A stretch of 64,000 nucleotides of DNA from NCBI GenBank assembly GCA_012845835.1, contig JABAKD010000026.1:9744699-9808698 (forward strand). The letters run 5' to 3'. A program made the translations under genes and the position numbers. Each line of letters begins with the position of its first letter. The stretch's first letter is position 1. The notes under the pieces are model-generated. The model worked only from the letters and a program-made list of their open reading frames with translations, did no database searches and had not been told where the DNA came from. The DNA comes from Undaria pinnatifida. Lineage: Eukaryota > Sar > Phaeophyceae > Laminariales > Alariaceae. This document shows, piece by piece, positions 1-64,000 of the stretch.

Positions 1-775
1 GACCTAGCACCACACGTATAACAAACCCCTCATCTAAACCCCTTCCTTTCCCCCCGCCCCCCCCCTGCCCCCTCCCCCGCCCCCTCCGCCCCCACCCCCC
101 ACCTTCCCCCCCCCCAACCCATCCCAACCCCACCCCCTCGAACACTCCAACCTCTCTCTACTCACTGATTGTACGACTTACCCCAGGATATACATGATAA
201 ACTGATGCATCATTTCCAAAACCGTCACATTTATCCCCTCGAAATAATGTATAGTTTCCACGCACATATTGAGCTGCCCCACACGCCCCACCCCCGCCCC
301 AACCCCCCCCCCCCCCCCCCAATAATAAACTGGTGCCAAAACCGTCAGATTTATCCCCTTGAAAGGATTATAACTTACATGCACAAATTCCCCCCCCTTA
401 CCCCCCACCCCTCCAAACCCGCTCTCTTTTGATCAAAACCAGCCCCCCACGTCCTTCAAAACTCCGCCCCTCCCCCTCACCGGTTATTCGACTTACAAGA
501 TTTACTCGATAAAAGGATACATTTGCCTCCACAGCTGTCAGATTTTGTCCCCCTCAGAAACGGGTTTTATAGTTTCAGCGCACAGACTGACTAAAACCAC
601 CCTGTTGACCCTGATAGCTACACTGTAGTTGTAAGGGGTGTCGCCGACCTATATCCTTAATGAGGACACACAGCTCGTAATGCGCGCGATCGGAGTATCA
701 CACACAGGTTGCAAAGATGAGTTTCGACGAAATCTTCGATCTCACAGCCGGAGTGTTTTATCATTTTTTAAAATA
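1..775 (-). repeat. G-tract composite repeat, minus-oriented copy
   Basis: Reads as the reverse complement of the composite family. C tracts (positions 50-130 and 305-320) alternate with modules containing AAACTATA-like and GTTTATC-like words. The conserved head ends near 770 (GAGTTTCGACGAAATCTTCGA at about 719-740). The left end is cut by the window edge. The short open frames here are only proline- or glycine-rich translations of the homopolymers. Confidence 0.85.
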
Positions 776-849
776 TATTAACGCTATCAAATTATACGGC
801 GATTTAATTAGATCAACTGTACAAACTACAGAAGAGGTTAACATTATAG

Positions 850-2725
850 TTTGAAACGATCAACCATCCCGCATTTGTGCGGTACCTTATGTTAGCGTTG
901 TGAGGATCGGTTGTTACTGCTTCGCTCGTCCTACGTCGTACATAGAACTACGTTTGCCTCAACATCACCACCCCGAGTTTGTGCTGGGTCCCACTTCAGC
1001 GCAGGTTTCGTTCTGTCATGGTACCGCACAATTAAGGGACCAAAGCCCGTAGCTTGCAAACACGGAGCTTGGCTCTGTGAAAGGAATAATCCGCATGAGC
1101 GCTGGTTGTGTCGGATGTACACAGGTGGGTGGACGATGGAGGCATGTACGGTGGGACTGCTATATTAATGTTAGACTCATTCGTTCACAGCATACGAAAT
1201 ACCCCCAAAAAGACATCAGCAGCACACGAATTTTCGTGCTGGACGTATTATGAGTATAACGAAAGAACAAACGGAGTCACTGCTCAAATTTGAATCCTTC
1301 CCGCGTTACAGGTAGTGCAACACCTATTCGTGCGGCATCTTAGTTAATGCCGTGATAACCGCTTATTACGACATTGTTCGTCCTACAGCACATAAAACTA
1401 CGTCTGTTTCTACTGCACGACCCCGAGAGATTGCTGGGTCCCACTTTAGCGTAGGTTTCGTTCTCTGTGAAGGCACCTCATAATTGAGGGAGCACGACCC
1501 GTAGTTTGTAAACACGAATCCGGCTTCTGTAGAAGGAGGCATCGGCACGGGCGTAGGCCGTGCTGGATGAACACGGGTGGGTGGCTGATGAGGGCATGTA
1601 CCATGGGGTGGCTCTATTACTTTTTTTTTTGTTCGTTACAGCAAACGAAACGCCCCCAAAACACATCAGCAGCACACGAGGTTCCGTGCTGTACGTAATG
1701 GACAAAAAGAACAACAAATGAAGTGGCCATTCAAACGCAAACCTACCCCGCGATAGTGCAGCACCCTTTTGGCGCGGCACAGTTAAATGCGGTGATGATC
1801 GCTTGTGACGGCCTTGCTCGTCCTAAAGCACATAGAACTACGTTTGTTTCTACTCCACCGCCCCAGGTGAGTTCTGGCTCCCACTTTACCGCAGAATTCG
1901 TTCTCTGTCAAGGCACGGCACAATTGAGGGACCACGACCCGTACTTTGTAAACACGGATCCTGCCCCTGTAGAAGGAGGCATCGACACAGGCGTTGGTTG
2001 TGCTGGAGGTGCACGGGTGGGAGGATAGTGGAGGCATGCACCGTGGAATTACCAAATTCATGTTACGTTTCACTTGTTATAGCAGAGGAAACGCCCCAAA
2101 AACATCAACAGCAGACGCGTTTTTGTGCTGGGCGTATTGGACCTAAAGAACAAACTAAGTGACCAATAATATTGAATTTGAGACTATCCCGCGTTAGCGC
2201 GCCACCGTTTCGTGCGATGCCCTAGTTAAGATCTTGGAAATCACTTGTTACGACCTTGCTCGTCCTACAGCACATAAAACTGCGTTTGTTTCAACTGGAA
2301 CACCCCGAGAGATTGGTGATTTTTACTTTAGCGCAGGTTCTTTTCTATGTCAAGGCACCGCACAACTGAGGGGCCACGACCTGTAGTTTTTAACACGAAG
2401 CTTGGCTCTCTAGAAGTAGCATCAGCACGAGCGTTGGTAATGCTGGATACAGATATGTGGGACGATGATGGAGGCATGTACCGTGCAATAACCCTCTTAA
2501 CATTTCGTTTCATTCGTTCACAGAAGACGAAACACCCCCTAAACTACGTCAACAGCAGACGAGTTTTCGAGCTGGATATATTTGATACGAACGAAGCTAA
2601 TCAATCTGAACTACTGTCCCCGTTAACGCCGGGCCCTTTTGTGCCGCATCGCAAGGTAGGGCGCTAAGAGTTGCTTAATACGGCCTTGCTCGTCGTACAT
2701 TGAACTATGTTTGTGGTACGAATCA
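850..2725. repeat. Tandem satellite, unit about 440 bp, about 4 copies
   Basis: The anchor word CGTC(C)TAC recurs at 927, 1379, 1819, 2261 and 2691, giving periods of 452, 440, 442 and 430. Each unit carries the same ordered words: a GTGCTGGGTCCCACTT-like block, AATTGAGGGACCACGACCCG, AAACACG, GGAGGCATGTACCGTG and a block ending in AGCAGACGAG. Units are diverged by substitutions and small indels, so the array is old. No unit has a conserved reading frame, and I see no rRNA or tRNA similarity. Confidence 0.85.
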
Positions 2726-4300
2726 TGTGACAGTTACTTGTTTTGCAAATACTGTATTAGAGGCCTTTCGTGAGAGAAGGGGGCGCTTCTGAAGGGGCCC
2801 TTTCATGGTTGGTTCGTGGTAGGTTTTAGCTCACAACCGAACCACCAGAAAACAGCCAACGTGCCTACTTCCATCTAACTTCTTTCGTCATCGTCCCTAT
2901 ACCTTGGGAATTGTCAATCAGTTTACCATTGTTCCCTTTCCTTACTTGGAGACCCGTGCACCTTTGCACTAGAAGCTTGCTTGGTTTCTCGGAGATGCAT
3001 GCAAGCGCACGTCCAAACTTCGTCCTGATCATCGATTGCTGAGGTTCGTGCTCCTTCTCTCACCGCATGACGTAGTGGTCATTTCACTCTGCCAGGTTAG
3101 TAGACATTACACCACATCTTGATGTCAGTGCTCAGTACTACTTTAGCTCCGATCCGTTGCATGGCGTCCAACTATTGTGATGCGCTAGCGTGCACTGAAC
3201 ATCCCGTGAGTGGTGTGTGTGGTTTCCTATCGTTCAGAAGAACGACACTGTTATTCACTCTACTACTACCCTGCGAGACAGGTAACATTAGTTTTTATTG
3301 ATTTTTCTCTGGAGTATTGTGGCTACATACAGAGTACCTATTAATAGTATGATACAGCACTTACACCGCATATGATGCTCCTGCACTGTGTCTCTTTATT
3401 GGCTCTCATGTCCCCACCCTTCAGTTTGGCTTTCTCTCTATGGCATTGGCGGATGGCACAGGCTGAGTTTGAAAGATTTGCAGTACACCCGTGACGTCCC
3501 CGCCCTTTCCTCTCACATACCGATACCTGAAAAAAATAATGAACGAGCAGCCTACCGAAGGGGTTATGAAATATCAGGGTTTGAGTGCGCGCCAAGAGAG
3601 AGCTCGCTTTAGGTATACACCCAGGCGTTGTTGCTGCTGTGGTCCGCGCCTCGCTGCGCGTAGCTGTGAGTGCTCTGCACCCGGTCCGCAGCAGAGACCA
3701 CAAGGTGCGACCCTGCGTTTTAGGCTGTGATATATATCAAACTAGTATTTCGGTGATATGTTGGTCGGCTCCCCAAGCGGGTGGTAATTCCCCCCGAAAG
3801 GAGGCAGTAACCATGGCCTCACGCTCTCTTTTACGTGATTTTGAACTGGTTGCATTCAAGACCTACTGCCGAGATCTGTAGGTAACAGCAGCAGTATAGC
3901 GATACAAAGACAGTAGCAGCTCCATAACCGGTTGGTTTGCTGCTATAACCCCCATCTCGTACGTCATAGAATTAGACTAAACCGCAGTTTCTGGGATATA
4001 AAAGCTCGTCATGCACGAAGGAACAACAGTTTCTGGGGTATTAAATACAGCATCAGTAGTAGTACGATATTAGAAAACGTGCACGCAAGAGTGCATAAAA
4101 ATTGCAAAATGCGCAAACTTCTGTGAACGGCAAGCAGTCTCGGGCATATGAAAATATACTATTACATAATAATAAGGAGCAAGCGATGGGGCAAAGCGAT
4201 AGCACTGCGACGTAGTCTCTCCGTATCTTGCTGTCAGCTGTGTCCACGTTGCCTGAGAGCAAACTAATTCGAAAATAATAATGCAAAGATGCTTGATTCA
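2726..4300. other. No recognisable feature
   Basis: Mixed-composition sequence between the satellite and the next composite repeat. Both strands have only short open frames without recognisable domains, and I see no tandem structure beyond a short twice-used word (AGTTTCTGGGATAT-like, about 3990 and 4030). Confidence 0.5.
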
Positions 4301-4304
4301 TTAT

Positions 4305-6530
4305 AAAAACTAAAATACACTTCAGCTGTGAGATCGAAGATTTTGTCGAAACTCATCTTTGCAAGCTGTGTGTGATACTCCGATCGCGCGTATTACGGAT
4401 TGTGTGTCCTCATTAAGGATCTAGGTCGGCGACTCCCCTTGGAACTACAGCGTAGCTATCAGGGTCAACGGGGTGATGTTAGTCAGTCCGTGCGCGGACA
4501 CTTTAAAACCCGTTTTTGAAGGGGGACAAAATCTGACAGCTGTAGAAAGAAAGGCATCAGTTTATTATAAAAATTAAAATACACTCCAGCTGTGAGATCG
4601 AAGATTTCGTCGAAACTCATCTTTGCAAGTTGTGTGTGATACTCCGATCGCGCGCATTACGAGTTGTGTGTCCTCATTAAGGATATAGGTCGGCGACTCC
4701 CCTTACAGCTACAGTGTAGCTATCAGGGTCAACAGGATGATTTTAGTCAGTCTGTGCGCGGAAACTATAAAACCCGTTTCTGAGGGGGACAAAATCTGAC
4801 AGCTGTGAAGGGAAAGCGGGGGCCTGGTTTTGATCAAAAGCGAGCGGGTTTGGAGGGGGGCGGGGGGTGGGGGGTTGGGAAAGCGGCAATTTGTGCATGT
4901 AAGCTATAAATCATTTCGAGAGGATAAATCTGACTGTTTTGGCACCAGTATATTATTGGGGGCGGGGGGGGGGGGGGTTGGGGCGGGGGGGGGGGGGGGC
5001 GGGGGGGGGGGGGGGGGGGGGGGCAGCTCAATTTGTGCCTGGAAACTATACATTATTTCGAGGGGATAAATGTGACATTTTTGGAAATAATTCATCAGTT
5101 TATCATGTATATCCTGGGGTAAGTCGTACAATCAGTGAGGTGGAGTGTTCGAGGGGGTGGGGTTGGGATGGGTTGGGGGGGGAGGGTGGGGGGTGGGGGC
5201 GGGGGGGGGGCGGGGGCGGGGGGGGGGAGGGGGGGGGTGGGGGGGGGGAAGGGCTTTAGGTGAGGGGTTTGTTATACGTGTGGTGCTAGGTCTAGGCGAA
5301 GGTGCGGGTGATGGGGAAGAAGGGGGCGTTCGAGGCGGGGGGGAAGGGGGGGGGGGGGGGGGGGAACACAGCGGCATGGATGGCTCTCGAAAGATAATGA
5401 GGTGATATCCTGTGCGTGAAGTGTTTATTAATGTGGCGGATTTCGATATTTGGTGGGGCGTTTGAGTAAGGGAGAGCAAGAGGGGGGGGGAGGGGGAGAT
5501 TTTTTAGGAGGTTTAGGTCACAAATAATATTGAAATACACTTCGGCTGTGAGATCAAAGATATGTATCAGCTTGTTATACGCGTGGTGCTAGGTCTAGGC
5601 GATCGTGCAGGTGGTCGGGAAAGAGGGGGCGTTGGAGGGGGGGGGGGGGGGGGGACACAGCGGCATGGATGGCTCTCGAAAGATAATGAGGTGATATCCT
5701 GTGCGTGAAGTGTTTATTAATGTGGCGGATTTTGATATTTGGTGGGGCGTTTGAGTAAGGGAGAGCAAGAGGGGGGGGGGGGATTTTTAGGAGGTTTAGG
5801 TCACAAATAATATTCAAATACACTTCGGCTGTGAGATCAAAGATATGTAGCAGCTTGTTATACGCGTGGTGCTAGGTCTAGGCGATCGTGTAGGTGGTCG
5901 GAAAAGAGGGGGCGTTGGATGGGGGGGGGGGGGGGGGGGGGGGGGGGGATATAATTGAAAACTACGTCATGGATGGTCAGAAAGATAATGACGTGATATC
6001 AACTGCGTATAGGTGTTTATTACTCAGGCCGATTTTGATTGTGAGTGGGGCGTTTGGACAGACTAGGCGGGAGGTGGGGGGGGGATCGGGGGACGGAGGG
6101 GCGGGGGGGGGAAAGGGTTGGGGTTTGTTATGAAGAAGAGGTCAGTGGAGGGGGAGGGGAGAGGGGGGGGGGGGGGGGCGGCGGGCGGGACATTTCAATA
6201 TGTGCGCGGAAACTATAAATTCTTAAAGGGGACAAACCTGACGATTGAAGCAATAAGACATCCCTTTATATCATCTGGCTTTTAATGTTTACTATTCTTG
6301 AAGGTTTGATGTTAGATGCAGCATGCAATCCAGTGTTTAAGTGTAGTAAATAACGTGTTAAATCTTCATAATTTGTTGTTGTATGATACATGGACCGAAA
6401 GCTAGCATATTTTATAGAATATTTGTAGGTACCATTATTTTCTGACATCGCTAATTATAAGAAAGAGATACGTATTGTCAAATGCAACAGGCGAGGTGAT
6501 GTGGTCATGCACTGTTTGTCACCATCATCA
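4305..6530 (+). repeat. G-tract composite repeat, plus-oriented copy with doubled head
   Basis: Two heads lie in tandem (4305-4550, truncated, and 4556 onward). Each begins with a TATAAAAA-type word followed by CAGCTGTGAGATCGAAGATT. Then come successive modules ending in long G runs, with uninterrupted G runs of more than ten bases near 4965, 5000, 5200, 5350, 5640 and 5920. The 3' part (about 6245-6530) is the G-poor tail module with GTTTGATGTTAGATG and GGTGATGTGGTCATGCA words, as at 23,040-23,430. Confidence 0.85.
5271..6130 (+). repeat. Tandem sub-units, about 290 bp, inside the composite repeat
   Basis: GTGGTGCTAGGTCTAGGCGA recurs near 5278, 5582 and 5866, and the whole intervening module (G run, GGATGGCTC, AAAGATAATGA, GTGTTTATTA, GGCGGATTT) is repeated with it. 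The first two units are nearly identical apart from G-run length; the third is more diverged. This suggests local amplification after insertion. Confidence 0.8.
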
Positions 6531-6537
6531 TACAGTC

Positions 6538-6665
6538 ACCAGTTTTATGAAGTGAATCCTGTGATCCTGTAAGTCGAATAACCTGTGAGGGGAGGGCGGA
6601 GTTTTTAAGGACGTGAGCGCCTGGGTTTGATCAAGAGGGAGCAGGGTGGGGGTGGCGCGGGACGC
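6538..6665 (+). repeat. Composite-repeat fragment
   Basis: A truncated module with the words GTGAATCCTGT, AAGTCGAATAACC, GGGGAGGGCGGAGTTTTTAA and GGGTTTGATCAA, in the same order as in full copies. It has no head and no long G run. Confidence 0.7.
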
Positions 6666-7074
6666 TTTGTATAGTTGCAGCGATTTACCTCCGATGTCTG
6701 TGTGCCTGTGTGTGTCTGAGCATCGGCGCTCGCCCCTCAAACAACAACCAACCCAACCAACCCTAGCCGACTTCAACCAACCCGGCCGCTACAGACGCCC
6801 CTATTCATGACATCCATCTACATCTGACCACGTCTAAAACCCCTTTAAATATGTAGAGCTTGCTCGTGATATGCTCGATTCGCACGGCCTGGTTGGTCGG
6901 GGGGGAGGGGTGTTCTTCACGAACAAGACTGGTATTTCCACTCATCCACCGAACAAACACACATCTCCTACCACACCATCATCAGAGTCGTTGACCACTA
7001 CCACCACTGTCCATCACCAACACCCAACCACCACCGTCGCTACCACCTCGGACTCCGTACACACTCCTGCCGAA

Positions 7075-7132
7075 GTGGTGGTGGTCGTGGTGGTGGTGGT
7101 GGTGGTGGTGGTGGTGGTGGTGGTGGTGGTGG
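7075..7132 (+). repeat. (GTG)n microsatellite
   Basis: Near-perfect GTG trinucleotide run with one GTC interruption. It makes valine-only and histidine-only frames on the two strands, which explains the open frames across it; I do not regard these as genes. Upstream (6950-7070) is a related CCA/ACC-rich stretch. Confidence 0.9.
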
Positions 7133-7770
7133 AGGGGCTCGTACGTTTGCACATTTATATTCATCATAGAAACAATGTTTTTTTTTAGATCAGTGCAAAA
7201 AGGCACCGCACGCAACAGTAGCGAGGAGGATTTTGTTATCACGGGGGGGAGGGGGGGGCACCCGACTGGCTATTGCGTGTCAACCAGAGCGCGTACCAAA
7301 TAGCGGGCTGAGTCACTTGAGGCGACGAGAACGAAATCATGTGCGAACGAGCGGGAGGAGTGAGCAAAGGCGATGAACGGCAGATCAGCACAAAAACAAG
7401 CTGCGAGGTCGTAACCCTAGCATCATCATCGTCGTACGATATGTAACAGGGCACTGTACGAGAAGAAATCGCACCTGGTACGAGGTTGTACCAGCAATAT
7501 AAAGGGTTTTCCCTCGCATGAGGAAAAAAAGCACTGTATGTGCACGCAACGGGCTCGTAGCAGGAGGTAATACGCACTATGTAGGGTACGTATCATCTCG
7601 TTGCTGCATACGTATCAACTACTCTGTTGCACGTGGTGTTATTTTTCGAGACCATTCCATTGCGTTGCTAACATTTCTGATTTCGAGACCATGATAAATT
7701 CAACCATGTTCCGAAACACGTTGAAAAGAGAGTCGCTTCGAAAAAGATAACATGTGTTAAATTGTTTACT
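7133..7770. other. No recognisable feature
   Basis: Unique-looking sequence with a short G run at 7244-7258. A minus-strand open frame of about 110 codons (7239-7577) has no recognisable domain or coding signature, so I leave it uncalled. Confidence 0.4.
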
Positions 7771-7774
7771 ACCA

Positions 7775-8480
7775 GGTACATCAAAAGAAGCGCCGTCCCT
7801 ATCACCCAATAACCCCCCTCGCCCCCTCCTTTTTACCCCGCTCCCTCTCGTTAAAACGCCCAACCTAATATCGAAATCCGCCAGAGTCATGAACACTTTC
7901 ACGCGGTTGAAGTCACGACATTTTCTATCTAGCCATCCTCGTCGTAGCTCCAATTCACCCCCCCACCCACCCCTCCGAACACTACGCCCTCTCTTCACTG
8001 GTTGTACGACTTACAGGATATACATGATAAACTGGTGTATTCCTTCCACAACCGTCAGATTTGTCCCCTTAAAGGATTTATTTATGGATTCTGCCCACAC
8101 AATGAGTTCCTCCGCCCGTTCTACCCCCCCTGCTCCCTCTTGTTCAAACCCAGGCCCCCACGCTTTTAAAAACTCCACCCTCCCCTCACCGGTTCTACCA
8201 TTGCAGGATACACTTGATAAACTGATGCACTTCCTTCCACAGCTGCCAGATTTTGTCCCCCGCAAAAACGGGTTTTATAGTTTCCGAGCACAGACTGACT
8301 AACATCACCCTGTTTACCCTGGTAAACTACACCGTAGCTGCATAGGGAGTCGCCGACCTATATCCGTAATGAGGACACACACCCCGCAATTCGCGCGATT
8401 GGAGTATTACACACAGCTTGCTAGGATGAGTTTCGACAAACTCTTCGATCTCACACCTGCTGTGTTTTATTATTTTTGTA
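7775..8480 (-). repeat. G-tract composite repeat, minus-oriented copy
   Basis: C-rich modules (7805-8170) are followed by the conserved head on the right (GGAGTCGCCGACCTATATCC at about 8346, then GAGTTTCGACAAACTCTTCGA at 8428). The head ends in a T-rich, TATA-like complement. Homopolymer tracts are short here. Confidence 0.8.
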
Positions 8481-9240
8481 ATATGTAAAGGTATTGGACC
8501 GGAACACTGAATGTCCCTTGCAGGTCTGCCAATTCAGCAGGTCCTCGGAGAGTACTCTCTTTCTTAGCCTTGGGAGAGACGTAGCTTCTTCATATTCCAC
8601 CAGAGCCCCGAATGATGTCTGAGAGCCGCGGCGCACGCCTCGGTTTCATTTTTTATTTGCCCTTAATAGAAACGCGAATATATCATACGAAAACGGCCAA
8701 TCACCTATCAAATCAGACAAGTTCAGGCCTTCCAAGGCCGTACCTTAGCACTAGCCCACCCTGATGAGCCGCATGTGCAGAAGTATGAGAGATTCGGGGA
8801 AACTCCGGTTCTACGAACTAGACCACGAGTCGAAGATGCCGCTCCTCAAAACCCATTCCCACATCTCTAACGGCCTGGCAATGGAGCCAGAAATATACGG
8901 AGAAAAGCAGTTGACAGAACGTGGACCTTGCCATCAAGCAAATCACTAATAATCAAAAACCTGCCGCATACCACCGATGTGGCTGGGGGGGGGGGGGTGA
9001 AAGGGCCCTACAGTAAACCAACCACAAAAACGGTGCCATGGCGAGGCGAGTCGTCGTCGATATGTCGATATGGAGGGGAAAACAGGCGCAAATACAAGGA
9101 AGAAGTAATACCACAAACCTCCCGCGGGCCATCGGCATGGCGGGGGGTTAGACGAGGAAACGACAAATAGCTGCAATGGAAGGTGGCATGACCTACAGCT
9201 CCGCGAGAGAGGAAAGTTTTAGCCAAAAACAAGTTGAAGA
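8481..9240. other. Unassigned, possibly flanking retroelement sequence
   Basis: Short open frames on both strands, none with a recognisable domain. A G run lies at 8984-8996. The stretch adjoins the 3' side of the minus-strand gypsy element, so part may be its untranslated end or a degraded LTR, but no second LTR copy is visible. Confidence 0.35.
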
Positions 9241-9249
9241 ATCACAACA

Positions 9250-11790
9250 CACAGAAGAATATTAGACAACACAAAGGTCATATATAGCTTTGTACGGCGT
9301 TATGCGCGAAAAGGGTGCCCTCTGGGCTGAGGAGGGCGCCGGCAGGGCGAAATCGGACAAACACGAAAAACCAGCAATCCCGCGCCTCAGCCAGCGGCAT
9401 GAACACCCGGACCATGGTCCGGCACAGGCCGGGGGAGGTGCTGGCAGGACTGAGAAAAAAACAAGGTTAGAACCGCCCCACACCAAACAAAAATACGCTC
9501 AAAACACCACAAACAACCCAAACGCAAACACTCCAAACCTAGTAACCCAGAAAAATAAATGGAGAAATATCGAGAGGCGGCGATGTCTTGAAAGTTACTG
9601 GCCACGGTCGCGCCCAGAGATTCATCTACATTACATGGAATTCCCCGAGTAAACGCGCTGGCGATGTGAACTTGCCGGCACCAAGAGCCTCGTACGGTTC
9701 CTGCCGAAATCGTGAACCGCGCCGTGGGAAGTGGAAGTTTAATCGGCCCCGGGTCGTCCAGAAAGCGGACCAGGCATACTTTGTCCTTGGTTGTGCTCGT
9801 GCTGACTTTTCCAAGCCACCATAACCCATGGTCTTCTTTGTACTAAACGTGGGCTCCCTTATGAAGCACCGTGTCGTGGTAGCGGTGGAGCCAATCGGTG
9901 CGGGTAGCACAAACGTTACTCGGTGCTAGGAAACGCTCCCCGTTGTTGCGGAGAGCTCGCGCTGTGCCGCCCCTCTACGCATTCGGCGGAATAAGTGGTT
10001 GATTTGGCGGTGCTGGACCGGCGTGCCGGCCCAATAACCCAAAACATGGGGACGGGAGAGATGGACGTCTATTTCTCGCTCCCAGGCACGTTTAGAGAGT
10101 CCCGCCCATTACGTCTTATAGCACCGCGATGACGCCACCTCGCCCCCGGACCGACTGATGGCCGGTGGGCTGCTCCACTTCCAGCCGTTGGAGGGGGGTC
10201 GAAACATGGTCTTGAGTGACGTAGTACGGTGGGGGCGTCTTGGAAAAGTTGTTGAGAACATACTGTAATAACCCCGCCGGTAGGTGTTTGGGCCCGTCCC
10301 CGCTGTCGTGGGGGTTGGCGCAGAGCTTGCAGTGTTCAATTGCCACACGCCGACGAGCGTCCGAACCCGGTAGGTCGGAGGGGGATCCAAATAGAGGAGG
10401 TTACTCCCGATAGTTACTCCCCATTGGCGAGCTGTCCGGGGTCTCGGCGGTGGAACAGGGGCCGACAGCCAGGATCTTGTATGGGCCCGTCCAGTTAAGC
10501 TCGAGTTCGGCCTTGAGCACCTCAGCGTCCGTGTTCGCCTTCACACCCTGGCGGGTGGTGGAGGCAGAGTTGTACACCCATGCCGAACCACCCACAGCAA
10601 GGTTAGGTGCCGGACGCAGCCCGTGAAGCCCAACCACCCACATCAAGAGTAGGTGCCGGACGCAGCCTGTTCCTGAGGGCGGAGTTTCTGCTGCTAATAC
10701 GGAAAATGGTGAGGGCGGGGTGTGCACGAACAGTGTAATTTGCTCGCTTTTTTCGATAGGTCGCCATATCCCAATAGGCCACGTGGTCGCGGTACAAACT
10801 TTGGTGCCCCGCAACGCCGGTCCGGTCGAAAACTGTCACAGGGAGACGTGGGAGTCTGCCCATGTCGACCGCAATGGGCGCCAGGCTCGTCTCCGCCCGG
10901 ACGGAAGTGGTGTCAGCGAATTCGACGTGAGGAAGATGCAAGTCGCAGTCGTCTTGTCGCTTGTTGACGACCAAACCCAGCATTTGGGACACAGTGTCGT
11001 TCACCCGCTCAACGCCCCCGTTACAGTTCGGATGATAGGAACTTGAAGCAAGCGTTCGCGCGCCCAACAACTGATATACAGCTTGTGAAAGCTAGGAGCA
11101 GAACTGCAGAATGTTGTCCGAGAGTATGGTGCACGGGCACCCAACAACGTGTCACCAGGATATCAGCTGTACCCTCCGCGGTGAACTCAGCGACGGTGAC
11201 GGGGGACATGTCGGCCCGACGATTGAAGCGATCGGTGAACAGCGGGATGTAGATGCGGGCTCGTGGAATGATCGGAGGGGGGGCGAAGTAGTCAACAATG
11301 ACGGCGATATCTGGACCTTCCGGTAGAGGCATTGAGATGATTGGCCAACGGAGAGTTAGCCGTAGGGTTTCCCGCGATTCGCACTTCAAGCAGTGGCGAA
11401 GTCACCACCGGGTGCACACACGCATGCTAATCCACCAATAAAACAGCTCTAGCATTGGCAACGTGCGCATTGGGCCAAGGTGGCAAGAGGCCGTTGAATG
11501 ACAATATTACATGGTCCAAGGGCGCATAAGCAGGGGGACGCACATGCGAGCGGGCTCGACGTTTAGCGAGCAAGCATCTCGCCCCACAGAGTTGGGTTTG
11601 TCAGACCTTGTCAGCGGAGGTGTCGGGTTACGGACGAGTAGCACGATGTCGTCGTTGGTTGTATGTAGTCGACCCATACCCGCCAGCTCCTGGATGTCTG
11701 AATGGAAGGCACGCTTGTACGAGGAGTAGCATGCGAAAAGGACATGTGGCAGGACCGACGGCCGGCCGATAGAGATGTAACGCATCGTGG
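9250..11790 (-). pseudogene. Ty3/gypsy pol pseudogene 1: integrase plus chromodomain-like C-terminus
   Basis: Fragments of a retrotransposon polyprotein read right to left in shifting minus frames. In order: a pre-integrase segment (11,785-11,507); an HHCC zinc-binding block (about 11,510-11,386; residues CHSTASCHLG and CLKC visible); the integrase core beginning IVDYF (about 11,300), with TDRFNRRADM and the SSYHPNCNGGVERVN block carrying the conserved glutamate (about 11,040); a GPY/F-type segment LNWTGPYKILAVGP (about 10,500); and a chromodomain-like segment near 10,215-10,050 (GRGGVIAVL, then WAGLSKRAWERE in another frame). A final small domain (DWLHRYHDTV, GLWWLGK, VRFLDDPGP) lies at about 9,900-9,640. 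At least five frame changes and several stops show it is dead; the region that should hold the second integrase aspartate is scrambled. No RT or LTR is found with it. The family call is firm, the exact ends are not. Confidence 0.85.
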
Positions 11791-12540
11791 CGTGGCAGGT
11801 CGGCTCAGCGTGCTGATCTCGCTTCTAATCGGTATGCCAATAACGCGCAACGGAATCAGCAAACCGCAAATCAGCAGCGCCGCCGAGGGCGTCCAACCTT
11901 CTAGGTGCAGTTTGTGTGTGTCACCTGAAGAAGACGTGAGCCGTAAGAGAGGAGTTTCCATAGGCTCTGCGTACTCGCGGTCGGACGGGATCAGTACCGC
12001 GGGGACCGGGGGAGCAGTAGGAGCATGGGTTGCGGCGATCGACAGGGTCGACCGCGGCCGTAGGACTGGCGGCGGGGTGTTGGCATTCCGGGCAAATGGC
12101 CGAGGGGCCCCGCCGAGCCGGAATTCATAATCTACAGCGGGGGTGCATGGCAATTTGCTGTCGCTGATAGTCGTCGCGTCGTCAACGGTGGAGGGGCTGG
12201 AGCGTCAAGCAAGGCAGAGACGGACACAGTCGAACCGGTGGTGGCGGCGGAGCCTGTGTCCTCTGTAGAATTCCTTGATAGAGAAATCGGTTGTGCGACA
12301 CGCGTCGCTGAAGCCAGGGCTTCTGCGGAGCCCGTGCCGCCCTCGATGGGTATGGCAAAAACCAAGAGAAAACGGCGTCAGCGGCAAGTAAAATCGACCC
12401 GCGACCGGTTCAGCTTTCGGCAGTGGCGACGGATGAAAAACCACGAGCGACGAACCTCTCCGGGGGAGCAGAAAGGCCGTCAATTCAGATATGTGGCTCG
12501 TGTGTGCGAAAATCTTCCAATGCGGTAGTGGTAAGAGGGA
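11791..12540 (-). other. Unassigned GC-rich stretch upstream of gypsy pseudogene 1
   Basis: A minus-strand open frame (12,153-11,611) overlaps the pre-integrase segment and continues upstream as a serine-, proline- and threonine-rich translation. It could be a degraded part of the same polyprotein, but I see no RT, RNase H or protease motif. Confidence 0.35.
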
Positions 12541-12550
12541 GCCTACCCAC

Positions 12551-12697
12551 GGCAGCATGTTCAGTGCGGGGCACAAGCTCACCCTAGACAGTGCTTTTGG
12601 CGAGGGGCACGAGTCCACCGAAGGCAGTGCTTCCGGTGCGGGGCACGAGTGCACCCAAAGCAGTGCTTTTGGTGCGGGGCACGAGTCCACCCAAGCC
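12551..12697 (+). repeat. Minisatellite, 36-bp unit, 4 copies
   Basis: The unit contains GTGCGGGGCACGAGTCCACC followed by a (A/G)AAGCAGTGCTTTTG-like spacer. Four units differ by a few substitutions. The period is a multiple of three, so both strands stay open and give repetitive Ala/Ser/Gly or Cys/Pro peptides; there is no other evidence of coding. Confidence 0.85.
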
Positions 12698-12699
12698 GA

Positions 12700-14915
12700 A
12701 CCTTGGGGTTGGGGAGGAGGAAGCGCGCAGCCCGCCGGGCCGTAGGAGGTAGATACCGCTATCTCTAACGCGGTTGGGACTTGCCAACCCCACGGAGTTG
12801 AAGCTTGTCAAGACACTGTGGTCGTACTCTGTAGAGAGATCAGCTGTCACAAGAACTATACAGGAAGTAAAAAACCCAATAGTTCGTGATAAATATTGGT
12901 TTAGAGTGGAAAAGGATATTTGCAATCGCATAGACCACGGAAGATAAAAGGACTGGATAAAGGACTGGATAGGAGACAGAAAAGTTTAGAAACTACGGTA
13001 TTTATAATAACGATACGGTCAATGGGGCTAGTATGATTGTTGACACGAATGGCTTTATTATTGTTATGGTTGTTGCAATTATTGCTCTTATGATATTGAC
13101 TGTTTTGTCGTCATCGTTATAGTAGTTCTGGTTCCATTGTTGTTAGTATGGTCGTGACTGTCGTTGCTATTGTTGTGTTTTGTACCTATATCTATTGTTA
13201 TTGTTGTTGTTATTGTTTCGATTGCTGCTATTGCTGTGGTCTGTTGTTACTGTGGTTACATATGTTGATGGTGTTATGGTTGTTTTAAAAAACAGTGTAG
13301 ATTTACTTAAAGGTGAAAGGATTAATGAAGTCAATAAAACAAATGAGATTAAACTATTGTTAAAATACAGGAGCCTAAATGCACCCGTTATGCACTGACT
13401 GATAGAATATCATACATCAAACTTCTACAAATGATCCCCTATTTGTAGCGCATTAGGTACAAGAGATCATTCTTAACACAGTACAATCAAGGAATGTTTA
13501 TACACCAACATTGCAGAGGAATTAGTGCATTTTACCTGAATTGATTGTGAGGGGGAACATTGAAAACACGAATGTCCCTTAGGAGATACAAAATGATGAA
13601 TTCCCAATATCTAAAAGATGAAACGCTAACTCTTTCGTTTCTCGACAGAACAAACCTCAAGATTGTTAAATGTATGTGCTTACCAACACAACAAACCTCA
13701 CACATGCAAAATTCAATAATATGTAACAACATTATGACTGTTGTCCCAAATTATTTGCCTCTTATTGTCTAGTAAGTACTCACGAAATATAGCCGTGAAA
13801 CGGATGTACTATTATTTTTGTATTTCCGTTTCGCACACAGTTACTTCAATCAAGACCATGGAAAAACAGCTACACAAAAATTAGCAATGGACTTGTACAT
13901 TCAGTCGGTATTGGTTCCTTGCTTCAACCTTCGTTGTGTGCGGAATCAAGGCTTCGAGCTCAGTAGTTTGTGCTACAGTACAGTCCGGTAGTGACTGAGG
14001 GGAACGAGGGAACCTTAGCAACATGTTCAAATGCATTGCTAAGCTGTTCACGTGCTGAAAAACTGAAAGACTTCCTTCATCTGCGGCAAACATACAGGTG
14101 AACTTTTGGTGATGAAGGATTTTAGTATATGAGTGAATATCATTGAAAATAAGTGCGGTCCAAGAAAAACGAGGATGACATGTCATGGACGGGATACAAG
14201 CATTCATATGGGGGCGACCATAACAAGCCAGGAAGGATGGGACGGACTGGACATACACGGCTGCTGTGCACTGCCTATACAGGGGAAGTACCATGAGTAT
14301 TCCACAACTTGCCGATGATGCTCAGTAGTCATGCTCAAAATTCGTCAGCTCATAATCCATGCTCACACAACTCGTCGATTTGCCATGATGAGTACGAGGT
14401 GTACTTCCAATTCATCGATTCTTCATATGTATGACCTGACTCAGTAATCTAGAACAAATAGCCAGTGTAATTATCAGGTGATAAAATTTATTCCCCATAC
14501 GGGGGAACAACTTCGCAACTTTTGCATGACGACACGACTCAGCAATATAAACGGTCTCATAAGAAGATAAATATTTAGTGCTATCAGCTACTGTTGTGAC
14601 CAAAAATCTGAATCAAACCGAAATAATGAGAGAACGGAAATAATAGGCTCATTTATAAAAACACAATTTATTGAACACGAACCCACGATATCTATTAGAT
14701 CACTACTACTATCTTCATGCTCCAGATGTTTACCGAAACCCGCCACTATTTTAGTGAATATATATATATATATGCATAAAACCACCCGCAGGGAGAGAAA
14801 ACTTACTTGCGCATTTAACCACAAGTACCAACAACCCTGACCAAGCCATCCATCCGTAAACCATCCACCATACATATAGTAGAGAGCAATATAGTGGAAA
14901 CTACATAAATAAATA
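12700..14915. other. AT-rich stretch without recognisable genes
   Basis: AT-rich DNA with a degenerate TTG/ATTGTT run at about 13,040-13,270 and a TA run at 14,758-14,774. Open frames are below about 140 codons and lack domains. The microsatellite explains the leucine- and valine-rich frame at 13,180. Confidence 0.5.
13040..13270 (+). repeat. Degenerate TTG-rich microsatellite
   Basis: Interrupted TTG, ATTGTT and GTTATTG words dominate; the purest part is at 13,190-13,230. Confidence 0.7.
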
Positions 14916-15167
14916 ACTCCGCCCCCCCCCTCACCGGTTATTCGACTTACAAGATTCACTTGATAAAAGGATACATTTCCCTCCACAGCTGTCAGATTTT
15001 GTCCCCCTCAGAAACGGGTATTATAGTTTCCGCGCACAGACTGACTAACATCACCCTGTTGACCCTGATAGCTACACTGTAGTAGTTGTAAGGGGAGTAG
15101 CCGACCTATATCCTTGATGAGAACACACAACTCGTAATACGCGCGATCGGAGTATTACACACAGCTT

Positions 15168-15555
15168 TGTAATGGAGTGCCCTCCGTAGAAGGATAGCTT
15201 TATAGATTCGACGTGAAGCCATGTCATGGTTGAGGTGAAACCACGTGACTTTAGATGTCACATTCACGTCAAGGCCATCATGGATGGGCGATAATGTAGG
15301 TGACGATGATGGGACAAGCAGGACGCCCGACATCTCACTACCTGCTCTACCTGCTCTACCTGCTCTACCCAGCCCTATCGTGGCTAGGCCTATGTTGTCT
15401 GTCTTTTAGAGTTCAATGAAGAGCAAATAATGTATAAGCTTTTGAGTCTATCCAGCGAGCCATGAGGAGAGACCAAACAAGGGCACCGGAACCCATGAGG
15501 AGCACGCTTCCCAACACCGACCAACCACGCATCCCCCACTCGGAGTACCACCACA
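15168..15555 (+). repeat. TRIM left LTR
   Basis: 388 bp, TG...CA ends. It contains a triple CCTGCTCTA run (about 15,341-15,367) shared with the right LTR. Confidence 0.92.
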
Positions 15556-15575
15556 ATTGGCGTCGTCGGCAGGAC
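15556..15575 (+). promoter_or_regulatory. Putative TRIM primer-binding site
   Basis: TTGGCGTCGTCGGCAGGA begins two bases after the LTR end, the usual position for the site that pairs with a tRNA 3' end. The tRNA identity was not determined. Confidence 0.55.
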
Positions 15576-15713
15576 ACTCGTGAAATCATCCTTGCGCTCA
15601 GTGGCCACGCCCTTCGTGTTTTCGTAGGCCGATTGCTACTGGTATACCGTAGGTACATACCCTTTCTCGAGCTCTCACGGTTGTGAGCGCCATCATAGGG
15701 TTGTATATCTTGC

Positions 15714-15735
15714 AATGAGGCGTTTAAGCCTCATT
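15714..15735 (+). other. Perfect 8-bp hairpin in the TRIM interior
   Basis: AATGAGGC, six-base loop GTTTAA, then GCCTCATT. It is the only strong inverted repeat I see in the short interior. A packaging or dimerisation role is speculative. Confidence 0.5.
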
Positions 15736-15880
15736 ATTACGAGGTGTGGGGGAATCTATAGCCTCATTTTCGTTTGTTTCGAATAGCCGCATCTTCGATC
15801 TCCTTCCCAATTCTGGATGTTTTCTTGACATCCTTTGATTGGCAGGTGACCTGCATCTACGACTATTCAGGGTGGCCTAG

Positions 15881-16268
15881 TGTAATGGAGTGCCCTCCGT
15901 AGAAGGATAGCTTTATAGATTCGACGTGAAGCCATGTCATGGTTGAGGTGAAACCACGTGACTTTAGATGTCACATTCACGTCAAGGCCATCATGGATGG
16001 GCGATAATGTAGGTGACGATGATGGGACAAGCAGGACGCCCGACATCTCACTACCTGCTCTACCTGCTCTACCTGCTCTACCCAGCCCTATCGTGGCTAG
16101 GCCTGTGTTGTCTGTCTTTTAGAGTTCAATGAAGAGCAAATAATGTATAAGCTTTTGAGTCTATCCAGCGAGCCATGAGGAGAGACCAAACAAGGGCACC
16201 GGAACCCATGAGGAGCACGCTTCCCAACACCGACCAACCACGCATCCCCCACTCGGAGTACCACCACA
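15881..16268 (+). repeat. TRIM right LTR
   Basis: 388 bp, identical to the left LTR except at 16,105. The expected polypurine tract just upstream (GACTATTCAGGGTGGCCTAG) is weak. Confidence 0.92.
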
Positions 16269-16335
16269 GCTTGCAAAGATGAGTTTCGACGAAATCTTCG
16301 ATCACACAGCTGGAGTGTATTTTCATTTTTTATAA

Positions 16336-17100
16336 TAAATAAATTTATAAAATATATATGATAGATTACTTCAAGATTCCCCACCTAAAGTAAAGATACT
16401 GACACCAAGATTACTTCAAAATTCCTAACCTAAAGTAAAGATACCGACACCAATCAGTATAGTGGAGACAGTATTTGTTTATAAAAGGATAGGGCCCCTC
16501 CCATTAAAAAATTTACCCACATAGAATAGTACGAGTACCAGCAAGCATCTTCAAATTATGAGTACTGACTCGAAATTTGTCTAACTCACACCTGACGTCC
16601 TACTTTATTATTATTATTTTTTTTTTATTAATTTATTTTAATAAAATGTTAGCGTGACAGCGTATCAATTTGGAACCGTGGGTTCGCGTCCCACAGAGTT
16701 TGTATTTCTTTGGGGTGGGAGTAGTTGACATTACTTCTCGAACGCTGTATCAAGAGTAACATATAAGATAACTAATAATATTCTGTATTCGTACTCTTCC
16801 CGATGTTAGAGCCGGGGGAAGAAAAAACAAAACATACTTCCTACCATACATATAATAGAGCAGTATAGTGGAAACTACAGTAGTAATAAATATATGAAAT
16901 AAATGTGATGTTTGATCTAGCTCAAAGTTCCCCACCTAAAGTATGAATATTAACACTCACCATTATAGAGGAAAAAAATAGGACCCCTCCCAATGAAAAC
17001 TCACCCATTTAGAATATTACCAGAAACAACAACGCAGCTTGCAAAGATGAGTATTGACCTGAAATTCGTCGAACTAACGGCTGACGTCCTTGATATATTT
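16336..17100. repeat. AT-rich stretch with short repeats related to the composite head
   Basis: The phrase ATTCCCCACCTAAAGTAAAGAT recurs in variants near 16,375, 16,420 and 16,928. A 50-bp motif containing GAGTA(C/T)TGAC and GCTGACGTCCT or CCTGACGTCCT occurs at 16,558-16,607 and 17,035-17,090, the latter preceded by GCTTGCAAAGAT as in the composite head. A good T-arm-like stem-loop (GTGGG, TTCGCGT, CCCAC) lies at about 16,677-16,693 without a complete tRNA around it. Confidence 0.55.
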
Positions 17101-17975
17101 TTAGGAAATACAAGGGCTCCGCATAGGCGCCGGCATTCCCCGGCGCCCATGCTTCGGGTAGGGCAGGGCAGCACTTCGACAACTTAAGGTGTAGCTGTCC
17201 GATTTGGCATGCATTGAACTTTAAAGTGATGCCAAGAGTTTAATACGAACATGGGATTCTGAAAGTCATGCTTTGACAAAAGAAAAAACGTAATATTATA
17301 CAACAAAGAAGGCATGGATATGCGAAACAAACTGTTAAATGCGCCGTCAAGTAAAAGTTGGCGTCTATCAAACAAAAATACCGAAAAGAGTATTATTGAG
17401 AACCTGCGTCGCCTCTAGGCGAAACAAAAGAGGCCTTGGCATTAATGAAGAGACTGCACTGCTGTCCCCGTGGCAATGGAGGTTCGAAGTCGACAGGATG
17501 CAAAGTCGGTTTGCATCAAACGTCGACATGAGGGCATGTCAGCCGGCGAGGTTTTGGAAGAAGATTGCTTTGTTTGTTACGTGAAGACTGTCGCATTGAT
17601 TGGTCTTCGTGGTCGCGGGCGAGGAGGAAAACGTAGAAGAGGAGGGCGATCTCTCGTTGAGGCGGCGTTGTCTAAGATTGGTGCGGGGGTGGCTTTGCTC
17701 GTACGGGAGGTTGGCGTAGCGCTTCTTCTCTGTTTTTTCTCGGGAAGGCGGGATATGTGTGTCTGCTGTCTTTTCTTCGTGGGGGCTTTCACGTTGTCGA
17801 AATTGGACGCGCCCCCTCGATGCATAATATCCGGAGTGTCTCTACCATGACGACTGCTGATAGTGCCGTGCGTATTTCCTAGAGACTGACATATTATTTA
17901 CTGGTAGTAATAATAATATACCTTTACAACATTTTTTTTTCTTCATCCCATTTATTATCCCCGCACCACTCTCGC
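17101..17975. other. Unassigned; one plus-strand open frame of 126 codons
   Basis: The frame at 17,470-17,850 has an Arg/Gly-rich centre (RGRGRGGKRRRGG) and a hydrophobic C-terminal part. No family is recognised, no splice structure is evident, and the overlapping frames are also open, so I do not call a gene. Confidence 0.35.
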
Positions 17976-17979
17976 GCTC

Positions 17980-18295
17980 CCTCCCAGTAGTAACTCAGAT
18001 CCGGGGTCAATAGCGGGCCCTCCTCCTCCCTCCCCACTTCGGCACGTGCTTTCATTTTTACCGCGAGGATAATCCAGCATTTTCTTCCCTCGTCGACTCG
18101 CGTCGAATTGTACCTACCCACGCTGCTAGGCGCTCTCAGCAGTTGATCCCTTTTCTTTTTTTTTTGCAGTTTTTAATTTTGCAAATAAAGTCGAATGTCA
18201 TCGTGGTGGGTGTCGAACTCAAGGACAACCAAACGTTAGTAGTGTTCGAGGGTAAAACCACTATATTAATAGACCACCGGGGCGGCCGGCTGACA
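17980..18295 (-). repeat. tRNA-derived SINE, minus strand
   Basis: Read on the minus strand, a pol III-like head (GTGGTCTATTAATATAGTGG, A-box-like, about 18,275; GAGTTCGACACCC, B-box-like, about 18,205) is followed by a body with AGCAGCGTGGGTAGGTACA, TTCGACGCGAGTCGACGAGG and GCACGTGCCG. The body matches the fragment at 33,080-33,240. A T-rich stretch (18,160-18,180) separates head and body. Head and body are diverged from the copies at 32.6 and 46.6 kb. Confidence 0.7.
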
Positions 18296-18859
18296 AATGA
18301 TTGAAAAAAAACAGGATCGTTGCATAGAGATTACATTCCCTCCCCCATATATATATTGTATGATATTATGATGGTTGACGCGATATGTACTGAATAAAGC
18401 GCCAAATACCTAAGTATCAGCGTACGCGGAATTTTAGATATCGTGAATAAAAACGAACGACCGCAACGGCAGAGCACGGCAAAGCATAGCCCGTCGCTCT
18501 GCTGAGCTAGCGGTGCGCTGCTGAGCTGAGCCGCAGGGCATCGCAGGGCACTACACGGCGCTTCGTTGCTGTAAGCTATAGCGCTGCGATGGGGTGCTGG
18601 GCGGTGTCGAGCTGATGAGCCAAGCCCAGATCTCAGCCGCTGAAGCTTCGTCAAATACAAAACAAATGTTGCGAATCAAAGAAAAGCTAAAGCTGGACCG
18701 TTCCGCAACTAATGCACAGGCGGCAAATTTGCGGCAGTGGGAAGTTCAACTTACTAGACAAAAAGGAAGAAAAAATCGCGAAAAAAATCAAAATTGTGTT
18801 GGCAGAAAAACCACGTTTGCAGGAAGCAGCTGAAAGGTCAAGAAATAGGCAATATTTCA
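18296..18859. other. No recognisable feature
   Basis: Contains a TA run (18,348) and a stretch of GCTGAGC-like words (18,490-18,560). The plus-strand frame at 18,594-18,833 is Lys/Gln-rich and helical-looking, but has no recognisable family or supporting gene structure. Confidence 0.35.
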
Positions 18860-19275
18860 GTTGTTGTTGTTGTTGTCGTTCTCACATTAACTTGCATAAT
18901 CAAGTCCGTGGTCACAGGACAGGCTCCAGTCACTTTGGAGCTGAGGAATACCCTAGGGGAAAAACACAAACCAAAGGTGGTACACGGATAAATCACAGCT
19001 GACGCGATTCATGCCTCCACCAGAAACAAATAAAAGTGAAATCGGGAGTCAGTCTACGATGTGCCAGGTCCATACCGGTGCATACGTCTCATTACTCGCG
19101 CCTGGAAAGACCGACTATACCGCTTGCCAACCAAGAAAGACTACCACGTATATATTACACGTGGTATCTATCACTACGCATGCGCACAACAGACGCAAGT
19201 CAATTGGAAAAAAGAAACAAACAAAGAAGAGAAAGGAAAGGAAATGGGTGCATGGGGCCAAGAAAAAGAAAAGGT
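18860..19275 (+). repeat. Interspersed repeat B, copy 1, with A-rich 3' end
   Basis: Closely similar over about 350 bp to 33,895-34,240: a (TTG)n start, ATAATCAAGTCCGTGGTCAC, GGAGCTGAGGAATA, GCCTCCACCAGAAAC, GTGCCAGGTCCAT, GACGCAAGTCAATTGGA, then an A/G-rich tail. The tail and 5' simple repeat suggest a retroposed sequence. A reading frame is partly conserved between copies but has stops. Confidence 0.8.
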
Positions 19276-19615
19276 AAATAAATTTTGGGGGGTCTACTGG
19301 CGAGTCTTGCCACCAGCACGATGCCACGTGGTTTTTCGACGATCTACAGCAGTACTACGAACGATCTCCGATACACCCACCGAAGCACGGACTACCGGCA
19401 AATTACGCGATCGACAGCTGGCCGTGGTTGTGACGTGTCTCTGTGTTGGGGGCTCTGTGCGCTTCCTCTTGTTGGCTCTTGCTTGGGTAAAACATGCGGT
19501 GTGCTCGATGGTCTCACGGCACCAGAATCAGAACGTCCGCCCGTACCACGTATCATTCTTACAGGAAATAAATGTAATACCTGGTATTTTTTTCCCCATC
19601 AATATGGACATAAAA
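19276..19615. other. Unassigned between two repeats
   Basis: An open plus frame runs through from repeat B into the satellite. Its middle part (about 19,300-19,600) has no recognisable domain. Confidence 0.35.
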
Positions 19616-20330
19616 CGGTTGTTATATATTGGACAGAGTGATGCGCGTACTACCAAACTTGCCATCGGCACTCGTACTGCACTTTGAGCTATCTGCTGTG
19701 GTTCTGGTTGCTACTAGTTGCTGCTGTATGTGCTAGAAGTTTCGCCCTACGGCTACTGCTGCTGCACCTGATGTTGTGTTTTTGCCAATGTTGTCAGTTG
19801 GCGTTCATGCTCGTCGTACATACTGCTGTTCTCAACCAGTACGTACGGGTTTCCTCGTACCTCGACGGCACGACGACGAGCTCAAAACAGAAGGGAGGTG
19901 ACATGAAACGGCATCGACAATGGCCACATAGAAGCGAGCACAGCGTGATAGTTCGCTGCGAATCAACCGCACTCGTTCATGCCTACAGCAGAGGCTGCCT
20001 GGAGTGTCAGCGGCCGTGCTAAAGCCAAGGCCAAAGGCCGAAGAGACGGCTCTTCTGCCTGCTTGGTTTTGTCTCGAGATGCTGTTATATATAGACTATT
20101 GGACAGAGTGATGCGTGTACGACTAAACTTGCCAACTGCACTCGTACTGCACTTTGAGCTATCTGTTGTGGTTCTGGTTGCTACTAGTTGCTGCTGTATG
20201 TGCTAGAAGTTTTGCCCTTCGGCTACTGCTGCTGCACCTGATGTTGTGTGTTTGCCAATGCCGTCAGTTGGCGTTCATGCTCGTCGTACATACTGCTGTT
20301 CTGACCCGGTACGCAAATTTCCAAACATTA
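19616..20330 (+). repeat. 460-bp satellite, about 1.5 units, plus orientation
   Basis: GGACAGAGTGATGCG(C/T)GTAC occurs at 19,631 and 20,102 and is followed by the same ordered words (CTTGCCAA, CACTTTGAGCTATCTG, GGTTGCTACTAGTTGCTG, GGCGTTCATGCTCGTCGTAC). It is the reverse complement of the array at 36,600-38,325. The second unit is cut at about 20,320 where the flanking module begins. Confidence 0.88.
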
Positions 20331-20660
20331 TCACGTACCGTTTGGAAATGATGCCAATTTTGTAATTCATTCAGGCGTTGAAGCCATTAAGATTCAACAA
20401 TTTTCCCAAAATTCCTCCTCGACACTCGCTCGGCTCGCTCGGCACCCGTTCGCGCTCACGTCGATGTGCGGAACGGACACGGCAGGGCGAGAGGCGTCGG
20501 AGCCGCCCCCCGAAGGCGGCGCTCGAACCAAACCATATTCGACCGAGAATTCCAGTTCCTCGAATCGCATACTTAGGCCGAGACAAAAAACTCCTGTCCA
20601 AAGTCCATGACACCAAGGAATGACTCGATATTCAAGGAATGATTTTATATATATTTATTG
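20331..20660 (+). repeat. Satellite-associated module with GC hairpin
   Basis: About 320 bp, repeated in reverse complement at 36,000-36,330. It includes CATTCAGGCGTTG, GTGCGGAACGGACACGGCAG, a GCCGCC...GGCGGC hairpin at 20,502-20,520, and CATGACACCAAGGAATGA, ending in ATGATTTTATATA. The same association with the 460-bp satellite in both places suggests one composite element. Confidence 0.85.
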
Positions 20661-20995
20661 GTATTCGCCAGGACCAGGTGGTTATTTGTTTTTAAATATA
20701 TTTTAAATTCGACGTAGATATCGCAGAAAAACTTGATCTAGAGGGTCAACTTGTTTTGATTTATTAGCGATAACTAACCGACCGATTTCAAAATAGAGTG
20801 CGGCAAACGATTCTTCTCATCAATCCTCAGGTGGTTATTTTTGTTGTTTGCTGGAAAAAATCTGGTTCTCGAGATATTCGCATTAAGGTTGTTCCGCACT
20901 GTACCTCGACTTTCGGTTTTGCTGAATGGGTGCACAACAACACAACAACCGCTCACACGGCAGCTCGAACAACACGAAGCACGCACGCAAGCACC

Positions 20996-21211
20996 ATGGG
21001 GAAGCCCAAGGGACGGGCTAAGAAGAAGAAATTCGGTGATCGTGGAGCCGATGGCCTGGCGGTTTCTAAGAAGCCGAGGCCGGGGCAGCAACATGATCTT
21101 CGATCGCCCGGCGCTGGTGGTGCACCCTTTGATGGCCACGACGGCGCGGATTTGAAATACGTGGATGACGAGGAAGGGAAGGCGGCAGAGGACGCCAGCG
21201 ACGAGGAGTGA
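20996..21211 (+). CDS. Candidate small nuclear protein, basic N-terminus and acidic C-terminus
   Basis: The ATG sits in a good context (AGCACCATGGGG) and opens 72 codons to a TGA. The first 20 residues are strongly basic (GKPKGRAKKKKFGDRG, a likely nuclear localisation signal), residues 21-45 are Gly/Pro/Ala-rich, and the last 20 are acidic (DDEEGK, EDASDEE). It is unlike the surrounding repeats in composition, and the open frame extends well upstream of the ATG. I do not recognise a family. It may be a first exon or a complete small protein; no intron, poly-A signal or neighbour supports either choice. Confidence 0.4.
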   Translation: MGKPKGRAKKKKFGDRGADGLAVSKKPRPGQQHDLRSPGAGGAPFDGHDGADLKYVDDEEGKAAEDASDEE

Positions 21212-21690
21212 AGCGCTCAAGAAGAGCGCGCGCAGTCTATAGTTTTTTCAGAAGGCATGGGGAAAACTGAGGCTGCCGACAAGGCTGTGCTTGGGTTCGT
21301 TTGGTCTTAGGTGCTCTTTCAGCGAGCCGATTTTTATATACATTGGTTATGTTCGATGCCAAGTGGCTTTTGCCCCTGCTGCTGTATGGTTGTATTTTAG
21401 GAACATGATAACTAAACCGATATATTTTACTACATGTTGGTGGGATTCTGTGGCGACATGGCCGTGGCACAAGCGGTTGCCCAGCGGCACCTGGACCTGC
21501 ATAAGCAATTAATGAACGGAAATGCAAGCCTCATGGTAAAACAAGTGGTATATGCGTCTGGCAAACCGGGGAAAGTATCCAGGCATCACCTGGCCAACCC
21601 CAGGATGATTTCGCCTCATTCCCCCCGAAAAGCACACTGCTCTGCTGGAGTATATATCAATACATCGGGTGTCATATATTATAAAAATGT
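21212..21690. other. Unassigned downstream of the small ORF
   Basis: Short open frames only. No repeat words until the composite head at about 21,690. Confidence 0.4.
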
Positions 21691-23940
21691 ATATACACTC
21701 CAGCTGTGAGATCGCATATTTTGTCGAAGCTCATCTTTTTTGCAAGCTGCGTGCGATACTCCGATCGCGCGTATTGCGGGTTGTGTGTCCTCTTCAAGGA
21801 TATAGGTCGGCGACTCCCCTTGCAACTACAGTGTAGCTGTCAGGGTCAACAGGGCGATGTTAGTCAGTCTGTGCGCGGAAACTATAAAACCTGTTTCTGA
21901 GGGGGACAAAATCTGACAGCTGTGGAGGGAAATACATCGGTATATTTTTAAGTGAATCATGTAAGTCAAATAACCGGTGAGGGGAGGGCGGAGGTTTTAA
22001 GGACCTGGGGGTCTTATTTTGATTTTGATTAAAAGAGGGTGCGCGGGGGCGGGGGGGGAGTGAATCCTGTAGGTCGAATAACCGATGAGGGGAGGGCGGA
22101 GTTTTGAAGGACCTGGGGGCCTGATTTTTTTATCAAAACGGGGGGGAAGGGGGCGGGTGGGGCAGCTCAAGTTGTGCGTAGAAACTATAAACCCTTCAAG
22201 GGAACAATTGTGACGATTTTGGAAAGAATGCTCGAGGGAAGGGGGGGGGGGGGTCGGGACGGGCGGGGCAGTTTAATCTTGGCGTGCAAAGTATACACCC
22301 TTTAAGGAGATTATTGTGACGGTTTTGGAAAGAATGCTCCAGTTTATCCTGTATATCCTGCAATTCGTACAACCAGTGAGTAGAGGGCGGAGTGTTCGAG
22401 GGAGGGTGGGGCGGGGAGGTGGGTGGCGGAAGGGGGTGAAGAGCTTTAGGTCGCATAGATGTAGGGATTTGCGTTACCCGTGGTGCTAGGTCTAGGCGAT
22501 GGTGCGGGTGGCGGGGACGAAGAGGGTGTTGAGGGCGGGGGGACGGTGGAATTGCAGTGGCGGCATGGATGGCTCTATAAAGATAATGAGGTAATACACA
22601 GGGCGTGGAAGTGGTTATTTCATCTGGCGGATTTCGATATTAGGTGGGACGTTTGAGTAAGAGCGAGAAAGAGGAGGGGGCGGGGGGTCGAAACTCATAT
22701 TTGCAACATTGTGTTTGATACTCCGATCGCGCGTATATATAATAAATGTAGGGGCTTGTGATATGCGCGGTGCTAGGTCTAGGCGATCGTGCGGGTGGTG
22801 GGGAAGGTGGGGGCGATGGAGGGGGTGGGGCGGAGGGGCTGAATGAAATCTACGTCACGGATGGCTAGAAAGATAATGACGTGAGAGATGATATCAGCTG
22901 GCTGGTAGTGTTTACTACTCAGGCAGATTTTTTTATGTTAGGTGGGACGTTTGAACATGAGGGATCAGGGGGGGGGGGGGGGGGGGGGGGGGAGGCGGAC
23001 GGGACATTTCAATATGTGCGCGGAAACTCTAAACCTTTAAAGGGGGCAAATCTTACGGTTGTATCAAGAAGACATCCAGTTTTGTCACCTGCCTGGTAAG
23101 AATGTTCATTGTTCTAAAACGTTTGATGTTAGATGTAGTATGCAACCCAGGTTTTAGGTGTAACAAGGTTTGATGTTAGATGTAGTTTGCAACCCAGGTT
23201 TTAGGTGTAACAAGGTTTGATGTTAGATGTAGTTTGCAATCCAGTTTTTAGGTGTAGTAGACGACGTGTTGAAGCTTCATAATTTGTCGTTGTACATGGT
23301 TCGAAAGACAGATTAGTTCAGTCGATACGTACAATCATTTTTTGTTGGCATCGCTAACTGTAAGAAAGATATACACATTGTTAAATACAACAGGCGACGT
23401 GATGTGGTCATGCAATGTCACCGCCATTGAGCACGAAAGGGAGGAATGCGAATCGTCAGTTATTTGAAAGGAACACTTAGTGTACACTCGCTCGAATACG
23501 TTACTTCGTTAGTCATACTGCGTTGGCGTAGGTTTGGAAGTCGATCATGCAGACGGTATGTACGGGATACCCTACGTGATAGGTGGGTAGTGTGGTTTAC
23601 CGCAATTTTAACGAAAGACAGAATATTTCAAACGATAGGTACAATCATGTAGTTGCCTTTTTTTTACATCGCTAATTATAAGAAAGAGATGCATATTATT
23701 GCCAAAAACAACGGGCAAGAACACGCTTGCCATATGGTTGGGAGGCGATCATGCAGACGGTATGCACGGGATACTCTACGTAATAATTGGGTTGTGTGGT
23801 TTACCGCAATTTGAACATATCTGTCTGTACCTCCTTTTCACAGTATTATTGTCACAATGCATGATCTTACGCCCATGATTTTTACCGTGCCGGTGTGGGG
23901 CTCTGAGGTCGCCAACTCTAAGACAGATATACGTCATTCA
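21690..23940 (+). repeat. G-tract composite repeat, longest plus copy, head to tail
   Basis: The head starts after TATATTATAAAAATG at 21,677. A module with GGTGAGGGGAGGGCGGAG is duplicated at 21,952 and 22,062. G-run modules continue to about 23,100, with the longest run at 22,967-22,992. Then comes the tail with a 47-bp tandem block and two copies of a GCGATCATGCAGACGGTATG(C/T) module (about 23,541 and 23,747), ending near 23,940 at GCCAACTCTAAGACAGATAT. This copy best shows the full family layout. Confidence 0.85.
23122..23256 (+). repeat. 47-bp tandem repeat, about 3 copies
   Basis: The unit begins TTTGATGTTAGATGTAGT and contains GCAACCCAGGTTTTAGGTGT. The equivalent tail at about 6,299 has a single, more diverged copy, so the triplication is local to this copy. 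Confidence 0.9.
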
Positions 23941-24355
23941 TAACGATATTACGTAATATGTATGCAATATATCGTCTACATATCGCAGTATTTATTACAT
24001 ACACGGGAATTTATTGCGTGGATGATAATATATATCAGGTATATATAAGCTATATTACATGGATGTGTGTTTAGCGCCTGTATGGTGAGTTATACCGCCG
24101 CTTGAGTGAATAATGTAATATCCAAGCAAACTTTCGACATGTCTTCCGGCCAATTCGGCTCAATTTCAGGAGATTTTGTGACAATTTTCGCCGAAAATGT
24201 TGCATTTTTTCCAGCACCCAAAACCTCTTCCAATCTCGACGTATCTCGACACGGCGATCACGAAAAACTTAGTTTCAACTTTCAACTTCTTTCTTTGAAG
24301 AGGTTATGACCGAAAACGTAATTGGAAAAATTGCCCTGCACAGACCATATATAAC
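23941..24355. other. AT-rich spacer, no feature seen
   Basis: Contains TATATATC-type words and a 67-codon open frame with no recognisable domain. Confidence 0.4.
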
Positions 24356-24357
24356 AA

Positions 24358-25600
24358 AAAATGAAAATACACTCCCGCTGTGTGATCGAAGATTTCGTCG
24401 AAACTCATCTTTGCAAGCTGTGTGAGATACTCCGATCGCGCGTATTACGAGTTGTGTATCCTCATTAAGGATATAGGTCGGCGACTTCCCTTACAACTAC
24501 AGTGTAGCTATCAGGGTAAACAGGGTGATTTTAGTCAGTCTGTGCGCGGAAACTATAAAACCCGTTTCTGAGGGGGACAAAATCTGACAGCTGTGGAGGG
24601 AAATGTATCCCTTTATCAAGTGAATCTTGTAAGTCGAATAACCGGTGAGGGGGGGGGCGGAGTTTTGAAGGACGTGGGGACCTGGATTTGATCAAAAGCG
24701 AGCGGGTTTGGAGGGGGGGGGGGGGAGGAAGGGGGGGCAATTTGTGGATGTAAGCTATAAATCCTCTTAAGGGGATAAATCTGACCGCTTTGGAACAAAA
24801 AAACAAAAAAAAAGAAAAAAAAAAGTGCACCAGTTTATTATTGGGCGGGGGGGGGGGTTGGGGCGGGGGGGGTTCGTGTGGGGCAGCTCAATATGTGCGT
24901 GGAAACTATTCATTTTTTTGAGGGGATAAATGTGACGGTTTTGGAAGTAAAGCATCAGTTTATCATGTTTATCCTGGGGTAAGTCGTACGATCAGTGAGT
25001 AGAGAGAGGGTGGAGTGTTCGACGGGGTGGGGTTGGGATGGGTTGGGGGGGAGGGGGGGGGGGGGGAGGGGGGGGGGGGAGGGGGCGGGGCGGGGGGGGG
25101 AAGGAAGGGTTTTAGGTGAGGGGTTTGTTATACGTGTGGTGCTAGGTCTAGGCGATGTTGCGGGTGATGGGGAAGAAGGGGGCGTTCGGGGCGGGGGGGG
25201 GGGGGGGGGGGGGGGAGCAGCGGCATGGATGGCTCTCGAAAGATAATGAGGTGATATCCTGCACGTGAAGTGTTTATTTATCTGGCGGATTTCGATATTT
25301 GGTGGGGCGTTTGAGCAAGGGAGAGCGAGAGGGGGAGGGAGGGGGGGAGAATTGTTTAGGAGGTTTAGGTCACAAGAAATCTAATACACTTCGGCTGTGA
25401 GATTAAAGATTTGTAGGGGCTTGTTATACGCGTGGTGCAAGGTCTGGGCGATCGTGCGGGCGGTTGGAAAAGAGGGGGCGTTGGAGGGGGGGGGGGGTGG
25501 GGGGAAAAATAATTGAAAACTACGTCATGGATGGCAAGAAAGATAATGACGTGATATCAACTGCGTACAGGTGTTTATTACTCTGGCCGATTTCATAGAC
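24358..25600 (+). repeat. G-tract composite repeat, plus copy
   Basis: Head at 24,361-24,500, G-run modules to about 25,500 (runs near 24,712, 24,846, 25,060 and 25,195), an A-rich insertion at 24,786-24,824, and a second weak head at 25,383. It ends abruptly near 25,600, just before the foldback element. Confidence 0.85.
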
Positions 25601-25620
25601 CATATATATTGTCAGCTGAT

Positions 25621-25629
25621 AAATAATAT
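25621..25629. other. Possible target-site duplication of the foldback element (left)
   Basis: AAATAATAT, matching 27,148-27,156 exactly. It is AT-rich, so chance is possible. Confidence 0.5.
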
Positions 25630-27147
25630 GTAATAGGGAAAACGGCAGAAAGCGGTAGACCGAATCCATTCCGCGTCACCGTGCGATACAGCAGAATACA
25701 GTTTTGACCCCGATCCGCCACGTTGATTGGTCAACTCAACCGCGTACCCGTTTCTGACCAACTCCTTGTGGTACATCGCACCGCAGGTTTTCTCTACGGC
25801 CGTCGGCCTTTCCTGACGTGATCCATACCGCTTTCTGTCCGAAGATAATAAAAGCGGACCGACTTGACCCGAGGATTTTCACGGCCCAAAGCCTTTCAAT
25901 TTCAACCATAGGCGCCACGCTTTCATATGTCGGATTCCTTCAGAGCCATCATTGCAGCAGCCCTTAGGCACAACCCGAACCCGTGCTCAACCATACACAG
26001 CCAGCACCTCCCACGTACACGTTTTTATGTATGGCGGGGAACGGCTGGGGCAAAGGGGCAAAGAGAGAGTGGCAGTCAGGCTAAACACGGGGCACCCTCT
26101 TGGCCCACACATACACCCGATGACGTCCGCCTTGCACGTTCGTACACCGCGTTCTGTTAACACTCCACGCAGGAAGAGGACGCCACCACTTAAACTTGGT
26201 AGTTAAGAACTTGGGCTCACTTGAGATGACCGAAAACAAAACTACAATGCACTACCCATCAGCTGAAACCTATAAATGATGCCCCACAAAAAAATATGTG
26301 TAAGAACCGAGCCTCGGGCAAAAACGAGATCCGTCATCTACCTTTAGTCGTACGCTGCTGGTTATGTACGAAACAACGGCTTTCGACTGTTGAAATGTGG
26401 GCCTTGAAATAATCAGGAGTATGTGGCATGTAGTCTTGTATGACCAGGGCTACGGTAGGGGGGGTACCCCCGTTTTCACTGGTGTGTTTGAGCAACTCGC
26501 ACGAGTAGCTCTGTACCCTACGGATGAAGATGGTTTAGACACTTGGTTTGGCGCAGCTTAGATCACCTTTGCATTGCGGATTGATTCCGTCAACGTAAAA
26601 CATAAAGAAAACGTAAGATTGCAAAAAAAACAAAGGGGTTACTCGCGCGAGTGACCCCTAGCCACTGAAATTAAAGGCCCAAAAGGGGACCCCCCTACCG
26701 TAGCCTGGGTCGTATATAGCCTTCTAGCTACAGGTAGGCGTACCCACCTCTTCAGATGTCGTTGGCGGGTGGACGTGTGGGCCAAGCGGGTGGCCGCGTT
26801 TAGCGGGGCTGTCACTCCCTCTTTGTTCATTTGCTTCAGCCTTTCCTTGCCTTGCATACATACGTATACGTGGGATGCGCGAAGGTTACGCAGGGGTTCG
26901 TGCTGTGCCGAAAGGGTGTTGCATTGACGGATCTCAAACGATCCGAAATATGAATGCGTGCAGTTCTATGCATTCTATATAATAACGTGGCGCCCATGGT
27001 TGAGATTCGATCGGAAATTGGGCCACCTCAGAAAGATTGAGTTGACCAATCAACGTCGCGGATCGGGGTCACACCGTTCGGCGTGCTCTGCTGTACCGCA
27101 CGGTGGCGCGGAATGGTTGCGATATACCGCTTTCTGCCGTATTCCCG
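25630..27147. mobile_element. Foldback (long inverted repeat) element, about 1.5 kb
   Basis: The two halves are inverted copies. The left arm (25,635-26,515) and the reverse complement of the right arm (27,147-26,637) share, in order, ACGGCAGAAAGCGGTA, CATTCCGCG, CACCGTGCG, GACCCCGATCCGC, ACGTTGATTGGTCAACTCAA, CAACCAT(A/G)GGCGCCACG, CTTGGCCCACAC and GGCTACGGTAGGGG. The left arm has extra sequence, including about 100 bp near 25,760-25,890. A 9-bp direct repeat (AAATAATAT) flanks it, adjacent on the right and about 5 bp outside the clear homology on the left. Long inverted arms with a 9-bp duplication resemble Mutator-like or foldback elements. No transposase is encoded. Confidence 0.78.
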
Positions 27148-27164
27148 AAATAATATAACCCAAC

Positions 27165-28820
27165 CTAAGCCAAACGAAGTATGACTAACGGGGTAACGTC
27201 ACTGAGCGCAGGTGCACCAAGCGTTTCTTACAAAACACTGACGACGCACTTCTCCCTCTCGTGCTCAATGGGGGTCACATTGCATGACCACACCACCACG
27301 CCTGTTGTATTTTGCAACATGTATCTCGTATATACAGCGATGTCAGAAAATACTGGTAACTGCATGGTTGTATATTCAATATTGCGATCCATGTATAACA
27401 ACGAGTTAAAAGGCTTTAACACGTTCTTTACCACACCTAAAGATTGCGTTACGTACCCCATCTAACACCAAATACTTTATAATGATAAGCAATACAAGGC
27501 AGGTGATAAAGAGGGATGTCTTCTTGCTACAATCGTCAAGTTCGTCCCATTCAAGGGTTTATGGTTTCCGCGAACATATTAAAGTGTCCCGTCCGCCCCC
27601 CCCCTCTGCCCCCCCCCCCCCCCCGACCCCTCTTGTTCAAACGCCCCTCCAAAACAAAAACCTGCTAAAGTAGTAAACACTACCAGCAGGCTAATATCAC
27701 CTTTTTATCATTCTGTTCATCAAACATCCACTCTTCTAGAATAATAAACATTACCAGGCAGGTGATATAAAAAGATATCTTCTTGCTACAACCGTCAGAT
27801 TTGTCCCCTTTAAGGATTTACACTTTCCGCGCAGGTATTGAAGTGTCCCGCCCGATCCCCCCATCCCCCCGATCCCTCTTGTTCAAACGCCCCACCTGAA
27901 ATCAAAAACCTGCCTGAGAGTAGTAAACACTACCAGCCAGCTGATATCACCTCATTATCTACTGGCCATCCATACCGTATCTTCAATTCATCCCCCCCTC
28001 CCCCCCCCATTTTCTTTCCCCGTTTTCCATTGTTCAAACGCTCCGCTTACGATCGAAATCAGCCAGAGTAATTAACACTTCTACGCAATTGATATCTCGT
28101 CATTATCTTTCTAGGCATCCATGACTTAGCTTTTATTCACCCCCCCCCCCCCCCCCCTAGCATCCCCTCCTTCCCCACCACCCGCAATATCGCCTAGACC
28201 TAGCACCACTAATTTCGTTCCTTCCCCCCTCCCCTCCCCAACGCCCCCTCCTTCCCCACCACCCGCATCATCGCCTTGACCTAGGACTACGCGTTGGCAA
28301 ACCCCTGCATCAATGCGACCGAAAGATCTTGGTTTAGATAACCCTTTCTGCCCCCCCCCCCCCCCCCCCCCCCCCCCTTCCCCCCCCCCTCCCGTCCCCC
28401 CCTGGAACGCTCCGCTGTCTTCTCACGGGTTGTGCGACTTACAGGATAGAATTTATAGCTTCCACGCACAGATTGAGCTACCCCACCCGTCACCCCCCCC
28501 CCCCCCCCCCTCTTGACCAAACCCAGGCCCCCACATCCTTAAAAACTCCGACCTCCCTTCACCGTTGGTTCGACTTACAGGACTCATTTGATAAACTGAT
28601 GCATTTACTTCCACAGCTGTCAGATTTTTTTTCCCCCTCACAAAACGGGTTGTATAGTTTCCGCGCACAGACAGACTAACATCACCCTGTTGACCCTGAT
28701 AGCTACACTGAAGTTGCAAGGGGAGTCGACGACCTGTACCCTAAATGAGGACATACAACCCGTCATACGCGCGATCATGGCATCACACACAGATTGCAAA
28801 GATGAGTGTGCTTTCATTTT
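27165..28820 (-). repeat. G-tract composite repeat, minus copy, tail to head
   Basis: The tail module (27,165-27,480; GTCACATTGCATGACCACACC at about 27,272) is followed by C-run modules (27,595-28,510) and the head at 28,610-28,820. Tandem modules around ACCAG(C/G)(C/A)AGGTGATATAAA and ATCACCTCATTATCT repeat about every 250 bp. The layout mirrors 21,690-23,940. Confidence 0.85.
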
Positions 28821-29119
28821 AATAACAACCACTTCAGATTACAAAGATACTATATACTACCAGGTATAAACTATCTACGAGTATCAAGTGTTACATTTCA
28901 AATATTTATATATATAAAAAATGTTGCAATCATTAAAATATGAAATACCATTAGATCAACGAAGCTAGAGGGGAGACATTTGCCTTTCGACACGAAACCG
29001 TACAAAACACTTTGTGAACCGTGCGAAACCGCGACCTCAGAGTATCGTTCCGGAGCCTACAGAAACACTGTTTCAAATTGACGGCACCGCAAAATAACCG
29101 GTCCAATGGATTTTGACTT

Positions 29120-29600
29120 CATGCACACAGTGCTATGGGGTTTCGATTATGTTCCTACGGTGCGTGCGGTTTTAGGAAATCAAGAATCCTACGTCGCGGC
29201 GTGGTGCGTTTTTCACATATTGTAAATCCTACGGTGCGGTTTTGGGATATTGAAAATCCTACGGTGAGGTTAAATGCTGTGATATATCCTACGGTGTGGT
29301 TTGGTGCGGCTTTGAAAAAAATATTCCTACGGTGAGGTTCGGAGCGGTTTCCAAAAATAGTAAACGCTATGGTGCGGTTCGGTGTTTTCAGCAATCCTAC
29401 GGTACGGTTCGGAGCGGTTCTCAGAAATAAAGAATCTTACGGTGCGCTGCGGGTCGGGTTCGAAAAAGGAAAACTCCTACGGTGCGATTCGGTACGGGTA
29501 ACCGCAGCTAAATGCACCGAGCATGCAGGAAGAACCGCAATGTAAAGAACCGCGCCAAACTGCACTGAACCGACAGGAAAAACCGCACCGTAAAGAACCC
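29120..29600. repeat. Degenerate CCTACGGTGCGGTT repeat block with inverted end
   Basis: At least nine variants of CCTACGGTG(C/A)GGTT spaced about 30-60 bp apart, with G(A/G)GCGGTT between them. The last 100 bp contain the complement (AACCGCACCGTAAAGAACC), so the block can fold on itself. The same words occur at 47,080-47,180, 44,675-44,735, 45,505-45,590 and in the two CTG blocks. Confidence 0.8.
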
Positions 29601-29606
29601 TTCAAT

Positions 29607-29690
29607 TTATGACGGTCGCTCCGCTGGTCTAGTGGTTACCCTCCATTTCTTTGCACGACGAAGTTGCAAATGATAACATGAACGACTCGA
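29607..29690 (+). other. tRNA-like pol III promoter fragment (SINE head candidate)
   Basis: CGCTCCGCTGGTCTAGTGGTTACCC (15 of its central bases fit a canonical tRNA A box). A B-box match downstream (CGACTCGAACCGCC) is weak, and no cloverleaf forms clearly. The start resembles the heads of the SINEs at 18.2 and 46.6 kb. Confidence 0.4.
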
Positions 29691-30010
29691 ACCGCCTCCA
29701 GAATCATACACCCAGAAACCCATTTCGACACTTGAAACAGCAGCGCAAACACCCCAGCATAGAACCATCGCACCAGGCCACGCCGCACGCGCAAAAAAGG
29801 CAGGCACAAAGAAGACCACACAGCAGGCATGTCCCTGATGGATTTTGCCGGGAGAATCACGTCGTTAAAACGCGTTTCTTTTTCAAATTTTGGACATTCC
29901 CATCATTCCGTTGCCATTTATTTTACAGCATGTCACGTACATACGGAATTTTGTTCTGTGCGCCGTGACTGCTCTGTCCATAATATAAAATATGAAAATG
30001 CTCTGTCAAT
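29691..30010. other. Unassigned
   Basis: Both strands have open frames around 70-105 codons with no domain. It may be the body of a diverged retroposon behind the tRNA-like head. Confidence 0.3.
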
Positions 30011-30014
30011 TTTA

Positions 30015-30730
30015 TAAAAGTTAAAATACATTCCAGCTGTGAGATCGAATATTTTGTCGAAACTCATCTTTGCAAGCTGTGTGTGATACTCCGATCGCGC
30101 GTATTACGGGTTGTGTGTCCTCATTAAGGATGTAGGTCGGCGACTCCCCTCGCAACTACAGTGTAGCTGTCAGGGTCAACAGGGTGATGCTAGTCTGTCT
30201 GTGCGCGGAAACTATAAAACCCGTTTCTGAGGGGGACAAAATCTGACAGCTGTGGAAGGAATTGCATCAGTTTATCAAGTGAATCCTGTAAGTCGAATAA
30301 CCGGTGAGGGGAGGGCGGCGTTTTTAAGGACGTGGGGGCCTGATTTTGATCAAAAAGGGGGGCGGGAGGGGGGGAGGGGGGGGAAGGGACGGGTGGAGCA
30401 GGTCTATTTGTGCGTGGAAACTATAAATATTTCTTGTGGGGGAGGGGGAGGAATGTGGCGGGGGGGGCCGGGGGCGGGAGAGGAGGGCGTTAGGTCGCAT
30501 TGATGTAGGGGTTTGCTATACGCATGGTGCTAGGTCTAGGCGATAGTGCGTGTGGTGGGTGGAAAGGAGGGGCGTTCAGGACGGGGGTGGGTGGGAATTT
30601 CAGCAGCGGCATGGACGGCTCTGAAACGATAACGAGGCGATATCCAGGGCGTGGAAGTATTTATTACTCTGGCGGATTTCGATAGTAGGTGGGGCGTTTA
30701 CGCAAGAGGAAGCGAGTGAGAAAGAAAATT
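30015..30730 (+). repeat. G-tract composite repeat, plus copy
   Basis: Head at 30,020-30,160 with TATAAAAG just upstream; modules with moderate G runs (30,356-30,390, 30,435-30,485) and the GGTGCTAGGTCTAGGCGA word at 30,526. No tail module. Confidence 0.85.
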
Positions 30731-31020
30731 AATAAAAAAATCAATATATCGCATATGAAACGAGCAAGTAAGTACCGTCTCCGCATGCATCTGGCTTCAC
30801 GTCACACACCCGCCCACCTCGGTGATGTGTGGTTAGAACAGGGTCAATCTTTGAAAATATCATAAACCTGACGAGATGGATGCTTTTTGGGTTGACATGT
30901 TTTGTTTTCGGAGACAGACCCTGCCTGATTTGTTTTTGCAAAAAAGACGGCGCGGGCGGCGGGCGGCGGCATAACGCAGCGCAGGACACAAACATGCACA
31001 GACCAAGATAGATATCAAAC

Positions 31021-32575
31021 CTTTTAGAACAATAAACGTTCCCAAGCAGGTGATATAAAGGGATGCCTTCTTGCCACAACCGTCACATTTGCCCCCTTTA
31101 ACGGTTAGAGTTTCCGCGCACATATTGAAATGTCCCGTCCGCCCCCCCCCCGCCCCCCCCCCCCTGAACCCGCTTGTTATAACGCCCCACCTGACATAAA
31201 AAATCTGCCAGAGTAGTAAACACTACCAGCCAGCTGATATCATCGCTCACGTCATTATCTTTCTAGCCGTCCATGACGTAACTTTCATTCATCCCCTCCG
31301 CCCTCCCCCTTCAACGCCCCCACATTCCCCACCACCCGCACGATCGCCTAGACCTAGCACCGCGCATGTAGCAAGCCCCTACATTTATTATAAATACGCG
31401 CGATCGGAGTATCACACACAATGCTGCAAAGATGAGTTTCGACCCCCCGCCCCCTCCTCTTTCTCGCTCTTACTCAAACGTCCCACCTAATATCGAAATC
31501 CGCCAGATGAAGTAACCATTTCCACGCCCTGTGTATTACCTCAATATCTTTATAGAGCCATCCATGCCGCCGCTGCAATTCCCCCGCCCTCCCGCCCTCA
31601 ACACCCCCTTCGTTCCCGCCACCCGCACCATCGCCTAGACCTAGCACCACGCGTAACGCAAACCCCTACATCTATACGACCTTAAGCCCTTCCTCCCCTT
31701 CCGCCACCCCTTACCTCCCCACCTCCCCGCCCCACCCCCACTCCCTCGAACACTCCGCCCTCTACTCACTGGTTGTACGGAGTTGCAGGATATACATGAT
31801 AAACTGGTGCATTCTTTCCAAAACCGTCACATTTATCTCCTTAAAGAATCTATACTTTGCACGCATATATTAAGCTGCCCCGCCCGTCCCGACCCCCCCC
31901 CCCCCCCACCCTTCACTTGTGCATTCTTGCCGAAACCGTCAGATTTATCTCCTTGAAGGTTTATAGTTTCTACGCACAACTTGAGCTGCCACACCCGCCC
32001 CCCGCCCCCGCCAGTCTTCCCCCCCCGCCGCCCTTCTGCCCTTTTTGATCAAAATCAGGCCCCCAGGTCCTTCAACCCTCCGCCTTCCCTTCACCGGTTA
32101 TTCGACTCACAGGATTCATTTCCTTTTCCCCTGCCCCCACCCCCCGCCCTTTTTAATCAAAATCAGACCCCCAGGTCCTTCAACCTTCGCCCTCCCCTCA
32201 CCGGTTATTTGACTTACAGGATTCCCTTGAAAATAAACTGATGCATTTCCCTCCACAGCTGTCAGATTTTGTCCCCCTCAGAAACGGGTTTTATAGTTTC
32301 CGCGCACAGACTGACTAACATCGCCCTGTTGACCCTGATAGCTACACTGTAGTCGCAAGGGCAGTCGTCGACCTATATCCTTAATGAGGACACACAACCC
32401 GCAATACGCGCGTTTTGAGTATCACACACAGCTCGCAGAGATGAGTTTCGACAAAACATTCGATCTCACAGCTAGATTGCATTTGAATTTTGTAACATGG
32501 ACTGACTAACATCACCCTGTTGACCCTGATAGCTACACTGCAGTTGCAAGGGGAGTCGCCGACCCATATCCAAGA
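31021..32575 (-). repeat. G-tract composite repeat, minus copy, plus an extra head fragment
   Basis: C-run modules from 31,140 to 32,160, head at 32,260-32,480. A second partial head (ACTGACTAACATCACCCTGT to GTCGCCGACCCATATCC, 32,500-32,571) is joined directly to the SINE that follows. A duplicated module (CAGGCCCCCAGGTCCTTCAA) occurs at 32,056 and 32,166. Confidence 0.85.
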
Positions 32576-32577
32576 CC

Positions 32578-32880
32578 AGTCGCCCATGAGGCATATCAGG
32601 TTATCCTCGAGCCTGGTACAGGTCAGTTTCGTGAGTTCGAATCCCCCCGAGTGCATACTCGTATAAACTCGTGGGGACTTTTTCTTGTGCACCAATTGAC
32701 TTGCGGAAAGCGCGAGAGCGTGAGTCAGCAACACTCGATGAAAATCGACGAGCAGTGGGATTGCTGAACCCTATGCGCCGTAAAAATTGAAGGCAAGAAC
32801 CGGGGGGGAGAAGGGACGACACCTGTGTCCACGGCTTGTCCAGAAGCTATAAAGAAGAAGTGTGCAAAAAAAAACTTGAA
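32578..32880 (+). repeat. tRNA-derived SINE, copy at 32.6 kb
   Basis: The head holds a B-box-like GAGTTCGAATCC (32,631-32,642) and the A-box side TATCAGGTTATCCTCGAGCC. The body includes ACTTGCGGAAAGCGCGAGAG, GATTGCTGAACCCTATGCG and GGGGGAGAAGGGACGAC, with an A run at 32,864-32,872. It is about 85% similar by eye to 46,611-46,930. Confidence 0.85.
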
Positions 32881-32884
32881 ATCT

Positions 32885-33015
32885 AAAAATCCTTAACAAG
32901 GGCACACAACCCATAATACGCGCGATCGGTGTAACACACACAGCTTGCAAACATGAGTTTTGACAAAATATTCGATCTCACAGCTAGAGTGTGTTTTAAT
33001 TTTTATACTGTTGAC
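32885..33015 (-). repeat. Composite-repeat head fragment
   Basis: ACACAACCCATAATACGCGC through GAGTTTTGACAAAATATTCG to the T-rich end; only the head is present. Confidence 0.8.
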
Positions 33016-33079
33016 AGAGGAGTCACAGCGCACGGAAAAAATCCGTATGTACGCGACATGCGGTAAATAAAAAGTAACG

Positions 33080-33240
33080 GAACGAGGGATGGCCCTGCTG
33101 AGAGCGCCTAGCAGCGTGGGCAGGTACATTTCGACGCGAGTCGACGAGGGAAGAAATTGCTGAACTCTTCTCACTATCAAAGTAAAGGCACGTGCCGTAG
33201 TGAGCGGGGGGGAGGAAGGCCCGGTATGTGACTCTGAATC
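33080..33240 (+). repeat. SINE body fragment
   Basis: GCGCCTAGCAGCGTGGGCAG, TTCGACGCGAGTCGACGAGG, AAATTGCTGAACTC and GGCACGTGCCG match the body of the minus-strand SINE at 17,980-18,140. No pol III head is recognised at its 5' side. Confidence 0.7.
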
Positions 33241-33890
33241 TGAGTTACTACCGTGTGAGGGAGTGGGAGAGTGGTGCAATCATAATAAATGAAATGAAGA
33301 AGAAAAATATAAAAAGTTGAGGCTCCTACGCTTACGCGCTATGGTTATATGGCAATGGTTCCAAAGCTGAACTACTACTACTGTATTACTACTATCATTT
33401 CAGCTGTGTGTATCAGGTCGAGCACAAGAACGCAGTAGATAAAATCAGTTATGAGTTTTGCCCCTCGTTCTCATATTTCTTGTCATGCGTGCATAAGTCA
33501 TTTTCTGGGTTAATATTTAATGAATCACCCGTAGAGGAAGACGACACCGAGGCTCCGTACTATATGTGTCTGCCATTTATGCATGCTTATCCATGCCCAC
33601 AATGGCAGGGTCTGCGCCTGATCTAGCCGTGTTGTTGTTATCCTACCAGTATGTTCACGGAGACAGCCACCAATATCCTCCGGGTCTCGGCCTTCCCGCG
33701 TTGCAACGCTATGTTCACATGCTACATTTATCATTGCTTGTTACAGTTTCAGCTAACTAATGAGAATGAAGGTGTTTATAATGCAAGGAGGATAGAAAGG
33801 TGGGTCTGCACCCGTCATGAATGCATGTGGGTCCGCACCCAGCATGGACTGATCTGTAACCTTTGGGATCGCTGTTTCTGTCTCCCACCC
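33241..33890. other. No recognisable feature
   Basis: Several overlapping open frames of 65-90 codons on both strands, none with a domain. The phrase GGGTC(T/C)GCACCC is used twice near 33,805 and 33,831. Confidence 0.4.
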
Positions 33891-33894
33891 AATA

Positions 33895-34365
33895 TGTTGT
33901 TGTTGTTTTCACATTAGCTCGCATAATCAAGTCCGTGGTCACAGGACAGGCTCCAGTCACTCTGGAGCTGAGGAATAGCCCAGGAAAAACTACGAACAAT
34001 CCAAAGGTGGTGCACCCATATATTACAGCTGACGTAATTCATGCCTCCACCAGAAACATATTAAAGTGAAATCGGGAGTCAGCCTACGATGTGCCAGGTC
34101 CATGCTGGTGCATACGTCTCACTACTCGCGCCTGGAAAACCGACTATACACCGCTTGCTACCCCAGAAAGACTACCACGTATAGATTGCACGTAGTACCT
34201 ATCACCACGTATACGCACGACAGACGCAAGTCAATTGGAATAAAAAAACAAAGAAAAGAAAAAAAGAATCAAAACGAAAAGAAGGCGAAAAACAAAAAGG
34301 AAAGGAAGACGAGAAAGGCAAAAAAAGACAAGTCGAGAAGAGGAAGCAAGGAAAGGAAGAAATAG
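33895..34365 (+). repeat. Interspersed repeat B, copy 2, with long A/G-rich tail
   Basis: Direct-orientation relative of 18,860-19,275, followed by about 130 bp of A/G-rich sequence (34,225-34,365). The frame beginning at (TTG)n reads IIKSVVTGQAPVTLELRN in both copies, with mostly conservative changes afterwards, so it may derive from the 3' coding end of a non-LTR element. That is inference. Confidence 0.78.
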
Positions 34366-34489
34366 AAAATGTCATACTAGCAGACACTAGGAACTGACCA
34401 AAAGAGACCTTGGGCTCATATACAGGGTATCAAGCGCATCATCAATGGCACAGGGGAGAGAACGCAACAAGACGAAGAAGCGAGGGCGG

Positions 34490-35255
34490 TCTTACGCTAT
34501 CTTGTGACGGCCCCTAAAAGGCCAACAAATTTTAAGACGATGATGGCCAGACCGAGACTTCAGTCTCTTGGACGGGACGCCCCCACTTCCCCCATCCCCT
34601 CTTTTGCCCCCTCCCCCCGGCCACTGAGAGATACCGACGGTGGATGGCGCTGATGCAGCTTTTGTGCGTCGCTCTACAGCTCTGCGTCTCTTCGTCTCAT
34701 GCCAATTCCACATGAACAACTCGGCTCCCTCCTCTACTCTTCGAAACCATCTGCCGGCCTTCTGAGCAGCATTTCGCCACCCTTCGAATTTCATTCCAAC
34801 GACCGACATATCCTCCTTCACATGAGCCAGCCAGTCCTTCTCTTGCCCCCCTGAGTAGCCCTTACCCCTAACAAGCTCCTCAAGATCACCCTCTGGGGCA
34901 GACGCTCCTCCCCCATACGTGCTACAAATCCCGCAAACAATGCCCTCCGTTTGCGCACTATCGCCTCTATGCGCTCGGAAGCTGTCTTGGCAAGCGCGTC
35001 AGCGAACAATAGGGTGTGGTCGTCGCGCTTCTGTTTCCGACATCCGAGGCATCGGAGGAGCATGGAGTGGTGAACCCGTCGTAGCCTGTCATAGTCAGGC
35101 TTGTTCGGGCTCCACGTCATGCAACCGTAAAGTATTGTCTCTACCACCTCGGCTTTCAGCAACTGCACCTTCAACCGTAAGCACACACCCCGGCGATCAT
35201 AGATTTCCATCTTGTACCACTGGAAGCACGCGGAGGCCCCATAAAGAGGCGGCAT
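34490..35255 (-). pseudogene. Non-LTR (LINE) reverse transcriptase, C-terminal fragment
   Basis: The minus-strand translation from 35,255 leftward carries the segment typically found after the LINE RT catalytic core: LKAEVVETILYGCMTWS, LRRVHHSMLLRCLG, and an IEAIVRKRRALFAGFVARM-like block, then GVRATQGGKRRTGW. At about 34,840 the frame shifts (GGKRR to KDWLAHVKEDM) and continues to about 34,500. The RT core with its YxDD motif and the endonuclease are missing, so it is a 5'-truncated copy, usual for LINEs. Such blocks are common in several LINE clades; I cannot name the clade. Confidence 0.8.
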
Positions 35256-35635
35256 TATTTCAAAATCAGGGTCTCCGGCATTATTTCAAAATCAAACTCG
35301 ATTGTTCGGTATACCGTATTATGCCGGAGACAGACACCAGACCCCATGAGGTATGTACCTTTCCGTGTTGCAATATTGAACTGCTGTGCTGACATGCTCT
35401 TCGTCTTTGCAACCCAGGAGCTATTTCCTTCAGTGATTTTCACGTTTTGTTGGCGCTGTGGTACGCTGAACATGTTGCTACTTACTGTTGTTGTTATTGT
35501 TGTTACATATTGCGATATATGTGCTCTGAAATTGCATGCTGCTTCAAAATATACCTAATACCTATTGCTCTATGCCGTTGATGGTTTGTTGTGATGTAGG
35601 GTCACCTCCACGTTCTGCATTTTAGGTCTATGTTA
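35256..35635. other. Unassigned upstream of the LINE fragment
   Basis: A 16-bp phrase, GCATTATTTCAAAATC, is repeated at 35,252 and 35,278, marking a small duplication at the LINE end. Nothing else is recognised. Confidence 0.4.
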
Positions 35636-35970
35636 ATGAAAGCTTCCATTGAATCTTCCATGCCTTCCATGGAAGCTTCCACGGCTGCCGCGGAAGATTT
35701 CGTCGCGTCCATGGACGCTTCCGTGGAAACTTCCATGGAAGTAACTTCCACGCAAGTTTTCGTGGAAACTCCCACGGAAGTTTCTTCCACGGAATACTTC
35801 CACGGAAGCTTTCACAGAAGCTTCCGTTTTCACAGAAGCTTCCGTGGTAGTAAAAAATAGAAATAATAGTAAACCATTTTCTTCCACGGAGGCGTTCAAA
35901 ACAAAATTCCGCGTAAGCTTCCGCGATAGCTTCAGTGAAAGAAAATAACTTCTACGAAAGTTTCTGTGAA
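35636..35970. repeat. Palindromic TTCCA(T/C)GGAAGC minisatellite
   Basis: Degenerate 6- to 18-bp units built on CTTCCATGGAAG and CTTCCACGGAAG. Because the unit is nearly self-complementary and its length is often a multiple of three, both strands stay open (Ser/Thr/Glu/Val/Ala on plus, Gly/Ser/Phe/His/Arg on minus). I read these as by-products. Confidence 0.85.
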
Positions 35971-35999
35971 AGCTTCCGGCATGTGGCTAACATAAATTT

Positions 36000-36330
36000 A
36001 TATAAAATCATTCCTTGGTGTCATGTATTTATGCAGGAGTTTTTGTCTCGGCCGAAGTATGCGATTCGCGGAACTGGAATTCTTGGTCGAATATAGCTTG
36101 GTTCGAGCGCCGCCTTCGGGGGGCGGCTCCAACGCCCTTCGCCCTGCCGTGTCCGTTCCGCACATCGACGTGAACGCGGACGGGTGCCGAGCGAGACGAG
36201 CGAGGAGTTGCAAAAATACCGCATGTCGAGGAGGAATTTTGGAAAAAATGTTGAATCTTAATGGCTGCAACGCCTGAATGATTTACAAAAATGGCATCAT
36301 TTCCAAACACGGTACGTGATAATATTTGGA
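36000..36330 (-). repeat. Satellite-associated module, minus orientation
   Basis: Reverse complement of 20,331-20,660, with the same ATGATTTTATATA end (at 36,000) and GC hairpin (36,108-36,127). It is separated from the satellite array by about 260 bp of sequence not seen at the other locus. Confidence 0.85.
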
Positions 36331-36599
36331 ATTTTGCGGTGGCATACTCTCGAGCGTTAGTTTCTTTGCTGTACCTGTTACTTTTTTACCTGTTCGTTTG
36401 GTTTCTTGCCCGGCCTTTTTATTGCTTTTTGTTTCTGCTCGTTTTGCCAGATGGAAATTCATTTTTTTAGTGTGGATTCACCTAAAACGTGACAAACGTT
36501 ATCGACGATATCCAACAACTTCGCGACACAAACTACCGACGGCAAAACGGTTCGTGACAAACAACTCCCAAACCATGGAATCATGATATTTTCATGTAA

Positions 36600-38325
36600 C
36601 AGAATCTCGAGACAAAACCAAGGAGGTAGAGCCGTCTCTTCGGCCTTTGGCCCTGGCTTTAGCATGGCCGCTGACACTCCAGGCAGCCTCTGCTTTAGGC
36701 GTGAACGAGTGCGGTTGGTTCGCAGCGAACTCTCCCGCTGTGCTCGTTTCTATGTGGCCATTGTCCACGCCATTTTATGTCACCTCCCTTCTGTTTCGAG
36801 CTCGTCGTCGTGCCGTCGAGGTACGAGGTAACCCTTACGTGCTGGGTGAGAACAGCAGTATGTACGACGAGCATGAACGCCAACTGACGACATTGGCAAA
36901 GACACAACATCAGGTGCAGCAGCAGTAGCGGAAGGGCGAAACTTCTAGCACATGCTGCATCAACTAGTAGCAACCAGAACCCCAGCAGATAGCTCAAAGT
37001 GCAGTACGAGTGCAGTTGGCAAGTTTAGTCGTACACGCATCACTCTGTCCAATATATGACAAAATCTCGAGACAAAACCAAGCAGGTAGAGCCGTTTCTT
37101 CGGCCTTTGGCCCTGGCTTTAGCATGGCCGCTGACACTCCAGGCAGCCTCTGCTGTAGGCATGAACGAGTGCGGTTGATTCGCAGCGAACTATCACGCTG
37201 TGCTCGCTTCAATGTGGCCATCGTCCATGCCATTTCATGTCACCTCCTTTCTGTTTCGAGCTCGTCGTCGTGCCGTCGAGGTACGAGGAAACCCGTACGT
37301 ACTGGGTGAGAACAGCAGTATGTACGACGAGCATGAACGCCAACTGACAACATTGGCAAGGACACAACATCAGGTGCAGCAGCAGCAGCCGAAGGGCGAA
37401 ACTTCTAGCACATGCTGCATCAACTCGTAGCAACCAGAACCCCAGCAGATAGCTCAAAGTGCAGTACGAGTGCAGTTGGCAAGTTTAGTCGTACACGCAT
37501 CACTCTGTCCAATAGTCTATATATAACAGCATCTCGAGACAAAACCAAGCAGGTAGAGCCGTTTCTTCGGCCTTTGGCCCTGGCTTTAGCACGGCCGCTG
37601 ACACTCCAGGCAGCCTCTGCTTTAGGCGTGAACGAGTGCGGTTGATTCGCAGCGAACTCTCCCGCTGTGCTCGTTTCTATGTGGCCATTGTCCACATTAT
37701 TTTATGTCACCTCCCTTCTGTTTCGAGCTCGTCGTCGTGCCGTCGAGGTACGAGGTAACCCTTACGTGCTGGGTGAGAACAGCAGTATGTACGACGAGCA
37801 TGAACGCCAACTGACGACATTGGCAAAGACACAACATCAGGTGCAGCAGCAGTAGCGGAAGGGCGAAACTTCTAGCACATGCTGCATCAACTAGTAGCAA
37901 CCAGAACCCCAGCAGATAGCTCAAAGTGCAGTACGAGTGCAGTTGGCAAGTTTAGTCGTACACGCATCACTCTGTCCAATATATGACAAAATCTCGAGAC
38001 AAAACCAAGCAGGTAGAGCCGTTTTTTCGGCCTTTGGCCCTGGCTTTAGCACGGCCGCTGACACTCCAGGCAGCCTCTGCTTTAGGCGTGAACGAGTGCG
38101 GTTGATTCGCAGCGAACTATCCCGCTATGCTCGCTTCTATGTGGCCATTGTCCATGCCATTTCATGTCATCTCCTGTTCTGTTTCGAGCTCGTCGTCGTA
38201 CGGTTGAGGTACGAGGAAACCCGTACGTACTGGGTGAGAACAGCAGAATGTACGACGAGCGTGACCGCCAATTGACGACATTGGCAAGGACAAAACAGCA
38301 GGTGTAGCAGCAGTGCGAGTGCCGT
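36600..38325 (-). repeat. 460-bp satellite, 3.7 tandem units, minus orientation
   Basis: ATCTCGAGACAAAACCAAG recurs at 36,604, 37,063, 37,531 and 37,992 (periods 459, 468, 461). Units are highly similar; the fourth ends at about 38,325. The first and third units share variants (e.g. CTCTCCCGCTGTGCTCG and the second-last block AGCAGCAGTAGCGG) against the second, hinting at amplification in dimers. Runs of TATAT-like junction sequence vary between units. Confidence 0.9.
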
Positions 38326-40080
38326 TGACAAAACTCCTATTCCCCCCGCTGAGTGTCCCCTGATACCTTATACAAAAATCTCTTATCATTACGCGGAAGT
38401 CCACCACATACAATGGATCTTAACCGCCGTGTGTATAAGTACGACCAACAGACAACAATGTGATAACACAGCAGTACCAGAATGATACACGTACCAAAGC
38501 GTTGTAAACATGGCGTCCCGCATGTTTCCACGTTCACCTCGGCACAACTTGACAATCCAAAGACGTGAAACGGCGCTAGGAATTACTCCCAACAAAGGTG
38601 GAGGAGAGGGGAGGTCAACATAATTTATTCAAAGACCGTGTACAAGTACTAGGTATTCTTCTCCAGCAGTTTGGTCCTGCAGCTGTGTACCACAAACAAC
38701 CTGTAAAACATCATGGCACAGTGTGTATGTGCTGTAATGCGTTGCACCCAGGATACGCATGATGCTTCAAACCGGGCACTGATGGTGACTTTGCGGCGTA
38801 TCTATTCGAAGAAAACACGAACGCTCAGACTCTGTAGCATACGGCGAGATTTCACACTTAATGTATCCGCTTCATTCTGCATACCGACCTCTACAGCGGC
38901 GGAATATTCTATCCACGGGAGCAGGTGCCCTTCTCCGCCTCACTGCATTGTCACCGACTATCACTGCTGTTTCGTTTTTATTATTTTGACTGTAGGGTAC
39001 CAAGTAACACGTATGGTCATAGAAAAACTTAGTATGGAAGTTGGCTGTGGACGTTCTTCGGAAGGTCGACCGGAATAACCCCCCAGCAACCCGCTTGATA
39101 ACACACGACCATGTTGGCATGACATATAGCACGCAGGGTCAAAGCCATTGTAGCCAGGAGTATTACAACTTAATCACCCAACGGCAAGATATAGCGTCAA
39201 TATGATGGGGGAATACGCATCGTAACATAGTGAATTCGGCGTGGGGAATGATGTTTCTAACAGCTCGGTAAAATCTGGCACAACCCACAGCAATGGCCAC
39301 GTCTGAGTCTTGGAGGGCATCTATTCCTCTTGTGTCCTGGAGGACGTGTATTTTTCTTGTGTCCTGGAAGACGTGTATTTTTCTGGAGTGGTGTGGTCCG
39401 GCAGCTAGATCAGGAGTCAACCGGCGGCGTCCGAGTCTACCATGCCAATGATACTGCGGAAAGAAAATCAAAAACAAAAAGTAAAACATATGGCTGCCGT
39501 AGGCTCACTGATGATTTGTATCACAGATGTTCATCTGACACCAAACAAATACCTGCTAGCTTACACTCTGCAACTGTAAAGTGGGAACACGCGGGCGAAA
39601 TATAGCGATTTTGGTGTTATCACGGACACGGTTGTCGGTATCGTGGTCAGTATAGTCAGGAAGATCACAACGTTTCGTACACGGATAGCTAGCGTACAAG
39701 TGCGAGGGTGCACGTAACGTACTATGCTCAAGATAGCGTCCGACATATTCCCACCCGCAGCTCGGCACAACCTGGCACAACCCCGAAGACGAGTCTTGAA
39801 GATATAGCTGAGTACGAGAAAGGTGGAAGAAAGGAGGACACCCCAAAGTTCTGGGAACACGTGTAGGTTTCTCGGGCAGCCTTGCCCGGTGGGTATAGAT
39901 GTGCACGTATTATCGAAAGCCAGCGATGCCTAAAGAGACAGACGCACTGTGCACAACGCATTGCATCCACCATTCGCACCTGAACAAAAATCGAGCTTCG
40001 ATGTTGATGATGGTGCTGGTGTAGAGAACCTCCACGCTTTCCCGCCTAATACCGATTATTCACACTGACTGCGGCCGAAA
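38326..40080. repeat. Region with a diverged duplicated block
   Basis: The block ending GTTCACCTCGGCACAACTTG (about 38,450-38,560) is related to 39,690-39,780 (CCGCAGCTCGGCACAACCTG), giving related minus-strand peptides (CR..GGNM.DA). No functional frame is seen. A 27-bp unit, TTGTGTCCTGGA(G/A)GACGTGT, is tandem at 39,337-39,385. Confidence 0.5.
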
Positions 40081-41090
40081 CGTATGCAGTCCTTGAGAAA
40101 CGCTACTGCGGCGGGGTCCGCTATCCACAAGGAAGGGGTCGATCTGGGTATTTTGTGTTTGTGGCCTGTAAAGCCGACAGAGAAGGACAGGCACAACAAA
40201 GAAAGAAGGATCGTCGTTTCGTGGTCAGAAGCTCATTGGCCCACACACCCATTCTTTTGCTGCTTTTGGTTTGGGTTGTCGGGTGTTGATTGGCCACAAT
40301 TAGAGATGTACCCCTTTAAAACAAAAACCCGGTACTCGCGAGTACGAACTCTCTAGGTCAATATCCACTCGTGGCGAATACGAGTTGTATACTTTCAAAT
40401 CCGCGAGTATTTGGGGCTCGAGCACCCGTGAACTCCCGAGTAACGACCTTAGAATCATTAAAAAAACGATTAAGGCCTTCCCCCAACATAAAATGTGCAA
40501 AGGACAAGACACAGCGCGAGAAACAGTACAACGCCGATGTTCAGTCGGGGCTGTTAAGGTTCCGCGGCCTCCCTCCGCTGGAGCGTCACACGAACTCCTT
40601 CACGTGGTGGATAGAGCACAGTGAATCATTCCCTCTTCTCAAAGAGCTGGCATCTGGTTTGTGATATATGCACTTTTTTCCTTGGCAGAGGGCTCTGACC
40701 TTGATGTACAAGTCGACCAGGCCTAGATTGTTACCGAGCGTAGCGCTGTCGCCAGTAAGTGGTCTTTTAGACAACTATTTGGTTTTCCGGTAGAATAGTA
40801 GTTGGTTAGCCCGCTGAAAATGTTCGCCAGCTGTTGCTGTGTGCGTCGTAGCTTATAGCAGAGCTCGTCGAATGTCGTACTTTCGTACGCGTTATAGGGT
40901 GACTTACACCATTGATTGGTCGGGAGAGGGGTACGGTGGTGGCTTCATGGTGTTTGTTTAGGCTTGCCGCCCGTATTTTTGAACGGAATTTTATTGTCTC
41001 TGTTACTATTATAATAATCGTTTCATGTGCTTCCACCTCCCACACCTAGAATGAGTTGCCGGCACATGCGTGGACCATGTATCTATTTTA
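40081..41090. other. No recognisable feature
   Basis: Unique-looking DNA with a TACTCGCGAGTA palindrome at 40,333. Open frames are under 100 codons and lack domains. Confidence 0.45.
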
Positions 41091-41094
41091 TAAA

Positions 41095-41160
41095 TATATT
41101 TATGGACGTCAGCCGTGAGTTCGACGAGGTTTGGGTCAGTACTCATCTTTGCAACCTGCG
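41095..41160 (-). repeat. Short repeat related to the composite head
   Basis: GGACGTCAGCCGTGAGTTCGACGAG then GTCAGTACTCATCTTTGCAA is the complement of the motif at 17,035-17,090 and resembles the composite head with substitutions. Confidence 0.65.
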
Positions 41161-41635
41161 TTGTTGGTACTTATCTTTGTAGCTATTCCCACAGAGGTTT
41201 CCCTCCGCTTCATCTCTTGTTTTTTTTGAAGTTTTCCTGCCGTTTTTCCCATTTCTTTGTGCTTCAATCGCCTACTGATCATGTGCTTCACTTGCCTAGA
41301 ATGCTTTCAAAACGTCCTCGACGGCAGGAAGCACCCCTTTTAACAAAGTGTATATCGTAACAGTTTAGCATGAAACTTTGCGTTAATTTTGGACGGCATT
41401 TCTTTTGTTTGGTCGCGAAATCGTCAATAACATTCTCGACCGAACATTTTTTCGCCCACTTTTTAGTCATCATTGGATAAAGGAACAGAGGCGCCGAACG
41501 TGAAAACCGTACGTGGCTCCGCGTATACCTGAGAATACGCCGGCCGGCGTTGTGGTTTCGTGAGTGTTTTTGTTGAGGTCATTTTTACAAGAAAAAGAAA
41601 TGAAAAATGTAACGATAATAAAATAAATGTAAAAA
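41161..41635. other. No recognisable feature
   Basis: T-rich sequence with short open frames only. Confidence 0.4.
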
Positions 41636-41638
41636 TAA

Positions 41639-41832
41639 AATACGCTCCAGCAGCTGTGACATCGAATATTTTGTCGAAACTCATCTTTGCAAGCTGTGTG
41701 TGATACTCCGATCGCGCGTATTACGAGTTGTGTGTCCTCATTAAGGATATAGGTCAGCGACTCCCCTTCCAACTAGGATTTAGCAATCAGGGTCAACAGG
41801 GTGATGTTAGTCAGTCTGTGCGCGGAACCTGT
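41639..41832 (+). repeat. Composite-repeat head, plus orientation
   Basis: AAAATACGCTCC through GTCAGTCTGTGCGCGGAA. It stops where the following minus copy begins, so the two copies are joined head to tail in opposite orientations. Confidence 0.85.
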
Positions 41833-43744
41833 ACTTGCAATGTGCATCTCTGTCTTAGAATTGGCGACGTCAGAGCCCCGTATCGGCACGGTAGAAATCA
41901 TGGGCGTAAAATCGTACATGATGAGCTGGTAACAATGTGAACAGGAAGTACAGGCAGATATGGTAAAATTGCGGTACACCACACTAACAACCTAGTACGC
42001 GGGGAATTTCGTGCTTACCGTCTGCATGATCGCCTCCACACTTATGCCAAGCGAAGTATGACTAATGAAGCAACGTAAGTGAGCACGGGTACCCCAAGCG
42101 TTCGATTCAAAACACCGACGAATTTGCACTTATCCCCCTCGTGCTCAGTGGTAGTGACATTGCCTGGCCTCATCACCTCGCCTGTTGTATTTTTGCAGTA
42201 TGTATCTCTGTCTTGTAACTAGCGACGTCAGATCCCCACACCGGCACAGTCAAAACATGGTGACTACATGGTTGTACTTATCGACTCAGGTATTCTACAT
42301 TGCGATCCATGTACAACAACAAACTTTGAAGTTATAACACGTTTTATACCACGCCTAAAGATTGTGTTGTATACCACACCTACCATGAAATCTACTACAG
42401 AGTAAAAAAAAATGCCAGGCAGGTGATGTAAAGGGATGTATTCGTGCTAAAACCGTCAGATTTGTCCCCTTGAAGGATTTACAGTTTTCGCGCACATATT
42501 GAAGTGTCCACCCGCACCCCCCGCTCCCGATCCCTCTTGTTCAAACGCCCCACCTAAAATCACAATGTGGTAGAAGAGTAGTAAACACTACCAGCCACCT
42601 GATATCACCTCATTATCTTTCTAGCCATCCATGCCGTAGCTCCAATTCATCTCCGCCCCTCACCCCCAACCCCCCCCTCCCCTTTTTTGTCACCTTCCCT
42701 CTTGTTCAAACGGCCCACCTAAACTCGAAAGCAGCCAGAGTAGTAATAAACCCTTCTACGCAATTGATATCGCGGCATTTTCTTTCTAGCCATCCATGAC
42801 GTAGCTTTGATTCATACCCCCCCCCCTCAAACGCCCCAGCCACCCAACGCTTCCTCCTTCTCCGCCACCCGCACGATCGCCTAGACCAAGCACCACGCGT
42901 ATAGCAAGCCCTTACATATATACGACCTAAACCTGGTAACCCCCCCTCTATTTTTTCTTTTCTATTTTTCCACCTATTTTGTTTTGTTTTTTCACCGCTA
43001 CTTCTTGCTCAAACGCTCCACCTAACATCAAAATCTTCTAAAGCAATAACACTTGCACGCAGTTGATATCACCTAATTATCTTTCTTGAGCCGTCCATGC
43101 TGCTACTCCAAGTCATCGCGGCAACGGCCCCTCCTTCCCCACGACCCGCATATCGCCTAGACCTAGCACCACGTGTATTGCCAACCCCTACAACTATGCG
43201 ACCTAATGCTGTTGAAAAACCTTTTTGCTTCCTCCCCCCCCCGATCCGCCACCCTCTCAATCACTCCGCCCTCTTCTCACTGGTTGTACGACGTACATGA
43301 TGTACATGGTAAACTGGTGCATTCGTTCCACAACTGTCAGAATCTCCCTACAAATGATTTATAGTTGCCACGCACAGAGTGAGTTGCGCCGCCCGTCCCC
43401 CCCCCCCTCCTGCTCCCTCTTGTTCGAACCCACACCCCCGAGCTCTTAAAAACTCCGCCCTCCCGTCACCGCTTACACGACATACGGGATGCACTTGATG
43501 AACTGATGCATTTCCCTCCACAGCTGTCAAATTTTGTCCACATCAAAAACGGGTTTTTAGTTTCCACGCACAGACTAACTATCATCATCCTGTTGACCCT
43601 GATAGCTACACTGTAGTTCCAAGGGGAGTCGCCGACCTATATCCTTAATGAGGACACACAACCCGCAATACGCGCGATCGGAGTATCACACAGCTTGCGA
43701 GAATGAGTTTCGACAAAATCTTCGATCTCGCAGCTGTTTGTTGT
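41833..43744 (-). repeat. G-tract composite repeat, near-complete minus copy
   Basis: Tail (41,833-42,410; TGTCTTAGAATTGGCGACGT, GTCTGCATGATCGCCTCC), C-tract modules (42,410-43,430) and head (43,500-43,744). The best minus-strand example of the whole unit, about 1.9 kb. C runs here are short (up to about ten). Confidence 0.85.
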
Positions 43745-43980
43745 GTATTTACTTTTGCATTATAGCTGCGGGGTGCTCTTGTTTTGCGGTTTTGTTGCGT
43801 TGCTGCTGCTGCTGCTCTGCTGCTGCTCTGCTGCTGCTGCTGTGCTGCTGCTTGCTCTGCTGCATTTTTGCAGTTTTTGTTTTGATTCCGGAGTTATAAC
43901 CGCACCGAACACGGCACAGAATACGTGCTTTTTTTTTCTTCTTCAAACCCGCACGGGTCACCGCACCGTATAATTTTGCG
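43745..43980 (+). repeat. CTG-rich block, inverted partner of 48,554-48,840
   Basis: (CTG/CTGCTGCTCTG)n at 43,798-43,862, flanked by GCGGGGTGCTCTTGTTTTGCG and, downstream, CGGAGTTATAACCGCACCGAACACGG and CACGGGTCACCGCACCGTATAATTTT. The flanks are found in reverse complement at 48.6-48.8 kb. Confidence 0.85.
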
Positions 43981-43984
43981 ATAT

Positions 43985-44458
43985 ATTATAAAAATTAAAA
44001 TACACTCCAGCTGTGAGATCGAAGATTTCGTCGAAACTCATCTTTGCAAGCTGTGTGTGATACTCCGATCGCGCGCATTACGAGTTGTGTGTCCTCATTA
44101 AGGATATAGGTCGGCGACTCCCCTTACAGCTACAGTGTAGCTATCAGGGTCAACAGGATGATTTTAGTCAGTCTGTGCGCGGAAACTATAAAACCCGTTT
44201 CTGAGGGGGACAAAATCTGACAGCTGTGAAGGCAAAGGGGGGGCCTGGTTTTGATCAAAAGCGAGCGGGTTTGGAGGGGGGCGGGGGGAAAGGGGCAATT
44301 TGTGCATGTAACCTATAAATCCTTTCGAGGGGATAAATCTGACGGTTTTGGCACCAGTATATTATTGGGGGCGGGGGGGGAGGGGGGGGGGGTTGGCGCG
44401 GGGGGGGGGGGGGGCAGCTCGATATGTGCCTGGAAACTATACATTATTTCGAGGGGAT
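43985..44458 (+). repeat. G-tract composite repeat, plus copy (short)
   Basis: Head (with TATTATAAAAATT just upstream), two modules and G runs at 44,371-44,416. It closely resembles 4,556-5,070. Confidence 0.85.
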
Positions 44459-44662
44459 ATATATAGTTTCCGCGCACAGGCTGCTTAACATCACCCTGTT
44501 GACCCTGATAGCTCCACTGTAGTTGCAAGGGGAGTTGCCGACCTATATCCTTAATGAGGGCACACAATCCGTAATACGCGCGATCGGAGTATCACACACA
44601 GCCTGCAAAGATGAGTTTCGACCGAAGATTAGATCTCACAGCTGGAGTGTATCTATATTTTC
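44459..44662 (-). repeat. Composite-repeat head, minus orientation
   Basis: Begins TATAGTTTCCGCGCACAGG and runs to GAGTTTCGACCGAAGATTAG; fused directly to the preceding plus copy. Confidence 0.85.
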
Positions 44663-44749
44663 ATAATATATTTTGAAAAACCGCACTGAACCGCATCGTA
44701 TACGACATGAAAAATGACCGAACCGCACTGTATCGTATTTGCATTAAAA

Positions 44750-45480
44750 AAAAAAATATATAGTCCAGCTGTGAGATTGAAGATTTTGTTGAAACTCCTC
44801 TTTCTTTGCAAGCTTGTATGGGATACTCTGATCTCGCGTATGACGCATATATTATAAAAATGAATATACACTCCATACCATCTGTGAGATCGAAGATTTC
44901 GTCGAAACTCATCTTTAACTTTGCAAGCTGTGTGTGATACTCTGATCGCGCGCATTACGAGTTGTGTGTCCTCATTAAGGATATAGGTCGGTGACTCCCC
45001 TTACAACTACAGTGTAGCTATCAGGGTCAACAGGATGATTTCAGTCAGTGTGTGCGCGGAACCTATAAAACCCTTTTCTGAGGGGGACAAAATCTGACAG
45101 CTGTGAAGGGAAATGTATCCTTCTATCAAGTGAATTTTGTAAGTCGATTAACCGGTGAGGGGGTCGGGCGGAGTTTGAAGGACGTGGGGGCCTGGTTTTG
45201 ATCAAAAGCGAGCGGGTTTGGAGGGGGGGGGGAGGGGGGGGGGGGGGAGGGGGCAATTTGTGCACATATATATAGTATGTAGGGGTTTGCTAAACGTGTG
45301 GTGCTAGGCGATCGTGCGGGTGGTGGGGAAGGAGGGGGCGTTATTGGGGAAGCTAGGGAGGGGGGGGGGGATGCAAGCTACGTCATGGATAGCTGGAAAG
45401 ATAATGACGTGATATCAATTGCTTAGAAGTGTTAATTACTCTGGGGCGTTTAAACAAAAGGGCGTGGAAAAACAGGGGGG
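44750..45480 (+). repeat. Composite repeat, plus copy with a partial head in front
   Basis: A diverged head (44,762-44,840), then a full head (44,850-45,000), modules with G runs (45,220-45,250), GGTGCTAGGCGATCGTGCGG (45,300) and AAAGATAATGACGTGATATC. Confidence 0.85.
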
Positions 45481-45589
45481 TAAAAAGCTGAAGGGTTGAT
45501 GACATCCGGAAACCGCGCCGAACCGCACCGTAGCATTTTTACTCTTTTTCCGACAAAACCACGCATGCATCCAAACCGCACACCGAATA

Positions 45590-46075
45590 TTAATAAAAAA
45601 AAATACACTCCTGCTGTGAGATCGAGGATTTAGTCGAAACTAGATATAGGTCGGCGACTCCCCTTGCAACTACAGTGTAGCTATCAGGGTCAACAGGGTG
45701 ATGTTAGTCGGTCTGTGCGCGGAAACTATAAAACCCGTTTCTGAGGGGACAAAATCTGACAGCTGTGGAAGGAAATATATCAGATTATCAAGTGAATCCT
45801 ATAAGTCGAGTGACCGGTGAGGGGAGGGCGGACAGTTTAAGGACGTGGGGGCCTGCCTTTGATCAAAAGCGAGCGCGGGGGGGGGGGAGGGGGTGGGGGT
45901 GGGGGGGGGGGGGACGGGCGGGGCAGCTCAATCTGCGTGGACACTATAAATCCTATCCTGTAAATCATACAACCAGCGAGGAGAGAGCGGTGCGTTCGAG
46001 GGGCTTGGGGGGGCGAAAGGGTCTTTTAAACAACATGTTTACGTCGTATAGATGTAGGGGTTTAAAATAATGTAA
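45590..46075 (+). repeat. Composite repeat, plus copy with an internal head deletion
   Basis: The head runs CTCCTGCTGTGAGATCGAGG and then jumps to AGATATAGGTCGGCGACTCC, lacking about 85 bp present in other copies. Modules and G runs follow at 45,875-45,915. Confidence 0.85.
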
Positions 46076-46600
46076 CATCGTTTCCCTTGAGATAAGAAGT
46101 TATATCTTCAGCAGTGATCACAAGCCCTCTTCCTCACATGTGCACCCCCACCATGATCACATGTGTGTCACATGTATACCATGACCTACGTGATGTTGAA
46201 TGATGTTGTTCTATAACAGCACCTAATTTTACTGGTAGCTCATTCCCTTGATCACCAAACTAGTATATACTATCATAGATGTATGTGTATGTTAACCCGT
46301 TGGCTTACTCTATGTCGTCGCTATTTTCATTTACGAGTAATACATTTGTATTTTAATTTTAATAATATGGAGATGGAAAAAAGTCAAGAACAAAACAACG
46401 TGTTGTGTCATTCCTGTTATGTTTAGGTGTGTGCACCATGTCAACAACAAAACGGCTGCGGTTCCTGGGTATGGAGCGCACTCACCCGTGACAGTCTCTA
46501 AGCAGGAGGGCTCGTCCTCCCTCCCTGACTCCTACGGTGCTACAAAAAGATAACCACTACTTGTCTTTGGGTTCCATAATATGGTCGATCCTAGTACTAG
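46076..46600. other. No recognisable feature
   Basis: AT-rich, with CACATGTG-type words near 46,134-46,175. No open frame of note. Confidence 0.4.
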
Positions 46601-46610
46601 CATCCTCGTG

Positions 46611-46930
46611 TTATGCCGGTCGCCCCGGTGGCGTGTCAGGTTATCCTTTGAAGAGCCTGATATAGGCCAGTTTTGTGAGTTCGAATCCCCCCGAGTGCAT
46701 ACTCACTCGCATAAATTCGTGGGGAATTTTCTTGGGCACAAATTGACTTACGGAAAGCGCGAGAGCGTGAGTTAGGTAACACTCGATGAAAAATCGACGA
46801 CCAGAGCGATTGATTGCTGAACCCTATGCGAGATAAAAGTTGAAGGCAAGAACTGGGGGGAAGAAGGGACGACAAATGTGACCACGGCGTGTCCTGACGC
46901 TGAAAGACGTGTGTGAAAAAAAAAAAAACG
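46611..46930 (+). repeat. tRNA-derived SINE, copy at 46.6 kb
   Basis: The head reads GCCGGTCGCCCCGGTGGCGTG...GAGTTCGAATCCCCCCGAGTG (B box at about 46,677). The body matches 32,578-32,880 throughout, ending in a 13-A run (46,916-46,928). The 5' start is better preserved than in the other copies. Confidence 0.87.
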
Positions 46931-47079
46931 TTGAGCGCCAGCAGTCAATCCGTTCGCCCTTCGATCTGGATCTGGAACATATCATGACCTCCACCAACGT
47001 CACCGACTTTGTATAACAGCCAGGTATACGTACATTAGAGTAAATATTTGAGCATATATTATTCCGTGTGCGATACCTA

Positions 47080-47180
47080 CCCTACATATACGGTGCGGTT
47101 GTCCGGTGCGATTTCGAAAAATTGAAAATCCTACGGTGCCGTTCGGTGGCGTTTTCAAGCATCGTAAATGCTGTACTTCG
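47080..47180 (+). repeat. CCTACGGTGCGGTT repeat fragment
   Basis: CGGTGCGGTTGTCCGGTGCG, ATTTCGAAAAATTGAAAATC, CCTACGGTGCCGTTCGG, same words and spacing as 29,220-29,260. Confidence 0.75.
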
Positions 47181-47439
47181 GGCCGCGTCTCCTCTGTATC
47201 ACGTGTGTGAAGAATTTCTTCGTCGTTTTCAAGCAAGCGGTTGCGTTGACATTTATTCTACCTGGCTTCATGTAAAGGAAAGGAACACCACTTAGCGATC
47301 ATCTACTACGGGCTAGGGCATGTTTTCATGAGCAACACTAACAAGAGCACCAGACGTGTACGCGACATCTACAGGACCTCAACCTCTTCGACAACAGAGA
47401 AGAGAAAACAGGACGCATAATCGTACACTAAATTATAAT

Positions 47440-48345
47440 GTAAAAAATGAGTACCCAGACAGATATGGTAATAGCGTGGTAAACCACACGACCAACTTAT
47501 TGCGCAGGGTATTTCGTGCCTCCGCATGTTTGCATGATTGCCTGACAATCTCTACCAAACGCAGTAACGTTTGCCTAACTAAGAAAAGTTACCCATGCGT
47601 TCAATAGTGGTGACATCGCATGCCCACATCACCTCGCTTGCTTTATTTGTAATATGTACCTCTGTCTTAGTATTGGCGACCTCAGAGCCCTACATCGGCA
47701 CGGTAAAAATCATGGGTATGAAATCGTACGTCTAAGAAATTTTATTTGAAAAGGAAGTACACGCAGACATGTTGAAATTCCGGTAAACATCACTAAATAC
47801 GTACCGTCTGCATGATCGCCTCGCCCAAACTATCCCAAGCAAAGTGTGACCAACGAAGTAACGAAATTGAGCGCGTGCACACCAAGCGTTCCTCTTGAAA
47901 CACTGATGATTCGCATTTCTCCCTCTCGTGCTCAATGGCCGTGACGTTGCATGCCCACATCACCTCGCCTGTTGTATTAGGCAGTACGTAAATCTTTGTT
48001 ATGCTTAGCGATGTCAGAAAATAACCACGCGTATAGCAAACCCATCGTATATCTATGCGACCTAGCCCCTCCCCCCCCCGCCCCCCGCCCCCCGGGCCAC
48101 ATTCCCCCCCTCACACCCACACAAAATATTTATAACTTCCACGCACAAATTGAGCTGCCCCATCCGCCCCCTCCCCCCCCTCCCTACCTCCCTCCCCTCT
48201 TTTGAACAAATCAGGCCCCCACGTCCTCAAAAAGTCCGCCCTCCCCTCACCGATTGTTCGACTTACAGGATTCACTTGATTAACTGATGCATTTCCTTCC
48301 ACAGCTGTCAGAGTTTGTTCCCCTCAGAAACGGGTTTTATATATT
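47440..48345 (-). repeat. G-tract composite repeat, minus copy, mostly tail
   Basis: Two tail sub-modules (AGATATGGTAATAGCGTGGTAA at about 47,461; GTCTGCATGATCGCCTCGCC at 47,807), one C-tract stretch (48,068-48,190) and the start of a head (to 48,340). Confidence 0.82.
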
Positions 48346-48552
48346 ATAAAAAAATGAAAATACACTCCTGCTGTGAGATCGAATATTTTGTCGAAACTCA
48401 TCTTTGCAAGCTGTGTGTGATACTCCGATCACGCGAATTACGGGTTGTGTGCCCTCATTAAGGATCTAGGTCGGCGACTCCCCTTGCAACTACAGTGGAG
48501 CTATCAGGGCCAACAGGGTGATGTTGGGCACTCTGTGCGCGGAAACTATATA
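48346..48552 (+). repeat. Composite-repeat head, plus orientation
   Basis: Starts after TATATTATAAAAAAATG and stops at GTGCGCGGAAACTATA, where it meets the CAG block. Confidence 0.85.
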
Positions 48553-48553
48553 T

Positions 48554-48840
48554 GGTAAAATTATACGGTGCGGTGACCCGTGCGGGTTTGAAGAAGAAAA
48601 AAAAAGCACGTATTCTGTGCCGTGTTCGGTGCGGTTATAACTCCGGACCGAACCGCACCCAAAACCGATGAGACAAAACGCACCGCGAAATCAAAACAAA
48701 AAACTGCAAAAAAGCAGCAGAGCAAGCAGCAGCACAGCAGCAGCAGAGCAGCAGCAGCAACCCAACAAAAGCGCAAAACAAGATCACCCCGCAGCTCTAA
48801 TGCAAAAAAAGTAAATATACACAACAGCTGGAAAGCAAGG
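48554..48840 (-). repeat. CAG-rich block, inverted partner of 43,745-43,980
   Basis: (CAG)-rich at 48,712-48,758, flanked by GTGCGGTTATAACTCCGG and CCGTGCGGGTTTGAAGAAG, the complements of the 43.9-kb flanks. It has about 50 bp (GAACCGCACCCAAAACCGATG region) not in the partner. Confidence 0.85.
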
Positions 48841-48954
48841 AAAAGCAAGGAAAAGCTGGAAAGGTTCCGCAAGTAATATGGATGTTGGAGCTCTGAGAGG
48901 CCAGGGATGGGCAATCCCTGAGAAAAACAAAATTAAGTAAGTCTATATAAAATG

Positions 48955-49375
48955 AGAATACACAACAGCTGCGAGATCGAAGATTTTGTCGAAACTCATT
49001 TTCGCAAGCTGTGTGTGATACTCCGATCGTGCGTATTACGGGTTGTGTGTCCTCATTAAGGATATAGGTCGGCGACTCCCCTTGGAACTACAGTGTAGCT
49101 ATCAGGGTCAACAGGATGATGATAGTTAGTCTGTGCGCGGAAACTAAAAACCGTTTTTGATGTGGACAAAATCTGACAGCTGTGGAGGGAAATGCACCAG
49201 TTTATCAATTGCATCCCGTATGTCGTGTAAGCGGTGACGGGAGGGCGGAGTTTTTAAGAGCTCGGGGGCCTGGGTTCGAACAAGAGGGAGCGGCGAACAA
49301 ACAAAAATGAAAAGGGATAAAAAAAAAAAAGAAAAAAAATGGGGCATATCAATTGCGTAGAAGTGTTTATTACTC
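48955..49375 (+). repeat. G-tract composite repeat, plus copy, G runs lost
   Basis: Full head and the first module (to GAACAAGAGGGAGCGG), then an A-rich stretch (49,297-49,340) and the word ATCAATTGCGTAGAAGTGTTTATTACTCTG. It lies right next to the 3' side of gypsy pseudogene 2. Confidence 0.82.
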
Positions 49376-49499
49376 TGACTGGCTGATTGTTCTTGGGAAG
49401 TTGAAATGCGTGAGGAACTTCAACTAAAGTCCTTGTACGATACGCTCTTCTTATCTCATGACATTGGGGCACAATGTTGACATGCGGGCACCTCCAAAT

Positions 49500-52400
49500 G
49501 CCTAGCGTTGATGGTTTATCCTTAATGAGAAACAATCTTGAAAATTAGTCAGCGAGGCTTTAGCTGGCCCGCGTTTGGGATTTTCTATACCTTCAATGAA
49601 TGGAGTATACTGGCCGATTTTCACGGTGAGCACAAAGCTATCAAGATCCAGTACCGGTAAAAATGTAGTTCCTATAAACAAGTCGCCAAGTGCTGCAAAT
49701 TCCAGTTCATAACTAAACGCGTCATCATGGTATGTCTTCATACGACCTAAATGAACGGACGTTTCCGCAAATTCGCCATCTCTCGCGACGCGTTTGATTT
49801 CGGGCGATAAATGTGAACGTACAGTAAAAGGACCTCGTCAGAAACTCAAGTTTGGCGGTGGGTCCATCAGCTACGGATTAGGGACAGTGCACGTGCGCTT
49901 GATCCCCAGGCTGATATTGCGGAATGGACAACTTCTCGTTGGATCCTGCCTGCTTATTATCGGCGCGTTCCTGGAATTTGAAACAAACAATTTCGTACGC
50001 AGCCTGCGAATTTTCAACGGTACGACGGGATTGTTCCACTCGCATTCCAAAGCCAGACGTAGACGGCACGCCAAGAATAGTGCCCAAGGGAAATAAAGCT
50101 CTACGGCTAAAAATACAAAGGTGAGGGGTTTCTTCGAGCGTCTGGTTGTAAGCGGTAATATGGGCAAGCTGAACGAACGATAATAATTCTGCTCAATTGT
50201 CGTGTTAAATATTTACGTACAACGCCAAGATATTATGCATTGTACTATGCACACGCTTTAACAGCTGCTGAATTGGTTTGTGGGCGATACGCTGACGTGT
50301 GCGTCATTTCAAGCCCAAATACGGATTGCAATTCTTTAATGAGAGCTCGTTTTGGAATTCACTTCCCAAGTCACTGTTAAGGGTTTCAGGAGCTGAGAAA
50401 ACGGGGAGAACACGCTCTACAAGAGTGCGGGCGATTGTGGCTGCTGATTTGTCATGAATCGTGAATAAAACGAGGAAACGAGTCAGGTGGTCTATCACAG
50501 ACATTAAATACTTCGAGTTATTCGACGACGACTTATTCTCTACTAAATCTACAGGCAAACATTGAAGCGGACGGGAAACGGGACGGTGACCAAAAGGTAT
50601 ATTTGTAGGACGGTGTTACGTCTTGCGACGTTGGCACGATGAACAGCATAAAATGTGCCTTGCTACATCGTTCGTCATAGTGGGCCACCAATAACAATCT
50701 CGGATTTTATCGAACGTAGCTTTAAAAGCTAGATGACTTCCCGACGCTGGTAGGTAATGACACGAGTGGACGATTAATTTCTTTAAACCGGTGGGCATAA
50801 CGAGTTGGTCACGGAATAAACTGCGTTTACGCAGAAAACCCGGTTAATGCAACCAGCAAAATATTTTTTCGTTCAAAAAAGAATGACTCATGCTGTTCTT
50901 GGTCTCACCATCGTGAGCGGCCACAGTAGCAGGTGCGTTCACGTAATCGATACACGGGATGAGCTCAGCACGCTGTTGTTCCAGTGATTTCTCTGGGTCA
51001 AATAAAAGAAACAAAGACACCGCACTGCCAAACAATTCTGTACCATGATGTACCATATGTACGTCGTCAAGGTTTGGCGAGAAGACTTGGAAGTCACGTG
51101 GGCCAGGTGCACGGTACAGTCCATCGCTCGGAACGCTGCGGCAGATAGATGCTGGGGTAGGCTCTTGCGGTAGCGGTTCTTGCTATACTTCTGCAAATAA
51201 TCGGGACAATGCGTCAGGAACAACGTTTAACTTTACCGCAACGTGCTTAACGTGAAAGTCAAAGATTTTAATTGCAATAGCCTAACGAGTAAACATATGG
51301 GACGTATCATTCATGTAGTACAGATGGGTCAATGCTTGATGATCGGTAATCACCGTGAAATGTTTCCCAATTATGTACGGTCTCCAATGAACAAGTGCGA
51401 GGACGACTCCACAGTAAGCTTTCATCGATGCGGAGTAATGACGTTGCTCATGTGTGAATCGTTGACTACAGTGCGCGACAATGTCAAGGTCAGACTTCGG
51501 CTCGTCATTTCCGACGGCTGAGCAAGAAACACGCCAACTTCTATATCACTGGCATCTACATGCACAACAAATTCACGCTCATAATCAGGTTATTTCATGA
51601 CCAGGGCCGACCCCGGTACGCGTTTGATGTGACCGAACGCAGTATCTTGCATTTGCCCCTATGCGCTCTTAAAACGTGGTCTAGTTAAAACTTCTTAACG
51701 GGCGAGGTCAACGAGCAGTGCGGTTTGCTTGGGCGAAATTTGCAACGAACTGTCGGAAGAAATTCATCACCCATAAAACGGAACGTAGATCTTTGATGCA
51801 GGTGGGAGTAGGTAGCTCTCAAATAGCTTTGAAACGGCATTTCTCCACTGCTACCCCTTCAGCAGAAAAAACATGGCCAAACACTACAACTGATTTACGA
51901 CCAAACGCTAGTGTAGACGGCTTCAGGGTGAGACCAGCTGCTTGCACCGCTGCAAAGATGCTCTCCAAAGATTTTAAAGAGTTCTGCTAAGTTACGGACA
52001 AAACGCAGAGATCGTCCATGTAAATGAGCAACTCACGTATATGGCCGAACGTTTTATGAGCCATTTCTGTAAAACGCCACGAGGAGCATTACCGCCACCA
52101 AACGGCATACTATTGTAACAGTATTTTCCGCTCTTGCTAATAAACGCTGTAAACTCGACATGGTCAGGGTGAACTGAAATCTGCCAGTAGGCGCTTTGTT
52201 CATCAGCAACGCTGATGAATTGGGCACCTCCGACAACGTCTATACTGTATTCAAGGTTCGCCATCAGCCATGTTTGACGTAAATAATGTTTGTTGATTGT
52301 ACTGCGGTAATCTTGGAGCAAAACCCCGGGTACAGAAGGAGGCCGTCCCCGGGGGGAAGAAAAGCCTGATAGCTCTACTGAAAAAGCAAGGTGATCCAAC
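49500..52400 (-). pseudogene. Ty3/gypsy pol pseudogene 2: RT, RNase H and integrase part
   Basis: Read right to left in shifting minus frames. RT (52,330-51,700): ADEQSAYWQISVHPDHVEFT with the first catalytic aspartate, KSGKYCYNSMPFG, and YMDD at 52,022-52,011, followed by an FGHVFSAEGV thumb-type segment. RNase H end (about 51,360-51,220): FTVITDHQALTHLYYM and VPDALSR. Integrase zinc-binding (50,798-50,616): HLAFKATF, CYWWPTM, CCSSC. Integrase core (50,558-50,304): VIDHLTRF and LNSDLGSEFQNE give two aspartates; a glutamate-region relic, RVHSTMHN, follows. The C-terminal YQPGD segment lies near 49,900. Several frameshifts and stops make it non-functional. It continues upstream at 55,121-55,929 and, beyond a DNA transposon, at 63,381-63,750. 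No LTR was found at the 49.4-kb side. Confidence 0.88.
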
Positions 52401-55120
52401 TAGCATCCTCGGCACCCGTGCAGCAGCGAAAGAGAGTACAAAGCGGCCACGGCAAACAGAGCCTACTTAACAACCATGGCCATCGAAGCTGTCGCTGCGA
52501 CTCTACCTCGACGAGGGACTTCGTTGGGATGCATCAAGCAGAGGATAAACCACCCGTTGACCCTCTAAGACATTGTGTACGCGTCTCGGCCTGGTCGATC
52601 GCGCATTGATGAGTGCGGCGCAGCGCCGCCGGAGGGAGCCGTGCATCAAGGACGTCGACAACACGGTGGCAACACACGACCCGGTGTGGTGTCGTTCATG
52701 CGTTGTGTTGCTGTTTCTCGCGCGTTTACTTCCATTTTGACGAGTTGATGACAGCAATGGTACGTTCTCCGACCGGCGTGACCTTAGACACAAACTTGTG
52801 GTGAAAGTATATCTAAAATGCTGTTTGTTGTACTTTCGGCGTACCGGGTACACCGATGCAACAAGCGTGCTGTCTTATATGTTGCACTCTGATGTTTCGG
52901 GCCTCCGCTGTCAGCCTGTCTGGTGGCGGGCGTGACGGTGGCGTGGCAGACGACGTCAAGTGGGAGGAGATGTTCACCGGCAATAATCATATCCCACCGC
53001 GTTCAGCAATCTGAACCGGCATCCGGAGAGCTAGCCGGTATTTAAGGTGTGGATGCACTGCTACCCCCTTCGGTTGGTTCGAGGAGGCTGCGTGTTACCA
53101 CTCGTCCAGCGAAGAAAGCAGCGTATCCGCGTGCACGCGATATCCCCGTCCTCGCCTGTGTCAACGACGCCTGGTATGAGAAGTTACCTTCCACGTCCGA
53201 ATGCCCTGCCAAAGTACCATGATTCGCCGCCGCGAAGCCCTTCACGTGGGGATGCTGGTCCCTTACCGAAAGTATATTTTGTTCGATTTTACTTTTTTTT
53301 GTAGGTTTCGCGGCTACTTCCTGTCGGACACCATGTGCGTCCTGAAGCCATCGAGATTACAACGATACCTCGGCATTTTGGTACAATTCGAACACCACCT
53401 GGTTCTGGGTGCCGGTAGGCAAGCCTCAAAACCTTCACGCTGTCATCCGTCCTTAGACGATTGGAGCGGTGCGGAATTACAGTCGCGGGGGTGGGGTTCT
53501 CGGCGGATAGGAGGGTTTCCCTCCAAGTGTTTTCCCCGACACTTCAACTATGAAGAGTTGTTCGCGCTGCTCGACAGAGTGCTGTTGAGCGCAACCGAGA
53601 CAGCTCTGACAAGCGCAGTTGGTGGTGGGCGTAGACAACCATGCCGTGGTGGACACGTCCACACCTACCCGCGGGTTGTTCGTCGGATTATTCCAGCTAG
53701 AGATAGACCAGGGTTTCGGCCTGTCCCTGTGATGAGTGCCGACGGCAGAGGTACTAGCGTCGAGTCGGGGTGGGGGTGTAGCAGGGACCTCCGTTGATGG
53801 CATTCCAGCTGCGTCACCTAGTATGGGACACGCGCCGTCGCACACAGAGGCTGCTCACAGCAGCAGAACGCACCGCATTAATTCGGGACGTAGTGGTCTT
53901 CTGCGTGACACTATATAGACAGGCAAGTGCGGCGTCAAAGTGTCGGTAGCGGTTGAATTTGTTGCAGATGATAGGAAGCGAGATGTGTATGTTTCAAGCG
54001 CTTCTTCGGAAGATGTTGCGAAGTTCCTCCAAACCAGTCGTGGTAAGGACGAGCGTAGACTGCCGAAATCTTTGCACGGTCGCAGCCGTGATAGAGTATC
54101 GACAGAAGGCGGAATGCATGCACGGATCTCCGACATAGAGGTCAGGATTGTGGTTCCCGAGTGTTAAAGGATGCGGGAACACGAGATATGTGGCGCTAAT
54201 GCAGGCGTAGATGACCACCAACCTCCAGACGCATTTACGGGCGGAGGGCATGGAGAACATCAAGCAGTACACCGTGCGCTATCCCGGTTGGAAGGGGTGG
54301 CGAGCCACATAATGAACCGTACGGGCATGGGCATTTTTACGGCAGAAATGGGTGACATTCCGCAACGGTCGAACACACAGTCACGTAGTGTTAACAGCCT
54401 CCGCCGCCGTGGCGGGGGCGAAGTGTTTGCAATAAACGGCGTTCATAGAGGCAAACGTCCTGGAGGTGTCTGCAAAGTTTTCATGTTCAAACACAGCGTG
54501 TGCACGGGACTATCGAAGCCGAATCTACTAGGGGTCAAGGTACTATATTAGTTTGGGTATCATAAGGACGACAAGAAACCCGAAGGAAGGATGCTAACAA
54601 GAGAGAAATGAACTGCACCCTGAGAGAAGGGCCAAGGGGCAACAAATCTGGGTGTGATCTCATGCCTCAGCAGAGAGGATTCATTGATCCCAAACTATAT
54701 ACGAGTTAAAGCGTCAGCGAAGTATTACAGCTTCAATTTGGAGCATTACCCCTGGGACAGAGTATGGCCGTCCCCGGGGTGGGAGATAAGGCTGATAGCT
54801 GTACAGAAAAAACAAGACGATCCCATTTGCATCGTCGGCTGCCGTGCAGCACCTAGGGAGAGTAGGAAGTGGTTATGGCAAACAGACCATCCCTTGTCCA
54901 TAATTGTGCGCGAGACACGCCAACAACGACACCAGTTTTGTTTTGCAGTGTTATTTTTCCCGGGGTAACTACTCTCTGCGACGAGGTGCCGCGTCGGTTA
55001 CCATCGAATCAACGCGGGAGTAGTAGCCCTGGGTGAGAGTCCCCGACTGATCGCAGCAGAGAGGCCTCTCTGAGTCCAAATTATATACGAGTTAAAGCGT
55101 CGGCGAAAATGTTACAGCAG
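52330..55120. mobile_element. Unresolved insert inside the gypsy 2 reverse transcriptase
   Basis: The RT sequence breaks between the VVDRNDGKPRF-type block (ending about 55,118, AATTACTGCTG on the minus strand) and the next block (starting about 52,320, GATTACCGCAGTAC). About 2.8 kb of other sequence lies between. Inside, two diverged repeat pairs occur: GGCCGTCCCCGGGG through GGCAAACAGA (52,347-52,460 and 54,771-54,887), and GCAGAGAGG...ACGAGTTAAAGCGTC (54,670-54,715 and 55,055-55,100). A minus-strand frame (54,136-53,855) with FATSSEEALETYTSRFL looks faintly Gag-like. An old LTR element is the most likely content, but I cannot define its ends. Confidence 0.45.
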
Positions 55121-55929
55121 TAATTAACTCGAAACCGAGGTTAACCATCGTTACGATCTACGACGGCTACAGAGCCCCACTGACTTGAGCGCTCTTTCTT
55201 AAATGTCGTAATCAAGCAAATCTTGAACACACTTGTTAATATCGGCTTCAGTGCGTGGATTGGCTCGATACGGACGACCGCTCACAGGTTTTGTATAATC
55301 GGGTAGAGTCAATGTTGCTTCAGCAATAGTACACTTGCTGAGTTCTGCCCGAGACAAAGATAAGACAGGAAGATACTTGGCACAGACATGTACAATTTCT
55401 GAATGTTGTTGCAATGGTAAAGGTAAAATGAACAAAAGCTTTAAATAAGGTTGCAGCGATTTCGGCACTTGCAGCTGCGACTTTCTGTCAGTGTTATTGG
55501 TAATGATTCTACAGCATGTACGTGTGACTGAGCAGGGAACACCACAGCATTTCGACAAAAAACCTAGTTCTAATCCTACGTGTATGGCAATAGACTCGGA
55601 AGATGGGTTAGCTATTTGAATAGCGACGGGGCCAATTATCACCATCCACGTGGCTACAGTACAAGCTAATTTAAATTGCCTAAATTCAACGGGATAATTT
55701 TTGCGCAACATCTCGTTTTCTGAGAGTACGCGCCGTTCAATGACTACTTCAGTACCGTGAGACGGTTTTACATCAGTAAATATAGTACTAACGGCTGCAT
55801 ATTGAGGGCGTAAATTATTACGGTGACGCGATTTTACAGCGGGAATTTCAGCATCTTTGTGCACTGCTGCAACGATAATATGCGACGCAGTGGGTGGGGT
55901 GCGATGTGAACGAGTATCAGTCGACCTAT
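55121..55929 (-). pseudogene. Gypsy 2 polyprotein segment between protease and RT
   Basis: A long minus-strand open segment ends at 55,199 with TLPDYTKPVSGRPYRANP and ADINKCVQDLLDYDI, the block that precedes the RT fingers in Ty3/gypsy polyproteins; the frame shifts there and continues as an RT fingers block to about 55,121. Upstream it reaches the target-site duplication at 55,930-55,937 and is then cut by the DNA transposon. The open frame runs on into transposon sequence (to 56,212), but that upstream part is an accident of the junction. Confidence 0.82.
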
Positions 55930-55937
55930 GGATAGCT
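55930..55937. other. Target-site duplication, left (GGATAGCT)
   Basis: Exact match to 63,373-63,380, immediately outside the left terminal inverted repeat. Confidence 0.95.
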
Positions 55938-55962
55938 GGCTCGACCCCCATGGTCTTACCTG
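55938..55962 (+). repeat. Left terminal inverted repeat
   Basis: 25 bp starting GGCTCGACCCCCATGG and ending CTTACCTG; exact inverse of 63,348-63,372. Confidence 0.95.
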
Positions 55963-55970
55963 CCCACCCA

Positions 55971-56058
55971 TAGTACAGGCCAATCAGAAGGCTCCATTTA
56001 GGTCTTTTTTCTGGTACACAGCCCTTCCCCATAGTACACCGTAGTACAGGCCAATCAG
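55971..56058 (+). promoter_or_regulatory. Subterminal direct repeats with CCAAT boxes
   Basis: TAGTACAGGCCAATCAG occurs twice, at 55,971-55,987 and 56,042-56,058, 71 bp apart in the same orientation, upstream of the gene. Such repeats may be transposase-binding sites, promoter CCAAT elements, or both. Further TAGTAC words follow at 56,091 and 56,120. Confidence 0.55.
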
Positions 56059-56188
56059 CGAGCGACACGGGGGTTGTGCGCGACGCAACTCTGGTAGTAC
56101 ACGTAGTAGTGCTGCTGTAGTACTGCTGTGGTGGGCTCTTCGGAAGCGGAGCCCCAGCGGCGGCGGCGTACCTCAAAAGCTCAAAAAC

Positions 56189-56812
56189 ATGAGGCAAATA
56201 CATGTTGTCCACGCCTGCCGTAGATTGGTCTTTGTGGCGCTGCTGCTATTCGCCCGGGCTGGAATTCAGCGTGTGGTCGCTCCTCCTGCCCCTGTCGGAC
56301 GGCCGGCAGGAAAGAAGAATCGAGTGGGTGCGGGCAAACCAGGACCTCTATCCCAGGCCGACAAGAGACGCAAGATCATGGAGACGAAACGGCATGATAG
56401 CCGGTGGAAACGGTGTTCGGGGGTTGGAGGAGCAGGGCAGGGTTACTCCGCCGGGGGCAACAGCAGTGCTGGGCTACGTCGTTACTCGCCTGGAGGGGAT
56501 ACTGGAGGTAGCAGCGGCGGAGGTGGCGACAGCAGTAGCAACAGCCACAGCAACAGCAACAGCGGCGGCGGCGGCAGCGGCAGCGGGAGCGGCAGCAGCA
56601 CCGCGATTCTGCCCACACCGGCATCCAGCAGCAGCAACAGCATAGGCGGGCAACCTTCTCCCTTGCCGGTGAGAAAAATGGATAAATTGCTCTGCTACTG
56701 CGAGGAACAGAGTATTGGTGACACTACTGCTGTTGGCAACATGTGCGCACAAGTAGTCGTGAGGTGTGTTGCTGTAGTGTTGCCCGTGCCGCATTCCCAA
56801 TGTTTGCTGTGA
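56189..56812 (+). CDS. Exonuclease-transposase gene, candidate first exon (low-complexity basic region)
   Basis: An open frame with an Arg/Lys segment (GRPAGKKNRV, QADKRRKIMETKRHDSRWKR), followed by Gly/Ser/Asn runs of a CAG-type repeat (about 56,500-56,640) and a more ordinary end (KMDKLLCYCEEQSIGD). Basic and low-complexity N-termini are common in transposases, consistent with DNA binding or nuclear import. The start codon is uncertain: the ATG at 56,189 and one at 56,202 in another frame are both open. The splice donor to the next exon was not fixed. Confidence 0.45.
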   Translation: MRQIHVVHACRRLVFVALLLFARAGIQRVVAPPAPVGRPAGKKNRVGAGKPGPLSQADKRRKIMETKRHDSRWKRCSGVGGAGQGYSAGGNSSAGLRRYSPGGDTGGSSGGGGDSSSNSHSNSNSGGGGSGSGSGSSTAILPTPASSSSNSIGGQPSPLPVRKMDKLLCYCEEQSIGDTTAVGNMCAQVVVRCVAVVLPVPHSQCLL

Positions 56813-56985
56813 GGCGTCACCTGTTTGGGTTATCTTAAGTTCGCCGCAGAGGGAGAAACTGCTGTAGCTGCGATGCTCGCGGTGTACTGGATAAAAGAAG
56901 GCACTAATGGTGTGTTTTTTCGAGAGGGGAGGTAGACTCTACGAGTAAAAGTTCGAAGCATGTTGTGCTGTAGGCAAGTGGTGGT

Positions 56986-57486
56986 GTGTCAGGAGACCCA
57001 CGTACGTGTGGCAGAACCAGCCCGATGCCCGCGTTCAGACCCGTCAGTTGTTTCAATTGCTCAATTCTGCACCTGGCCCTCCATACGCGTCAACAAAATA
57101 TGCCGGTGCAGTCCTCGGGTCAGAGCAAGTTCCTGGCGCAGATCAAGGAAAAGATTTCGGGGAGCGCCCTAAATCACGTCATCGGGAAGTATCCTTTCGA
57201 CGACCTGTGGGTTTACCCTCCAAATCTGACGATGCTCAAGACCTTGGACTTGGAAGATCATCGTCTTTGTTCTGTGTTCGTGTGGATCCCTGAGTTCACG
57301 TTTCCTGCTGCATTCCCGGAGGGACGGCCGACTTGTCCGCGCTGCAAAACGACGTCTCGAGTGATTGCGAAAGGATTCACGCAGAAGGAATCCCGACGAG
57401 CTATTCTGCGGAACTCCTTCTGCGATCTCCTCGGGTATTTTTACCACTGCCATGGCTGCAAGAGCAACACCAAGGGCAAGGAGAAG
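56986..57486 (+). CDS. Exon with Cys4 zinc domain (DUF6729-like)
   Basis: The translation of 57,100-57,486 has GKYPFDDLWVYPPNLTML, then CPRC (57,337-57,348) and, about 35 residues later, CHGC within GYFYHCHGCKSN. The two CxxC pairs should bind zinc. This block, with FVWIPE and ESRRAILRNS between, matches my recollection of the DUF6729 family, which accompanies exonuclease and transposase-like proteins in eukaryotes. The exon ends in phase 0 at AAG|GTAAGA (57,486/57,487). The 5' boundary is uncertain; a plausible acceptor is GGGTCAG at about 57,121, and the ATG at 56,986 merely opens the frame. Confidence 0.7.
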
Positions 57487-57657
57487 GTAAGACTGGAATA
57501 AAATAGGCGGTCTCGTCGCTGTTTACGCTGGTGGATTCACACGAAAGAACGACCCTTCACAATAGCAGTGGCATTGTTGTCGTGCCACAGAACATCCCAT
57601 TAGCGAGGACCTTGGATGCTACTGACGTGGACTCTGTTTCTTGTGTTTCCGCGTCAG

Positions 57658-58089
57658 GGTTCTACCGTTCCTGAGAGCTTCTCGAGCCGGGATGCTGGAG
57701 TTTTGTCGCAGCTTCCTCTATTCGTGCGGGAGAGCTTTACTTGCGTACTGACTCGCAAGTCTGCTAATCACACGGACGTACTGGAAGAAATCACCGATAA
57801 TTTGGTGCACGCCAAAGGCTTCGCGGCGTCGCGCGCCGCATTGGAGCAGGCGCACCTGGAGGAAGTCCACGCGAGGGAGCTCAAGTACTACAACATGCTT
57901 CTGTGGCGGAAGCAGAACGTGCTTTTACAGCCGATCACAGCAGTCAGGGGATTTGGGTCTTTCGGTGATCCCGACGGATACAATGGCTTTGTGCCTTCGG
58001 AATACTATCTGTCATCGGTTTGGTGCGATGTGATGCAGAACAGGCCCGTTGCAAAGCTCGGCAAGCTGGTGCAAGGAGTGGAAGGCGAG
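57658..58089 (+). CDS. Linker exon of the exonuclease-transposase
   Basis: Acceptor CGTCAG at 57,652-57,657, donor GAG|GTGAGG at 58,089/58,090; exactly 144 codons, phase 0 at both ends. It reads SFSSRDAGVLSQLPLFVRE, a KSANHTDVLEEITDNL helix and HARELKYYNMLLWRKQ, then ends YYLSSVWCDVMQNR. Such helical linkers between the zinc domain and the catalytic core are typical of transposases, but no named domain is recognised. Confidence 0.75.
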
Positions 58090-58331
58090 GTGAGGGTGCT
58101 TGTAGAAGTTGCAACGGTAGCGACGGAGTCAGCTGAGAGATTTTGGTCGTCAGACCCTTGTCCAAAAGGTAGGGATTACGTGACAGCACATTCCACTATA
58201 TATGTCGTCACCCCAAGCGGTACATTCGATTACGGCGTGAGCGCTGTCAGTCATGGAGGCCCTGTTCCCGCCTGTTACTCACGTAGTACTCCTTTGACGC
58301 AAATATTTTGGTTAAACCCTGTGATTTCCAG

Positions 58332-58508
58332 GAACGCTGGTCTCGGGAGTTGTTTTGCCATCTGCGCCAACAGAGCATCGACGGAAAAGTGCTGAAGATG
58401 AACGGCTCTCACAAGCATCTCAAGCTTGTGCGCGTTTTCGACTCCGGTGCTGCGGGTGGCACGAAGCCTGTTCACTGCATTGTCACGTTCTTCAACGAAT
58501 TCGAGCAG
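58332..58508 (+). CDS. Transposase core exon, first block
   Basis: 59 codons, phase 0 at both ends (TTCCAG acceptor at 58,331; CAG|GTTCGA donor at 58,508). VLKMNGSHKHLKLVRVF aligns in position with the sDHtFKv-type first catalytic block of related transposases, but the expected aspartate appears to be replaced (GSH), so this copy may lack the first catalytic acid. The alignment is by eye. Confidence 0.65.
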
Positions 58509-58761
58509 GTTCGATGCGAGTGGTTGATAAGGGCTGAGATTCAATTTCAATACGAGGTTTATCTGAGTGGTCCATTTTATTTTTCGTATCAATGTAGAGA
58601 ACGGACTCTTGAGTATCCCTTTACACCGTTGTCCCTGTTGACTGGACCCGTGTTCCCGCTCCGGCGGATGATGACCACTGTCTGCACGATTCGTTGAGTA
58701 GCAGGTTGGACATTGTTGTGCATTTTGCCTCACGTTCGTGGTCGTCTTCTCTTGTCTACAG

Positions 58762-59528
58762 GTTGTGTTTCAGAAGGCCTTGCAGTCGGCCTCTCTCAGG
58801 GAACTCAAGGCGGACGTCAAACTGTTGTTTGCAACACGATACACGGGAAGAGGGTTTCAGTTGCCAACGGTTTTGTACACTGACATGTGCTGCAAAGACA
58901 GGGCGTTAATGGTGGAGATCTTTCGAGAGATGCGAGATGAGGGGCACGATTTTTCTGTCGATGATGATGATGTGCCGACTTCCTCTGACGGTCCGATATT
59001 TCAGCTTCCTCTCGATGTACGGCAAGTCGGCTGCATTCACGCAAGCAGAGACACGAAGCTTGTCAGGGCCGGGGTTGACAAGCTCCGGCAGGAGGCCAGG
59101 GTTAGCGGCCGTGTTCTTGGTCTAGACATCGAGTGGGAGGTATCTCGTGCTGGTGCCCCTCCCAATCCACCCGCCACGATCCAGTTGGCTACAGGGAAGG
59201 TAGTGGTTATCTTTCATGTCTTGCATGGTCAACGTACTCCTCCCGACAAACTGCCGCAGTCGTTAGCGTGCTTGTTGAAGGATGCTGGTCTCGCCAAGAC
59301 GGGTGTCGGAATCAAGGGTGATTGCACTCGGCTTCAGCGGTTCTTTGGTGTGAAAGTACGCAATGTAGTTGATCTACCAAGACAGGCGCTGCAACGCAAG
59401 GTGAATGTGGGCCGAAGGCGGAGCCTCGCGGATCTGTGCCTTCATCTCCTGGGACAACGTTTGCAGAAGGACCAGCACCTGAGACTCTCCCGCTGGAACG
59501 TGGCGGAGCTCGGGGAGAAGCAGAGGGG
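58762..59528 (+). CDS. Exon with second transposase block and WRN-type exonuclease
   Basis: Acceptor TCTACAG at 58,761, donor at 59,528/59,529 (GTGAGC), phase 2 at its end. It begins VVFQKALQSASLRELKADV and has FQLPTVLYTDMCCKDR, the usual second-acid block (D in YTDMCC). After an acidic linker (SVDDDD) come the exonuclease motifs: GLDIEWE (Exo I, D and E; about 59,122) and GVGIKGDCTRL (Exo II, D; about 59,317), with NVVDLP and SLADLCLHLLGQ between II and III. Exo III falls on the next exon. This is the fold of WRN and RNase D 3'-5' exonucleases, which use two metal ions to remove nucleotides. Confidence 0.85.
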
Positions 59529-59721
59529 GTGAGCTGCGTTTGAAACACATTGAAGCATTGGCTGTAGTCCAATCCTCGCGTACTGCTGTTCCTTCGTGTA
59601 CGTTGTCCACTTGACCATTGCGCACGTGGGTGTTGTTGTGGTGCAGAGAAAGCATACGTCGGAGGTGTTAAATGTCACCGTCGTTCCCTGCCTCGTCCTC
59701 CTTGTTTTCTCCTTGCCGAAG

Positions 59722-59960
59722 GTATGCTGCACGCGATGCATACGCATCAAACGTCTTGTACGGGCGCATTTCGGAGCTTCTGTTCCGATTTTCAGGGAAT
59801 CGGAGGAGAGTTGCACCCCGGGGATAGTGTTCGTCTCTACACTCGGGGCGGAGATGTGTGCGTGGGAGAAGGCTCCATCGTCGAGTACGGAAAGGAGACA
59901 TGGGGTTCAACAGGCATCTTCCTCGCCCCTCGACGTGCTACCCGTGGCCTTACTCGACGG
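59722..59960 (+). CDS. Exon with exonuclease motif III and beta-rich domain (frameshifted)
   Basis: Acceptor CCGAAG at 59,721 restores the frame: GYAARDAYASNVLYGR supplies the DEDDy tyrosine and last aspartate (YAARD). The frame then runs into a stop near 59,826, while the overlapping frame reads GELHPGDSVRLYTRGGD and GSIVEYGKETWGSTG, which continues the expected protein. One base has been gained or lost between about 59,750 and 59,800. A 40-bp intron could also explain it, but other introns here are 170-250 bp. Confidence 0.78.
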
Positions 59961-59963
59961 TGA

Positions 59964-60481
59964 GTCGTGCGGCTGTCAAAGGTGCTTGTCCCCCTCGCAA
60001 GCACCTTGTATCCCGAAAAGACCGATGCACCACGGACCCAGCCGACCACGCAGGTGGGAGGCCGGTTAGGTGAAATTCTGCTGTGGGACGCAGATCGCAT
60101 GCGGAAAACAGTAGGCATGACACCCTCTCCGGCTGCAGGTGCGGGTCTTGGCGGCTCCCCGACTGATGGTGGAGGAGCCGCGTCCTCAACGGCAGGAAGT
60201 TCGGGTGCGGCTGTCACGGGTTTGGCTAGGTTTGTGACTCCGTCTGAGCCGTTCTTCGCTGGAAAACTTGCTGGCGTCGAAGCTCTGAGCGAATCTGCGT
60301 CGTCACTTGCTAAAAATGCGAGAGTTGGCAAAGTGGGACGGACAGAAACAGAGGTGGAGCGCAGCGAAACGGAGCGGGGTGTGTAGTCGAGGTGAAGCTT
60401 GACCAGCCCATGGAGGCCGAAGACCATACCGTTGCGGAAGCCGGCCACGATGGCTCAGGTGAAGCGGAAAGCATTCTTGAG
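59964..60481 (+). pseudogene. Continuation after an in-frame TGA
   Basis: After TGA at 59,961-59,963 the same frame continues VRLSKVLVPLASTLYPEK and LGEILLWDADRMRK, then a Gly/Ala/Ser-rich linker to 60,386. A shorter frame (60,392-60,481) ends GSGEAESILE at a GTGAGC donor (60,482). Whether the TGA is a mutation or lies in an unrecognised intron cannot be told by eye; GTGAGT at 59,960 also resembles a donor. Confidence 0.6.
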
Positions 60482-60666
60482 GTGAGCAAAGGTTGGCTGT
60501 CGGTTGTGCCCATCAGTATTTTAGACACCTGGCACGGATCGCAGAGGGGTGTATTACCCTTGGGCATGGCGTACGATTTGTTGCGCCGTTTTTTTTCTAA
60601 AAAACTTGCACAGTTCGGAAATCGAAGCCCTGCGTTCGCGCTCTGTGATCTGAATAACAAAAATAG

Positions 60667-60990
60667 TTTCGTTCTCGTGTACTCCATCGGAAACCGCCTT
60701 TGCTACGGATGGGCCGGCGGCGTCTCAAACTGGATCTTTTTCACGCCACGCAGCGGCTGAGCAAACTTTTCCTCAAGAGCCACGGTGCGTGTGGGGCGTA
60801 CATGGCGCGTCTTAGAGATGCGTTGTTCATGGTCCACTCGGAGGATCTGGCGGCCGTGGAAGCAGCGCTGCGTCTATTGGGAAAGACTCCTGCAGAGATC
60901 GAGGAAAAAAGAAAACCGACTGGGCGTACGTTCTTCAGAGGTGCCGCAGGTGCGACAAGTTGTGGGACGCGTTCTAAAAATGTGTAAATG
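60667..60990 (+). pseudogene. Second transposase block, LKLDLFHATQRL
   Basis: After a likely acceptor (AAAATAG at 60,666) the frame reads RRLKLDLFHATQRLSKLFL, then YMARLRDALFMVHSEDLAAV and LRLLGKTPAEIEEK. LDLFH-type motifs carry an acidic residue in related transposases, so this may be the third catalytic position, placed after the exonuclease. The frame then shifts (about 60,915) towards EVPQVRQVVGRVLKM in another frame. Confidence 0.65.
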
Positions 60991-61198
60991 TCGTTTCGTT
61001 CTCAAAAGTGTAACAGGTTTCTTTCCTAATTTTGAGCGGGTCAATTTCGTTGACCTCAGAGTTTCGACTTGTTAAAAACCAAGTGAGATTGACGTGGATG
61101 CTGACAGTGAAAAACAAAATTGCACCTTGCCCCCCAATGACGTCTGCGAACCCGACAGGGTGATTCCTCAACCCGACTAGCTAGCCAATCGCTTCGAT

Positions 61199-61652
61199 TT
61201 GGTTTACCGCATCTACGGCCACCTCCTCCACGATAAAATCAAGCAAACTTTGGTCCGAGCAGAAGCATGGGAGGCCGTAAAGCGACTCAGAGTTCACATC
61301 AAAGCCGGTTGCTTGAGTGACCGACGCCAAAAACAATCAACCTTTGGTCCGAGCAGAAGCATGGGAGGCCGTAAAGCGACTCAGAATTCACATCAAAGGC
61401 GGTTGCTTGAGTGACCCTCCAGGTGTCGCCCAGTTTATCGAGGCAAGCAAGGATTCCGCGACGGGCTGCTCGCTGGTTCGCTGTGTTCGCGGCACCAATG
61501 ACCTGGAGAGGTATCACTTGCGCATGCGCCTCCTGGCGGCATGGTGTTTTTCACCACTTCTCGCTCATCTCCTGCTCCTCGAGTACAACTACAGGTGGAA
61601 CCTGCGCCAGGCCGTCAACAACCGTGGCCTTGACTCATCTGTTAGGGGGTTA
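61199..61652 (+). pseudogene. Helical transposase block with 94-bp tandem duplication
   Basis: The first frame reads HDKIKQTLVRAEAWEAVKRL and GCLSD, then is thrown out of frame by a duplication. The second copy (from about 61,338) restarts LVRAEAWEAVKRLRIHIKGG and continues CSLVRCVRGTNDLERYHLR, LLAAWCFSPLLAHLLLLEY and NYRWN to a stop at 61,653. RGT.xLE.YH blocks with a following RWN are conserved in many transposases of this kind. 94 is not a multiple of three, so the duplication breaks the gene. Confidence 0.75.
61244..61416 (+). repeat. 94-bp tandem duplication
   Basis: TTTGGTCCGAGCAGAAGCAT at 61,249 and 61,343; units (61,244-61,322 and 61,338-61,416) differ at three bases, so the duplication is fairly recent. 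Confidence 0.92.
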
Positions 61653-62394
61653 TAGGATCAGCCGGTGGTCGAAGCCGTTCAGGTTGGATGTCCATAGAAT
61701 GAGCGCGTTGTTGCTTGAAGGGCTCGGGTGACAATTTGTGTCGGGGTTTAATCGTCAAGTTTTTCCCCGCAGCCATAATATTCATTCGACGCTGCATAAT
61801 CAGTAACGATTCACTATCGCCGGCTCCTTGTCTTGACAGAGGATGACGTCCATGCTTTTCGGAAAGGCGAAGTACTCAAGCTGGGTGCCGACGAACCCGT
61901 ATAGCGATACGGGGGAACGCAGCGGGTCTGTCCAGAGTGTTCCAGAAGGGGGTTGAGGGGTAGAATCGCTTGATGATTCCGAGTTGGATGGGTAGGTAAA
62001 TGACGGCGAGGCCGTCCCGCTTCCGGACCTGACGCAGTCGGCGGCTGCCCTCGCAATCATGCAGGGAGTGCAGGTGCCCGCCATGCCGGTCAGTACCGCT
62101 TACGAGATCACTAAAGTTAATGAAATATGGCTGACATTTGCTCGTGCGAGTGGGTCGAAGTCTTTCCCTGACATCGATGCTTTCGCGATTTGAGTGGAAC
62201 AAGGTATGTATCTGCCACAGAAGAAGGCTGCATCCTTGAAGTCCTTCCGGAAAAAGTGAGCAAGATTTAAGAACCCGGTTCGATTTTTCATTCCTGCACG
62301 CTCCGTCCTTGTTCCAGCGTTGTACGCAAGCGAATGACAACAGCCATTTTGCGCATCCTATCTCGAACGTGGCAGGCACGGCGAGAACATCAAC
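61653..62394 (+). pseudogene. Degraded region before the C-terminal exon
   Basis: The plus frame at about 62,005-62,200 reads VPLPDLTQSAAALAIMQGV and VSTAYEITKVNEIWLTFAR, coding-like and in the expected place. Upstream (SGSVQSVPEGG, then stops at about 61,957 and 61,990) and downstream (stops near 62,190 and 62,258) it is interrupted. Stops may be decay or missed introns. Confidence 0.5.
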
Positions 62395-62868
62395 ATGAGG
62401 GACACTATGCGGCCCGCTCAAACCGTGGGAGCGTCCGTCGGGAGCCAGCTTCCTGCGCCCATGGATGTGCAAGACGCTGCAGCCTCGCCGGCAGAGCCCT
62501 GGCTGCCGTCACCGCCAGATGGCTTTTCGTTTCCCGCGCAGATGGCGGAGGTGGGAGGAGCCAGAAGTTCATCGCAAGCTGCCGGAGCTGCTGGTGCTGA
62601 TGTTAGCGCTGTGTCAGGTGCTTCTTCGGCGGCGGGTGCTAAGCGGCGGAACCAACACTGCCGTACGTGCGGGCACAAGATGCGAGTCGGAGCCTTCAAG
62701 CGTCACCACAACCAGTTCTTGTCATCTCCAGGTCCCGTTTGCACCGTGCCAGAGAGTCGACGCCGCGTCAAAGTCAACCCGATTGCCACGAGGCCCATCC
62801 GGATGTTCGGTAGCGAGTGTCACTGCGTCGGGGATGATGCTTACCCGGGGGGGTGCAGCTCGAAGTAG
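62395..62868 (+). CDS. C-terminal exon with CxxC zinc finger
   Basis: 157 codons to TAG at 62,866. An Ala/Ser/Pro-rich first half is followed by AKRRNQHCRTCGHKMRVG, then FKRHHNQFLSSPGPVCTVP: CxxC, histidines and a final cysteine that would form a zinc finger. A terminal cysteine finger of this layout is frequent in large eukaryotic transposases. Confidence 0.6.
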   Translation: MRDTMRPAQTVGASVGSQLPAPMDVQDAAASPAEPWLPSPPDGFSFPAQMAEVGGARSSSQAAGAAGADVSAVSGASSAAGAKRRNQHCRTCGHKMRVGAFKRHHNQFLSSPGPVCTVPESRRRVKVNPIATRPIRMFGSECHCVGDDAYPGGCSSK

Positions 62869-63347
62869 GTGGACCATAAGTCTACGTCAATGACAGGGTT
62901 CGCGTATGTTAGCGAGAGCACGTACCTCGAGGGCATGGTTGTTTCGGGCAGATCATTATCGTGCCCACAGGGTTGACGCGTTGTGCAGGCATGCGTTTAT
63001 GGATGTAGCTTGAGGGAGCATGTAGTGGCATAATCTCGGTTGTACTCGGGGCTCTACTTTTGTATTCTTGAAAGAAAAAATACATTGACACATATTTTTT
63101 TTTCGTTCGGTCTTGGCTCTCCTATCGGCCACTCTATTCCACGTCGATCGTTCTACGTGGCGTTCCATGGGGTAGACGACTTCAAGCGCTTCAATCCGAT
63201 ACCCTGTTTGCCGACGTACTCCCATTCAATTAAAGTTATGCAACATTTACTGCCTGTAGTTGTGATCGTTTACACATGCCGTTGAATAAACAATTCGGCC
63301 AAAAAAGATTTTTCGCGCTTCGCGCGAAAAAAATGTAACTAACGGGT
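62869..63347. other. 3' non-coding part of the transposon
   Basis: AT-rich, with candidate poly-A signals (AATAAAC at 63,285; ATTAAAG at 63,229). No gene. Confidence 0.5.
63309..63331 (+). other. Subterminal perfect hairpin
   Basis: TTTTTCGCGC, loop TTC, GCGCGAAAAA, 17 bp inside the right terminal inverted repeat. It could be a terminator, a cruciform, or a transposase site. Confidence 0.7.
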
Positions 63348-63372
63348 CAGGTAAGACCATGGGGGTCGAGCC
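63348..63372 (-). repeat. Right terminal inverted repeat
   Basis: 25 bp, perfect inverse of 55,938-55,962. Confidence 0.95.
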
Positions 63373-63380
63373 GGATAGCT
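63373..63380. other. Target-site duplication, right (GGATAGCT)
   Basis: Exact copy of 55,930-55,937. Confidence 0.95.
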
Positions 63381-63750
63381 GGGATGGTTACAAAACTGGA
63401 AGAAAATTAAAACTTTGATTTTTTCCAGTCCGGTGCAGCACCAAAACAAGGCACAACACCATTTTCGAGTATTGCATAGTCTGGCCGAAGTGATGGTATA
63501 ACGAGGGCATCAATACGGTGAGATATATCACCCAACGTAATCGACAACTCAAAAAACCCCTTAACATCGAGCGGTAGACCATTGTTCGTGCTCAGGGACA
63601 TGTACGATGGGGGAACAGGCTTAATAGCAGCCTACATAGAGTCGGGTGAACGTTCAAAAATAATAGCGAAAAGCGCGCAACGTCGCTTGCTGTATTTACG
63701 GCCAACTCTGGGACAGATAGACCGTTAATACTTCCAGGGATACGTGTTAT
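63381..63750 (-). pseudogene. Gypsy 2 aspartic protease segment
   Basis: Minus-strand frames give RIPGSINGLSVPELAVNTAS (about 63,740-63,685), aligning with the retropepsin DTG region, and then in another frame GLPLDVKGFFELSITLGD and DALVIPSLRPDYAILENG (63,575-63,450). The active-site triad appears as NTA instead of DTG or DSG, so the aspartate is lost, and there is at least one frameshift. It is the upstream continuation of the 55.1-55.9 kb segment. Confidence 0.75.
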
Positions 63751-64000
63751 TTGACATAAAAAGAGAGAGACAACTGTTTATTATTATCATCAAGGTATCC
63801 TCTGCTTCTTCCTGCTGTACTACGGTATGTCGGTCTACTTTCCGATTCTACTGCTGCACAACCATGGACCGCACAACGTTTCGATTTTGTGCACAGTTCA
63901 ACTAGCAGCATCTCTGTTCTGTCCAATATGGAGAGCAGAAGCTGAACACTTACAGATAATCAAAACCCTCAAATCAGACGGATTCGTATCAAGAACCGGC

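Follow-up and report, generated by a model that had tools for sequence, protein, structure and literature searches.

Dada transposons are described as inserting into multicopy small RNA genes, and all published members with clearly definable termini sit in such genes in the accounts available (PMC3706591). These accounts give Dada elements no terminal inverted repeats (TIRs), target duplications of 6-7 bp, introns and a size of 4.7-11 kb (PMC3706591). In the elements of Laccaria and Ectocarpus, a DEDDy exonuclease is placed between the second D and the DxxH motif (Kojima and Jurka 2013, PMC3706591). One Ectocarpus Dada family of 15 copies, one of them intact, has been tabulated (Genome Biol 2025, PMC12477816).

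The element described here lies in a 64,000-nt stretch of Undaria pinnatifida contig JABAKD010000026.1, referred to below as the window. Judged by its sequence, it is very probably a cut-and-paste DNA transposon that encodes a Dada-type DDE transposase with an inserted DEDDy 3'-5' exonuclease and belongs to an untargeted branch with inverted repeats.

Element ends and insertion site

The transposon occupies positions 55,938-63,372 of the window (7,435 bp), an extent given by its paired ends and by end-to-end alignment with a second full-length copy. Its 25-bp termini, at 55,938-55,962 on the plus strand and 63,348-63,372 on the minus strand, are identical and inverted. At up to three mismatches the 25-bp end matches the window only at these two places and is matched nowhere in 100 shuffles; chance alone would give about 2e-6 perfect inverted pairs of 25 bp in 64 kb. 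Direct comparison places the 8-bp duplication GGATAGCT against both outer ends (55,930-55,937 and 63,373-63,380), and no other length within 2-12 bp gives a flanking repeat. The size, perfect TIRs and 8-bp duplication claimed in the first-pass annotation are exact to the base; the same annotation called the transposon complete, which holds for its ends and not for its gene, broken in the 3' half.

When the flanks are fused on a single GGATAGCT, a minus-strand frame is continuous across the junction and meets a single stop, about 12 codons inside the right-hand flank. By eye, the left flank (55,202-55,929, minus strand) reads as the RT side of a retroelement polyprotein remnant and the right flank (63,381-63,800, minus strand), which shares its frame once joined, as the protease side. 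The first-pass annotation had taken the flanks for adjoining parts of a gypsy polyprotein. Their adjacency is borne out by the frame that runs through the junction, while the Gypsy identity is a by-eye reading, with no Pfam match up to E 0.1 for the open reading frame at 55,202-56,245, part of which is element sequence. The broader claim of one DNA transposon inside older retroelement-like sequence is upheld, and copies with other duplications exist.

Copies in the host genome

A search of the 511-Mb host genome with the inverted repeat, proposed in the first-pass annotation as a check for further copies, found 171 ends at up to three mismatches and none with a reversed control. The element thus belongs to a multicopy family. 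From the 100 of these ends that were listed, all exact matches, 31 end pairs were taken; the ends of these pairs are perfect because the source ends were selected as exact matches. Two pairs enclose full-length copies and 29 enclose internal-deletion derivatives. The 29 short copies, all of which were fetched, are each made up of this element's termini with one of three deletions between them, with limits near element coordinates 193/6513 (15 copies), 405/6622 (6 copies) and 538/6657 (8 copies). In a few short copies the limits are shifted, or there are inner duplications or an insertion.

Exact 8-bp duplications flank 14 of the 31 pairs, against about 0.0005 expected by chance. All 14 differ from one another, as had been anticipated for copies elsewhere in the genome. 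The remaining 17 pairs lack an exact 8-bp duplication, and two of these show 6 bp. The second full-length copy, L091, is 7,718 bp long and aligns end to end with the window copy, at 92.5% and 91.4% identity in two long pieces and 86.6% in the last 291 columns.

Coding region and its decay

The gene model of the window copy, on the plus strand, has four GT-AG introns of consistent phase, and its splice dinucleotides are preserved in L091. Exon 1 (57,025-57,486), with a putative start codon, holds a DUF6729-like region that scores below the Pfam cut-off and a CCCC finger (57,334-57,459; C-x2-C-x34-C-x2-C); exon 2 (57,658-58,089) continues the DUF6729-like region. The first catalytic position (58,401-58,403) lies in exon 3 (58,332-58,508) and is Asn in the window copy and Asp in 10 of 10 others. 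Exon 4 (58,762-59,528) carries the second catalytic Asp (58,882-58,884), likewise Asp in all 10 of the other copies, followed by a WRN-like exonuclease (codons Asp 59,125, Glu 59,131 and Asp 59,320), and exon 5 (59,722-59,795) carries exonuclease motif III, YAARD; the end of this exon is uncertain and the frame changes here. Past the frame change, a coding fragment at 59,800-59,993 has one in-frame stop near 59,961. The next fragment (60,709-60,974) contains the DxxH motif (DLFH, 60,733-60,744) and a frame change near 60,909. RGTNDLE, with Glu 61,506-61,508 as the putative third catalytic residue, lies in a fragment at 61,181-61,652, and a tandem duplication of 94-bp period, in two copies that differ at 5 of 88 compared positions, lies within the coding region at 61,230-61,416. 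The C-terminal fragment (62,338-62,868) contains a CCHC finger (62,659-62,742). All of these exons, fragments and the tandem duplication are on the plus strand.

In order, the protein carries a CCCC finger, the first and the second D, a WRN-like DEDDy exonuclease, DxxH, E and a CCHC finger, the layout published for Dada transposases with an exonuclease in Ectocarpus and Laccaria; the first-pass annotation had named no superfamily. The catalytic motifs YTD, DLFH and RGTN-LE follow in order, the D-D-E triad being assigned by motif rather than by alignment to Dada; L091 is the one other copy in which DxxH and E were checked. The exonuclease matches Pfam DNA_pol_A_exo1 (8e-14) and, at 2.9e-21, the exonuclease of human WRN, with which its D, E, D and YxxxD align. 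In other copies its first D and its E are present in 10 of 10, the second D in 9 of 10 and YxxxD in all 3 copies covered. For the transposase core, no transposase is among the listed Pfam, NCBIfam and PDB matches, which is consistent with the first-pass remark that the protein is unlike hAT, P and other common 8-bp families. Weak Pfam and PDB matches to a "sperm microtubule protein" fell below the cut-off and were judged spurious, and a single-sequence structure model (mean pLDDT 33.9) was useless.

The window copy has frame breaks in its 3' part, carries the 94-bp tandem duplication within its coding region and has Asn in place of the first catalytic Asp; it is dead or reliant on other copies. 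L091 shows a 94-base alignment gap at the tandem duplication, which suggests that the duplication is missing from this copy; both full-length copies are disrupted. In the DDE part, all 10 comparisons of the window copy with other copies give dN/dS of 0.32-0.86, four of them with uncorrected p<0.05, and exons 1-4 of the window copy and L091 give 0.46 (p 0.001). The exonuclease gives 0.34-1.22, with p<0.05 in one of 10 comparisons, so selection on it is not demonstrated.

Relation to Dada and choice of target

The Undaria element shares with Dada the D-D-DxxH-E order, the DEDDy exonuclease inserted as in the Laccaria and Ectocarpus elements, the CCCC and CCHC fingers, introns and a length within 4.7-11 kb. 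The CCCC finger differs from C-x4-C-x34-C-x2-C of Dada-U6_DR in its first gap, with x34 and the last x2 equal. The CCHC finger begins C-x2-C and has H at +12/+13 and C at +24 from the second C, compared with +10 and +19 in Dada-U6_DR, a looser agreement. The closest described elements, Dada-1_ES, Dada-1_LB and Dada-2_LB, have the same exonuclease placement, both fingers and introns (PMC3706591). Their names carry no target gene, whereas the Undaria element has defined inverted ends, 8-bp duplications and scattered sites. Dada elements that target RNA genes (U6, U1, 5S and tRNA; fish, invertebrates and Perkinsus) have the same transposase motif order and fingers, but differ in their 6-7 bp duplications, lack of TIRs and RNA-gene targets (PMC3706591, PMC8869645). 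The available text of these sources makes no mention of an exonuclease for them, whereas one is present here. The tabulated Ectocarpus family has the same superfamily name and possibly the same host group (PMC12477816). Assignment of the Undaria element to Dada is based on architecture and spacing rather than on alignment to a Dada protein.

The family departs from three described traits at once: its ends are perfect 25-bp inverted repeats, its duplications are 8 bp where exact (14 of 31 pairs, compared with 6 bp in two), and its sites are scattered, with no small RNA gene found in the scans of them. No Dada with TIRs or untargeted insertion was found in the available text of the literature, Repbase entries and supplements aside (PMC12477816, PMC12730594, PMC8226300, PMC3985635, PMC4482050, PMC3706591, PMC9587614, PMC4455052, PMC8869645). 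These departures in ends, duplication length and target behaviour would fit a C/DxxH superfamily in its own right, unnamed and lying between Dada, P, hAT and MuDR, which gained its own DEDDy exonuclease and resembles Dada by convergence. Exonucleases have been taken up independently elsewhere, for example DEDDh in KolobokD and YqaJ in ISL2EU, according to the sources available. KolobokD is also a C/DxxH transposon with a DnaQ-type exonuclease, but this is DEDDh rather than DEDDy, and Kolobok duplications are TTAA (PMC9587614). A separate superfamily is nevertheless unlikely: the same type of exonuclease occupies the same insertion point as in Dada, two zinc fingers of similar spacing lie at the same ends, and Ectocarpus is named among the exonuclease carriers (PMC3706591).

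A hAT, P, Kolobok or KDZ/Zisupton element that captured an exonuclease is highly improbable: available sources give 8 bp as usual for hAT and P and as reported for Zisupton/Dileera, but the Pfam matches listed at E up to 10 contain no model of hAT (such as its dimerisation domain), P, KDZ (such as its transposase domain) or MULE, and Kolobok makes TTAA (PMC9587614) whereas 14 different 8-mers occur here. The available literature gave no support to KDZ/Zisupton or Novosib identities. Viral or prokaryotic relatives were absent from five viral-contig and two genome-contig scans, and 51 contigs matching the motif pattern gave no tblastn match at E 0.1.

In a Dada-type element with inverted ends, the transposase would bind the 25-bp termini, and its D-D-E site would excise the element and join the ends to target cuts 8 bp apart; gap filling would then create the 8-bp duplication. 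The exonuclease may trim 3' ends exposed in transposition, as suggested for related elements (Kojima and Jurka 2013, PMC3706591), and short derivatives would be mobilised in trans. It is tentatively proposed, at slightly less than even chances, that the Dada elements with an exonuclease make up a branch in which long inverted ends, 8-bp duplications and near-random targets have been retained, as in P and hAT, and that in other Dada both the strict targeting of RNA genes and the loss of inverted ends are derived. If so, the Undaria family would be a natural outgroup for how a DDE transposase became site-specific. It may serve as a comparison for the evolution of target specificity, whether strict aiming was gained or lost, and also bears on the role of an exonuclease inside a transposase.

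No tRNA was found by ARAGORN, which detected an E. coli control, in the rejoined sites of the 31 pairs; snRNA and 5S genes split by insertion lie outside that test. Rfam gave no matches in the window or in any of the 15 loci that were scanned, a weak test for a gene split by insertion, and a distant family on contig 22 gave no tRNA and no Rfam match in four loci, with the same weakness for split genes. These sites bear on another reading, in which a Dada of the usual tRNA-targeting kind missed its gene, the Gypsy site mimicking the A box (TAGCT, tRNA nt 8-12), which is the published hot spot. TAGCT does lie within GGATAGCT, one fish Dada-tV copy is known from a hAT element in the accounts available, and in the published register the site agrees with an E. 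coli tRNA at 14 of 20 positions (p ~0.007 after 20 registers, with 21 E. coli tRNAs only). The wider test was not suggestive, with 18.8% of background stretches equally good. TAGC or GCTA occurs near the duplication in only three of the 14 exact-duplication sites, window included, and the other 13 duplications, which are without the A-box target, largely refute a missed tRNA gene, now a very remote prospect. A likeness of the inverted repeat to the B box, one mismatch from the consensus, was also set aside, 0.9% of 25-mers being equal.

Apart from a weak centre, no sequence is shared by the 14 sites with exact duplications, and there is at most a weak palindromic preference, with A/T in the middle of the 8-bp duplication. 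Two of the insertions (L101 and L117) sit in one repeat, 80% identical over 120 bp, with insertion points ~11-19 bp apart, and shorter similarities are common to sites L101, L114, L116 and L117, so some preference for this repeat is possible.

Ends, target duplications and copies of the element

The window element is bounded by GGCTCGACCCCCATGGTCTTACCTG (25 bp) at 55,938-55,962 and its inverted copy at 63,348-63,372, and GGATAGCT lies immediately outside each end, as the first-pass annotation had described. The two ends are identical across 25 bp, and the next 35 bases are unrelated (5/35 agreeing). With up to 3 mismatches allowed, they are the sole matches to the 25-bp end within the window, and 100 shuffles of the window give none. 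The inverted repeat begins (55938-55948, 63362-63372) with GGCTCGACCCC, 1 mismatch from the Pol III B-box consensus, a likeness equalled by 0.9% of 25-mers. The flanks had been described as adjoining parts of a gypsy polyprotein. Joined on a single duplication copy, they do form one minus-strand frame that crosses the joining point and meets a stop about 12 codons into the right flank; that this frame encodes Gypsy protease and reverse transcriptase is a probable reading, made by eye only.

A search of the host genome (511,146,479 bases, 68 contigs; the window occupies C33:9,744,699-9,808,698) for the 25-bp end with up to 3 mismatches returns 171 occurrences (82 forward, 89 reverse) and none for the reversed control. 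Pairing drew on 100 listed matches of the 171, all exact, among which 31 forward-reverse neighbour pairs stand at a spacing of up to 7.8 kb, the window included; the 30 others were fetched with 100-bp flanks, and the 38 listed ends lacking a near partner were left out. Exact 8-bp duplications flank 14 of the 31 pairs, no two the same, so that the copies with different duplications for which the first-pass annotation proposed to look are indeed present. Two pairs (L112, L114) have exact 6-bp duplications, and 15 have no exact repeat of at least 6 bp, 8 of these showing 2-3 mismatches in 8. For the roughly half of pairs without a duplication, the first causes to consider are decay and recombination of one copy with another. 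The transposon is genuine, and many sites bear the exact ends and duplications of its family. The short copies L092 and L093 have common flanks and are themselves 99.7% identical, and L107 and L108 likewise have common flanks and are 100% identical; these are segmental duplications, not separate insertions, and the 31 pairs therefore represent at most 29 insertions. In the left flank of L105 (C28:8603548-8604949), bases 71-100 hold the initial 21 bp of the inverted repeat between CGAT motifs, separated from the left end by 5 bp, an arrangement that would fit a former second element at this place or the joining of two.

A second full-length copy, L091 (7,718 bp, duplication GAAATTGG), is alignable end to end with the window element at 92.5% and 91.4% identity in two long pieces and 86.6% over the last 291 columns. 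The 29 short copies that were fetched measure 1.1-2.2 kb, and each consists of both ends of this element joined across one of three deletions, which lie near element positions 193/6513 (15 copies), 405/6622 (6 copies) and 538/6657 (8 copies); a few deviate by shifted limits, inner duplications or an insertion (L100). It follows that a small number of founder deletions multiplied, whether through transposition or through duplication, and short copies with their own duplications point to movement in trans.

Likeness to Dada and the target sites

Pfam detects DNA_pol_A_exo1 in the window protein (8e-14) and, below threshold, DUF6729 (1.2e-4; 22.2 bits, where the cut-off is 27), of which the literature searched yielded no mention. 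The exonuclease matches human WRN at 2.9e-21, and its D, E, D and YxxxD residues align with those of WRN. Kojima and Jurka 2013 describe Dada as having a DDE transposase with DxxH, fingers of CCCC and CCHC type, introns (Perkinsus excepted) and a size of 4,666-10,979 bp; in Laccaria and Ectocarpus elements they place a DEDDy exonuclease after the second D and before DxxH (PMC3706591). The window protein has the motifs, exonuclease and fingers in the same order as in that description, but Asn where the first catalytic Asp is expected. The element is best called, with good confidence, a cut-and-paste transposon with a Dada-type DDE transposase carrying a DEDDy exonuclease; this grading allows for first RNA-gene tests able to miss split genes and for four sites sharing some similarity. 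Going by this anatomy, the transposase would bind the 25-bp ends, the DDE site would cut, insertion would be staggered by 8 bp, and the exonuclease may trim 3' ends, what is seen being only footprints.

In contrast to published Dada, for which duplications of 6-7 bp, no terminal inverted repeats and small-RNA-gene targets are described, the ends are inverted here and the duplications are 8 bp. A 2022 survey of more than 120 fish Dada families again gives that duplication length, with RNA genes as targets, and records a tRNA-targeting family of which one copy sits in a hAT element (PMC8869645). ARAGORN, which finds the E. coli control, detects no tRNA in the 31 rejoined sites, nor in the intact loci. 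Rfam gives no match in the window or in the 15 scanned of 30 fetched loci, where an RNA gene interrupted by the element could be missed. Three published traits of characterised Dada were thus looked for and not seen in this family, and the element is therefore filed as a Dada variant, not as an ordinary member.

The sole sequence signal over the 14 exact-duplication sites is weak and palindromic, with A or T at two central positions (maximum-column p 0.004 and summed information p 0.008 with both orientations counted, against 0.28 and 0.035 in the orientation of the element). L101 and L117 lie in one repeat, their rejoined flanks 80% alike over 120 bp and their insertion points separated by about 11-19 bp. 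Shorter similarities connect L101, L114, L116 and L117, and both findings count against full randomness of sites.

Gene structure and decay of the window copy

The transposase gene runs on the plus strand through exon 1 (57,025-57,486, start codon inferred), exon 2 (57,658-58,089), exon 3 (58,332-58,508), exon 4 (58,762-59,528) and exon 5 (from 59,722), followed by plus-strand coding fragments at 59,800-59,993, 60,709-60,974, 61,181-61,652 and 62,338-62,868. Introns are GT-AG and phase consistent, and their splice dinucleotides are retained in L091. Upstream of exon 1, a low-complexity ORF (56,045-56,812) may be part of the gene; the low-complexity CAG/GGC-rich ORF at 56512-56650 (Ser, Asn and Gly repeats) is possibly a 5' exon. 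The 3' half is broken by changes of frame, a stop codon in frame and a tandem duplication of 94-bp period (61230-61416, 2 copies differing at 5/88 positions), which is apparently absent from L091. L091 is disrupted too, by indels in exons 2 and 4.

Comparison with 10 other gene copies shows Asp at the first catalytic position in all ten, against Asn in the window copy, and the second catalytic Asp kept in all ten. Of the exonuclease residues, the first two are conserved in 10/10 and the third in 9/10, and motif III in the 3 copies covering it. Against the window copy, dN/dS of the DDE part is 0.32-0.86 for each of the ten (p<0.05 before correction in 4), comparisons that are not independent because the window copy is common to all; that of the exonuclease is 0.34-1.22 (p<0.05 in 1/10), with no clear constraint.

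Distant relatives and window surroundings

A 264-residue query matches 105 stretches of the host genome, including eleven close copies (the window among them) and many distant ones at 27-57% identity. By hand count, 36 of the 105, distant Dada-type, are concentrated in about 1.7 Mb at C22:21.9-23.6 Mb. Four loci read there (L136-L139) give no exonuclease match across 6.5 kb and neither a tRNA nor an Rfam match; they are about 75-85% alike over long pieces and code for the N-terminal part, in which the first catalytic position is Asp, or Asn in L137. Elsewhere in the window, from about 1 to 49,300, there are numerous repeats that resemble one another, each a few hundred bases long (e.g. 1-778, 4300-4815), several adjoining G or C runs, and a 460-bp tandem repeat (3.7 copies, 93%) occupies 36599-38314.
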